NCBI GenBank assembly: GCA_019096065.1
Contig: JAGUCH010000002.1
Span: forward strand, 3,608,501 to 3,672,500
Direction of reading: 5' to 3'
From: Paracyclopina nana
Taxonomy: Eukaryota > Arthropoda > Copepoda > Cyclopoida > Cyclopettidae
Length of the DNA: 64,000 nt
Below are positions 1 to 64,000 of this stretch, in pieces; position 1 is the first letter of the stretch; every line of letters starts with the position of its first letter. The position numbers were made by a program, and so were the translations under genes. Under the pieces are notes generated by a model. The model worked only from the letters and a program-made list of their open reading frames with translations, was not told the DNA's origin and ran no database searches.

Positions 1-111
1 GATTAATGAATAATACCAGAAAAAGATGCTTCTATAGAGTATGATGGTGCAAATGCACATGCTTATCTGATTTTACCTTTTTTCGCTCATTTTTCTGATT
101 CCAATTTTCAG

Positions 112-3100
112 TATCCAGAGAAGGAGTCTGGAAAAAGCCTCATCGTGTTGGAAGCGCAAAATTTCGAGCATTTGGCGCCAAAAGGGCCGAATTTGGACCC
201 TCACCAATTCAACCAGTCATCAGCTTCCTCAACGACGACCATCACAGATCTCAAGTAATTGTTAGCCGTTATCGCTAAAACGATCCCTGCTGCTTGACCT
301 GCATCTCTTTTGGCGTAACGCTGCAGTGTAAACAGAGCTGCCCGAAACCCCCCAAAAACGCCACTTTTACCAAGATAAGCAGTGCGAGATGTCTAGTAAA
401 TCCTCACTGATAGCAATCTTGACATCTTTTGTGAGGGCAGCAACCAAGAAGGCATCAACTGAGGATTTTTATCTCATGGCCGCACCACATTTTACTTCAT
501 AAATCACACGATCCTGTTTACCAACAAAGCAAAAATACGGCTTATTTTCAGTGCCATGACGAGTGGTGTCAGTTCTCCCCTTCAAGAGGGGTCAGAAAGT
601 AACAACCCCGAGGGCCAACAGCAACACCAGCAACAGCAGCAAGCACAACAACAAAGTTACGCCGCCTCCTACTTCCCACCAGATGGCAATAACGGCAGTG
701 ATTTGCCGTCAGGCGGCGGCAGTAACGGCGGCGGTAACGGCAGTACGAGTCCTAACGGTGGCGCCGGCCTGAATCAGTATTACGGCCGCGCAATGAGCCA
801 ATACATGCAAGAGTCGAGCCAGTACATCAACCCGTACTATGGCGCCGGCCAGTCTAGCCACTGTGGCGCCGGCAGCGGCGCCGACTCGCCCACCGCCACG
901 GCGGCGGCCCTCGCAGCTTACTACGGCACGAGCGCCGGTTTTGGTGCCGGTGCCGGCCCGGGGGCTGGCTCGGGCATGGCGGGATATGCGAGCTATTACA
1001 ACAACTACATGGCGGCAGCTGCTGGTTTTTACCCGGGGCAAACGGGTTATTACCCAACCACAGCCAGTGGTGGCGGCGGCGGTGGCGGCGGCGGGAGTGC
1101 AGCCTCGGCACATTCGGGCAGTCATGGCAATAGCGGCGGGCAGGCGCCTGTTTACCATTTGAGCACATTGCCGCCACCGCCATCTATCATCGAGCCCGGC
1201 ACTAACTCGTTGGATGATGTTCTCAAGACTCCGGGTATGTTTTAATTCTCCTGTACGATATTGCTGACATCATCAACGTCCCATTATGATTTGCTGAGAT
1301 TTTTAATTATCAGGCTTTTTTCGCCTTGAATTATTCATGACTGAGCAAACATTGAACGAGCAGCAACTTGTGCGCTTTAACTCTTGACAATTCATTAATC
1401 CAGCCCAAATTCTTGCCTCTGCTGCACAGTGGACTTAAAAAGTCTGTGTTGCCGGCAGTTTGGAAAAAACCCGAAATGGTACATGATGCTGGTGAATTGA
1501 GGTAGAAAATTTGTGATTGACAGTTAGTGAAAAGTGAATGGACAGCCACCTTTTGTCCACATTTGTTTGAGCAATTCCCCACTGTGCATATTCAGAATAG
1601 ACATCAACTGTTACAGCAGCCATGAAGCAAAAAAACATATTTTGCCGAGTTATTTAATCCAATGTCTTCTCTTTCATTTTTCAGACCAATTTCCACAACA
1701 AAGTAAGTTTCACTTTAAAAATTCAGTTTATGTCTATTCTCTTTACTCAACGATTGCCATCAAACCCATTCTTGGTGGAATTTTTGGGCAAAAAAGGGGA
1801 AATTTGCGGTGTGGGTGTGGCAGCGGCAAGATTCGAATTTTTCCCAAAATAGCGGTCTTTAAAATCCGCTTATGTCTACCAAAATAGAAGAAGAATCAAC
1901 AAACATTTTGTCACAAAGCAAACTTTACCTTGACAATTACGGTCAGAGATCTCAACAAGATTGTGCCTTTTTTCCCAACTTGGCCCACAAATCTTTGTGC
2001 AGCACAGAGATAAGCACCTTGAAAAAATTCAAGACAATTCACGTGTTTCTTCCTTTGCAGCTCGGAAATCGTCCAAAAATCGGAGCTCGAAAAGGCGAAA
2101 TAGCCATAGCCCCGATCCTGAGACTCATGTGGACCGAGTTTTCATTTGGGACTTGGATGAGACTCTGATACTATTCCATACTTTACTCACTGGATCCTTT
2201 GCCTCTAAGTAAGCTCTTCACAATTCAAATACCGAAGTTTTATAATTAAGTTCGGCAAATTGCCACAGCGTAAATAGATGGCGCTGCTTAAAGGAGGCCG
2301 TTTTGTTCATTGTTATAAAAAAAAACTTTTAGCTAGTGAAAACGTAACATGATTATTTATGTTAAATTGAATTTAAATATTCTTTCCAGACATGGGAAGG
2401 ATGCCAGAGCTTTACTTGATTTGGCTCACACAATGGAAGGAATGATTTTTGACGTGGCTGACACAACGTTTTTCTTCAATGATCTCGAAGAATGTGACCA
2501 GGTAATCAAAAAATAAATCCCCATAGCTAAAGGTTGCGTTAGCGACACTGCAAATCTTTGCGCCAACAAGAGTTTCAAAGCCATGCATTTTTCAGGTCCA
2601 CATCGATGATATGTCGTCGGATGACAACGGCCAAGATTTGTCAAATTACAACTTTGGAAGTGATGGATTTCGGAATGCGAACACTACGAGTGACATGTAT
2701 TTAGCCACAGGAGGTAACAAATGCTTTTCCCTAATTAAGAATACGTGATTAAGTAAGCTATCTTGTTCTCAGCTGGGATGAGAGGCGGCGTGGATTGGAT
2801 GCGAAAATTGGCGTTTCGATTTCGCAAAATCAAGGAGAACTACAACATTTACCGTAACAATGTTGGAGCTCTTCTTGGCCCGACCAAGAGAGACAATTGG
2901 CTGAGAATTCGACAAGATCTGGAAGCCCACACTGATGTAATAAGGCAAAACGTTCGCCTCTTCAGGAAATGAAATGAGCGCTTGTATTTCCATTTCAGAA
3001 TTGGTACACGTTGGCTCTGAAATGCTTGAACAATACCATGGCCAGGCCCAACTGTGTCAATGTCATTGTCACTCAGACCCAATTGGTGGCAAGTTTGACC

Positions 3101-3607
3101 AAAGTTCTCCTCTTCGGCCTCGGCCACATCTTTGACGTAGAAAATATTTACAGTGCAGCCAAAATTGGTACTTTCAATATACTCTAGAGTATCAATCACG
3201 AAAGTAGTATCACCACATTTGCATCTTTTTGTAGGCAAGGAAGCCTGTTTCGATCGGATTGTGCAACGCTTTGGCCGGAGATCAACGTTTGTCGTCGTTG
3301 GTAAGCTAACTTTTTGATCCATTCTTAAAAATACTACAAAAGAAAAAAATATAATACTTTCTTTACGTAAAATAAAGTCATAATTGAAAAGGGGCTCCAA
3401 TATTCTGATTCAGCTTTGAATTTCAAAAATAAAAAAAGATGTCAAAACTGATCAAAAGCGAGAACTGAAGCATTTTTCCTGCTCATTTCAGGCGATGGCT
3501 CAGATGAAGAAATGGCTGCCAAAACGATGAATTTCCCATTTTGGAGGATCACTTCCCACAACGACTTGGCTGCTCTTAACAACGCTCTAGACATGCAATT
3601 TATCTGA
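112..3607 (+). CDS. eya: Eyes absent (EYA) transcription cofactor / HAD-type phosphatase, probably 5'-partial
   Basis: Eyes absent is the Six/Dachshund partner of the retinal determination network and an Asp-based tyrosine phosphatase. Exons by frame and GT-AG sites: 112-254, 552-1234, 1685-1702, 2061-2208, 2390-2501, 2596-2713, 2773-2936, 2999-3167, 3235-3300, 3492-3607. The 552-1234 exon encodes a Gln-, Gly-, Ala- and Tyr-rich transactivation region with Q-runs and a G-run. From 2061 on the conserved Eya domain follows: nucleophile motif WDLDET, then LLTGSFAS, a central helical part, [33 protein letters not shown] and the last acidic motif GDGSDEE, ending near [11 protein letters not shown]. 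All catalytic aspartates are present. The 112-254 exon has an acceptor just before it and no ATG, so the gene probably starts left of the window; an ATG at 556 is the other possible start. Exon 1685-1702 is an 18-nt microexon. AATAAA lies at 3731-3736. The family call is very secure; the first exon is less so. Confidence 0.95.
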
Positions 3608-4113
3608 CTCCTTTGTTATTACTGTTTGTTTTTTAAGAATCGCCTATTTCTCCTATTTTAAAGAAGCACATTGAAAGTATTATTGCCCACACATATCCTG
3701 AATGTATCATGCACAAACGATTTATGTTGGAATAAATGTGGTAATCTAAAACGTCGACGACATCTTATTTTTGGAGGCACTTCTTATGCTTGAAATGCTA
3801 TGTTAACGTATAGAACATTTTAGAGAAAATGGCCGGACCTTAAATAGAATCTCATAACACTGACAGTTAATTTTGGAGTGTTAAAAGCATTATCCATTAT
3901 TTCCTTTGGATGCTTCCAATATGGTACTATTTATGGCTTTCTCTCTTATGTTTTGTGCTACGTTCACGCGCTTCTTATAAAGCGCCGTTACTCCCGAAAA
4001 ACCTCAGTTGACGGACATCTTTATCACAAAGAAGAAGGTAAGCTCTGATTGCTAAAAGCAGAGTAGCATTAGCGCAATTTAACATTCCCTCCAATTTTTT
4101 TGTAGGAAAAGCA

Positions 4114-5636
4114 ATGCGGTATGAGCTGCTTGAAAACAAAGTGATCACTGTCACGTACATACTTTCGTATTTAGTCTTGTTCATTTGCTCCAAAATCAAC
4201 ATAAGCTACTTGAGGCACAAAAGTCCGGGAAAGCAGACAGTTTTGGACCTGATTCTCATCAAATTGTACCAGGCCATTTATGTGCCCTGGTTTTTTGGCT
4301 ACTCGCACTTTTTGGTCGGCTTCTGGTGCTCGCCCATTGATGACAAATACCTGCCAATCGCGGCCATGTCAAGCTTGATGCTCTCCACGCACAGTGGGGA
4401 CATCCCGTTGCAAAAAGTGGCGTTCGGAAATTTCGCGAAATGGCAGCATCGTTCAAACTCTCTCAAAACACGGCAGTTTAAAATGGGAAATTTCGAGGCC
4501 GAAAACAATTCAATCATGATTGTGGCATTAAAATTAATTGTTGGTTACATTACAAATTATGATAACTATTAACGGAAATTTGCGATTCGCTCAAATTTTC
4601 CGCGAAAAGGGGATCCTGAAGTTAAGCTATTTTTGATCATTTTCAAATATTAATTTGCTCGTTAGCCCTCAAAAGTTCTCAACAATTTTTGCATGAAACA
4701 ATCAGTTCATTACCTGAAATCATTATGACAAAGTTTTATTTGCGCATTTTGGCGCCATTTTGAGATATCACAGTTTTCACTGAGCCCATTTTGCCGACTT
4801 CAGCAGCCCTTTTTGAATTTTCAAAACAATAACAAACTCAGAAATAGCTGACAAAACCGTTTTCAATGCACTTTTCTATGAAAAATCATCAATTCATGCC
4901 AAAAAAATTGAAAACTAGGCCTTAAATCTATGTTTGAAAGGCCTACGGCATTAAGTACTAGAATATTTCACTTTGCCGCCAAACGCCACTTTTCGCATAG
5001 AGATGACCCCACTGTGCCACGTCGGTGTATTTAATGCTGTTCTGGCTGCTCACGTACTCAATCACAAAATACATGTTTGTCTACCAATCCATCCTGATTT
5101 ATGACTGCATTGAAGACGATGACAAGTTAGTAAGGAATTTAAGCGTCAGTTTGCCCATTGTCTCGGTATTGAGTTGCGCTTTCGATTACCTGCAAGGCAG
5201 CGGGATCAATGCAAATTACTTCTACTCAGTTTTCATTGAGCAAAGCCAAGTCAAGGCTGAACTTCCTCCACTTTTTCTCCTGCTCGTGGGATTTTATGCT
5301 TTGCTCCTGGTTTTCCTGCAGGTCCACTTGGAATACTCCAAATTCTCGTTCGAGCAGAAAAAGTCCTGCCTGAAGATGAAAACGAACCTACGGAAAACTA
5401 CCTACAGTCCCAAGATCATAAGACTGATGATTGGCCTAAGTTTCATTGCGTGCTCTGCCTACTTGCTGTTTTACCTCAATCGAGAGCATTTGTTGAACAT
5501 CCGAATGCTGCTGGTTGTCATGTTCAACACGACGCTCAACATTGTCATTCCTATTTTGCTCATTGTCAAAAATGCCAACATAAGAAATTTCGCCTTCAAG
5601 AGAAGCTATGACCTCAATGTCATCCTATTTTCATGA
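4114..5636 (+). pseudogene. Seven-transmembrane receptor-like gene interrupted by a transposon
   Basis: Two open stretches, 4114-4389 and 5022-5636, are in register once the element at 4390-5016 and one 5-bp target copy are ignored. Together they would give about 296 residues. The product is very hydrophobic, with seven likely membrane segments, and matches the intact 281-residue gene at 15620-16465 along its whole length; shared marks are the loop YLRxKSPGxQT, a YL(M/L)xxxLxT helix and a C-terminal VIPILLIVKNAN-like end. In the present sequence the first stretch runs into the element and stops at 4570-4572. An in-frame TGA at 5004-5006 prevents re-entry, and no AG lies between it and the resumed frame. 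The start is taken at ATG 4114; an open frame without ATG continues upstream through a possible intron (donor near 4035, acceptor near 4104), so a 5' exon is possible. I infer a recently broken gene or allele. The ligand is unknown. Confidence 0.75.
4390..5016. mobile_element. Non-autonomous TIR transposon, Transib-like, inserted in a coding exon
   Basis: The element is 627 bp. Both ends begin CACAGTGGGG, and the inverted repeat runs about 38 bp with a few mismatches: CACAGTGGGG, CATC, TGC, then AAAAGTGGCGT at matching offsets. Exact 5-bp direct repeats CCACG flank it at 4385-4389 and 5017-5021. A CACWRTG-type terminus with a GC-rich 5-bp target duplication is the known signature of Transib elements; hAT (8 bp), Tc1/mariner (TA) and piggyBac (TTAA) do not fit. 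There is no transposase-size reading frame inside, so it must rely on an enzyme supplied elsewhere. The superfamily is inferred from termini and target length only. Confidence 0.8.
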
Positions 5637-7389
5637 GAAATAAACTCTGCTGCTTTGTTCAGAATATAAATCTTTTCTTTAATTATGCCCAATCAAATCC
5701 TTTACTCGAAAGCAATTGTTGGACTAAATCTTTTGAAGGATAAGAAGGATCTTGCTAAATCCTCTGATTTACTTTGTTCAACTTTGCTCACAGCAATAAC
5801 AAATAAAATTCAAATGCATCTTGCAATCTTGGAGAGGTCATTGTGCTTTCCATCATATAGTTATTACACAGGTAAAAACGAAAACTAGACGGACGTGGCA
5901 ATATTTCATCACTTGAGTGATGGCAGAGGAGAGATGTAAGAGTAGCAAAATTGTATTTTTGTTTGCTCATTGAAGAAAGTGCTCAGCCAAGTGAAATTGA
6001 TGAAAAGTGCATCAACAGACCAATATATATTTCCTCTGAAAAAAACCCTGATTAGCTAATACACAATGATGTCAGTATCTGCGAGCCCCAGGAAGGCAAG
6101 CGAGTAAATGCCTTTCAACAAGGCTCTCCCTGTGACTTTCCAAAATAAAAAATTAAGTTGTCATTTGATATACTTTGTAAAGGATATAGACATTTTGAGT
6201 GGAGCAATATTTAAGTCCCTCAGACTCCCTTCAATAATTCTTCAATTAACAATGAGTTCGGTCATAATATGCATCAAAGTATTTAGTGGATCATCATTCA
6301 GCATATATGTCAATACAAAGAATGAATTTCCTAGATCATGCTCTTTCTGCTAGGTTTTCTTCCTTACAAGTACTTCAATAGAGAAGAAGCTGCTTAAAAT
6401 AATTATATTAGCAATTATATCTCACTTCAATGGCAATAATATGAAGAAATAAGGTGTAAATTCTCATTAATTCGAGGCTAGCAGATTGAGTTGAAGAAGG
6501 TCCTAACCCAAACTCTTAACAACACCCAAAAAATACATTTTCTTAAAGCTTGTTATGTTCTAAGGCTCATTTGGCAGTAATTTGAAAATCCTGGCGTATG
6601 GCTTCCCATAACATAAAATTTTCAAAAATGTCGAGCACCTACAGTCTATTACTTTCTGAGATTATCAATAGCAATGACCCCCTCTGAAAAAAGAAGACAA
6701 AAAGCTTTTTTACTTCATAAGTCAAGTTGGTAGTAATCAAATAGCATATAGCATACATATCCGTTTCTGCTGTTCATCCTATCGATTTTACTATGATGAA
6801 AATTAAGTTTTATTTTTGAATTTTAGTGGGGGGTTATTCAAGCTGACAATCCTCAAAAAATGAGCCGTTTTTGCGCATAACGCTTTTTAAATTTTTTTAT
6901 GTTATTGGAAGCGATAGGCCAAGATTTTTATTTTATCACCAAATGAACCCTTGGGACACATGCTTTCAGAAAATATATAATTCTTAGGTGTTGTAATAAG
7001 TTTGGGTTAGGTCCTTTGCCAAGTCAATGTGGGATGTTACTGTGAATGTGCCACTTATGACAATTCGAATGTTAAGGCCCAACAATTTTAAAATATCCTG
7101 GCTCATACAAAATGCCATTTCATAGGTCAACCCTAGTTAGCAAAAGAAAAACTTGCTCACCTTTTATGTAAACCGCATTACTTCATTTCAACCACCATTA
7201 CTTTGGAACGATGAAATCGATCCAACCCAAGATTTAGAATGATTTCCATTTTCTATCAAAAGTCTTTATTGTATTACTAGTTGGGTGGTGGTTTTTGCAC
7301 ATAATTATAGGAAACTTGAAAAAAGTTGTCAACTCAAAGGGGGGCAGGAGATAACATAAAAAGAGACTGAGCAACGTAAGAACTGAAGA
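5637..7389. other. Intergenic stretch
   Basis: Past the 7TM gene a possible AATAAA is visible just after the stop (near 5640). I see no reading frame with family resemblance or supported splice structure; the short open frames here are AT-rich and unconvincing. The middle holds the TIR element at 6497-7016. The right end runs into the 3' side of the DNAJB12/14-like gene, whose stop is at 7390-7392 on the minus strand. Confidence 0.5.
6497..7016. mobile_element. TIR element (MITE-like), about 520 bp
   Basis: Imperfect inverted repeats of about 45 bp bound this stretch. Left end: AAGGTCCTAACCCAAACT, then ACAACACC, then ATTTTCT. Right end, read inverted: AAAGGACCTAACCCAAACT, ACAACACC, ATTTTCT with the same order and spacing. 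No transposase frame is inside and no clear target duplication is visible, so it is either old or its borders are off by a few bases. The superfamily is not assigned. Confidence 0.6.
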
Positions 7390-9443
7390 TCAATAACTGT
7401 AGATTCGCTCGAGTTGATCACAAGATGGCGTTGCGTAGTTGTGAGCTCGGCTCAGCAAATTGGAATTGCCCGAGTATCGAGCTTGCCACAGCAAGTTCTC
7501 CTCTGAAAAAACACGTTTGTGAGTCTCATTTTGCAATATCAAATGAAATTGGCATGATTCCTACAGCTAATTTTGAATTACATTTGTGAGCGTCATTTTG
7601 CAATATCAAATGAAATTGGCATGATTCCTACAGCTAATTTTGAATTACATTTGAATGGAAGTTAGTTTTAGTTGAATGCGAATGAAAAAAAATAAATAAG
7701 CAGGAAAACGTTGTACTCACTGTAGCTTTTTTCTCGATAGCATGCCTGTCGCAGATTATTGAGGTAATCTTCTTCTATACTTGATTCAAGCCTTTATAGA
7801 AAAAAATTGTTGTTAATAAATAATTCAGGTGAAAGTGAGTAAAATCTTACTTTCTTAAAGACCCTGTAAAGTCAGACTTGAAAGTATCCTTAACAAAGTA
7901 AGGTATATGCAAATTAGAGGTTGTCCGCCTCACGTGGTATTTCCTATGGAAAAAAACCTGTAACATACATGCTAATAAGCGTAATTTTTGTTAATAGTTA
8001 CGTGGTTGCATGTAAACTGTACAATGGATCGGAAACCAAGAAGGAGCTCAAGACTGACAGGAATATGACAATCAATATAGGCATGAGTTGGAGTAGAGCC
8101 GCGAAGCCATTGGGCTGGAAAAGCAATTTGGCTATAGAATGAAATTGATCAGCGCATCACACTGTTTACCTCTCTGACTGTATGTTCAGCTTGATGAGTG
8201 TTGTGATAATGTCTTTGAAAATGAGCGTTAGTCCTGCCTCGCCTAACGTATACAGATTGACTAGGAAAACCTGCAAGTGTTAAGCGAGGGTTGAATCAAA
8301 TCATACGATTGCAAAGAATGCAAAAGTGTACCTCCTCCAAAGAACATGTTGAAGATTTCCTCAGCTGTCATATCACTTTCAAAGCCATGACTCGGGTCAT
8401 ATTCGTAGAAGCCCGCTCGACCGCGACCTGGTCGGCTTGCAGCATGCTGCCGTTCGTCAGGTCCGTACAGGTCATATTGGCGGCGCTTCTCGGTGTCTGA
8501 CAGCACAGCAAACGCATTTCCAATGGCTTTGAAGGCTTCCCCAGCACCTGGAGCACTGTTTTTATCCGGATGGAATTGCAGCGCCAATTTCCTGTAGGAT
8601 TTCTTCAAATCGGCCTCAGATGCGTCCTTGGACACGCCCAAAATCTCGTAGTAATCCTGGCATTTTCGGATTCTATGGCAAACCCATTGTTTGACTTGAT
8701 AAATGCTTTTTATTAGATGACATACCTTTTAACAGCCTCTAATTGTTCAGAAGTGTACTCTTTGCCACTATTGGTCGTATCTTCCTCTGCTCTAGATGGT
8801 TTTGCACTGCCATTCGCACTTCTATGCGAGGTTTCCGAATTGCCATTTAGATTGGATTTACCACTGTGATTTGCCACGCGTTCCAAAAATTCTAAAAAAG
8901 GCAAATTGAAAAAGCTCTTAATGGATTTCACCCCTTGGTTTATGCAATGAAAATCACAATCGCGTTCCAGTTTTGAGATATCATTATGCTAATCAAACTG
9001 GATTCAGCAGGATCGAATCAATGCTGGTTTAAATGAACATAGGCTTTCACTTAATGAAACATCATAAAAAATGAAAACAAGTTCGAAAAAGTTGGCCAAA
9101 TGATAAAAATTGAAAGTATAAGACATTATTACGTCTTAGTACTACAAAGTAAGGCGATTAAAAAAGAGGCACTAATCAATCGACGATTGCTAAATTTCAG
9201 TGTTAAACCTGTGCAGTATTTAGAAAAGGCTAGAAATACGTCACAAATCTGCCAAGGTATGAAAGAGCTCAACGATTTGACACACTTTTCTATTGATAAT
9301 TAATTCTGACCTGCGGCCTCTTCCGTGGGGAAAAGCTTCCTCGATTTTTGTCCCAGTCTTTCGGCTTTGTCTTTTTCGCCATGGACCAAGTATTTTTCTG
9401 CCAATCGCAGACATCTCAAGGCTTCATCTTTGTTGGACTCCAT
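7390..9443 (-). CDS. DNAJB12/DNAJB14-like ER membrane J-domain protein
   Basis: This is an ER-anchored Hsp70 co-chaperone that recruits cytosolic Hsc70 in ER-associated degradation. Exons on the minus strand: 9443-9311, 8891-8726, 8672-8333, 8270-8170, 8131-8002, 7943-7851, 7791-7721, 7502-7390. The start [16 protein letters not shown] matches the family's N-terminus, including the KLFPTEEA motif. The J domain begins at DYYEILGVS and holds the HPD tripeptide (FHPDKN); a G/F stretch ending FFGGGFPS follows. A single membrane helix ([18 protein letters not shown]) comes next, then the DUF1977-type C-terminus ([24 protein letters not shown]). The junction between exons 4 and 5 is off frame if the strong donor after 8170 is used; a weaker donor a few bases downstream (about 8162) restores frame. 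The other junctions agree. ATG at 9441-9443 is chosen because it starts the conserved block. The family call is secure. Confidence 0.92.
7516..7651. repeat. Tandem duplication, two copies of a 67-bp unit
   Basis: Two adjacent copies begin with TTTGTGAG at 7516 and 7583. They are nearly identical apart from two changed bases just after that start. The repeat lies wholly inside the last intron of the DNAJB12/14-like gene (7503-7720), so it does not change the protein. The near identity suggests a recent duplication. Confidence 0.9.
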
Positions 9444-9974
9444 TGGATCGAACCTCCGGTCATTTGATGAAAAAATTATCTTTATCGCGACAGCAGCAGA
9501 AAAAGTTGTCAAACTGCGAAAATCGGATCGAACAACAGCCTCAGCTAGTCCCTAAAAGATCACTAAAATGCGCCATTTCCACTTTTCAATGTTTTAAAAT
9601 TAATTTTGGAGAAATTATTTTTCTTTGAAAAATCACTTTTTTCGTTTTTTAGCACTGACTATTGTTGAAAATGGAGGACTTATATTTTAATTTTAGCACT
9701 AATTTGGAGCCTTAGAAATGAACAGTTTCTTCTTTAATGTTGCTAGCTGACGTATGATCGATTGGAGTGTAATAAAGTAGCCATTGCATTGAAAAAGCCA
9801 AAGGTATTTTATTATGATTTGAATTTAGATAGTTTTTTCAGCTTATTGAATAAATTGACGTCTTTCCAAAAATTAATCTTTAGCCATGTATACTAGTTCC
9901 AAGCAGACTAATTAGCTTTTAAACTAAAAGTTAAGCGCCATGATTAAGTCAAACTGGTTAAAATTTGTTTATTT
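9444..9974. other. Intergenic stretch between two minus-strand genes
   Basis: This AT-rich interval separates the start of the DNAJB12/14-like gene from the end of the acyl-CoA synthetase gene. It should hold the promoter of the former and the 3' end of the latter. I see no coding sequence or repeat in it. Confidence 0.5.
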
Positions 9975-12262
9975 TCATGTGTAAAATCCGTCCACGAGTT
10001 CAGCGTACTGTTCTAGCACAAAGTGCCTTTTCATTTTCAATGTTGGGCCCAATTCGCCTCCGGGAACAGAAAAGTCCTTCCTCAAAATCTTCCATTTCTG
10101 CACTTTCTGAGCATTAGAAACTGAGCACTCATTGGCCAAATTGACGCCTTCCTGGATGGCTTTCATGACCGCTTCATCATAGCCATCAAGAATTTCATCA
10201 ATGGTCTGTAACAGTCTTTTTTTTCATTTCATGAATTATTTTAAAGAACGTCCTTACCTGAGATTTAGAGCCAATGTTTTGGCACCATTCAAGAGCAATT
10301 GGTGATAGCTGAGGCAAAGGTTCCAAGGTGACTGGATCCACTTCAGTTTTCAAAGTAAGCAGGACACTGAGGAACTTTTTCCTGTCACCAATGACCATTG
10401 CATTGGCTACACATGGCAATTGCTTCTTTAAAGTCTCTTCAATGGGGATTGGGGCCACGTTTTCCCCACCTGCAGTGATCAGAATCTCCTTGGCCCTGCC
10501 AGTAATTCTGAAAAAGCCAGATTCATCCACCATGCCCAAGTCTCCAGACCTTAGCCAACCCTCTGGAGTCAAGGCATCTTGTGTCTTTTCCGCAGATTTC
10601 AAGTAGCCCATCATGACATTCCTGCCTTTCATCATAATTTCCCCAGGAATGCTATTTAAATATTTTTTTATTATTATAAGTAAGCCTTAAGATTTTAGGT
10701 CACCTATCAGTTTTGGAAGCAATTTTTGTGAAGCATCCTGGCAAGCCTTTGCCTATGGATCCAACTTTCTGATGCTCATGGCAGTTGAAAGTATGAGGGC
10801 CAGAGCATTCACTCATGCCGTAAATGTCAAAGATCCTGATGTCCAAGCTCAAAAAGTAGTCCAAGGTATCAATGGAAATTGGGGCAGCAGCCACGAAAAA
10901 GCTTCTGCACTTGTTCAGCCCCAAGGCAGTCTTGACTTTCTAAGCAGGACTAAAGCCTGTTACATAATTCGATAGCTTATTAATTATATCCAAACCTGGA
11001 ACACCAGTTGGTCAGCAATCTTGTAATTCAACTTGGCCAGCATTGACATGGTGTTGTTTCCCATCAGTATTTGTTGGTTATGCAAAAGGCCAGTCCTCTT
11101 GGCCCAATTACCAATGTCCCTTTTGAGACCTTTGTTGGCCTTGCCAATCTCAAGCATCTTCTCTTGGATCTTTTCCCATACTCTGGGCACTCCAAAAAAT
11201 AAGGTTGGACTGGCATCTTGTAGAGTATCTGTCAAAGTGCCCTTGAAAAATATGTTAAGCTAGCAAATAACATCTATGAGTAAGAAGTTTACTTTGAGGG
11301 CATTTTTGTCTGCAAAATATGTTGTCCCTCTGCATGTCATGACACAGAACATATCCATCATGCTTGCTGCCACATGGCTAAGCGGCAAGTAGCTCACATT
11401 TCTTTCCAGACCTTTGTCGCGAAACCCATACACAATGTTCATGACTTTGGCAGTGAAAGTCAAATTGTCATGGGAAAGCATCACTGCTTTTGGTTGTCCA
11501 GTTGTCCCAGAAGTGTACACCAAATGGCAGCATTGGTTGATAGCAATCCTTGACATTCTGTCATCCAGGATGGAATCAGGCTCAAGTTTGCCCAAGTCCA
11601 AAAGGTTTTGCCAGCTCATGACACCATGATGATGAGGCTCACCAGTGTATTGGATAATAGCTTTGAGGCCTAAAGTATAACTTAATGAAAATGATTAGAA
11701 ATCGTCAAGCTTATGTATGACCTGAAAGCTCAGATTGGATTTTTAGAATCTTTTCTAACTGCTTGTCATCTTCAACCACTAAAATGTTAGCTTCACTGTG
11801 ATTTGCCATGTACTTGCACATTTCTGGTGAGCTTGTGGCATAAATGCCAGTGCATATGGAGTTGGCAAAAACTGCTGCCAAATCAGCTATGAACCATTCA
11901 GGGGAATTGAAGCCAATAATGCCCACACTTTTCCTGGGTTCCAACCCAAGAGCAATGAAGGCCTTGGCTACAGTTTTCACATCTGAGAAGAACAGAAAAA
12001 TAACCTTTTGCTGGAAAAATGAGCCGGAAACAACACCTTGCAAATATTCTTTGTAGGTCCATTTAATCCATTTTTCATTTCTCTTGACAGCCAAAGCAGG
12101 AATGTCTGGGCATTCTTGAGCAGCCTTTATTAAAAGGCCAGGAATAGAAATGGGCTCAAGACTGCCAACCTCATCAAGACCTAGCCTAAGCTTCACACAC
12201 CCATCTGCTCTAGTTGTGGTAAAGTTGCCACTTGGCAAGACTTGGTCTGGCCCCACAGACAT
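9975..12262 (-). CDS. Bubblegum-type long/very-long-chain acyl-CoA synthetase (ACSBG family)
   Basis: The enzyme activates long and very long fatty acids to acyl-CoA with ATP, via an acyl-adenylate. Seven exons on the minus strand: 12262-12037, 11982-11722, 11669-11293, 11241-10996, 10939-10704, 10651-10258, 10205-9975, giving 656 residues with all phases agreeing, a normal family length. The AMP-binding P-loop YTSGTTGQPKAVMLSH is encoded near 11500. Further motifs are YLPLSHVAASMMD, FFGVPRVWEKIQEKM, IYGMSECSGPHT, GWLRSGDLG and TGRAKEILITAGGENVAP; the last is the signature that separates ACSBG enzymes from other ACSLs. The C-terminal KMKRHFVLEQY also fits. Intron 1 is only 54 bp. The start ATG at 12260-12262 is the first in a frame with no upstream homology. 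VDAC lies 490 bp upstream on the same strand. The family call is firm; the exact substrate is unknown. Confidence 0.95.
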
Positions 12263-12751
12263 TCTCGACGCGACTAAATTGCTGATTGTTGCTACTATGG
12301 AACATGTTATGATGTCTGCTCTAATGAAGCTTAGACAGAATTATATACAGGTTTTCAGCCTTAAACATTACATGGACTTTGGAGCCTCAGTTACATTGAT
12401 AATTATTTTGACGATCAACAGACTCAACAGGGAATTTTCAAAGCAAGCCTGTACCTGTCACTGCAAGAAATGTGCATTTTTAAAATGCAGCTTAAGAAAA
12501 AATGCTAATTCTGTATATATGAAAATATTAACTACAAATCAGAATTGAGAGGCTTTAGTTAGCTTTATTTCTTTGCATGATGGTAAAAGAGAAAAGGAGA
12601 CAAACATGAGAACAATTGTCAGATTTTCCCAAATTTTGAGCAGCAGGAGTGCGCTCTGTTGTCCTTTTGAGGCTGTAAAAGATACAGAATAACTACAAGA
12701 ACTACAATTGAGATGCGTTCAAAGGCTCCAGCAAAAAAGCTCGGGTGGTAT

Positions 12752-14065
12752 TTAGGCCTCGAGCTCCAGGGCCAGGCCAACCTTGTGTCCTCCCTGTTGG
12801 AAGTTCTTGCCATCGATCAAGGTGGACAAGTAGAGGGTCACACCTAAAAATGGAGATGCCTTACTTAAGGTATATTAAAGTTACCAAAGGAACTCACCAT
12901 CGCGTAGGCGTTGTTGGTATCCCAAACCGACCTGGGAGCTGTTGTTGATCTTAGCACGAATAGAAGCATCTTTGTCCAGAGCCAACTTGCAACCAATGCC
13001 AAAGTTGGTCTCGTTCTTGGATGCAGTCCATCCAAGGTTAACTGCAGTCTCAAGGTTCTTGTTCACCTTCTGGTAAACAGATCCTCCAAATACCTGAAAC
13101 AAACAAAAAGAGATGTAGAAATATGTTGGAAAAAACGAGATTTAAGAAAGAATTACCTGTCCGTCGTTGACATTGGTGTGCAAAGTGAATTCCCCAGCTG
13201 AGTAGCCAATGGCAAAGTTGTTCTTAGTCAGTTGAGACTTGGAAGTGTCAAAGGCCATCTGGTAGCCTCCCAACCATCCCTGATGGCCTACAACAGCAGA
13301 GGCATTGACAGTGGGGCCGCCAAGGTTCAAGTCAACATCAGCAGTGAGTGTGACCATGTCCTGCTTGTATTCAGTCTTGACTTTGCCAGACTTGGCTCCG
13401 GTCTGGGGGGAGAAGGTGGAGTCGAAGATCAGCTTGGCACCCTTCAGAGGCTTGTCAGCAAGCTCGACTGTGGTAGCTAGCTCGTTTTCAGTAGACCACT
13501 TCTCGGTGAAAGTCAAGCCATACTCAGCAACCTAGAATTAAAAAATACATATAGGTGTTAGAAGCATTTGTAATCAGAAATCGAGTTTTTACCAACTGAA
13601 AATCAACTATTCTGGATCATACTCTTTAAATGGGCGACAATACAAGAAACCTTTTTAACAATAGAAGGTTAGCTAGACGATATAAATAGAGAACCAAAAA
13701 TGCCTTCAAACCATATAATCTAAGCTGAGAATAGTTTATGACCAATTTAAGAAAATTGGGGACAGTGTTTCTGCCTCAATTTGAAACCCTTCATTTTTCA
13801 TACCATTAGCCTAATGGTCAGGAAAATAGTGGATCCACTTGGACAAGCATTCTAGAACTTATCTAAGAGGAGAAAGTACCTTGTACTTGGTTTCCAAACT
13901 GCCTCCAATCTTGCCAGAGTCGGTGTTGGAGGATCCACCAGAGTTGAACTCAACTCCGGAGGAAGTCTTAGACTTGACGTCCAACTTGAGAAGGCTGAAA
14001 TGGTAGCCTTTGCCAAACACATCTCGGGCAGATTTGCCAAGATCTCCATAAACTGGGGGTGACAT
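12752..14065 (-). CDS. Voltage-dependent anion channel (mitochondrial porin, VDAC)
   Basis: VDAC forms the 19-strand beta-barrel pore of the outer mitochondrial membrane and passes ATP, ADP and other metabolites. Exons on the minus strand: 14065-13880, 13531-13157, 13093-12898, 12843-12752, giving 282 residues, the standard length. The N-terminus has [19 protein letters not shown], the typical amphipathic helix; later come [40 protein letters not shown] and a final strand [12 protein letters not shown], the usual porin C-terminus. Every exon phase agrees. The start is ATG 14063-14065, because the family's conserved N-terminus begins there. A 5' untranslated exon may lie further right. VDAC is a housekeeping gene and the base composition of this copy is slightly more GC-rich than its flanks. 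No oddity in the coding part. Confidence is very high. Confidence 0.97.
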
Positions 14066-14735
14066 GATTCCTTTGGGTTAGGCGAAGCGAGGCTGAAATT
14101 CAACAGAATCTATTATTACTTCAACAATATTCAGGTCAACAAATTACAATGGCTACAACGGTAAAATTAGGTGAATTCCTCCACGTGAAAGTAAAACGAA
14201 AGTTTAAGATGGCGGATTTCGGGTTATTGAAGAGCTTGCTGAGTTGTAACACCTTTCACCCAGCTCATTTGGCGAACGTTCAATGATTTGTTGATACTAC
14301 GCAATAAACAAACGCTGCCACACAAAGAATGTCAAATGCGCCGAACTTAAAGAAATTTCTTTATGCTCACCGAAATCTACGTCTCTGGACGATGAAGTGA
14401 TGAAGAAAGTCAGTGTTAAGATCGATAACTAAGTCAACGTATGCCCGAATAACGTACATTTCATTTTTTATTAGTGAGGACAGTAATTGAATAGTTTAGT
14501 TATGAAATATTAATAATGCAACTATTCTTAAGTTGTTGTTTCTAAAAATTCCATTATTTGCTATTGGTTCTGATTTTTGTATTGACCAAAAAAAGGCTCA
14601 AAAAATGTAGTTTATTTCATTTCTGTTTGCGAAGAAGAGAACAAGTAACGAGAGTTGACTTCTTTTTCAGATAGCGCTCTACATGGAGATTTAGATTTAT
14701 AGGCAGAGTAACCAGGCTTCGGCTTTTTCTAGAAA
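14066..14735. other. Intergenic stretch, VDAC promoter side
   Basis: This covers the upstream region of VDAC (minus strand, start 14065) and the 3' end of the MZB1-like gene (stop 14736-14738). An open frame on the minus strand through 14640-14800 is in a different frame from the MZB1-like exon and lacks its own support. I see no repeats. Confidence 0.5.
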
Positions 14736-16994
14736 TCACTGATTCTTCATAGTTGATCTTGCTGACGATGAAAATTGGTCCATCAAGAGAGCTGACATTT
14801 CCCATGCATCATCTTCAAACTAGAATTCAAATTGTAGAAATAAATAACTCAGCTGGGATACTCAACAAAGCTCTGTTGATTTCACTTACCTCTTCAATTT
14901 CTTCGTCCTCTTCCGGCTCATCCCCACCAGGCCAATTTACTTCGAGTTTTTTGCCTGCTTCAGCAATGACTCTGTCTCTGTCTACACAGTCTGAGAAAAT
15001 ACCCTCACCAAAGCACAAAAATCCCTCAAAACTACCATGCTTTACTCCTCCCACACTGGTTCTCAGCCACATTTCATACAAATCTCTGTTCTGCAAGTGT
15101 TTGAGCAGGTATTTGCAGTGGTTTCGCAGCCTTATAGGCCACTTGATGCTGTCTTTTTTAGAGGCCTCATAACTTGAGTCTAACAAAGCCATGGTTTCAA
15201 GACCTGGAGCTATCAACCTATCCAACCCTCTTATGGTAATTGGCTTGACAGGCTTAAAGGTAGCTTTTGAGCAAACTTGCATTGTCACTGCTTCAATTTC
15301 CTCATCAGCTGAAAGAGAGAAAAGTCAAATTATGCTTTAGAAGTGCGACATAATTTTTCCTTCATGTTGGATCTATTTTGTCAACTCAACTGCTTGGAAA
15401 TACGAGCAAGATGATTTTCCATAGTATAATACAATTATTTGTCAATAGCAGGCAAAACCCGAATTGCCGTGAAAGCCCTCATCAAATTTATTTCTGTTTG
15501 ATGACATCTCATTAGAAATTTAGCGCGGAACTGTGAGCAATTGCTCGTAGCATGCAATGCTTAATAGGATCTAGAAAAGCTTCTCAGTTCAGTCAGCATT
15601 TGTTGGTTCTCCTCTAAACATGGTAGCCAGCCAGGATTTATATCTGTCTGTTGGTTATGCAATGACAACTGCAGGATCTCTGACCAGTTTGGCTCTTATA
15701 AGAGGCTACTTGAGAAAAAAGTCCCCTGGCATGCAGACAATTTTTGACAGGGCTGTCCAAGACTTGACAATAGCAACTTCAATGGTTGTGGGCTACTTCA
15801 CTTTTCTCATTGTTGCCCCCATTTTCATAGGTCCTTTTCCCAAAGCCTTGGTAATGCCCATGATTTACTTGCTATACTATCTAATCACTGCTAATTGCTT
15901 GGGATTTTTGGTGGTGATTGTGATAAGGTACTTGAGCATTCATCACGGATCAATCATTGAGGAAGTTGATGAGGACACTGTTGTTAAGTACTGTAGAATC
16001 TGTGTCAATATGTTCAGCTTCTCAAGTGTGATGTTTGAAGGCATCTTACTCTCTGAGGGCAAAGGAGAGATATTTGCTATAATGAGTGGAGATCGTGAGG
16101 AAGGCAACAACTCCAGCTTTGGCAAAATTTTAGTTTTTATCATGGTCAGTGATCTACTGATACTTTTAGTCACTCAGTTGAGAATTGAGCTGGACAATTT
16201 CAAAGAAAAACAGCTAACACAAGAGCTGCCATACAACTTGGTCTCACTAAGGTGTATGTTGATCATGATTTTGGTCTCTTCAGGAATTGTACTAATCTAT
16301 CTGTTGCCTCATACTTTTTTCAAAGTGTGGTATCATGTGGGTATCAGGGAGTATGGACTTTTATCTCAATTCATTGGCTACACTGTATTTCCCATCATGC
16401 TTATTGCCAGAAATCCAAAACTACAATCATATGCCCTGATTGCTCTAAGGATCAAAAGTTGTTAGAAAATATTAAAATATTAGAACAATAAAGTTGTGTA
16501 TGAAATTCTCCTAACTTTTTTGCAATTTTACTCACGATTTACTTGAGGCTTAGATAAGGATTGAGGGACTTTTTTGCATGTTTTATGACATAATTATAAG
16601 TCTTGACTCCAAGATAAACTAACAAGCACCCACCAAGCTCTTCATATTCTTCAAAGTGCTGAGTTCTGATTCCCACTCTCTGTTCTGCCAATTCCAAGCC
16701 CTGATGGAATTGGTTGGCAATCAATCTGCAAGCATCACACCTTTGGCTGTGCACTAAGGGCTCTTGATTTTGACCATTTTTAAAAAAGTCTCTCTCAGCT
16801 TTTCTGGCTAAAAAGTCAGAAATATCTCCTTCAAAATCTTCAAAGTCTTCAAAATCCATTTTGATTTGGTCGTTCAGATTATCAAGCCAGCCAACCTGAG
16901 AATCTGAGAACAGCCATGAATGTTTGGCAGTTAAAACTGCAAAAATGGTGAAAATGAGACCAATGAGAAACCTCAACACCCACTTGAGAATCAT
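14736..16994 (-). CDS. MZB1/pERp1-like ER-resident saposin-fold protein
   Basis: MZB1 (pERp1) is an ER protein that helps oxidative folding and calcium handling in vertebrate secretory cells; it is related in fold to the canopy proteins. Exons on the minus strand: 16994-16634, 15308-14890, 14819-14736, giving 287 residues with consistent phases. The start codon heads a hydrophobic segment (ILKWVLRFLIGLIFTIF) that serves as signal peptide or anchor. An acidic linker (DFEDFEDFEGD) follows. The family block begins at RCDACRLIANQFHQGLELAE and ends with LYEMWLRTSVGG...FEGFLCFGEGIFSDC, giving the expected pattern of paired cysteines. The C-terminal tail is Glu/Asp-rich (PGGDEPEEDEEIEE). I see no KDEL-type retention signal, unlike some canopy proteins. 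Intron 1 (15309-16633) is unusually long here because it contains the 7TM gene on the other strand. The family call is good; function in this animal is inferred. Confidence 0.82.
15620..16465 (+). CDS. Seven-transmembrane receptor-like protein, nested in an intron
   Basis: A single uninterrupted 281-residue frame with seven hydrophobic segments, at about residues 11-30, 48-72, 75-108, 122-142, 165-185, 210-233 and 245-262. It looks like a distant rhodopsin-class receptor: helix 3 ends VIRYLSIHH, which sits where DRY usually is, and helix 7 ends PIMLIARNPKLQSYA, which resembles an NPxxY region. The first loop has RKKSPGMQTIFDRAVQDL, shared with the paralogue at 4114-5636. I cannot assign a ligand or a named family. 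The gene lies completely inside intron 1 of the minus-strand MZB1-like gene. It has its own AATAAA at 16487-16492, before the host exon resumes at 16634. The lack of introns, in a region where nearly all genes are split, may mean it arose by retroposition; that is inference. The start is the first ATG of the frame. Confidence 0.85.
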   Translation: MVASQDLYLSVGYAMTTAGSLTSLALIRGYLRKKSPGMQTIFDRAVQDLTIATSMVVGYFTFLIVAPIFIGPFPKALVMPMIYLLYYLITANCLGFLVVIVIRYLSIHHGSIIEEVDEDTVVKYCRICVNMFSFSSVMFEGILLSEGKGEIFAIMSGDREEGNNSSFGKILVFIMVSDLLILLVTQLRIELDNFKEKQLTQELPYNLVSLRCMLIMILVSSGIVLIYLLPHTFFKVWYHVGIREYGLLSQFIGYTVFPIMLIARNPKLQSYALIALRIKSC

Positions 16995-17706
16995 AGTGAT
17001 TTGTAGAACTCCTGGCACAGTGCCAACTGTTATGTTTTTCTGCGAAAGCTTACGTAATGAATGGTAGAGAAGGCTGTCACATTTATGCATAGATGGATTT
17101 TAGAGGGAATTGTCATAAGGCTTCTTGAGCTAAATGGTGAAGGGCTCTTTTTTGGTCTGGTAGCCATTTAGCCCCAATGAATTGAGGTCGCGGAATTTAC
17201 CGAATATTTTCAGGCTTCCACTAACAAAACTTTTCCAAACATTTTTTTCATTTAGATATCTAAAAGAAAACTTATTGTGTGCATGGAATTAATTTTTAAG
17301 CTTAATTCTTCTTTAAAACCGTATATCTAAGCAGCAACGTCATTTATTGTGGAAAAAGCCGAACCTTTTGAGTGGCTTGACTTGATTTTTCGATCATTAA
17401 CGTCCAAATTTGAAGAGGATATTGTGTCAACTAACTGTAAGGCTTTCGAAACAAAAGATTACTAGATTTTATCTCTGTTTCACGCACAATACAAGTCATT
17501 TGATTGCTTGTAAATATCAAAATAATCATCTTTTTGAAACAATAGCGAGAAGTAGGGAGAAAATAGCCGAAAAATGGCAACCAATATGGCTAATGCGTGA
17601 GATTGACTTGGAGTTTCGATCGGTTTCTGCACAAGGTCCACCTTTTCTTACTTTTTCAGAGAGCGGCTGAAGTTGAAGAAGATAAGTTTGATTTTCCGCC
17701 AGAAAA
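16995..17706. promoter_or_regulatory. Divergent intergenic region between MZB1-like (-) and PP2A (+) genes
   Basis: The two start codons face away from each other across about 700 bp, so this interval must hold both promoters. No coding exon with family resemblance is visible. I could not identify specific transcription factor sites with confidence. Confidence 0.4.
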
Positions 17707-19138
<1,432 letters not shown>

Positions 19139-19326
19139 AAACACTAATTACAGCATTTTAAAATACTAATTTGGTTGTTGCCTTTTGTGTTGAAATTAAC
19201 CATCACCGCCCCTGAATTTTGGCAGAAAGATAAGCAAAAACTTCTTCCCGAATTGACATACTACAAACTTGATACAACAACATTTCAGAAATAAAGCATT
19301 CATTCATGGATGAAAGTTGCGTTCAT

Positions 19327-20881
19327 TTATTTGGGTGCCAGGCCTAGAGCCTTCATAATTTTGACAAAATGAAAAGGCAGCTTGGCTTTCAAGTAAATGT
19401 CATTCCTGTCGAGGATTTCAGGTATCGAGATGGAATGAGCATGGAGCAAAATGGGCAAATCTCTTCCCTTCGCCTCTCTGACTTTCAGCCTTTTCAAAAT
19501 GTCACCATGAATCTTTTGAGGCTTGCCACTGAATTGGATGTCGGAGTACTTGTGATCACCCAACACTGGAGTTCCCAAGCCGAACCCTAAATGGGCTCTT
19601 ATTTGATGCTTCACACCTGTTTTTGGGTTGACTTGTAGCAAGGCTGCATTGCCTTTAGATTTGAGAGCGGTGTACTCTGTCACAGCCAATTTGGCCAGCT
19701 TTTTGGCCTTGATAGTAGAGGATGAGACCAAGCTCGAGTTGGATTTGTAATCGGGTTGAACTGTCATGCGAAATCTGCCATCAAGCCTGGCTTCGACAAG
19801 AGGAATTTTGATAAGGCCACAATCTGGATTGGGTGTTCCGTTGGTGATTGTCCAATACACTTTGTGCATTTTTCTCGTTCTGAAGAGATTGGCTAAATGT
19901 CCATGCATTTCCTGATTTTTAGCCAGCAGCAAAACTCCTGAAGTGTTCTTGTCCAGCCTGTGAACTTGGTACAGAGTGTCACAGCCCACGAATTTGGCTA
20001 AGGCTGGCAAATACTTCTCCACAGAATGCTGCAAATTGTCACCAAACATTTCCAAGCCAAAGGGCTTATTAATGGCCACAAAATCATCTTTAAAAAAGAA
20101 TGGTGAAAATAAGGCATATAGATGGAAAGAATTTCTACTCACTATTATTGTAAATCAAAGTTCTTTCCAATTGAGTGACGACTTCAGTCGAGGTTAACTT
20201 GGAGAGATCCATGGGCAAGAATTTGGGGTTGACTCTACCAAATAAGTAGTCTTTGGTCTCTTCATCATTGAGCTCAACTTTACTTTTCTCACTGAAAGCT
20301 GTCATTGAAACAACAGGCACCAATCGAGCTTGAAGTCCTTTACCAAGAAGTCGGATTTCTTCCTCTTTATTGAGCTTAACACTTTGCTCAGCACTTTTGC
20401 GCAACGTCATTTCATTCCTCAACATTTTCACATACTTCAAAGCTGCCATGGTTTTGGGCTCCAATGAAAAATCGTCCTTTTTGGCCTCTTTTCTTTCCAC
20501 TTGTTTTGGCAATAATTCTGGTATGCTTTCACTTGGCGCCGGTTGTGTTTCAAGAAAGTAACCAGCCGGGTCAGTGTCAAAATTGAGCTGTGTCTTTTTC
20601 CCAATAACTTTCGCAAGATTTTCTTCGTTTTCGTGCTTTTCTTCTTCCTCTTCGGGTTTCTTGATGTCATAATCGAATTCTCCGTGGACAGTGGGCTCAT
20701 TTTCACTGTCATACCTGATGAGACCGTAGTCTGTGGTGACGAATTGCTCACTTTTGGTCAACGGAGTTTTTACAAATGTCCTCCATTTTTGCAGAGATTC
20801 TTCAGCTTCCTCGGACTTTAGATTGACTTTGCGAGGAAACTTTAGTAACGTAGCAGTAGAAAATCTTCTAATAAAAATCAT
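19327..20881 (-). CDS. RluA-type pseudouridine synthase, RPUSD4-like (probably mitochondrial)
   Basis: The RluA/RPUSD family isomerises uridine to pseudouridine in RNA; RPUSD4 acts on mitochondrial 16S rRNA and tRNA. Two exons on the minus strand, 20881-20143 and 20087-19327, give 499 residues. The catalytic block YQVHRLDKNTSGVLLLAKN carries the family's essential Asp in HRLD. FVAINKPFGLEM comes before it, and a KTGVKHQIRAHLGFGLGTPVLGDHKY-type block, quoted here only by its ends, comes after it near 19580-19640. The N-terminus (MIFIRRFSTATLLKFPRKV) is basic, lacks acids and looks like a mitochondrial targeting signal. A long acidic and lysine-rich region of about 200 residues separates it from the catalytic domain, which makes the protein longer than usual RPUSD4. 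The start is the first ATG. LMF2 starts 311 bp away on the other strand, suggesting a shared promoter region. Exact paralogue (RPUSD3 or RPUSD4) is less sure than the family. Confidence 0.88.
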
Positions 20882-21192
20882 CTTTCACAGTTTCACGATG
20901 ATTTGATGTTTGTTGTTGTCCAAAATCAGAGTTACCAGTTTACAGCAAAAGTGATAAATTATTCACAGTAATGGCAATTAACAGTATTTTTTGACCGTTT
21001 TATAGAGACAAAAAGCGGGTATCTTTTGTTACTATTTTTAGTTGGTCCGCTAGTTACCAGACAAATTGAAAAATAAATATGACTCCAAATATTTTGGCTT
21101 TTTTTGCGTGCGATTAGTGCTATTACGTATGTAAATACGCCTTTAACTCACACGGAACAATATTTTGCTGCGTAAACTTAGAAGAGCGAAAA
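20882..21192. promoter_or_regulatory. Compact divergent promoter region (RPUSD4-like / LMF2)
   Basis: Only 311 bp separate the two divergent start codons, so a bidirectional promoter is likely. The stretch is AT-rich and no specific site is clear to me. Confidence 0.4.
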
Positions 21193-23915
21193 ATGGTATT
21201 CTGCGAATCCGGACATGATTTGTGGCGAATTCGCACAGTGTTTCTGCGGATTTCAGCAGTCTGCTACGCCATGGCCTTTGCAAGTATTTACCCGCAAATA
21301 TCAGGCCTTTACGGCCACAACGGGCTGCTACCAATCCACGGCCTTCTGGATCCGGCTCCAGCATTGACGAAAAATGACATCTACGAGCCTGGCAAAATAT
21401 TGCAATTGTTCAAAAGCAGGCCAACTTTATTGTGGCTGCATGGCATGTTGGGACTGAGCCCGGATCTCATGATGGATGTCATTTCTCTGGCAGGAATGGC
21501 CTTGGCCTTGATGGCTGCAGTGTGGCCTAACATTGGCAATAAATTGGCCTTTATTGCTCTTTGGGTGTTCTATCAGTCCCTATACCAGGTATGAAAGCAA
21601 ACAGAGCTGGTTTTTTCTTTTGCTGCATTAAATTATTTAAGGTCGGCCAAACTTTTATGTGGTTCCAATGGGACATTTTGTTGTTGGAGGTTGGATTTTT
21701 GTGCATACTTGTGGCACCGTGGAGGGGAAGGCAGTATTTCATGGCAAGACCTTATGATCACATCAATCTCATGCTTGTCAGATGGCTCTTGTTCAGGATG
21801 ATGTTTGCATCCGGAGCAGTGAAATTGATCTCAAAGTGCCCCACGTGCACAGAAGGGTCACTCCTAACAAAAAAGTCGCATCGTTTTCACTGAAACTTAA
21901 GCGAAAAAGGCTATCACTAATTCGGCTCTAGATTGATGCTAACACTTCAAAATTGACTTCCATGATGTTTTTGGGCTACTAAAATGTTATCTTTGGAGAT
22001 TTTATTTTATCAAACTCAGATTTTGTCTATGAAAATCTGTCTCAAAAGGCTGCACGAAAATCAGAAAAAAATCATATGAGTCTAGATCCCTTGGACCTCA
22101 GCATTCCTCAAAGATGCTTTCCAAAAAACTTCAGTAGGACACCATGGAATAATTTTGTACCCATGTTGTGTTCATATATCCACATTCTTGTGAGATTCGA
22201 CAGGGTTTTTGCAAACCAAACTTGTGGCTATTTTTATTAAAATTGGTATGTTTTTGATCAATTTAGGCAATTGGCTGCCTAAAAACCTAATTAATTTACA
22301 TTTTTCTGGCTTTAGAATGACTTTCATATGATTTAGAAGGGGATTTATCAAGAAAATGCCAATTTTTGGCATTCTTAAAGTTATGGCGCATTTTCACGTA
22401 CTTTTCAATGATGCGACTTTTTTATTAGGAGTGACCCTACTGTGACGTGGTGGGGATTGACAGCCTTGCCAACGCACTATGAGTCCCAATGCTTGCCAAC
22501 GCCATTGGCATGGTATGCCTTTCAATTGCCAGACTTTGCCCAAAAGCTGAGTGTGGCCGGAACTTTTTTCATTGAAATCGGCCTCGTGTTTCTCTTCTTT
22601 GCGCCCTCGGCAGGCTTGCGAAAATTCACTGCCATTTTCCAAGTATTTCTCATGGTTTCAATCATGCTGACTGGAAACTACAACTTCTTCAATTTGCTCT
22701 ACATTGGTCTTTGCACAAGCCTTGCTGATGATTCGTGGATCAAGACAAAGTTCCATGCCATCTATGACTCTTCCAAGCTCGTGCTGAGGTAAAAGATTAG
22801 ATTGTGCCTTTTGTAAACTGTTTTATTTTCGTATTTGCTTCAGAGTTGCCAAATTGTTCAACGTTGTGGCTTACATTGGAATCGGCTACCTCAGCTACCG
22901 TTACTTGCTCCATGTAAGCTTGGATCCGTTTCGCATTGAACCTTTGGTGAAATTCAGCCAAGCTGAATTCGATGCTTTCCTAGAAGATGCCACCCTAATT
23001 GGCATAACTTTCGGTGGCCTAGCCTTGATGTTCTCTGGATTGATGGCCTTGTTCAAGTGTCTTCATCCCATGGACGAATTGTACCGTAGCCAAAGCTCCC
23101 TTCAGAAATGTGTGGCTTTCATCAATTGTGGACTATATGCTGTCATAGCTGGATCCATGTTTATCATGTCTATCCCTGTTTTTGCACAGGGATTGGGCCA
23201 AAAAGTGCCAGATCTTATGCCAACCCTGCCATTCAACCATGTCGTGTCCGATTACAACTTGATCAACTCTTATGGACTCTTTCGAAGAATGACCGGAGTT
23301 GGGGGAAGGCCAGAGATTGTGATTGAAGGGGCGGATCAATTAGCTGGGCCTTGGACTGAATACCATTTCATGTATAAGCCTGGAAATGTGAGTGAAGCTC
23401 CAAAGTTCCTTTTGCCCCATCAGCCAAGGTTGGATTGGCAAATGTGGTTTGCAGCTTTGGGGAAGTACCAGCAGAACCCTTGGTTTATTTCTTTACTCTA
23501 CAGGATCCTTGAAGGTATAATCTTACGATGTGATTTTAACTGTCGATTTAATTACCTTTTTTCAGGCAAGAAAGAGGCTATGGCCTTGCTCGACACAAAA
23601 GTCAATCCCAAAAAAGCACCCAAATTCATAAGGTCCAAATTGTACAAGTACCACTTTGCCAAGGACGGTAATAATTGGTGGACTCGGGAAGAAGCAAGAG
23701 AATACACTCCCGTGATGACTCTAGATGATCCTCCCCAATTCGCAGAATATTTAACCAAAATGGGCGTCTTGACTCCGCCCAAAAAAAGCCAAAAATCTAC
23801 CAACAGATGGCTTGCCAAATTTTTGCAATTCCTCAGATCTCAGGCGAGAAACATTCCGCACCACTACCTAGTTTGGAGCGTATCCTGGCCCATAATTCTA
23901 ATTTTTTTCATGTAA
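21193..23915 (+). CDS. Lipase maturation factor 2-like ER membrane protein, with a transposon-derived intron
   Basis: LMF proteins are polytopic ER membrane proteins; LMF1 is needed for folding of lipoprotein lipases, LMF2 is its less-studied paralogue. Exons: 21193-21588, 21642-21844, 22429-22788, 22844-23514, 23566-23915. Strong family matches are FASIYPQISGLYG, VGQTFMWFQWDILLLE, LVRWLLFRMMFASGAVKL, WWGLTALPTHYESQCLPTP, TGNYNFFNLL, NSYGLFRRMTGVGGRPE, EFHFMYKPGN-like text and PHQPRLDWQMWFAALG. Many hydrophobic helices are spread through the protein. The resemblance is closer to LMF2 than LMF1. The intron between exons 2 and 3 (21845-22428) lies almost entirely in the transposon at 21848-22444. 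Splicing with the donor in the target repeat and the acceptor in the right terminal repeat keeps the frame and adds six residues, SDPTVT, next to the conserved CPTWWGL site. Without splicing the gene would be truncated. AATAAA is at 24009-24014. Confidence 0.93.
21848..22444. mobile_element. Non-autonomous Transib-like TIR element inserted in LMF2, used as an intron
   Basis: The element is 597 bp. Left end CACAGAAGGGTCACTCCTAA, right end (inverted) CACAGTAGGGTCACTCCTAA; the repeat continues with AAAAAAGTCGCATC at both ends. Exact 5-bp direct repeats ACGTG flank it at 21843-21847 and 22445-22449. The ends have the same layout as the element at 4390-5016: CACAG start, GGG, TCA, then an A-rich block ending AAAAGT at the same offset. 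No transposase frame is inside. A GT from the left target repeat (21845-21846) and the TTTTTTATTAG at 22418-22428 form a usable intron; the acceptor is a tandem TAGGAG, and both choices stay in frame. Superfamily is inferred from termini and target length. Confidence 0.82.
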
Positions 23916-25296
23916 CTGAGCTTGATATTTTAACTGATATTATGTTATACTCCGTAATCAATTAAGCTTGTGTAATTGTGTTATCACAATTTAAGCATAT
24001 TAAAGCTTAATAAAGTTTAGCAAGCCATCAATATTCAGATCTTTGAAAAGAATGAAATGCAGGAATACTTTTTAAATTGTCTTTCTCTTTGTAAGCGTTT
24101 TCTGAAGCAAATTGAGACCTTTATAGCACGAAAAAATGAGGTTTGGACCATTTACGTATAGATACCAGCTGCACGTCCTATTATTTTCCACGGCAGCATG
24201 TTTTCTCGTCAAATTGGAGTGTGGAACTACTACGTACATGTTATAATGGGACAAAGGAGAAATCTCACATATGGACACTAAGAAGCAACAGTGGAAGATA
24301 TTCATGCATGCAGAATTTCAGCAACAGCTTGTGCCATGTTGCCTTTTAGTGTGCAATGTGGGACACCATTTATGGCTAATTTTTAGTAGCTTTTTTGCCA
24401 TAATAAGTGCAACTGCACTTGGATAATGCCTAGAATTAGATATAATTGCTTGAGGTGCAATTGGGCAACTAAAACAGACACTAGATCAGGACATATGTCG
24501 TAAAGTCAAATCACAGCGAGGCATTTTGACATAAAAATGCACTTAATTAATCTTTACTATTTTAGCCTAACTGAACACAATTTTAATTGTATATTTATTA
24601 TTGTAAGTATTTTTTTCTTTAAAATAACGAAAAAAATATTTCTTTGAGCAAATAAGAAATGTTTTGAGGTACTTTTTTATCTGATTATCAAGTAAATGTT
24701 GTGGGTAATTTATAATTATGGCTGCATCAATGGTAGGCTTGGCAAATATTTGATATTTATTTCAAATTAATCCCTCACAGTGCTCGACTCTCATCGATTC
24801 CCACGAAGAAAGTGAGGCGTAGGAGCAGAATCTCGGTAGTTGAAATGGTAGCCTGAAGTCGTAAAGAGGAAACCAAAGCTTTAAAAAACTGGGCCAACAA
24901 TTCTTCAGGAAACAGAGGTAAGATTTACATAATTATAGTTGGTACGACTACAGTTACATCAGTGTTAAAATCAAAATTGCCCATGAAAATTCCTACAAAA
25001 ATGCTAGAGCAGTTATTGCAAAACAATCTGACCCCTTGTTGGGATGAAGAACAAAAGGTGTGCGTGTCTTTCATAGACATATTGCGAAATATGGCCATTT
25101 TTTGCGTTAACTGGACTCGAGTGGTTATAGCTCAAAAGTGACCTGTAGCCCTTCAGTATATTTTGGCTAGGGTTGGTATACACATCTCGTCTCGTATTGT
25201 TTATGGTGAGCGGCTGATAGAGATTTCTATTTTCTTATAGCGCAACATATAGATGCCAACTTTTACCATGTACAGATCAGTCTGGATGATCCAAAA
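23916..25296. other. Intergenic stretch with a possible 5' untranslated exon
   Basis: No coding sequence with family resemblance is visible. A donor-like CAGAG/GTAAGA near 24925 and an acceptor TGTACAG just before 25276 suggest a noncoding first exon (about 24780-24925) for the next gene; this is a weak inference. The rest is AT-rich with no repeat that I can support. Confidence 0.35.
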
Positions 25297-28200
25297 ATGG
25301 CGGCTGTGATGGAAGAATCTGCATCGAGTGGTTTGGAGGATTTCAGGCAATTGCCAGGAGGACAATTGGCAGTTGCTGGCGTAGCTGTGGCTGTGATTTC
25401 TATGATTTTGGAATTTATTGCACTTAGCGGATTTGCACCATCAGTAAGTCCGAAATTGCAAGCAAAACAAAAGCACTTACCATACTTATTTGCAGGTGAG
25501 TGGCGATGAAACTGTGGGAAGGAGCAAAATTTTGAGAAGATTTGACCAAGATCACAGAAAAAACAATTTCCATAATGATGATTACGATGATGGCAGCAGT
25601 AAAGGTGGCTCCAAAACATCCAAGCTGAGGCGTGAAAGAAAAAAGAAGAAATTGCTCAGAGTCTTGGAAAACATTGAGAAAGTTGAAGAGACTGACAAAT
25701 TATTGTACCAAGATTACCTTGATTCGAATCCTTATCAGCATCAAGGAGGAAATAAAGGTATGACCAAGCTCTCAATTTCACTCTAAATTATGGGAAAATT
25801 AATGTAATCACCATTCAAGCCGGCATTGATGTGACTAAAGTCAATTGGCCAAGTTGGAATGCCTTTTTGTATCAATCAGAAGCAACAAATCCCAAAAAGA
25901 GCAATTTCTACTTGGGGCAGCAATCCAGGCTGAAGTATTTTATCCCAAACTCTGGACTTCCACTTCAACAGCAGGTAGGATTCTTAAAATGGCTGAGCTT
26001 AATTTTTTGATCAATTATTTCTTACCAGGCCGTAAATCGAAGAGCCATACAAGGAGCGAAATTAGTACCAATTGCCAGACCTGTTAGGCCGCTGATAACA
26101 AGGCATCCAACCCCAATCATACCCCCTCGTTATGACGTCATTTACCCATATGGAGTTGGAGGTAACGAAAATAAATATCAGAAAACTTCCTTTTTGTACT
26201 ATAACTAGCACATTATCACACATAGATACCTCCAATCGGGAACTGTTTTTTCATTATGACTAGGTAATCGTAGATAGAGAAAAACGCTAACATGAGTATG
26301 TAAATTATTTAGCCATTGCTGGATAACTTGTAGGCTAGAGGTTATCAGATTCTTCCCTCACAAAGTATTTAGATTTGATGAATCATTTTTGAAAGCATGC
26401 CCTACACACTAACTTTAATGTTTGTTGCAGGTAATTCAATTGTTGATAAACTAGCCCAAAATGGCAACTTTGACAATGTCATCACAGCAGCTATAGCTAC
26501 CTATGTATATAACAGGTAATGATAAGCCTTCTAACTAAAAGAAATCATGCAGGAAAGTAACTATAATTCTGGTGATTTCAGATATGTATCATCAACTGTG
26601 GGTAATTTATTGAATTTACCCTCATTGAATGAAGTGCTCACCTACTTTGGCCTGGCAAGATCATTTGATGGCAGCCAAGGACTTCAAAGGTTGACTCACG
26701 GTTTGGATGAGGTGCTCCAAGCTATAGGAACTAATGAAAAAGAGAGAAAAGCTCAGAATAATGGCCTAGTGTCATTTTTTCAATCACTGGATAATGGTCT
26801 CATTGCTATAAGGGATGCCTTCAGAGAGTCAACTAAAGAAAACAGCACTCTCATCAACCTAATGAAAGAAGTTGATTCTGCTCTTTATCACATTTCTCAA
26901 ACCAATGGGACAACTATTATTTTACATGGCCTGGATACATTGATAATTGATCTGGCTCATGCAGCAGGAATCAATAAAACTGATGCCAGCAGAGAATCAA
27001 AATCAAGGTATGACTCAACATGAAGACTAATGTTGCTAAGAGCAATGCATTATTTTCAATCAGGTTCAAGAGGAGCAAGCAAGATGAGCTAGAAAAGATC
27101 TTGTTGACAAATTTGATGAGTGTTGTTAATTCATCATTGGCAGATGTTGAAGAATTTCTTGCCGAAGCAAATGGACTCAATGTTGAACCTGTTGGACACT
27201 CAATTGTTGACTTGATGAAGGCTGTTGACAAAGGCCTTGTCAAGCTCAAACTAACTCTCGAAAATGAAACAGATACTTCTGACTTTTTTAATGCCATAAG
27301 CGAAAACAGTGTCATGATTAACCTTGTTAATGAAGTAGATGCAGCCTATAACAAATTGGCATTGACGAATCTTTCAATTGATGCTCCTGATAACTCTACA
27401 GCTCAAAACACCACCTTTGAAGGAGAATCGGGGTAATTCATCTAAAAATGAGACAAAAAACATGTAAGCTTAACCAGTTTGATGTTTGTAGGTTCCACCG
27501 AAGCTCTCGTAAAGGGACAAGACAAAGCTTGATCACCAATTTGATGAGCGTTGTTGACTCATCCTTGGCAGAAGTTCGAGAATTTCTTGCCAAAGCAGAT
27601 GAACTCAATATGGAGCCTGAAAATAACTCAATTGTTGCCTTGATGAGGGCTGTTGACAAAGGCCTTGTCAAGCTCAAACAAACCTTCGTGAACCAAACAG
27701 ACACTGCTGAAACAGTCTCAGCCTTGAGCTCTTTGACCAATGTCATTACTCATGGTTTGGGATTAGTCAATCATGCCTTGGACCAAACTACAATCTATGC
27801 AGTGGGTCAACCTGACCCAGAGCCAATTCTGCAAAGTGTCAAGGACTTCTTTGTTGAAGATGACACTGGACAAGTACTAGGCCCTTTTGACAAGGTGAAT
27901 CAAGACTCCCCAGTGGTCACTGTGCTCAAGCTTGCTGACCAAGAGGTGAAAGATGTGGCTCAGTACCTCAGTACTGTAAAAAATGACACTAACTCAAAAG
28001 ACACTCAGCAAGTGAATGAGGACAATGCAGTAATTAAAGTGATGAAAATAGCGGATGAGCAACTGATAGACCTGTTCAAGTATTGGAATGTGGTCAAGGG
28101 TGCTCCCACAACTAGTGCTCCAGATGACACTCAAGCTGAAGGTGGCTTTTTACAATTTGTCAAGAGAGTCAATAAGGAAATGACTGATGCTCAGCAGTAC

Positions 28201-30084
28201 ATTTACAATATCACTGATGAGGCATCCTCATTCATAGTTGGCAATAAAGCTGACAAAAATCCACCCGTAGAAAATATCAATACTAGGTTTTCACCAATTA
28301 CCCTAGATGAGCAACAGCAATATCAAGACACGCAAAGTGTCAAAATTACAGCTCCCACTGACACAACAGAGTATGTGACTTACTTAATTTTTCTATCAAC
28401 TTTTTCACTGCACTAATAAATAATTTCAGCAATACTAGGTTAGTTTTGGGAGCAGTTGTGTCTGGATTGGCTCTGGGCGGAATTGTGGGCCTTTTTGAAC
28501 TGATAACTAATACTGGTGGAATTTTGAGGAGGTCTGACGATATCAGCTTAAGTTCCAAAAGACAGAAAAAGAAGAAAACGCCTCAATACCTCGAGGATGA
28601 GTCCAAGCCTGATTCCTATGAATTGCTACAAGATCTCAGAGACTATGATGATTATTACTACAATTATGAAGAATATGACTATTCTTACAATGATGAATAC
28701 CCAAACAATACCTCAAAAAAGTACCACAACTATACTCCTTACAGCCTCACAGAGTACCCGAATACCCAAGACAGGTATCAAGATTATACAACTGCTTTCC
28801 AGGATAAACACCATCAGCCTGAGCGCACAAAAGATGAAAGTTATAGCCAAGGCTATTATAAGCATCCAGTAGCAAGTGCTGAGGTATATCAACCTATGTA
28901 TCCTGTTAAAGATTACACCAATCACTACCAGTACCCATCAGACATCTATGCTGACAAATACCAACCAAAATACCCAGTGAGGCAGAATACAAATAACCTC
29001 AAATACCCAACTGCTACCAATTCTGAAGCATATCAGCAAAGCTACCCTAGCAACCAAGAATACCCACAAACTAACTATCATAGCCCAGTGCACACTCAAC
29101 AATCTCATTACAGCTACTCTCAGCCTAGCTATCCGAACTCAAACGCTCAAAGTTTGACATTGTACCAAAATATGCCAGGGTACAACTATATGCAGCCTAT
29201 TAGCAAGAAACAGGGTCCAATGCCAGGTCCGCATGAGCAGTTTCCTGAGCAGTCGGACACTTTGAGTGCCACTGACATTCATGACAGGCATCATTTATAC
29301 CAGGTCTATTCTTTGCCACCAGAGCAAACTCATGAAGATGCCAACAGAATGGACAGTAACCAATACATTTACCTTGACCAGGAAGATGTGGAGAAAATGG
29401 AGTTTGATTTTGATTTCAATGACGCAGACTACAAAATTATGCCATTCGAATACAAACCGATTAACTATGATAATTATGACATGGATGAATACGGGAATCT
29501 AGATTTCACCAAGCCAGGTAAACATTAACAAGCCTTAAAAGGGCTAAAAAGCTATTTTAAAATGTCTATTTAATGTGCTTACCACTTCAGAACCCTCAAC
29601 TGTTGCACCAAGAGTCGACATTTTAACCATAACAACAACAACCACTACCACAACTACTAAGAAGCCAAAAGCTGTCAGAAAGCGCCAGAAGAAGAAATAC
29701 CCTCGTAGAAGGAAGAGAAAGTTCCACAAAAGGTATGGAGTGCCATTCCAGAGGGGACATTATTACAAAAGACAGAGAAGACCAATCAAAAGTATTAGGC
29801 CTTTCTATTTGTCACCAGACATTATCAAGAAGCGCCAAGATGGCCATAGGTACATCAAGAGCCTCAAATCTATCTTTGACTTTAACGGTCTGGTAGCTCT
29901 AGCTGGGCTTTGGCTTGTCTGGAATGCATTTTTGGTGGGAATCGTGCCCACTACTTTTCTTCAGGACATTATCAATGGCAAAAAACGTAGAAAGAGATCC
30001 GATCACTCTGCAACTAGTAATTATGGAAGCATCGAGCAATTCCTGCAAGAAAGTGATACTTATGAGAGCAGACAGTTTGACTGA
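25297..30084 (+). CDS. Unrecognised large repeat protein with Tyr/Pro-rich tail and basic cleavage-like sites
   Basis: I do not recognise this family. Ten exons fit in frame: 25297-25443, 25496-25757, 25820-25974, 26029-26161, 26431-26515, 26582-27007, 27064-27432, 27492-28370, 28430-29517, 29591-30084, giving 1,345 residues. Visible parts in order: a hydrophobic segment near residues 25-45; a basic and acidic stretch; helical repeats encoded by exons 6-8, with LMSVVNSSLADVEEF and LMSVVDSSLAEVREF as matching blocks and many NxS/T sites; a second hydrophobic segment (VVSGLALGGIVGLFELI) near residue 825; a long region rich in Tyr, Pro, Gln, Asn and Asp; a Thr run; a very basic stretch (KYPRRRKRKF); a third hydrophobic segment; and a KKRRKRSD site resembling a furin site near the C-terminus. 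I infer a membrane-bound or secreted structural protein, perhaps extracellular matrix or cuticle. The start is the first ATG of the frame. All exon phases agree, so the model is sound even though the function is unknown. Confidence 0.8.
27064..27860 (+). repeat. Tandem exon duplication within the unrecognised repeat protein
   Basis: Exon 7 (27064-27432) and the first part of exon 8 (27492 to about 27720) encode the same module: LMSVV(N/D)SSLA(D/E)V, EFLA(E/K)A, NSIV-like, LM(K/R)AVDKGLVKLK and a T-D-T ending. DNA similarity is also evident (e.g. GCTGTTGACAAAGGCCTTGT in both). Exon 6 has a more distant copy (SLDNGLIAI, LMKEVDSAL). The pattern suggests stepwise exon duplication. Confidence 0.8.
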
Positions 30085-30953
30085 AATAAATTGGGTATTT
30101 TGTAATCAAACCTAATGCCATTTATCCATATTGATTCATGAATGTGACTCTGAGTACTTGCAAATATTGGATTCACTTTTCAATTTTGTGCTAACCTAAA
30201 AATTTAAATGCTGCGTCTACCGATATGTGTGTTTATTCGAACTGCAAAAAACGGTAGGTCATGCTATGGTATTGGTTTTCAATATTTTGTTGACAATCAC
30301 AAACCAGTTCCAATCCTGATCAAGAGTGAACAAGATACATCAAATATAGAGAATCATGGATGCCCCACAAAAATTTCTGTGGATTTTCTAACTAGAATTC
30401 TCGTGAGGCTGCGTCAGGTTTTCGTCATTTAAGAAATCTGTTGAAATATTGCCGAAAATTGAATTCATGTTCTCATGAGATTGATTTGACGAAAAATTTT
30501 CGTCAGTAATGACCGTCATGATCTGACGAGAATTTTTCGTCATGTGAATTTAAGATTAATGGTGTGATCTCAACAATCTTTCTTTAGGTTATGGTGAGAA
30601 AAATCAAGAATGTGGATGCTACGTTCTCAACAGAAATCTTACTAACTCGTCATGGAGCCTTGAGATGGAGGAAGCCAAATTCAAATTTGAAACTTTGCCG
30701 ATTAGAGGTTAAAGAGGCTGTATAACAATTATTTCCCATGCGCTGTAATAAGAGAAGTCAAAAGTGTTACTTAAGCATATGTTATTCTTTATTGTTTTCG
30801 TTATTTTTTGACAAGATAATGTTTCGTTAATGATTAAGGCTTATTACGATTCATCGTCCACAGAGGGAATTACAAAATCAGGGAGTGCCACAAATGGCAC
30901 AATCACAGTGGTTAATCAGGTTCTTGTCATTACACTTCGTGGAACACTTAACT

Positions 30954-33786
30954 TTAAGTGAAGTAAGTGTCAAATGGAATAGCAATCAGGTAGCGACCAT
31001 CCAGACAGCCCTTGGCAACACAGTCTCGCTTTGCAATGACGTGATCCTCACTCTCGTTGATGCGGATCCACTTCACAATCCCAACGAGTGCCCACTTGCA
31101 GTGAGGCGCTTCCGGAGTGTCAAAAGGCTTTGTCTCAAACATGTGGCCAATGTAGGCGTCGCCGCTGACATGAGTGATCTTGTAGAACTTTCGAAATTTG
31201 GTGTACACAATGTTGTCACTGTATCGTGAAATAGTGACGGTGCTGAAGGTGACCCTGTTTTCGCAACTGTGCCTCGCGTTGTTTCTTCGGAACATCTTGT
31301 TGATGATTTGCTTCGGCACGGATCGAGTGCCGGGCTTTAAATTGCGAGAAACAAAGCTTAGGTCACTTTCAAACTTAAGGGAGCTGATGTGTGCAGCCTT
31401 GAATGTCCTCTGGCGTTGTGCAGGTGATAGAATGTGTGAATATTCCAGGAGCAGTTCACCAGTCCGAAGTTCTCATGGAACATGTCATAAAAGATCGCCT
31501 GCATCTCGCGAATGTTGCACTTGCTGTCAATGTACAAGTACATATCATCATCGAACAGGGCAGCGTGCACAATGAAGGCATAGGTGTACCAGGTGCCGAC
31601 ATAGCCACTGTAGAATTCTCCTTGGAATGCCTCGCCAAAAGCAAAAAGGCCGCAAACAGTGATGGACATCAATTCCTGGCTCTTGTAATGAGCATAGTTG
31701 TTCCTCATGCCTCGAGTTCTTCTGTTGAACTCACGAGAAATTGACATTTGCTGCCAACGACCATCGAACTTCGAGACCAAATCTTCCTGGACCAGAGACA
31801 GCTTCTTGGACTTGTTCTTGCTCGAGAAGCCTAGCATTAATCTCATCAGTTGCTTGCAACATCCTGATAAGTTATGCATTGGTTCATAGCTCAGATCACG
31901 AGGCATCCTGAATCCTTCAAGCAGCAGCAGAGGTGTGGCAACCTGCATTCCCATCAGCTCTTCCTTGGTGAATGAGGCAATACCATTCTTGTCCAATCTC
32001 TGAGCCATATCGTGGTACCAAAACTCAGATCTCAATCCCTCAAACTTGGTGTCAGGGTGAAACACCTGACGGTGCTCGCAGTTCTCGCCTTATGCAAAGC
32101 AATACATGCAGTATGTGCCACTGTGGAGTTTCATACCGCTTAACTCAGCTCGGACCGGTGCATCGCCAACAACGTGGCCAATACGAAGTCCATTGTCTTT
32201 ACAATCTTGTATGATCCTGGCCATAATCATGTTGGCGGTCAATTCGCATTGGGACATATAGATGTGCATGGCAACTGTATAGATCATTTGACACGGTGGG
32301 ATGAAGCATTGAACCATGTTCAGTTTCTCGCAACCGGAATGAGACAAAGGAAGCCCATCCATGAACAAGACAATGGTCCTTGACTGGTAAAAGTCTTCAT
32401 TGTTGCAGTGGCAGTTCCTGGCATACTCCCAGAGTTCTCCAAGATTGACGTAGCAGTACTCGCTGATTTTCATGAACTTTCGGCGGGGGTAAGACTTCTG
32501 AGGATATTGCGAGACACCGTTGATCTTAATGACTTCATTCGTTGTCAGGTTCAGAATTTCGTAGTCCATGAGCTTCTTTGGCTGCTTCCTCTCGGCTTTC
32601 TTCTTGTAGTGCGAGATGTGCGTCAGCTTCCTGTCCTTCAGTTCTGGTTGAGCTCTGAAGAGATCATAGAACAATCCTGCCGCTGTATCGGAGACACATG
32701 TTTTGATGCAAATCAAGTCAAAGAGATCGAAGAAAGCTTCGTTCCGTTGGCATTCCGGTAATTTTGCTGATTCTTGCTGCTTGAGCCTTGAAGTGCTTGT
32801 AGTTGAGAATCAATGCTCCACCAGCCTCAAGTCGATCATCAGCACTGGCACTCTCATTATTCGAATCGAGGTAATCGCCAACTTCTTGCTGCTCCAGGTT
32901 GACAACAGGTTCTTGCGAGATCTCGGGGGCAGCAAGAACAGCCGCTGGATCATTTATTTGCACATCGCCCATATCCATCTGTTGTGCCCAAGCTGGGTTT
33001 TCATCAGAGGTATAATCAGTTTCCTCATGAACTGACGAATCAGTGGTGACATCGAAATCGTAGTCAGTTGGATCGCCGGATGAGTAGTCTTTGTCATCGG
33101 TAATTTTAATTCGTGCTCGATGCTGATCCATCAACAAATCACCGTTAATAATAAAGCCCTCAGTGTCGGGCACCACACTAACAGACGAGTCATATCCATC
33201 AGCGGGAACTTTATCCTGGACCGAATCACGAGAGGATGATGTAATTTCATCAATGCCGGCGGCACCTTCAATTTCAGGCTGCTCGTTGTCAACAATCATC
33301 GATTCTCGTTCTCCTTGACGTTGTCTTCGTGGCTTGGCTACAGCGAAATTTCGCACCAACGGAGGCGCCTGCTCTTCCTCCGTATCTGACAAAATAACGA
33401 GGAGTGGAGAAACAGGTGGTGCAATGGGTTTTGCCAATGGTGGAGCCATCTCCTCATCACTATCACTTGATGTCAGCGCCATGGCACTCATCGCCTTGTT
33501 GAGCTCAAGTTGAACGGCGCTCAATTCATTGACACTGGCGACATGAGATCTTGTAGCGCTGAAATAGATACGAACTAAGTGATTGCAACAAACACATCAA
33601 TCTCAAAAGTACTTACAACGCTCCACTAGCTGGCAACATCCTTGCGACTGTTTCTCGCTCTTCCGTTAGGTTTCTTTTGACATTGTCCAATTTGGCCGTA
33701 ATCGTCTCCAATATTCGGGTCGTTCGCCGTCGGTTCATCCGTTCAAGCTCTGAGCTTAGCTTCTGCTTCTTCCGTTTATTTGTCAT
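30954..33786 (-). pseudogene. TNP2-type (EnSpm/CACTA) transposase, degraded
   Basis: The transposase cuts the element ends with an RNase H-like DDE core. First exon 33786-33617 encodes a basic coiled coil; the second starts at 33558 and carries a long acidic stretch (SSDSDEEMAPPL). Core motifs follow in order: FMDGLPLSHSG (first Asp), VGDAPVRAELSGMKLHSGTY with a CxxC (second Asp), EPMHNLSGCCKQLMRLML, and WNIHTFYHLHNA, all typical of animal EnSpm transposases. The frame is broken: a shift near 32760 between the acidic part and the core (an unrecognised intron is possible), an in-frame TAA at 32092-32094 just after YCMYCFA, with the same frame then continuing as GENCEH, and another shift near 31410. 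The C-terminal frame ends at 30954. I infer that it no longer makes active enzyme. Confidence 0.75.
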
Positions 33787-34329
33787 GTTCTTGCCCCGTC
33801 CTGGAATCTTTTAATCCGATAATTATTTTGGGCACGTCGTTGTCGAAGTTTGCTTTGCAATTGCTGAATGCGCCAAAATACTCAGTCTCAGTTAAAACTA
33901 GTTTTTTGTAATTTTTCACATTGATTTTTTTTTTGTCCAGATCTCATGAAAATCTGACGAAAATTGTAACAATGAAATGACGCCAACTCAGTTAGCGTCG
34001 CTCTGCAAAAACTGAGAATAACGGTCATTTTGCTACGTCAGATTTTTGTTTACATCTCACATGAATCTGACGCTGGCCAAACAGATTTTTAGCGTGACCA
34101 AAAAATATTAAATTTCAAATTAAATTGTTCGCCAAATTGCAACTCGTCAAAGAAAATTTGAAAAGGACAGACGCCGAAGAAATTCTGAATAGGAAAATGA
34201 CCGAAAAAGGACCGCCAATACGATAGAGGAATCATCTGCAACCTCGATGAGGATGAGCCCTTCTCCTTCGTGCCTTTGGAGATGAAAATGGACACCGGGA
34301 ATACATTTTCTCAGGATATGTTGCAGCAG

Positions 34330-37141
34330 TGAAGGTCTACAAGAAGATCGGCGACATTCGATGGTCGACTCAATGCCTCATGAAGATCGACAACGACATT
34401 AAGAGGATCTACTACTTTGCAAGGATTGAAAAAGGTATAAACTTTAAAAAGAAATGATGAGATGCAAACGATTTTCATTGATATGCGTAGGTGTCGAGCA
34501 ATTCCGCGCTGAGAAAGCTGTGGCTGATCTCAATGCCGAAATTTCAAAGTGGCCTCAAGAGGAATGGTCATCAATTTACAAGATGAACATAAATCGACAA
34601 TTGGTTTTAGTATCGGCCGATTTCATTTACGAAAAGCGGAACTTGGAGACCGGCAACTTGACTGGGAAATGGAATGGCATGACCCAGGAGTGACAAGAAC
34701 AAGGAGACGGAGCTGGCATGCTAACGGATGACCAATCGGCTTCAGAGGTGTCCATTCCAGCACCTAGTCAGAAGACAATGCGACCACATGACGGCACAAG
34801 CAAAGGCAATTGCTGCACAGTCCTTGCAAGAAGCTGAGCGCATTATTGCCGAAAAATCAGGCAAGGCCCGATCATCAACGATTAATCGGTACAACCAACC
34901 ACCGACAACGGTCGAGCCACCTATGAGTGAGCCAACAATAAAGCGCTGCAAGCGTTGGACCACGGCCTCAACAGCTTCTCTCGAAAGTTTGGGAAGCACT
35001 AATCCTTTGGATAAAGCCTTCTCAACGCTCGACACCACTTTTCTGCCGATGCAAGCAAGGCCACAATTGTGGACATTCCTCAAGACGTCATTGTCTCAGC
35101 AGTTCTAACTGAGCCTGAAAATACGACTTTGTCAACGACCTTTGCTCCGACGACATCTCAAGCTGCTACAGTAGAGCCTGATGATCCCCACAACTTTACG
35201 TTTGCTGGCAACACCACAACGGGTGACTTTCTCCCGGAGGCACAGGACAATAATGCCGTCATTCTCGTGAGTTCTTCTTATTGAACTGATGCTCATGAAG
35301 TTATTGCAATAACTACCTACGCTTACCTTGTTACAGGACTTTGGCAACACGGATCCAACAACATTTGTGACTCGTGATCAACTTGTCAATGAGTTGAACA
35401 CACTCTTCAACAGGATCAACGAAGCTATTGCGAGAAGCCAACAGGCTGTAATTGATGACAACGGCGAAAAGTTCAAAAAGTTGGATAAGAAGCTGGACAA
35501 TAAGTTTTCCAACGTTCTTGTAAGTACAAACCAACTATGACATCATTTTCTCGTGACATGAAGCAGACAACATTAACTGCTGTTTACTTGCAGGACATCA
35601 AACGCGAAGTCAAAGGGATGAACAGCAAATTGGTCGGTGTGTCAGAGCAGATTGCGAAAGAGTCTCCGAAGAAGTCATTAACTCTTCAGGTCCAAACAAG
35701 TACCCGTGGTCGCTACATTCTGCTTAGACTCATCCCATTCAATTACATGGGCAAAGCTATGACGCGTATTCTTTGCGTCACCCTTTGTGCAGGAGCAAAT
35801 GTGCGCTTTTTGATGCCCTACCTTCACAAGATGCAATTCTCAGGAATCAACTTTGCATTGGCAAAACTACGGCAATCACCTTTTTCACGCCACTCGCTAG
35901 GGCTCACCTGATCTTTGGCAAAAATGACAAGTATGCGTTTCTTCATTTCTTTTTATCGTCTCGCATCTCACGATATCTTTTAGTTCCTTGAAGAATCTGA
36001 TGTTTTGCAAGCGTGGTCTCCCTGAAGGATTGCACAATATGGTCGATAAGTTTCTTGTGCTTGCTATTGAGGAAATGTTCCATTTGGCACCAGTGGTACA
36101 TCGGAACCATATCACAGATATGCGTCAAACGTGCACCGTGACTTTTAGCACTGATCGATCGAAATTCTTGCAACTTGCTGTCGATTCCACTGACAGTGTC
36201 GCTGAGGCAGCTGTTGCTCTTGCCGACGAAGACTTTCATTTCTATGAGCTGAATAAGCACCAGTTGAAGAGGACGACCAAGGTTCCCACATTTGCCGATC
36301 ATGTCAGGTACTTGCTAGAACGTGGACCACTGACAGCTGCAAGAACTGCCCAGTGCAACGGATCATTCAAGAAGATCTACGATGTCAGCAAAGACAACAT
36401 TTTCGACGAGATGAAGAAACCTTGCGTCAAAGAAGAGCAAGAGATTCACGAGGTCATCAAAGCGGATTTGCGACTGCTCATTGCTTCAATATGAACTTCC
36501 GAAACTTGTCTTTCGACACTTTGTCAAGTGTGCATGAGGTAAGATATTATGATATCATGTAGAAGCTTGAACCTAATGACAAATGAATTTTCAGCTACCT
36601 GAGATTTATGCTGAGGTGGTCAATGAAATTGGAGACAACATCAACCAAGTCTTGGCGGAGTATACAGCTGAAGGAGCTCCTTACCAACCAGAAGTCTTCA
36701 TTGGCACGATTAACACTCCTAGCAAGAAGAGGCACGTCTGCTTCTGGCAAGAGCAAGAAAGCTGTCAGGAACTTGGATGCTGACTTGCTGACCGACAGTG
36801 ACAATGAGAGCGAGTCTGTAAGTATCACTTTGGCAATGTTGAATCTTGATATGCGTCATTAATTCGTATTGTTCTCATTAGAGAGCTAGTGAGACTACTT
36901 CACGAAAGAGAGCTGCTTCTGACACGAGCGACGATGATTTCAAGCCTTCGAAAAGGAAGTTGTCCCAAACAACCTTGGCCAATATTCCTCCTGTAAGTCC
37001 ATGCTCTCACGATAACCCCAGACAAATCTGACATCTTTTATTATCTCACAGGCCAAGCCTGGACCTTCCAAACCTGATACGGCTGCGGTTGCATCTGCAG
37101 ATCTGACCCCGTCGTCCGATGAGGGCTCCAAGTCCAAGTGA
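34330..37141 (+). CDS. Second gene of the CACTA element, unknown function
   Basis: A multi-exon gene runs away from the transposase on the plus strand. Recognisable coding blocks: about 34345-34693 (KVYKKIGDIRWSTQC, VEQFRAEKAVADLNAEISKW), 34750-35280 (Ser/Thr/Pro-rich), 35340-35520 (coiled coil, FKKLDKKLDNKFSNVL), 35590-35930, 35988-36494 (GLHNMVDKFLVLAIEEMFHLAP, then NGSFKKIYDVSKDNIFDEM), 36595-36820 and acidic short exons to a stop at 37139-37141. I do not recognise the domain. CACTA elements usually carry a second DNA-binding protein (TnpA in plants) that binds subterminal repeats; by position this could be its counterpart, but that is inference. Exon limits are approximate, and one or two frame changes near 34690 and 35070 suggest decay or introns I could not resolve. 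The start codon is not determined. Confidence 0.5.
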
Positions 37142-37614
37142 ATCTCGCCAGAAGAAGGATTTCCTATCTGAATGCATTTAATTTTTTCATAATATGTACA
37201 TAATATCTATTTTGAGAGAAAATTTAACAATGTTGGATTTCATATTGCAACAAAGGCCGAAAAGGCTGCAATAAAAAAAGACTGTTTTTGGCTACATCAG
37301 ATTTTCATTCATTTCTCACAATAAATTAAGATCTTTGATGAGATTCTCATGATTGTATGAAGAAAGTCGTGGTACAGCGATAGGTCAGTCATCAGTGCCA
37401 AATCAATATTTAATTGGCTTTCTCGTCAGATCCTGTTAAGAAAAATGGCGAAATTAGAAAGTGCGTTCATCAGATTTCTTAAAATTCAGCGTCAGGTTTT
37501 GGACATACAAGGCGAGAAAATTTGAAAACATGGTGAAATTTCTCGGGAGAATCTGAATCGGATTTTCGTCAAAGCGACACTTGAAAATTTTTGTGGGGTG
37601 GGGCTGGAGCCAAC

Positions 37615-40600
37615 ATGTGTAAGGCTGTGTGTATTGAAGGGGTGGCTGTCAAGGCCACATTTTGCTCTAGAGTCTGTGTGGGAGGTAAGATAATCATCAG
37701 GCACAAATGCCTAGGAACATTAAAATTTTAAAATATCTTGTCAATAAAAAGACTTAGACACAATACAGCATTGTTTCACTATATACAATTTTGTGTCCTA
37801 TCTAGAAAAAGCCATACTGGGTAATAATACATGAACTTTGTTTAATCTAGGTATTTATCTAAGTAATCTTAATTATAAAATGGTTGAAAAATTGCCAACT
37901 GAAAAGGTGAGCTCAAAGAAATGAGAATTGGAAGTATTCAAATTGCAAATTGTGCAAAAAGATTTTTTCATGCTGTGCACCTCATTTCCCCCTTTGAAAA
38001 AGTGAACATGAAAAAGCCACCATTTTTATTGTTAACATGGAATGATACTCACAAACTAGACCACCTTTTTCTATTCAGGCTGAACTTCCATGGGGGAAAG
38101 AATGACAAAGCGACTGTTCACAGTTTATAAGCTGCCATAAATTACTATTGCATTTCGACTGACTTTTGCAAAATACATCTTTCCTTGAATCCTATCAAAC
38201 TTTGCTTTGCAGCAGTATTTTTTGTCTTCAAATTAGTGTAAACTTTTTATGGTTTTATACTGATTTTAAGTTTTAAAACTACCTGGCAACAAAATTCACA
38301 AAAAAGTTGTTCAACTTGTGCCATAAGCAAGAGTTTGCAAATTAGGAAATGGTGCATTTTGCTTAGCTCTACTTGCACTAGGGGTAGTGGAATACTGCAG
38401 CATAATTGTATCTGGTGGCATTAAGCTGTTGTATTCCCGCAGTGAAAAATTTGAATGCTCTACTTCCATAAAAGTTAGTCACAAAGCCTTAGCCAACAGC
38501 AACAATGGCTATCTAGCCAAAAATGTCTGAGTATTCATATACAGCCTTTGTTTTTGTGGGAGGTATAATTAAAGTGTGTTTTTGATTAACTTTTGTTGTA
38601 CATTCTGTATCTTACAGATTCAGATGACTCAGATACTGAAGGAGGGTTGGGCAATGTGGAAAGAGTGGTTATGAGGCCACCAGGGCATTCTGGTAAGGCT
38701 AAAAGGGGACATCTGTGCTTTGACTCCTCATTTGAAACTGGTAAACTATTTAAAAAAACAAAGCAAAAACAGTATGAGTATTCTTTTGCTTTTCAGGAAA
38801 TCTTGGAAGAGTTGACTTCATAACCGAGAATGAATATGACTTATTTGTGAGGCCTGACACTTGCAATCCTAGGGCTCGTTTTTGGTTCCATTTCTCAGTG
38901 GAAAATGTGCAAAATGAGCAAAGAGTCATTTTCAATGTGGTCAATCTTAGTCGTACTAGATGCCTTTTTCAGCGAGGAATGACCCCAGTTGTCAGATCAA
39001 CTAGCAGACCTAGATGGTAAATTGAATCCATAATAGTTTGTTTTTTGATGTTGAAATGTGACATTTTCAGGCAACGGATGCCCTCTATTTATTCTTACTT
39101 TTACCGGTCTCCTGAGCACTCAAATTGTGTTGTGTTAAGCTTTACCTTTGCTTTTGACATAGAAGAGGGCGAAAAGTATTCCTTTGCCTTGGCATATCCC
39201 TATTCTTTTAGCAGGATCAAGGCAATTGAAAGCAGATTGCTCCAAAAGTATCCTGAAGTGGTAAAAATTGAGTCTTTTGCGAAGTCAGCAGTGAGTTTTT
39301 CCATCGCACAGCATTTTCAAAGAAAATTCCGAGATTTTGCAAAATTTCAGCATAACAGAGATGTCTCCTTGGTGACCATTACAGATGATCTTGAGGCTGA
39401 AGTATCTCTTGAAGGAAAAAGAGTTGTAGTTGTAATGGCAAGAATACATCCATGTGATTCAGCTTCCTCCTTTGTAATTCAAGGTATCAAATGAAACACC
39501 AACCTACAGGATTATATTTGAAGCATGATTATTTATGGAAAGGCATGATGGAGTTTTTAGCTACAAACCATGGAATTGCTAGAGATTTGAGAAGATATGT
39601 GGTGTTCAAATTTTTCCCTGTAATGTGCCCAGATGGGGTGTTTTTGGGCAATTCAAGATGTACCCTACTTGGAGCAGACCTGAACAGGTCTTGGCATAAG
39701 GCAAATGAATTTCACCACCCTGTCCTATGGAAAGTTAAACAGTACATCCTACAATTAAGTCAAGTATGGTCAACTGCAGTTAAATAAAGCCCCAAACAAT
39801 CAATTTATATCGTTACAGAAATGTAATCTGGACTTTGTATTGGACTTGCATGCTAGCTCCAGTATGACTGGAGTTTTCATACAAGGTAACTCCTATGACT
39901 CAGTTTATAGGTATGAGAGGCACATTGTTTTCCCAAAAATGCTGGCCCAGAACTGCCCTGATTTTGCCATGAATCAAACGTTTTACAATGCTGATCTTGA
40001 AAAAGAGGGAACAACCAGAAGGTATCAAAAAATCTAGATATTTTCTATAAAGCATTTTGCTCAATATTTCATTAGGAATCTATGCATGGAAATTGGAGAC
40101 AAAACCAATGTTTATTCAGTGGAAGTATCCATGCATGGATATGAGGAAGTGTCTCCAGATCCAGCAGTGGAAACTAAAATTATTCCCTACTCAGAGGAAG
40201 ATTGTACTGCTTACAAATCATAGTTTATTCGTAGTTTTGAAGCAAGACATCTCTGTAATTTAGATTTGTTGCACGGTCGAAGAGTTGCAAGAGCTCTTTG
40301 GGACTACTATAAGGTCACTGGGGTTATTGATGACTCTTGCTATCAATTAAAGGCCATTTTGCCAGCCTCAGAGACGGAAGGCCCAGGAGAGGCTGGCTTT
40401 TCTGTCCTGAGGCTAAAGGACATAGCTCGTCAAAGGGAGCTGTTCTCATTGCTAGAATCTTTCTCTGGAGATGAAGGCGACGATTCAGATGGTAATGTTT
40501 TCATAAATACTGACAGAAATAGTTTAAAAGCTCCGGGAGAGCTGTTGTGCATCGGATCAAGTGTAATTGATCTCACAAAGGATTGCCAAGAACTAAGGAG

Positions 40601-41791
40601 AGCAAATTCTTTTTAGAAGGAACAAATGTCTCAGACTCGTCACTGTGGTCTGATAGGTCCAGAAAGCGCAACAGGAATCAGGATCACCTTGGGTCAGACT
40701 CTGGCAATTCCAGAAGATACAAGATGAGATCTGCCTCAGCTGCCTCGTACTTCAAAGATTACATTATTGATGGGCATCGCTTTGATTTCTTGGCTTATAG
40801 GCAAGCTATGCGAAGAGAGCAGCTATTGGATTGGTAAATTCCATTCATTTTGACGGTAACTTTAAATGAAAAGTCAATGATGAAGGTACCAAGAAAGGCA
40901 AAAAAGCATCCAAGTGGTGGGGAAGAGCATCGATCCTCCTTCAGTGCGGAGAAAGAGCTTACTGGAGGCCCAAAGATCTGAATTTTTTAGCAAATCCTTA
41001 GATGAGTCTGATAACTGTTTCATGCTACCAAGTAAACCAAGGGAGACTCCAAGAAAGGTTCTAACCATAAGCACCTTGCAGTTGCACAGGGCCATCAATG
41101 ACAGGATTAATGAACAGCCATCAGCTTCAAGTGGCATAGGTAATTTTAAAAAATCGACTCAAAGAGCAATTTTGAATTAGCTGATATTTGCGTAGACTGG
41201 GCAAAGTGTAGGAAGCAGTACACCTTGCCAAATGAAGGTGGCAAAAGCAGAAAGAAAGTGGTTGGTGGGGGTGGCGTCATTGCTAGATTTCAGAGCCCTT
41301 ACAGGTAGCTTTTAAAAATGTTCCAATTTAATAATAGCTGATTCTGATCAACTTATGTGATTGCCAAAGGTCGAAATTTTCATCTGGTACAGGCTCAATG
41401 TCATCCCATACGTTGCCCTCTCATATCTCTCTGAATGCCAAGGAACTTGGACAAAACAACATTTTCGCTGAAATCAGGCTAGATCAGGTAGCCATGAATA
41501 ATAAAAATAAAAAATATAGTCCTGTTTGAAGTTTCATTGTAGGTGAGCCAAATCAGGCCAAAATCAGCACTCGTTCCCAAGCGGTCTTCGAGTCCAAAAA
41601 AGTCTCCCAAAAAGGCCTTAAAGAAAAACAGGCCCAAAAGTAGCTACGCGGCGTTGGCTAAAACTGAGGAAGAAGATGTGAAAACTGACTCACCAAAATG
41701 GCAGCAGCAACAGCAAAGGAAGAAGAAAAAGCTGAAAAAGTCAGCAGCATTGGACTCTTTCGAAGAGCCCAAGCCAACTGAGTATGACTGA
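37615..41791 (+). CDS. Cytosolic carboxypeptidase 6-like (AGBL4/CCP6), altered zinc motif
   Basis: CCP6 is an M14 metallopeptidase that trims glutamates from tubulin tails and other proteins. Exons: 37615-37684 (tentative), 38618-38740, 38797-39016, 39071-39483, 39543-39763, 39819-40021, 40076-40203, 40264-40491, 40617-40833, 40886-41139, 41196-41304, 41370-41487, 41543-41791. The N-terminal domain shows RPPGHSGKAKRGHLCFDSSF, NLGRVDF and VRPDTCNPRARFWFHF, matching AGBL4 rather than AGBL5. In the peptidase domain, the zinc site normally HPGE is HPCD here; GNSRCTLLGADLNRSW, the second zinc His in LDLHASS and the catalytic Glu in YSVEVS are kept. About 400 residues of basic, Ser-rich tail follow, longer than in vertebrate CCP6. 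Exon 1 fits in phase and begins 16 bp from the transposon end, but it lacks conservation, so the true start is uncertain. AATAAA is at 41819-41824. Confidence 0.87.
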
Positions 41792-41917
41792 GCAAGATTC
41801 TAGACATTCTACCTAACCAATAAAAACTCTTTTGACTTTTTTCAAACTAAGCCTGTTTCTCGTAAAAGCCTGCCCAATTGTATACCTATATCTCTGTTAA
41901 ACAAGCAAAACTCTGAT

Positions 41918-42482
41918 CAGAGTTATCAACGGATTTTTAGGCTTCCGACCACCTTTTTGGCCAAAAACGACCACTTTTGCGACCACCATTTTTCAGAACA
42001 TTTCAAAAACTACCACTTTTCCGACCACCTACCAAAAAACGGCAGAAACTCACCCAATTTAAGTATGAACTGTCTTTTTTTCATCAACAAAGTCTTTTTA
42101 GGCAATGTTTGCAGTAAAAAATTAGCCACTTCTAAAAATCTTTCATGAAATTGAAATTATTATTTTGGTGTCCAAACGCTGAGCAAAAAGTAGCCTGATT
42201 CTTCAGAAGCTGTTGTTCATCCAAGTGAAGTTTTCTCTCTATAGTTTTTTGAGATCAAGCTTTTTTGTGAGTTTTATCTTTCTCAGATCGTTTCCATAAG
42301 GAAAAATGTGCATTTGAAAATTGAAATAATGCCCTATTTTAGCTAAAAGTGCCTATTTTTAGGTAGTTTTGGTCATTTTCAAAAACGACCACTTTTCCGA
42401 CCACCGACCACCAATTTTTTTCCGACCAAATCAAGTCAGAAACGACCACTTTGGTCGTTTCTGACCACCGTTGATAACTCTG
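41918..42482. mobile_element. hAT-type non-autonomous TIR element (565 bp)
   Basis: The ends are CAGAGTTATCAACGG and its complement. Exact 8-bp direct repeats ACTCTGAT flank it at 41910-41917 and 42483-42490. A CAGAG-type start with an 8-bp target duplication is the hAT signature. Inside, many copies of a CGACCACTTTT-like motif occur near both ends (41945-42045 and 42385-42470), plus a palindrome around 42440-42462. No transposase frame is present. It lies between the AGBL4-like and SSBP genes and disturbs neither. The perfect target repeats suggest recent insertion. Confidence 0.88.
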
Positions 42483-42490
42483 ACTCTGAT

Positions 42491-43231
42491 GAGTTGAGGT
42501 TAAAAAATCATTCGTTCTGCAAGTTATAAACAGCAACGGGTTGATTTTAGCGACGTTTTTCGCATAAAACATGAGCTTTCATTTTTGCCAATTTTGCTAA
42601 ACGGCAAAAACTCACGTCTGGGCTTTTCAAAAATGGCTTAAAAAAGTCATTTAGAATATGGTCAGGTCAAAAGTTTCAAGTTGAGTTCACCTGAAAATCC
42701 ATATTCCATAATGCAAGCTCAGGAGCATCAGGATGAGAGCATTTTTGTTCCTTTCAGTCCAGTGTGCTTTAAGCGCTTGGATCGATGCCGGCGCAGAAGC
42801 GCACACTCGCTGGTGAGCGCCTTATGGAGGGCGCGCGCGCGCTCAGCTTTCTGGCTAGAGCCGAGTCTCCGCGAGCCATGTGGAAGGAAGACCATCAATG
42901 CACTTCCTCCATTCAATAACTTTTCACGTCACTTCCTCAGATCAATTACTGTTATCTTAGATTTTCTCAATAATGCAGAAAATCTTACTGGTTTTTATGC
43001 CACTTCGACAATTTGGAAATTATGGTGCCATGAAGTTGGAGCACTTCATATTGCCCAATTGGAGAGTGTGCCAGCGCTTTGGCAGGAGAGAGCCTCACTG
43101 TGCTTGTACTGTGCAGTTGTTGGTCTTTCTCCTCTTCCACACTCACACACACATCCAGACTGAGGCTGACAATTTGGCAGCAGAAAAAATACACATATAT
43201 GACTCTAGAGCATTTCAACTCAAATCCAATC
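42491..43231. other. Upstream region of the SSBP gene
   Basis: A GC-rich patch near 42785-42890, including a CG-rich alternating run, stands out from the AT-rich surroundings and may be part of the SSBP promoter or 5' untranslated region. An open frame at 42681-43163 has no family resemblance and an odd composition caused by that patch; I do not call it a gene. Confidence 0.35.
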
Positions 43232-45185
43232 ATGTATGCCAAAGGAAAAGGCACCGGAGCTCCGTCTGATGCTCAAGCAAGGGAAAAGTGAGTATTTTTA
43301 AAATTTCATTGTCTCTTCTCGTAAGAAATGCTGCTTTTTATAAGAATGGTGCATACAATGAAAAATAAATAATAGGCAGGAAAAGTAGTAGGAAAGCAGG
43401 AAAGCAGATAGGATTTTCTATTTCTTAGTGATATTGCCTAAAGCATACATTTAAGAAATAATTAAAGTTAGTTTTGCTCATAAATTATGACATATTTGGT
43501 CATTTGCTCTTAAAACCTTATTACTTTGAAGGGTAAACCACAAACCTGTATCATATGGTGGCTGAAAGATTTTCAAGTTCAAGGTCCTCAACAAATAGAA
43601 AGATATAGAACGTTTGATGAAAAGTTGCTCTCCATTTTCAAGGCGTGCTGCTCTTAGTAAGAGCAATGCTTAACATCATTTCAAGGCTTTTAAAAAGTCG
43701 TTCCATCAACTCCGCTTAGCTGGCTAGATTCTGAGCTTTCTAGAAAAAAACATTGAATTATATTCTAGGTTTACTGAAAAGATGTTTGTGATATCTTTTT
43801 GCACGATTCTACAGGTGTTTTAATCAGCTCTTTTCCTATTTCCAGGCTTGCTCTGTATGTCTACGAGTATTTATTGCACGTGGGTGCACAAAAAGCAGCA
43901 CAGACTTTCCTGAACGAAGTATGCCAAAGGAAAAAATTATTCTACATGAAAAAAATCCTATAGCTATCCTTTTTGCGTCTTTCTAGATCCGATGGGAGAA
44001 AAACATCACCCTGGGAGAGCCTCCAGGCTTTTTGCACTCTTGGTGGTGTGTCTTTTGGGACTTGTACTGTGCAGCCCCAGAGCGAAGAGAGACTTGCGAT
44101 CACAGCAGTGAAGCCAAAGCATTTCATGACTACGTAAGTCATCTCAATTTTTGAGACTTCATATAGACATTGCTTGTATGTATTTCACTCTAATTTACTT
44201 TGCAGGGATTTGTCAATTCTGGATATAGCGTGAATGGTATGCCACCCCACCATCCTGGAGGTCCCATGATGCCAGGTGGACCACCAGGTGGGCCTCCACC
44301 TTGCATGGGACCACGAATGACCCCACCAAGAGGACCAGGACCTATGGGACCTGGCCCCATGTATGGTCCAATGCGAGGGCCTCCTCCACCTGGCCCAATG
44401 CCACCGATGGGTCCTGGAGGTCGGCCTCCATGGCCTCCATCTGCAGTAGGCTACATTGGTTGAAATCGCCAAGATGTGCTTTTCACTGTGCATTCTCTAT
44501 TTATAGCCTGGAATGTCCCCTGGCGGCTATGGCCCTCCAGGAGGTCCACCACCCGGATCTAGTACCCCTATCATGCCTAGTCCTCAAGACTCAAATACAT
44601 CCTCAGGAGAGAGCATGTACACAATGATGAAGCCGGCCTCAACCATGTCCGGAGACATGTGTAATACCTCAGATGGGTCCATGGGCTCCATGGGTCCTGG
44701 AGGTCCAAATGGAGGCCCAGGGGGCTCTGGTCCTCCTGGGGGAAGCAACGGGTCCAACAATGGTGGACCTGGTATGATCAACGGGGAAAATATGGACGGC
44801 ATGAAAAGCTCACCGGCTAATGGACCAGGAACGCCAAGAGACGACTCTGCAGGAAATATGGGAGACTTTGGCATGGGAGGATACGGAAACAATGGAGGCA
44901 ATGTAAGTATTGTGCGATTCATGCAGTTGCTTGCTTGACAGAATTCAGGCCTTAAAAAAGTTCCCAAGAAAAAGGTATGCAAAAATTGATCCTCCTGCAA
45001 GCCTCTTGATTGTAGCCAAAGTAGGAGTTTGATTCGAGACTTATTGTTGTTGTTCACTCTTTTATGGACTTTCTGGTTAGGATCAGAATGAGTCAGAGGC
45101 AATTTTGAAGATCAAGGAGAGCATGCAAGAGGAAGCCAAACGATTTGAAAAGGACTCTGACCATCCGGATTACTTCATGCAATGA
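43232..45185 (+). CDS. Single-stranded DNA-binding protein, SSBP/Ssdp family
   Basis: SSBP (Ssdp in flies) binds LDB1/Chip and stabilises LIM-homeodomain transcription complexes in the nucleus. Exons: 43232-43287, 43846-43918, 43987-44133, 44206-44445, 44507-44902, 45081-45185. The N-terminus, [20 protein letters not shown], leads into the LisH-type FORWARD domain ending [18 protein letters not shown], then [20 protein letters not shown], which is nearly invariant in animals. The rest is rich in Pro, Gly and Met ([13 protein letters not shown] and similar), the transactivating part. The C-terminus is acidic (YFMQ end). The start is chosen because ATG 43232 begins the conserved N-terminus. Exon phases agree throughout. 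The C-terminal end differs from vertebrate SSBPs, and one alternative exon near 44950-44990 cannot be excluded. The protein is about 338 residues, within the family range. Confidence 0.95.
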
Positions 45186-45521
45186 TCAGTGGTTTGATCT
45201 TTGTCAAGGCCATCAATACTTACAAACTATGAATGTATTATGTACATTGTACTACCTTTTCGGTTCTTATTACTATTATTTTGTGCTGTGACCTCAGTTT
45301 ACGTCTGATATTTTCAAACAAGTCCTAATTATGAAAGACCATATATGGAAGATATATGTCCTTTAATTCACAAATTAAAGTGTATTAAGTTGAAATACAG
45401 CTCTTCACAAGAGTACAAGAAGAGCAATTTGATTTTGCCGAGCTTGCAAATGTTGTATAATGCACAATGTTGTTCAACTAAAATATTGGCTGCAGTCCAA
45501 ATTATAGATTACACAAGAAAA

Positions 45522-45965
45522 ATGTCAACAGTTCATCAACATTTAGTTATTAAGCTCCTTTTTACGGAGATCACATTTGCAATACTATCCGTCGTATTGA
45601 CATTTGTGCCAGACAAGAAGGAATCAGTGTTACCAGCAGTTTTTTGTTCTTCAGCTTTAGTCGTTTCTTTGCTTCTGGAGCTCCCATTCATACTTCTGAA
45701 GCAAAAATATGTTCCCATCTTCATTTTGAACTGTTTGAAGGCATTGGCAGGGCTTTTGCTCCTGGTCTCTTGCCCTACTGAATTCCAGGACCTCCAGTAA
45801 GTCTTTTGAACATTGTTTATAAAATTGATTTCTACTTCTTTGAATTTTAGACAAAATCCAGGGATTTTGGCTTTCTTCCTTGTGGTCTTCTCACAAATAA
45901 TCAAAGCCGCATACTTCATGTACTTGCACCTTAGCATAAAGTCCCCAACCTCTCCTCACAAATGA
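45522..45965 (+). CDS. Small four-helix membrane protein, unknown function
   Basis: Two exons, 45522-45796 and 45851-45965, give 129 residues. Four hydrophobic segments cover most of it: LLFTEITFAILSVVLTF, FCSSALVVSLLLELPFILL, VPIFILNCLKALAGLLLLV and ILAFFLVVFSQIIKAAYFMY. The layout is that of a small tetraspan protein, perhaps MARVEL-like, but I recognise no family motif. The ATG at 45522 is chosen because it sits just before the first helix; an open frame reaches further upstream to 45345 but is hydrophilic and not helical. AATAAA at 46013-46018 lies 50 bp past the stop. The gene lies 337 bp after SSBP on the same strand. Confidence 0.65.
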
Positions 45966-46118
45966 CATCAATTTGCATAAATCGCAACAATCTTCTAGAT
46001 TCAAAATGTACTAATAAAGCAAGAGTTTATGTTCTCTTTTATTGGGACTGTAATTATGATGTCAACTCAAAAGCAGAAATAGCGTTGACGCGTTTATCGA
46101 GTCGTTATCATTGTTGTA

Positions 46119-47421
46119 ATGTATGCCAGTTATCATAATTACGATGGTGCTTTCTTTTTAACCCGTTCATTCATTGCAATGTCTTCAAAGGGAAGCAACT
46201 ATTATTTAGGACGTTCTGTGGTGTTTCTGAAGGTTATCATAGCCTCAGCTTTATTTTCAATATTCTCATTCTGGAGTACAAAAGCGTTGATCAAGTATAA
46301 AGAGAGGCCCATCAGCACTCAAATTGATTTTAGGTACAAGAATAATTTTAAAATTCATTCATTAGACTATAACGAAGCTCTATTTTAGATATGGGGATGA
46401 TGGCAAAGGGAACATTTCTATGCCAAATTTGAGCATATGTGTGGACAAGTTGGATAAATTCAAGAATCTAACCCAATGTGGATATAATTCAATCCATTAC
46501 ACAGCTTTTTTCTTTGATTGCACATCTAGCAACTTTACCTTTGAATATTTCCTTAATGATCTGCATTTCCCTTTCAATAATCTCCATGTTGAAATTCATC
46601 CTGGAATCTTGACAGGCACTGAAGCTTTGAAACTGCAGGCCAACTTATGGAAAGTTGTGTTTCATAGAGTGTTCGGATACTGCTACAACCTCAACTTGAA
46701 TCACATTCCGAGGCTTAAGGTGATACCCATCAGTGATGCCTTTGGCAACCCCGCCATTCACATAAAAATGAGAAACATGGATGCATCAGCCAAAATTCAA
46801 GTTTTAATGCACTCTGGATATGATGCAGCAGATGCTCACGATTTATACCCACACTTTCAAGTGGAGCTAAATTCATCCAACTCGGCTTACCTTATAAAAA
46901 GGGTCATTCATGCCATCAATACTGACAAGCACCCTTGCGGCCGATATGCAAAGCAAACTTGCGTCTACAGGAGCTTTTACTTTGATGTCAAGGAGAAATT
47001 CAACTGCGAGTCCATTTTTGTGCCAGCTGATTACATAGGACTAGAGGCGGGCTCTGAGCTAACAATTTGCAATAATACAGTCAACGAGGAGCTGTTGAAG
47101 TATGCCCTGGATACTTATATAGAAAGGTTCAACAACTGTCCGATTAAGCAGGCTTGTCACCAACCCAGATACATTATGCAACTTGTACAATCACGTGATG
47201 AGAGTGAGCTTAACGCTGCTGATGTGAAGATTCTTTTAGCTGATCCCATAGTGGAATACAACATTGACAGCATCAGCTATGACGTGCAAAGTCTAATTGG
47301 AGAAGTTGGTGGTACTCTGGGTTTGACATTAGGCATTTCATTTTTCTCCATTACCAAAGCATTTGAATACCTCGTTAAAAAACTGCAGTACCACCTAAAT
47401 GTGCAAATTAATTTTGAATAA
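46119..47421 (+). CDS. DEG/ENaC family sodium channel subunit (pickpocket/ASIC-like)
   Basis: DEG/ENaC channels are trimeric, amiloride-sensitive Na+ channels used in mechanosensation, taste, acid and peptide sensing. Exons: 46119-46333 and 46389-47421, about 415 residues. TM1 is SVVFLKVIIASALFSIFSFW, followed by ISTQID, the family's conserved step after TM1, and NISMPNLSICVD in place of the usual FPAVTIC. The extracellular loop holds about a dozen Cys, including CGRYAKQTCVYRSF and NNCPIKQACHQPRY, and several NxS/T sites. Before TM2 comes DIGGTLGL-like sequence (VGGTLGLTLGISFFS), with GIS as the GxS selectivity filter. The loop is shorter than in most pickpocket proteins. A second in-frame ATG at 46179 is an equally likely start. 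The stop overlaps an AATAAA at 47417-47422, so the 3' untranslated region is short; the converging RPS16 gene ends 200 bp away. Confidence 0.88.
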
Positions 47422-47621
47422 AGCAATGGCAATCCTAGCTTGAGCACATTGCTGCTTAAAAAGTTAAAAAATGTCAGACGTGCAGAGGCGAAGTTCTACA
47501 AATGACAAGAATAAGAAAGAGCTAAATAATTACCATAGATTCAGGAGACAGTTGCGTTTCTCATAATCTTGTATTTCAAAACGCGCTTATTTGAAATAGT
47601 AGACACAGGGTGATCATCATA

Positions 47622-48129
<508 letters not shown>

Positions 48130-50373
48130 CTACAAAACAGAGGACAATTATTAGCGCTCGCTGCTTCAAGCCAAATGGAACGAAAAAGGTCGTTTCGCCA
48201 TTTGACGATTAAAATTGAGTAACACTTGCCATGCTTGCGGCAGTCGAATCAGCCATCTAAAAGAAGTAAATAAAGGTTATTTATCTCGTCAAACTGCAGG
48301 GGCGCACAGCGAGTCGGCTGTGACCCGCGATCATTTGACGGAGTTTCTGACATAAAGCAAAAATTTCAAAGCTTTCTTCAAGTCGATTTAACGGCTGAGT
48401 TGGAAGCTTGAACCGGACTTTAAGAGTGATTGCTTACCATATTGAAGGCTTTAGTGATAATCCAGAGGATTTGGCGACAAAACTGCAAGAGAATGACACG
48501 TAAGAAAGATGAAACGAGAGCAGGGTAGAAATTTCACTAGCTACCTTGTTGTGATCACGAAGGAAAAGGAAGCTGCATATTTGTTGACATTAGCCGACGG
48601 ACTCGAGGGGCGACCCGAAAAAGGTAGCTCAAAGAAATTTTGCGCAAATTCTCAAAATATCTAATCAATATTTTTAGCGCTATGAAAAATGTTTTTTATA
48701 GTTCATTGACGTGAACTCTACATTTTGTCATCTTTTTCTTCTAGGGCGTCAGAAAATGGAAATTGTATCTTGGAAAAAAGTCTTGAATATTAAAGTAATT
48801 TTCATTTGATGCAACAAGGACGAAAATAAATTATATCAGTTCCGATTCAATCCAAGTTTTGACAATTTCCTTACTTCACTACATGCACTCTGCTAGCTGT
48901 TTTTCACCAAATTGACATTCTCGACTTCTCGCACTTGCGCTGCAATTTATAATTTTGATGAGCATAACTTGCGGTGCTCCTGAATTGTTTAAAATAGCAT
49001 TGCCTAAATAAAGCACCTTTAAACGTTAACCGAGCTAATTTGGAATTAATAGCTACCTAAAAGGTTGGACAAATAAAGATCTATCACTTTTTATTGCGAT
49101 TGTTACTGGAGTCTCTGCTTTTTATTTATCATAAGTAGATCGATGAATGAAATATATTGAATCTAGTATATGAAAAACAAAATTTCCATGCTTATCTTTA
49201 TTAACAAGTGTCACTATAGATTTTTAAGGGAAAGCTACATGACAGAGAAAGCGAGGGGAAAAGTCGCCATAGCACTGGTCAGTACCTTGTCACAGTTATC
49301 CGCAAATGTGTGACTAAAAAACATTCAAATATTCTTGATTCGGATGAGGCTCCCTTCATTGCAAAAATTGTGAAAAATCCCTCAAGCTTGTCTATAAGAT
49401 TTTGATTTGTTATATTTTTAATTCTATTCGATAGCGGTTATCAGTTGTATCCCTTGGGACACTTTCTATGGTGACCATTCAAGTAAGCTGAGTCTGTACT
49501 GGTCAGTTCAATCAACAGCTGACTAAAATCTTCCTTCTGTTTTGGTCGGTTGATTTAACTTTACTGTGCTGAATTAATGCAGGTTTTTCTCTCGATTAAT
49601 GCAAGATTTCAAACCAGTCAGGTGAGAAGAAGTTGAAATTACCACGAGGTTTACTTTGCTTCAGTACTGAGAGGAATCAATACTATGGTTAATTCAAAGA
49701 TTTTTCAAGAAGGTTCAGTAGAGAATATGAGAAGACAAGTTCATTTACGAAACTGTCAAGCATGAAACTTGAAACTTTGAATCAAGGCAGATGAAAAAAG
49801 AGCCAGTTGACTCTGTTTTCATGGCCCTTGCATTGGAATGGACTTGAAAACAGAGTCATTGTTGAACTCCACTCAAGTACAAAAGAGAGCTTAAGGTGAA
49901 AACTCACATACTATCTGAGAAGCTACCGCAACGTGCTACTATATAACCTAAGCATCCTCTAATTGTGTGACGCACAAATAATGGCCGATATAAGAAAACA
50001 TCAAAAACACTATTCCGCCACAAAGCTAAGCTAGCTTTTTACATTGTTTTTTAGAAAATGCATTGTAAAATTTTCCCTCAGAATTATAGAGAAAACTAGA
50101 TGATTCGCGAGTAAGAACATGAACCATAACTTTTTTAAGTAGAAGAAAACTTAGTTTATGCTTGGTAATGGCACCGACTCCAAAATTTGGGTTTTTTTGC
50201 GTCACACTTTAGGCATGTTAAAAGTGCTCGCCCTCATGATACTTTGACTCACACCGAGACAAGAGATTTCCTTGCAGGAGTTTGACTTTATAAGCTCTCA
50301 AAAAGTGCATATAAACAAAATAGAAGCATGTGAAACAAATCTTATCTACTCTTCCAGATAAGAAACAAACAAA
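48130..50373. other. Long intergenic stretch
   Basis: The 2.2 kb to the right of RPS16 is AT-rich. Its left part (to about 48650) probably holds the RPS16 promoter and leader. I find no coding frame with family resemblance and no bounded TIR element. Short direct motifs such as ACTGGTCAGT near 49275 and 49497 repeat, but they do not define a unit. Confidence 0.4.
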
Positions 50374-51232
50374 ATGGGTTCCATTTGCTCAAAAGAAGCT
50401 TCAGAGGAGAAAAATCTATCAGGAAAATCAATGGTAAATCAGCTTTTTATGTTTAGCGCTTTTTGAACTTCAGAACTTTCAACCAACAAATATTTGTAAA
50501 ATCTTCTATTGAATTTAGATGTAGAAGACCAAAAAATTTGATCTTTATAGGATACAAAACAGAAAAATCAGCCCAGGTGGAAAGTTATATTGTTTGAAGT
50601 TCTTGATTTACATATGCAACCATGTTTTTCAATTATAAGCATCATGCAACACAGATTTTTTCTTGATGTTTGTTAAGGCTATGTACAACAAATCTTAAAA
50701 AATAATGTCAGTAAGCTTCCAAAAGAAGTTGTTCAATAAATCAGTGAGAAAAGTCTGTAAAGATAAATATTTGGTAATTTTTCAGCCTACATCAGGACAA
50801 AGGCCACCAAGTCCTCCAAGACAAATGAGAGATTTGTATTCATCATCAATCCTGGCTAATGAATTCATGCAATATTTGCAAACCCTTGATTCAGAAAATG
50901 AAAATACTACATTGCAAACCTATCTGGAGTTCATCCTAGAATGTGATTCTCTCAGGAAGCAAATCAACAACAATTCGGAAATGGAGTCCAATCTAGCGTC
51001 TTTGGGTGCTAAATTCTTCCTGAATTCTGACAGAAGACAAAATTTGGCTTTGAGAAATGAAGTGATCAGGACAGAGTGCAAAAAGTTCTTTCAGAATAAT
51101 CCGCAAGCCAGCCAGATACCTCAGCATTTGTGGAATGCAGAAAAAGACACTTTGTCAAGACTAGATGAGCACTACCAAAGTTTCCTTAAACAAAGGCATG
51201 AACAGAGGAGCATCATGGCATGCTTACTTTAG
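50374..51232 (+). CDS. RGS-like domain protein with N-myristoylation signal
   Basis: Two exons, 50374-50433 and 50786-51232, give 168 residues. The N-terminus is MGSICSKEAS: Gly2, Ser3, Ser6-type context and Cys5, a good N-myristoylation signal with a neighbouring Cys for palmitoylation, so membrane anchoring is likely. A Pro-rich linker follows. The remainder fits the helical RGS fold: ILANEFMQYLQTLDSENEN, LQTYLEFILECDSLRK, a middle helix pair and LWNAEKDTLSRLDEHYQSFLK, resembling the RGS-like domains of AKAP10 and sorting nexins more than classical RGS proteins. Whether it accelerates G-alpha GTPases is not known. The first exon is short but the phase and the myristoylation motif together support it. 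The TRPA gene starts 216 bp downstream on the same strand. Confidence 0.65.
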
Positions 51233-51447
51233 CTCTTAGCATTTTGTCATCTTCTACAATATACTAAATATGCCATATACTGTCTTGACTGTGATGCATT
51301 TCCTCTGGTGAGTCATGAGAGTTGGCTGCATTTCCTTTGGTGTCAGAGGGGAAAGTGTTTGTGTGTGTGTACTATGTGTCTACTATGACTATATATTGAA
51401 GCAGCTGAACTTTTTCCTGGCCAAGATCTCATATTAATGCAGCTTTC

Positions 51448-54430
51448 ATGCCAATTGAAAGAAACCCAAACAAGGAGGAATATTTGCCTCTGATCAGAAT
51501 GAAAAAGCAAGACAAGTCCCTTGGGAGAACCACTTCTGTCATCACTGATCCTCAAGTAGGCTGCAGTTACAAATTACTACCAAAATTATTGCTAATGTTA
51601 CTCCCTTTCTATCAATTAGGAAAGTATTTGGGATGCCATTAAGGAAGATGATGGAGATTTGCTTACTGCCATACTCACCAATGAAGACTACAGGTCAAGC
51701 ATTGACTTGAACCATGTTTATCCTGATGGCATGACTCTACTCCATCATGCCATTGTCTGCAACAATGCAGAAGCAGCCAGGCTTCTTGTTGCCAACTCTG
51801 ATGTGGACTGTGACAAGCCTAACAGAGCTAAGTCAACTCCATTACATGTGGCTGCTCGCAAGGGAAGCCTGGGAATATTGCAAATCCTTCTTGGCTCTGG
51901 TAGAGTAGATGTCAATGCCGTTGCTCCAGGTGGTGAAACTGCTCTTCATATTTTGGCAAGAAAAGCCACCAATCTTGCTTATGTCGAGTGCTTGAAGCTG
52001 GTGCTAAGAAGTGACAAAGTCAATGTGGATGCTCCTGAAGAGACAGCCTCGATGACTCCTTTATTCATTGCGACAGAAGAGTCCAAATCAAAAGAAGCTG
52101 CTGTAGTTCTGATCCGAGCCAATGCTGATGTTAATGTTGTCGTTGATGATGTTGACTTGAGACAAGCCCTTATCAAACAGTTTGGCAAGTCAATCTTGGA
52201 CAATATTCCAAATGACTTGGATGAGGCCATGAGAGGAATGGATGTTGGAAATAGGGGAAAACTCCTTCATCTTCTAAATGAATCTGTCATCAGGGATACA
52301 CTCAATGACTTTCAACAAGAGGTTAGCCTCAGAGGATCATGTGAAGACATCAACAAATCTGCTCCTGGAGCCTTGAACTTAGTTCAAATTGCTTGTGAAA
52401 TGGGGTTGGACAAGCACTTAAAAGTAATGCTTTCTGTTGAAGGCATTGATGTCAATGCTGCTTCTAATGGGACTGAACCTGGATTGATTCTGGCTGCCAA
52501 AATGGCCCATGGAGAGGTCTTGAAAGTTCTTCTAGATTTTGGCAGTACCAATATTGGTGTCTCTAGTGACATGGGTACAATTTTGCATACTATTCTGAGG
52601 AAGCCCATTCCAAACCAAAATTATGATGAAGCCTTACAACTTATGCTCACTTCTGAGCATTGCAAGTCAAAGCTAAGATCAATCATCAACTTGAGAGATT
52701 GCTTGGACAACACAGCTCTTCACTATGCCACTCAATTTTGGCCTCAGAGCATTGTGAGAGAAATGCTTGAACTTGGAGCAAACATTGGATTGAAGAATAT
52801 CTATGATGAAGTGCCAATCAACAAGATACTCCCAGAAGTCATGGAAGATTTCTTGAACGATGTCTGCTTGGTTCCAGATGGAGATGTCACCAACTCAGAT
52901 TTTAAGATCAAGGCCCTCTTTGACTTTTTAGTCCCATTTGGCACCAATTTTAGTCCCAGCGCAAATAAAGTGACTGACAAAAAGAACAACACTTTGGAAG
53001 TCCCTCTCCCTGAAACTGAAGGCCTATGGTATATGAGTCAGTCCAAGAAGCATTGCCATCTTTTGAAGCACCCTGTCATAGCTACATTTCTCTGGATGAA
53101 ATGGAAGAGGATTGGTTTTGTGTACAACAGGAATTTGTTCATCTATCTGGCCTTTGTGACCTTCATCACTTCCTACATTTTTGTGCTGTATCCTGGAAGA
53201 AGTATCAGGTCTGATTCAATTGTTGAAGAAGAATGTGATGCAGCATCTGAAGTGAGGGGCGATGTCCAAGTTCTTTGGGGACTCAGCACATTCTGCCTAA
53301 TTTGCTTGATCATTAGGGAGTTTTTGCAAATCGGGATTGCCTTCAGACGATACATTTTCAGCCTTGAAAATTGGGTGGAATTGACCCTGATTGCTATGAC
53401 ATCAGTGCTCCTTTTCCATGGTGATTACTCATGCCATTTGGAAGCCAAGAGACACTTGGCAGCTTTCATCATTGTACTCTCATGGTCTGAACTTATTACT
53501 ATGGTTGGTAAGCATCCCAAGCTAAGCCAGATCAACATCTATGTGACAATGCTATACAAGGTGCTAGGAACATTCATTTTGTTCCTGACATGGTATTCAT
53601 GGTTCATCTTTGCATTTGGATTTGGATTTTACATCTTGTTGCATCAAGACAATGGACAGGCCCCTGCAGAAGGTCATGAATACCTCTTTTTTGACACTCT
53701 CTACCTCTGTATCATCAAGACTTTCACCATGTTTGTGGGTGAGCTGGAGTTTGGAGACCTTCCTATTGAAACACCAGTGGGATACATTTTCCTTCTGTGC
53801 TTTATCTTCTTGATTGTTGTTGTCTTGATGAACCTCCTGAATGGTCTGGCAGTCAGTGACACAGGTGTCATAAGGTAAGTTTTATTTTCATAGTTATCAA
53901 GCCTTTCATTAATTTGACAACTACCACTCAGGTCTGAGGCAGAAATCCATTCTTTCAAGACTCAGGTTGAAATCATCTCATATATTGAATCAACTCTTCT
54001 TGGAGACCCATTCAACTTTTTGGCAAATTGGCCCTCTTTTGTCTGGCTGAGAAGGCTGCCAACTTGTAGCTTGGTTGGAGGCGGCAGGCTCTACAAGGTA
54101 CCACAGTTGAGGGAGTTTTTCCATAAGTTAACCAGAGCCAGGAACATCATGCTTTTCCAAGGCACCAGCAAGTTGCATCCCCAGGGCTATTCTGTCACCT
54201 TCATGCCAAACCAAGACCATTCTCATCTTCAATTTTTGTGCAGCTGTTGCACTACTGATGATGATCAAAGCAGCATAAATGATTTGCCCTCCAGTGTGAC
54301 TGAGTCTGCAAAAGATGTCATTCTAGAAGTTGGCAAGAGCAAAGCTGAAATGAGTGAGAAAAATCAATTAGAATCGCGGCTTGAGCGTATTGAGTCCATG
54401 TTGCACAAACTGTTACAGGCACAGCATTGA
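51448..54430 (+). CDS. TRPA-family channel (painless/pyrexia-like), ankyrin-rich
   Basis: TRPA channels are tetrameric, Ca2+-permeable cation channels used for heat, irritant and mechanical sensing. Exons: 51448-51555, 51620-53874, 53932-54430, giving 953 residues, near the length of painless and pyrexia. Ankyrin repeats fill roughly residues 50-450 (e.g. GMTLLHHAIVCNNAEAARLL, STPLHVAARKGSLGILQILL, NTALHYATQFWPQSIVREML). Six membrane helices follow, with a pore region IIKTFTMFVGELEFGDLP and a final S6 ending VVVLMNLLNGLAVSD, the TRPA signature. The C-terminal tail ends in a coiled coil (RLERIESMLHKLLQ) suited to tetramer assembly. Exon 2 alone encodes most of the protein. The start ATG is the only one before the conserved part in its frame. 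It shares membrane-domain motifs with the second TRPA gene at 60415-63927. Confidence 0.92.
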
Positions 54431-55816
54431 ATTGAACTGTTTGGAACATATAACTTATTATACATAGTTGATATGAAATATACATTACTAATCTGCTTCA
54501 ATCGTATTCAGCTCACTTCTTTTTAAAAAAGGGACCATATAAAATGCCTAAACTTGCTAATCTTAAAAAAATTCCATGAAGGAAGCTCAATTGGCATTAG
54601 AAGAGCAAAAGTATGTCATTTTTATTGTACAAATCCAATGGTAAGTACCTTAAAAAGTCATTTAAAGAATAAAATAATACTTTATAATAGTCTATTTGCC
54701 CAAACATTGAAATTGTTGCTAAAAAGAGAAGTTAGGGCACAAACTCGCCCAAACCTGCAAAAACCAGCCCAAATTTTCAAGAAAAGTATTTTTCAAGCTG
54801 CAGAACCTAACTACCGAGCATTTTGCAATTTTCCTTTCATGAAATCATGATTTTTAAATCAAAAACTTAAAAAACACAAACTCGCCCTAACCTTTAGATT
54901 TTGAAAGCAAATATTTTCAGAGCAAAATGCTCTGCAAGCAGGTTCTGCAGCTTGAAAAGCACTCTATAGGTTTGGGAGAGTTTGGGCAAGTTTGGGTGAG
55001 TTTGGGCGAGTTTGGGCATTTTATATGGTCCCTCTTTTAAAAGTTGTTTGAAACCACCCAGTCTGCAGCTAAGTATTCTTGGTACTATCAAAATTGTTAG
55101 ATAGTAGAGGAAATTGAGCAATAGGTTTCTGATGGGTAATAAGCATATTGATTATAGGGTGAATAATTATTTTTCTAAATGATTGATTGCTGCTTGAGTC
55201 TAAAAGTGAGAAGCTTTCATTGCTGAGCAACTATTGTTGAGAATGAACTGTAATTTAGCCCAAGCTTTCTTATCGCACTACAAGCTCTGGCATCAGGTCA
55301 AAAAGCAAAAAAGACAGCAGAGCAAGGTTACTCTAATGGCTTGCTCGCCTATGCCTAAGAATCTTTGAAGGACACAACACAAAACTATTTCTCAAAACTG
55401 CCCAAAGTTGTTTTTTCTGTTAAAAACTATGCTCCATATATTTTCTGAGCTTTCATGCAGATTCAAAATTAAAATTAGGTATGAATTAGGAAATGGTGTT
55501 TCTCCAAGTTATATCTGAAGCTGATCATTTTTCTCACTGAGCAAATGATAGTTCTTAAGTAATTGGAAGATTTTTTAATGCAAAAATGATCAGAGCAGCC
55601 TAACTTTGTTGAGTTTTACATTTCTTTAAGGGACCAAGCTATTTGTGTCTTTTCAGGCAATTTTGCTTTCTTTTTAGTTGACCCAGCAGCATCTATCTCA
55701 TGTGAAAGCTTGAAAAGTATCTTAGGCCAAAATACCTTGGCCTGCAAGCAAGCTTAGTTGGGCTTGAGCTGTGAGTTCCTTTTGAGGTCGAAAGTTTTCA
55801 TCTTAACTGCCTCACG
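54431..55816. other. Intergenic stretch between TRPA and paladin-like genes
   Basis: Apart from the TIR element at 54530-55033, I see no gene here. The right part (55040-55800) is AT-rich and contains no supported exon; it probably includes the promoter of the paladin-like gene. Confidence 0.4.
54530..55033. mobile_element. TIR element with subterminal TTTGGGC repeats (about 504 bp)
   Basis: The ends are AGGGACCATATAAAATGCC and its complement. Near the right end a GAGTTTGGGC-type heptad is repeated about five times in a row (54975-55017), and the left part has the same motif inverted (CTCGCCCAAAC near 54745). Inner inverted copies of AAGCTGCAGAACCT also occur (54797 and 54945). Flanks are T- and A-rich (TCTTTTTAAA left, TCTTTTAAA right), so the target duplication is not certain. 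No transposase frame. The superfamily is not assigned. Confidence 0.7.
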
Positions 55817-57739
55817 ATGGTGAACATCAATGATTGTGAGCCTATGACTGACCACTTCGAGGGAATTGACAGGTTGGTCAAAGAGGCACCCCACACTGAA
55901 GGAGCTCCCAACTTTAGGAGGGTAAGAAACAGTATTATAAAGCATCAATGTTTTATGAATTAAAAGCCCTAGAGCTTAAGCAAAGTACTTTTATTGCTTG
56001 CCATAATTTTGTAGATGCCTGGCTTCCCTGTTTTTGGCGCAGGCCAGCCTACTGTAGCTGGATTTGAAAAATGCTTGGAACCTATACTGAAGAAATATGG
56101 CGAGGAGAAGAGCATTTTCTGGGTCAACTTGAGGCAAGAGCCTTGTGTCTATGTCAATGGCAATCCCTATTCTGCTAGGGATCCTGAACGGTAGAATTAA
56201 AAACTGTTATCTTAAGGATTTACAATACATGAAGAACTATAAAATTTTGCAGCCTTGCCTATCATCTTGAAATCAAATGCCCTGAGGAGGTCTACAAATG
56301 GGAGGATGCTTTTGTCACTGAGATCAAGAGAAGGGGAGATGAATTCCACTTCTTTCAAGATCAGTATGGTGAACATCCTGATGATAGAGTGGCCAAGAAC
56401 GAGAAGAAATCGGAGAAAATCACTGAAATTACAACTCTTACTGAGATCTTTGGAAAGCTCAAAGAGAGGGTTAGTTACTTATTAAGTGTTATTGCATTTA
56501 GCAGTAAAATGAATTAACAAAACTCACAGGTTGACAAGGTTCAAGCCATCAGGATCCCGGTGAACCAAGACAAGGCTCCTGATGAAGAATGTTTTGATCA
56601 AATTGTAGCCCTTTTGAAGAACACCTCTGCTTCTACTCCAATTGTCTTTAATTGCCAAGTAAGGGATACCATACAAATCACTGTAAGATCCATATTATCT
56701 TTATCTTGTTAAATGTGAAGGCTGGAATCAGCAGGACAACTACTGCTATGGTGATGGCTAGTTTAGTCAAGGAGTTTCAGCTTGCATCTGAGCTTAACCA
56801 CATGAAGGGAATTGTTCCTGATGACATTTTGGAGGCTCTTAAGAAGAAGAAGTTGGGTCTTCCTGGCATTGACTCAGAAGCCCCTGAGAAGAAGAATGCA
56901 ATGATGGCTGGTGAATTTGAAGTTATCCTAGAGCTCCTTGAAGCTTACAGCAAGGATAACCAAGCCAAAATTGCTAAGGCTCAAGTAATCATTGTTACAC
57001 ACATGAGATCAACTTAACTTGCATAATTTGTTAACTTTTCAGGTGGACAAGCTGATCGACTTGTCTGCACCTCCTCCAAAAGGAACTGGAGTGCAGAACA
57101 TTAGGGAATGCATCATTCAAGACAAAATGACTTTTGATGTGTCGGCTGATGAGTGGCAAGCCTACCTGAAAGAGAAGATTATGAACAATATTGAGAGGTA
57201 TTTCTACCTCATTGTCTTTGCAATGTATATCAGAGAGGTTGGACCCAAAGACTACAACCAGACTTTCAAGCAATGGATGGATGACCATGCTCATTTGAGG
57301 GACATGATTGCTGAGGGTAGGTCCAAGCTTGAATGGGAGAGGAAAATCCCTGATGAGAAACTCATGGATCTCAAAACAATGCTGGATACCCCTGACTTCA
57401 AAGCTAACCTTCCCAAGGTAATTAATATTCAAAAAGTGAGTCAGCAAGTATTTTTCATTTCTTTGCATCTTTAAGGTTATCAAGAGGATCTATGAGCTTG
57501 CTTGGGAGCAATTCAGTGACTTGCCCAGGGGTCACCATAAGAATAATTCTATGCACAAGCTTGCTTCTAAAACCATGATTGAAATCCTGCCTGAAAAGCT
57601 CATGAAGCATATTGAGAACAAATGTGGAAGTCTAGCATCAACTCCTGACTTCTTTGATGTTATTGGACAAGTCAGTTGGTATGATGATGGTACTACGCCA
57701 GCTCCTGCACCCGCACCTGAAGCTCCAAAAGAGGAATAG
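55817..57739 (+). CDS. Paladin-like protein with one PTP-type motif, short form
   Basis: Paladin (PALD1) belongs to the PTP-like phytase group of Cys-based phosphatases; vertebrate paladin is about 850 residues with two such domains and reported phosphoinositide phosphatase activity. Exons: 55817-55921, 56015-56190, 56253-56469, 56530-56658, 56721-56984, 57043-57417, 57476-57739, giving 509 residues, all phases consistent. The N-terminal part has FPVFGAGQPTV and IFWVNLRQEPCVYVNG, both paladin hallmarks. The CX5R loop is FNCQAGISRTTTAMVM, with the catalytic Cys and Arg intact. A helical C-terminal part ends in a PAPAPAPEAPKEE tail. There is only one CX5R loop, so this is about half of a full paladin; either a lineage-specific short form or a relative outside paladin proper. 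The start ATG fits the first conserved block. Substrate unknown. Confidence 0.78.
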
Positions 57740-58522
57740 GGATGTTTCATGTATTGCTCAATGGGTTTGACTTTGGTTTATGCCAAAAAATATTGTATGA
57801 TGATAAGACAATAATATATCATATCAAATCACTTGGGGGCAGAAGCTTCTCATCTAGCATTGAAAAAATGGTCTACAACTCAATGACTGCAATCTAATTT
57901 AGACATTTGCTCACATGGCTCAATAGTTTAGCTTGAAAGTTTTGCAATTTATCAAAGTCAAATTTTCAACTTCTTGGGTACTTTTCTCAATTGGCAGCAA
58001 CAAAAGTTGTGCAATAAAAAGGCACTTACAGCACCTTCCAACTCCTTCCAAGCGTCCTGTCAATATAATTTTTTATGTTGTAAATTACATAGCACTTGTC
58101 ACCCACTCTTAATGGCAAATTGGATTACAAAAATAGCCAATAATATCCTGACATTATTGTAAGCTAATAAAAAGGGCCTTTCCACCTTGCTTTGCACAAT
58201 AGAATAAAAATACTCATAAGAGAATTATAAAGATAAGCTCATCAAAATATTTTTGACTTTCATAGTTAGCATTGCCCAACCAATTTTAAGAAGAATTTTC
58301 TCAAATTTGGGCAAATATTTGAGTTTCCTTTCTGTTCTTCGACTCTCCATATTGCCAATAAGTTGTGGGTGGTTCCTATTGGAAAATTAAAGTTACCTTG
58401 TGTGCTTCATGCATGCTGGCCTGTACGTATGTGTGAATATTGGATAGTTGGAGCAACTGTGTTGGAATCAAGCTCTTAGCAATTTGTCTTGTCAGTCCTG
58501 TCTCACAGGCCTTTCAGCATAA
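57740..58522. other. Intergenic stretch
   Basis: This AT-rich region separates the paladin-like gene from the Cys-loop receptor gene. I see no coding exon. It should hold the 3' end of the first and the promoter of the second. Confidence 0.4.
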
Positions 58523-60306
58523 ATGTCCTTAGATTTGCTGTTTCTGGTGATTGCTTCCCAAATTATCTTTGTATGGTCAGACACAAAACTGGACATGAGT
58601 TCAAGGTTTGTAGCAATTTTGGTCCACTGACATCTACAAATGAGTCTTGCAGGGTTGTTCAACACAAAAAAGGCAAGATTAACATATCTCCATCAGTGCA
58701 CCTTTCTGAAGCTTACAATTTGGAAGAGGTGCCTAGAGATAACACTTACAAACCATTAATGGTTAACTTTTCAATCAATCTAAAAAGTATTTTGGCAGTT
58801 GATGAGCCTCACCAAGTAAGTATTGATTTTAAATGAACTAAGTCACTCAGCCTGTTCACTTAAAGTGAAACCTTTTTCCCTAACACAAAGACAATAAGTT
58901 TGGAATCAACAGTTAGAATGGTTTGGTTTGACAAGAGAATCAAAGTGTCCATTGATCCTGCAAATGATCAATCAGCTTTTGACAAGGAGTTTGGTCAGAG
59001 ATACATACTACTCAACAGAGATCCTGTGGATTCAATTTGGTTCCCAGACATTTACATAGACAAAGCAAAAGCCCTGAGGGTTCCGGTGTATCAAATCCCT
59101 CCTACTTATTTAAGGATTTATGAAAATGGCATGATAATGTATTCAGCAAGGGTCAACTATGACATAAGCTGCCCAATGAACTTTGAAAATTACCCAGTGG
59201 ATAGGCAGCAATGTGATATTAAGTTTGAAAGTTGGGGTCATCCCAGCCACATCTTGATGTTTATGTGGAACAAACAGGACTGTAAAGTAAATGAAAAAAT
59301 CATATTGAATCAGCATGCCTTTCAAGTTCAACTATTGGATGGTCCTATTGCTAACTTCTCAACAGGTAATTTTCTGTAATGCTCAAGCATGAATTGATTG
59401 CTAAGTTTGTCATTGATCTCAGGTTCATTTTCAAGTGTAACGCTAAGACTTGTGTTAACCAGAAAGTTAACCTACCACTTGTTGAGAACTTATTTACCAT
59501 CTGTCTTATTTGTGAGTGTTGCCTGGTTCTCCATGTTTGTTCCACTGAATCATGTCCCAGGTGAGAAAACTAATATCAGTTTAATTAATGCAAAAAATAG
59601 ATTTCGTATTTTATTTAAAAGGGAGAGTGGCAATGAGCATGACTACCATGTTGACCTTGTCATCAATGTTCAATGCACTGACAACCATCACACCACCTAT
59701 ATCCTACACTACTAAGCTGGATATATGGATGATATGCTGCATTTTGTTTATTTTTGCCACACATGTTGAGTTCACAGTTGTAATTTTTCTCAAGTATTAC
59801 CTGCAGAATATTCCTGGAATGCAATTTGAGAGAACGAATTCATCTAAATCAACTAATAGCAACAGATCTGGGAAAAATATTCTAGATAGTCTTCAAGATA
59901 ATGTGTGGAAAAGGGTAAAAATATTTCTTGCTGATTGCCAGACAACATCATCATAATTTTGTATTTTTTAGAATGAAAAGTTAGGAAAAGAAAACCATGT
60001 CAGCATTGTTAAGGTAAAGCCTTTATCAGGCAAAGAAAAAAGAAAGAATGAAATCAATGATGATGATTCAGCAGATGATGAAGAAATCCTTCAAGCTAGG
60101 TAATGTAAAAAATTAATCTATGAAAGCCATTGTTAATTATTGATTTCACTTTCAGAGCTGAAAAAAGCGAAAAAATCATCAAGAGAATAGAGAAATGGAG
60201 CGTAATTGTATACTTGTTTTCACTAATTTGCTTCAACATCATTTATTGGTGGGAGCTGTCCAAAGCTTACCCAGGCTCAGTCAAAAATGCTGAAATAATT
60301 GTTTAG
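58523..60306 (+). CDS. Cys-loop ligand-gated ion channel, anion-channel-like
   Basis: The Cys-loop family forms pentameric channels; this one groups by eye with glycine/GABA/glutamate/histamine-gated chloride channels. Exons: 58523-58605, 58653-58815, 58891-59365, 59423-59560, 59622-59914, 59972-60099, 60156-60306, giving 476 residues with consistent phases. The start gives a signal peptide (SLDLLFLVIASQIIFVW). The ligand-binding part holds WFPDIYIDKA and the Cys loop CPMNFENYPVDRQQC. TM1 is LPSVLFVSVAWFSMFVP; TM2 begins with PGRVAMSMTTMLTL, where most chloride channels have PAR; TM3 includes LDIWMICCILFIFATHVEF. A basic and acidic TM3-TM4 loop (KRKNEINDDDSADDEE) and TM4 (VIVYLFSLICFNIIYWW) follow. 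The gene converges on the second TRPA gene, whose stop lies 108 bp away. Ligand not determined. Confidence 0.88.
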
Positions 60307-60414
60307 AAGAGTGCAAGCATAAGTCATGTGAATGACCATAAATTGATACTTTTGTTTCAATAATCTTTATTTTCATGGAAGCTCATGAGAATATACTGTA
60401 ATTTTAATTGAGGT

Positions 60415-63400
60415 TTAATTCATGTTAAGACTTGCATCAGAGTCAACATTTCCATTGAGTCTGTTCTTTCTGACACCTTCAAGCAATGCTTGAGATTCTC
60501 TTCTCCTCATCATGTTTGTCCTCTTCAACTTTTTGTCTCTTAATGGAAGTGTTGCATTAGTGGCACTATCTGAGGCATCATCAGCTGAAATGGTCACTGC
60601 CAAATCAGTAAGGTGCTTTACTATTCCCTCAAGACTTGCTTTACGATTCTTAGGGGTAACATTGGGAGTTACTGAGGGGGTAGTTCTTCTTGAAGCTCTA
60701 GAAACCCTTCTCATCAAGTCTGTTCTACCTGTTCCACTGAGCCTTTAATGATAAGTTAATGAGCTTATTAGATTTAATTGAAAGTAAGACGCAATACCTA
60801 TCAATCGCCTCAGCCATGGCGGTCAAGTTGTGGTTTACATTCACCAAGGCTGTATTGACCTCTTCTTGAGTGTGTTTGATCTCTTCATTGTCATTCAGTA
60901 GCCCTCTCATTTGAGTTTTCAAGTCATTCACTGCCTCAAGCTTATCTTCCAGGGCAGAAGCATCCGCCAGAAATGTGCCAGTCATTCCTGACCCAAAAGA
61001 CTTGTCTCTGTACACAGAATTGATCCTATGTCTTGCTGCATATCTGCTGAAAGGTCTTCTCTTTCTAGAACGATGCCTAAATATTTGAAGCAAAATTAGC
61101 AACATCTTATCAAAGATGAATTTAATTAAGATATTAACCTGGTTGAGACAAGCCAGTGGATACTTTCTGTGATGTCCCTGGGTAATCTATCCTCCCGTAA
61201 GTCATTTGGTCTTATTGTAAAAGCCCAGCTGTATCCATGAGGAACAACTAAAGCTTTCTGGTGCAGAGCAGCCAAAAATCTTAGAGGCAGAAAATGAAGC
61301 AATCTTGAGAACAGCATTGACTCAATGTGTGAAATCAGTTCAGTCTGTCTAACTAGTCTGTCAAGTCCCGCAGATTTTTGAAGACCCTGAAGTAATAACA
61401 TTTGCGCATTCGGTATTGGGAAGTATTAAATGTGGAGTCAAATTGTACCTGAATGTCACTGACAGCCAAACCCACCAGTAGGTTCATGAGGATAATGCTG
61501 ACAAGGACAACAAAAATGAGAATCATGGCATGACCAGTGAATCCAAATAGTGCGTCTCCATTTTCATAGATGAAATTCTCATATTCAATCTCACCAGCCA
61601 TCATGACAAGTGTTTTGACAATAGCTGCAGGAACCGGGACATTGAAGCTTTGATAGTTGGGAAATAGGACACAAAAGCTGAGAGCAAAAGCTACCAAGAG
61701 GCAAAAGTATGCAGCCAGAAATTTGGCAAAATTTTTGGCCACAGTGGTGAACATTTGAACGTAGATGCCAAATGTGGGTAGCCTACCAATCATGAGCATT
61801 AGTTCTCCCCAGACTAGAAACACACCAATTGCTGCAGCATGATGTTGCCATGGTTCGATTAGGTGTACGGGCTTAAGAAGGCTTGGCATGGGATTGACGT
61901 GAAAGGAGATGAGGACAACATTGATTATTATGCCGACTTGTACCCAATTCTCCCAATTCAGAAAGTAGGCCTGTAACATGAGGTAGAAATAAGGTCGAAT
62001 AAGTCTGCCAATATAATATCTAAGTACTCTTTGGCTATTTCCGCAAAGAATCGGCTAATCACGAACTTTTAATACACTAGTAACGCTGCTGCTAGTTGAG
62101 CTATGAAATCAAAACCAAGATGATCTATAGTATAAGGTGAGCTCTATGCGCAGCTTTACTATAGCACGTCATCGGACTATACTATGGTAGGGAGCAGGAC
62201 GAAATTTCTATTCAAATCTGTGGAATTTTCTTGATGTTAGAATATATGGATTCAAAATTATCCCCAAGAAGCCATAAAAACAGCCTGATTTTATTTTATG
62301 ACGAGCTAAAGTTGGAAAAAGGCTGGAAACACTTTCAGGCATGTGATGCGAGCGAGTGTGAGCGCTCACTCTCACACTGGTTTATCCAGTTCTTGAATTT
62401 GAATTTCGCGCTATTTTTAAGTACTAGCGCTACTGGAGTGCTCCCTAGCGGAGGACGAAATAACTACTATAGTTGCGTGATTCAAAAGTAGAATTATTCC
62501 GTCAGGATTGCTCAATAGATATGCCCCTGATCAAAACAACAACGAATCAGTTAGCGTGATTAGCGGCTACGGTGCATTTGTTGATTTTGAGCTTTTAGCG
62601 CTAGTTTCGGAAAGACGAAATAAGCGTGGGATTAAAAAAGGAATGCTATCTGATAAAACCTCAAACGGCAGAAGTCAAGAAATTCGGATATTGAAATCAA
62701 CATTATTTGCGCTTCTATAAAGGTAAGCCCAGAATTGGATTTTTTTCGTTTTTTCCTTATGCTTTTTAAAAAGAAGGCTGGCAAGATGTGAAATTGGCCT
62801 GTTATTTTGGTAAGGCTTAGGAATTTCGGATTTTTTGTACCTTTTGCGAATGCATCAGCTGAAATGCTTCTTTTGCCCCCAAAATAAAGGTAGATAGTAG
62901 CAAAAAGACCCAAACACAAATTGTGGACCATTCTATCATGCAATCTTCTTGAATGGGCTGGAAGCAATCTCCATCAGCTGATTTCCACTTTGGCAGCTGT
63001 TCATCTCGGGTCAAGTTAATCTGAGCACTTTTGTTCAAACAATGATTCCTGATAATGCACTGAGGGCCTGCATACACTTGCAGCACAAAGGCAGTTTGCA
63101 GTATGGTGAATAAAAGGTGAAACATCAAGCTGACAAAGAAAAACTTTCGCACCTTCAGCCATTTCAAGTGCAAAAAGCTTTCACATAGAGGATGCTTTAG
63201 CAAGTGGTTGTGCCCAATTTCAATGAAGTTGATGAACATTGCACTTTCACCTGAAATAGTCACTGCAACATGATTTAAACGTTTCTTTTTTTAAAGTGCT
63301 TACCTTTGGATTGGTTGGGTATCAGCACTCTGAAATCCAATTTAAGCTCGCAGTCCACGTCATTAATGTCATGTTCAGCCAGAGTTATGGCATGGTCAAG

Positions 63401-63927
63401 CATGTCTTCAAATTTTGGCAGCACATTCGGTATCTTCCTGACGATCATTGCCAGTGCTGAAGTGCCACCATTGGTCCTTGCAGTGATATCGGCTCCATAG
63501 GCTAATAGCATGTTGGCACAATAGGAGTACTCATTCAAGGCAGCCAAATGAAGTGGAGAATAGCCAAATCTGAATCGAGAAATTGAATATAGGAGCTTAT
63601 GGAGCGAAAAAGGAAAACATTGCATGGCAAGCTCACACACTTTTTAAAGCCTCTTTTATGAGAGTGAGAGTGCGTGAAAAATCACCTGTCTTTGTGGTTG
63701 ACATCAGCACCTCCATCCAAAAGAAGACGTACGCAGTCATATGATCGTGATCCTTTAACAATTGCGCTGTGTAATGGCGTTCGACAATCGTAGTCTTTAC
63801 AATTGGGGTCTGCGCCTGCAAAAAATGTGAATAATTCATCACAATGAAAAGAAAACACGTGTGGTCAAAATGTCCACTAACTATTGAAAGAATCCATTAA
63901 TGCTGTGCTAGTCTGATGGTGACTCAT
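60415..63927 (-). CDS. Second TRPA-family channel (painless/pyrexia-like), short ankyrin region
   Basis: Exons on the minus strand: 63927-63882 (tentative), 63815-63686, 63569-63304, 63250-62841, 61970-61449, 61386-61139, 61076-60798, 60742-60415, summing to 742 residues with all phases consistent. Only about three ankyrin units are visible (RTPLHSAIVKGSRSYDCVRL, GYSPLHLAALNEYSYCANML), far fewer than in the first TRPA. The membrane part starts after HPLCESFLHLKWLKVRKFFF, whose equivalent in the first TRPA is HPVIATFLWMKWKRIGFVYN. The pore has IVKTLVMMAGEIEYENF and S6 ends SIILMNLLVGLAVSDIQ. The tail is basic with a heptad-like coiled coil (LKTQMRGLLNDNEEI) and a Ser/Thr-rich end. The first exon is a best guess (MSHHQTSTALMD); if wrong, the gene extends off the right edge. 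Intron 62840-61971 is 870 bp, long for this region. Confidence 0.87.
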
Positions 63928-64000
63928 TTTGCCCTGGGTTTTTTTTGCCAATCTGCTCCCAAATGCAAATGTTGAGACTTCCCACAGTCTTTGTTGTTTG

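Follow-up and report, generated by a model that had tools for sequence, protein, structure and literature searches.

A very recent exonic insertion of a Transib-like element in an LMF-family gene of Paracyclopina nana: probable gene interruption and a candidate weak intron

In a 64,000-nucleotide stretch of contig JAGUCH010000002.1 of Paracyclopina nana (hereafter the window), a 597-bp transposable element lies inside an exon of a gene of the lipase maturation factor (LMF) family, which raises the question of whether the element broke this gene or supplied it with a new intron. The gene model, predicted from open frames, is listed with the element in Table 1. The original prediction had the element splitting LMF2 at the conserved CPTWWGL site; the place is exact and lies within the Pfam domain PF06762 (lipase maturation factor; LMF1 family), which is interrupted between profile positions 62 and 63, whereas the gene name is less secure, since Pfam gives the LMF1 family only and we take the gene to be LMF2 rather than LMF1 from its similarity to vertebrate LMF2. 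When the flanks are fused with a single ACGTG (...KLISKCPTWWGLTALPTHY...), the frame is open through CPTWWGLTAL, and joining them to the three other exons gives an empty-site coding sequence of 1962 bases including the stop, corresponding to 653 residues. The three other introns of the gene measure 53, 55 and 51 bp. Querying the 91.95-Mb genome (10 contigs) with a 221-residue segment of exon 3 returned the LMF locus itself and a single relative, 43% identical, on C7, and a search of solved structures with the upstream 199 residues gave no match at E values up to 1.

Table 1. Positions in the window of the LMF-family gene, the inserted element and a second element used for comparison
Feature	Position	Strand	Remark
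LMF-family gene, exon 1, ATG at 21193	21193..21588	+	open-frame gene model
LMF-family gene, exon 2, portion 5' of the insertion, PF06762 profile 1-62	21642..21847	+	
ACGTG target site duplication, left copy, containing the candidate GT donor 21845-21846	21843..21847	.	
Non-autonomous Transib-like element, MITE-like, 597 bp, without a long ORF	21848..22444	+	99% identical genomic copies
Left terminal inverted repeat, starting CACAGAAGGGTCACTCC	21848..21885	+	
Right terminal inverted repeat, minus-strand start CACAGTAGGGTCACTCC	22407..22444	-	
Two candidate AG acceptors in the right terminal repeat, 22427-22428 and 22430-22431	22427..22431	+	scores 3.06, -2.33
ACGTG target site duplication, right copy	22445..22449	.	
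LMF-family gene, exon 2, portion 3' of the insertion, PF06762 profile 63-162	22450..22788	+	
LMF-family gene, exon 3, start of LMF1_C (PF25179)	22844..23514	+	
LMF-family gene, exon 4 and stop	23566..23915	+	
Second Transib-like element, different family, 627 bp, ends CACAGTGGGG	4390..5016	+	comparison case
CCACG 5-bp duplication of the second element	4385-4389 and 5017-5021		

The element is a genuine and recent insertion into an exon. The coordinates first proposed for the 597-bp element and its perfect ACGTG duplication match the DNA base for base, and the inverted repeats have arms of 38 nt that are 92% complementary. One genome search found at least 41 near-full matches with 89-100% identity, the LMF copy counted in, and a search for the end pattern with up to two mismatches gave 69 forward and 70 reverse matches (139 together, implying roughly 70 elements), whereas the reversed pattern, used as a control, gave 0 and 1. 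From 72 fetched loci, 45 elements were extracted; at one locus (L015), two adjacent copies have one flank in common, and each joined site includes the other copy. Since 42 of the 45 extracted copies carry perfect 5-bp duplications, the ACGTG duplication at the LMF site is no chance match. The consensus of these 42 duplications is CANTG (C in 29, A in 30, any base in the middle, T in 33 and G in 32), and GT occurs within 11 of them. Together with the element ends, the duplications point to cut-and-paste insertion with a 5-bp stagger. Divergence between the LMF copy and its nearest relatives is 0.7%; set against the majority of the five closest copies, the LMF copy has two differing positions, and several other family copies are mutually identical. 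Because its relatives are nearly identical, the LMF insertion must be very young, and the otherwise intact gene therefore says little about present function: its open remainder reflects the youth of the insertion and is no proof that the gene works.

The family is short and non-coding, has inverted repeats and many near-identical copies, as a MITE does, and is young and non-autonomous. An autonomous partner was sought among the longer copies (L019, L051, L056, L066 and L071) and at a single-end site (L073), and these candidates were dropped: the longer copies contain no frame above 109 aa and no transposase-like frame, and the 4-kb stretch at L073 holds no transposase-like frame, only a truncated element copy. 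Beside this truncated copy, a 949-aa Thr/Ser-rich, mucin-like repeat frame built of units of about 546 bp occupies positions 1152-3999 of L073 on the minus strand. The ends of Transib elements resemble a CACAGTG-type heptamer, and those of the 597-bp family, CACAGTA and CACAGAA, agree with CACAGTG at six and five of seven positions. The description of the element as a Transib-like DNA transposon was borne out by these heptamer-like ends and the perfect duplications. A 5-bp duplication and ends starting with CACAG are common to this family and to Transib and Transib-derived MITEs, the former being also described for Hztransib in PMC1852546; the family differs from Transib in that no transposase was found in the longer copies examined. 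Membership in Transib would fit the duplication length and the ends.

The proposed intron would take its GT from the left duplication and its AG from the right terminal repeat. These signals are present as described: the donor can be paired with either of the two acceptors, the frame being kept without a stop and with the addition of six or five residues, respectively. The LMF site offers eight frame-keeping GT-AG pairs, of which the proposed pair is the best. Precise excision through the duplicated ACGTG on both sides was dropped because ACGTG holds no AG. Splice scores were obtained from matrices built on 22 short putative introns, of which 20 were selected by hand among 85 mechanically generated candidates and the remaining two were additional introns of the LMF gene. 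CAC/GTGCAC, the candidate donor, scores 3.47, which is lower than 18 of the 22 leave-one-out putative host donors and higher than 87% of all GT dinucleotides in the window; it has a G neither at -1 nor at +5, as is true of 2 of the 22 putative host donors, while the LMF gene's own donors read CAG/GTATGA, GAG/GTAAAA and AAG/GTATAA. The first acceptor, at 3.06, lies below 21 of the 22 putative host acceptors and above 86% of all AG dinucleotides in the window, and the second falls to -2.33. The splice signals of the candidate intron are thus weak, and its length of 584 bp compares with 51-73 bp for the putative host introns. Unspliced read-through would add 15 residues past CPT before a stop at 21891-21893, leaving a truncated protein of 215 residues.

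The weight of frame-keeping was assessed by simulation, the element being placed into the LMF coding sequence at 3684 combinations of position and orientation. Frame-keeping, stop-free splice pairs near the element ends, found at the LMF site, also arose in 72.8% of these simulated insertions; the frame argument alone is therefore weak, and caution is called for, as such pairs are common and prove little. Where the duplication contained GT, a donor inside it worked in 32.5% of 640 simulated placements, and GT in the duplication combined with an in-frame TTAG acceptor accounted for 4.4% of weighted placements. Pairs that equal or exceed the strength of the proposed one (donor at least 3.4 and acceptor at least 3.0, cut-offs fixed post hoc at the observed values) occurred in only 44 of the 3684 insertions (1.2%), or 0.8% when weighted by target preference. 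This rarity is the best evidence for the introner idea and counts against simple interruption of the gene.

A new intron made by transposition, with GT from the duplication, TTAG from the right terminal repeat and six extra residues inside CPTWWGL, nevertheless appears rather unlikely: besides the weakness of both sites and the length unusual for this host, the added residues would enter a conserved domain. The splicing scheme itself is already described for introners elsewhere, in which, according to PMC9860276 (Gozashti et al. 2022), the 3' site comes from the element and the 5' site from the duplication, and added codons also occur. In that text, introners derived from DNA transposons resemble the LMF element in being non-autonomous and exonic with inverted repeats and a short duplication, and in that duplication and element may each contribute one splice site; the extra codons at LMF parallel a case in Aureococcus. 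The families treated there are groups of similar annotated introns, and the 597-bp family differs from them in its weak sites and in that its copies are not favoured in long open frames. Transposon insertion is also counted among the mechanisms of intron origin in PMC3443670. Our literature search found no paper joining introners with Transib, and a search on exon insertions that are spliced out likewise found no such paper. Exonic insertions of maize Ds were reportedly shown by Giroux and colleagues in 1994, with RNA evidence, to be spliced as introns from sites near the transposon ends; the likeness to LMF is an exonic transposon with splice sites near its ends, the LMF case being read from the DNA.

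The behaviour of the other copies bears on the same question. The open frame spanning an insertion site has a median of 70 aa at the 45 sites, compared with 118 aa at 4000 random window positions (P = 9e-5) and 155 aa at 380 CANTG sites (P = 5e-8), and frames of at least 100 aa span 13 of the 45 sites as against 55% of the random positions and 252 of the 380 CANTG sites; these figures are indicative, as the control is a single 64-kb window, perhaps more gene-rich than the genome, and introns were not counted. Enrichment of family insertions in coding exons was accordingly not seen relative to this one window, the spanning frames being shorter than the controls. Among the 45 extracted copies, out of roughly 70 elements, two host-exon insertions were recognised from the length of the spanning frames, Pfam scans of selected cases and visual reading: that in LMF (L001) and one in a C2H2 zinc-finger gene (L037), which is split within a finger, as judged by eye, and can stay in frame only through a donor with a score of -1.79; this second exonic copy also speaks against the new intron. 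L066 and L007 are candidate host-exon insertions. A Pfam scan at E up to 0.1 of ten frames spanning the empty sites of other copies gave, below cut-off, ARM_TBCD, F-box-like and DDDD, as well as cytochrome b561 (7.5e-4) in the opposite-strand frame of L066. L066 itself, a 1045-bp relative, interrupts what may be a short coding frame containing an acidic stretch. At L005 (around 1501-2098), one member of the 597-bp family sits within an open frame resembling DNA polymerase B (PF03175), which belongs to a mobile or virus-like element.

Two further copies, L004 and L036, are intronic, about 20 bases past plausible donors as read by eye, and L036 comes after an fn3-like exon (fn3 2.4e-5, slightly under its cut-off). 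That copies do sit in introns would suit an ancient intron of the LMF gene that was later invaded and replaced by the element; this is very improbable, because the flanks meet exactly at the duplication, end and begin at profile positions 62 and 63 of the domain, and show no intron remnant when joined, and replacement was dropped on this last ground. The claim that the element is an introner held as far as an exonic DNA transposon with frame-keeping GT-AG pairs is concerned, and failed to carry further given the weak donor, the commonness of frame-keeping and the shorter frames around the copies. Going by the copies examined, the family bears little resemblance to introners.

The second Transib-like element of the window, also a MITE, offers a comparison. 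It begins exactly with CACAGTG, has 29 further genomic matches of at least 500 bp, and has a near-identical copy about 8 kb upstream (C2:3604879-3605510). The frame that it interrupts is open over 320 residues and was judged receptor-like by eye; the upstream part of this frame aligns up to the insertion point with a 64% identical relative on C8, whose frame of 334 aa is long enough to extend past it. No frame-keeping GT-AG pair was present near the ends of this element (donor from -12 to +70, acceptor from -60 to +12), and Transib-like elements here therefore split open frames without a frame-keeping exit. A gene with relatives may tolerate such an insertion.

For the LMF gene, the most likely outcome is simple disruption, perhaps in a polymorphic allele. 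It is probable that a very recent insertion in exon 2 mainly interrupts the gene and allows at best weak and imprecise splicing, with L037 and the second element supporting interruption as two other frame-splitting insertions without a good exit. A non-autonomous transposon with Transib-like ends would have entered exon 2 very recently at a CANTG-type 5-bp target; translation of read-through transcripts would then end at the stop described above and yield the truncated protein, and a portion of the transcripts may undergo imprecise splicing between 21845 and 22428 and gain six residues. Efficient splicing is unlikely because the donor is weak, and its chance may be put at about one in five. 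An exonic insertion that survived might nonetheless owe its retention to being spliceable, and for a conserved gene with one locus and a 43% identical relative to be broken, either its loss must be tolerated or the allele must be polymorphic. A polymorphic insertion, with the element in one allele, strain or assembly haplotype and a working gene without it, has a little less than an even chance; it would be compatible with interruption and with a new intron, and is favoured by the recency of the LMF copy, by the single locus with its one relative, and by the open remainder of the gene.

At present, the locus stands mainly as a clear, very young exon insertion. A more general scheme, in which the middle base G of CANTG gives a Transib-like MITE its GT donor, both terminal repeats provide a T-tract and AG acceptor, and some of the exon insertions, whichever their orientation, are spliced out at the cost of a few extra residues, would make LMF the site of a just-born intron, and is decidedly unlikely. 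If it were true, the LMF copy would represent an introner derived from a RAG-related transposon and observed only shortly after it inserted. Splicing at LMF would make the element a rare animal intron near its birth, with an inferable empty site and a recently active source family, and would tie introners to the RAG-related transposon group.

Two other parts of the window carry inverted repeats and may be further non-autonomous elements, one at 6482-7031 with 60-nt arms (77%) and the other at 54521-55042 with 37-nt arms (92%).
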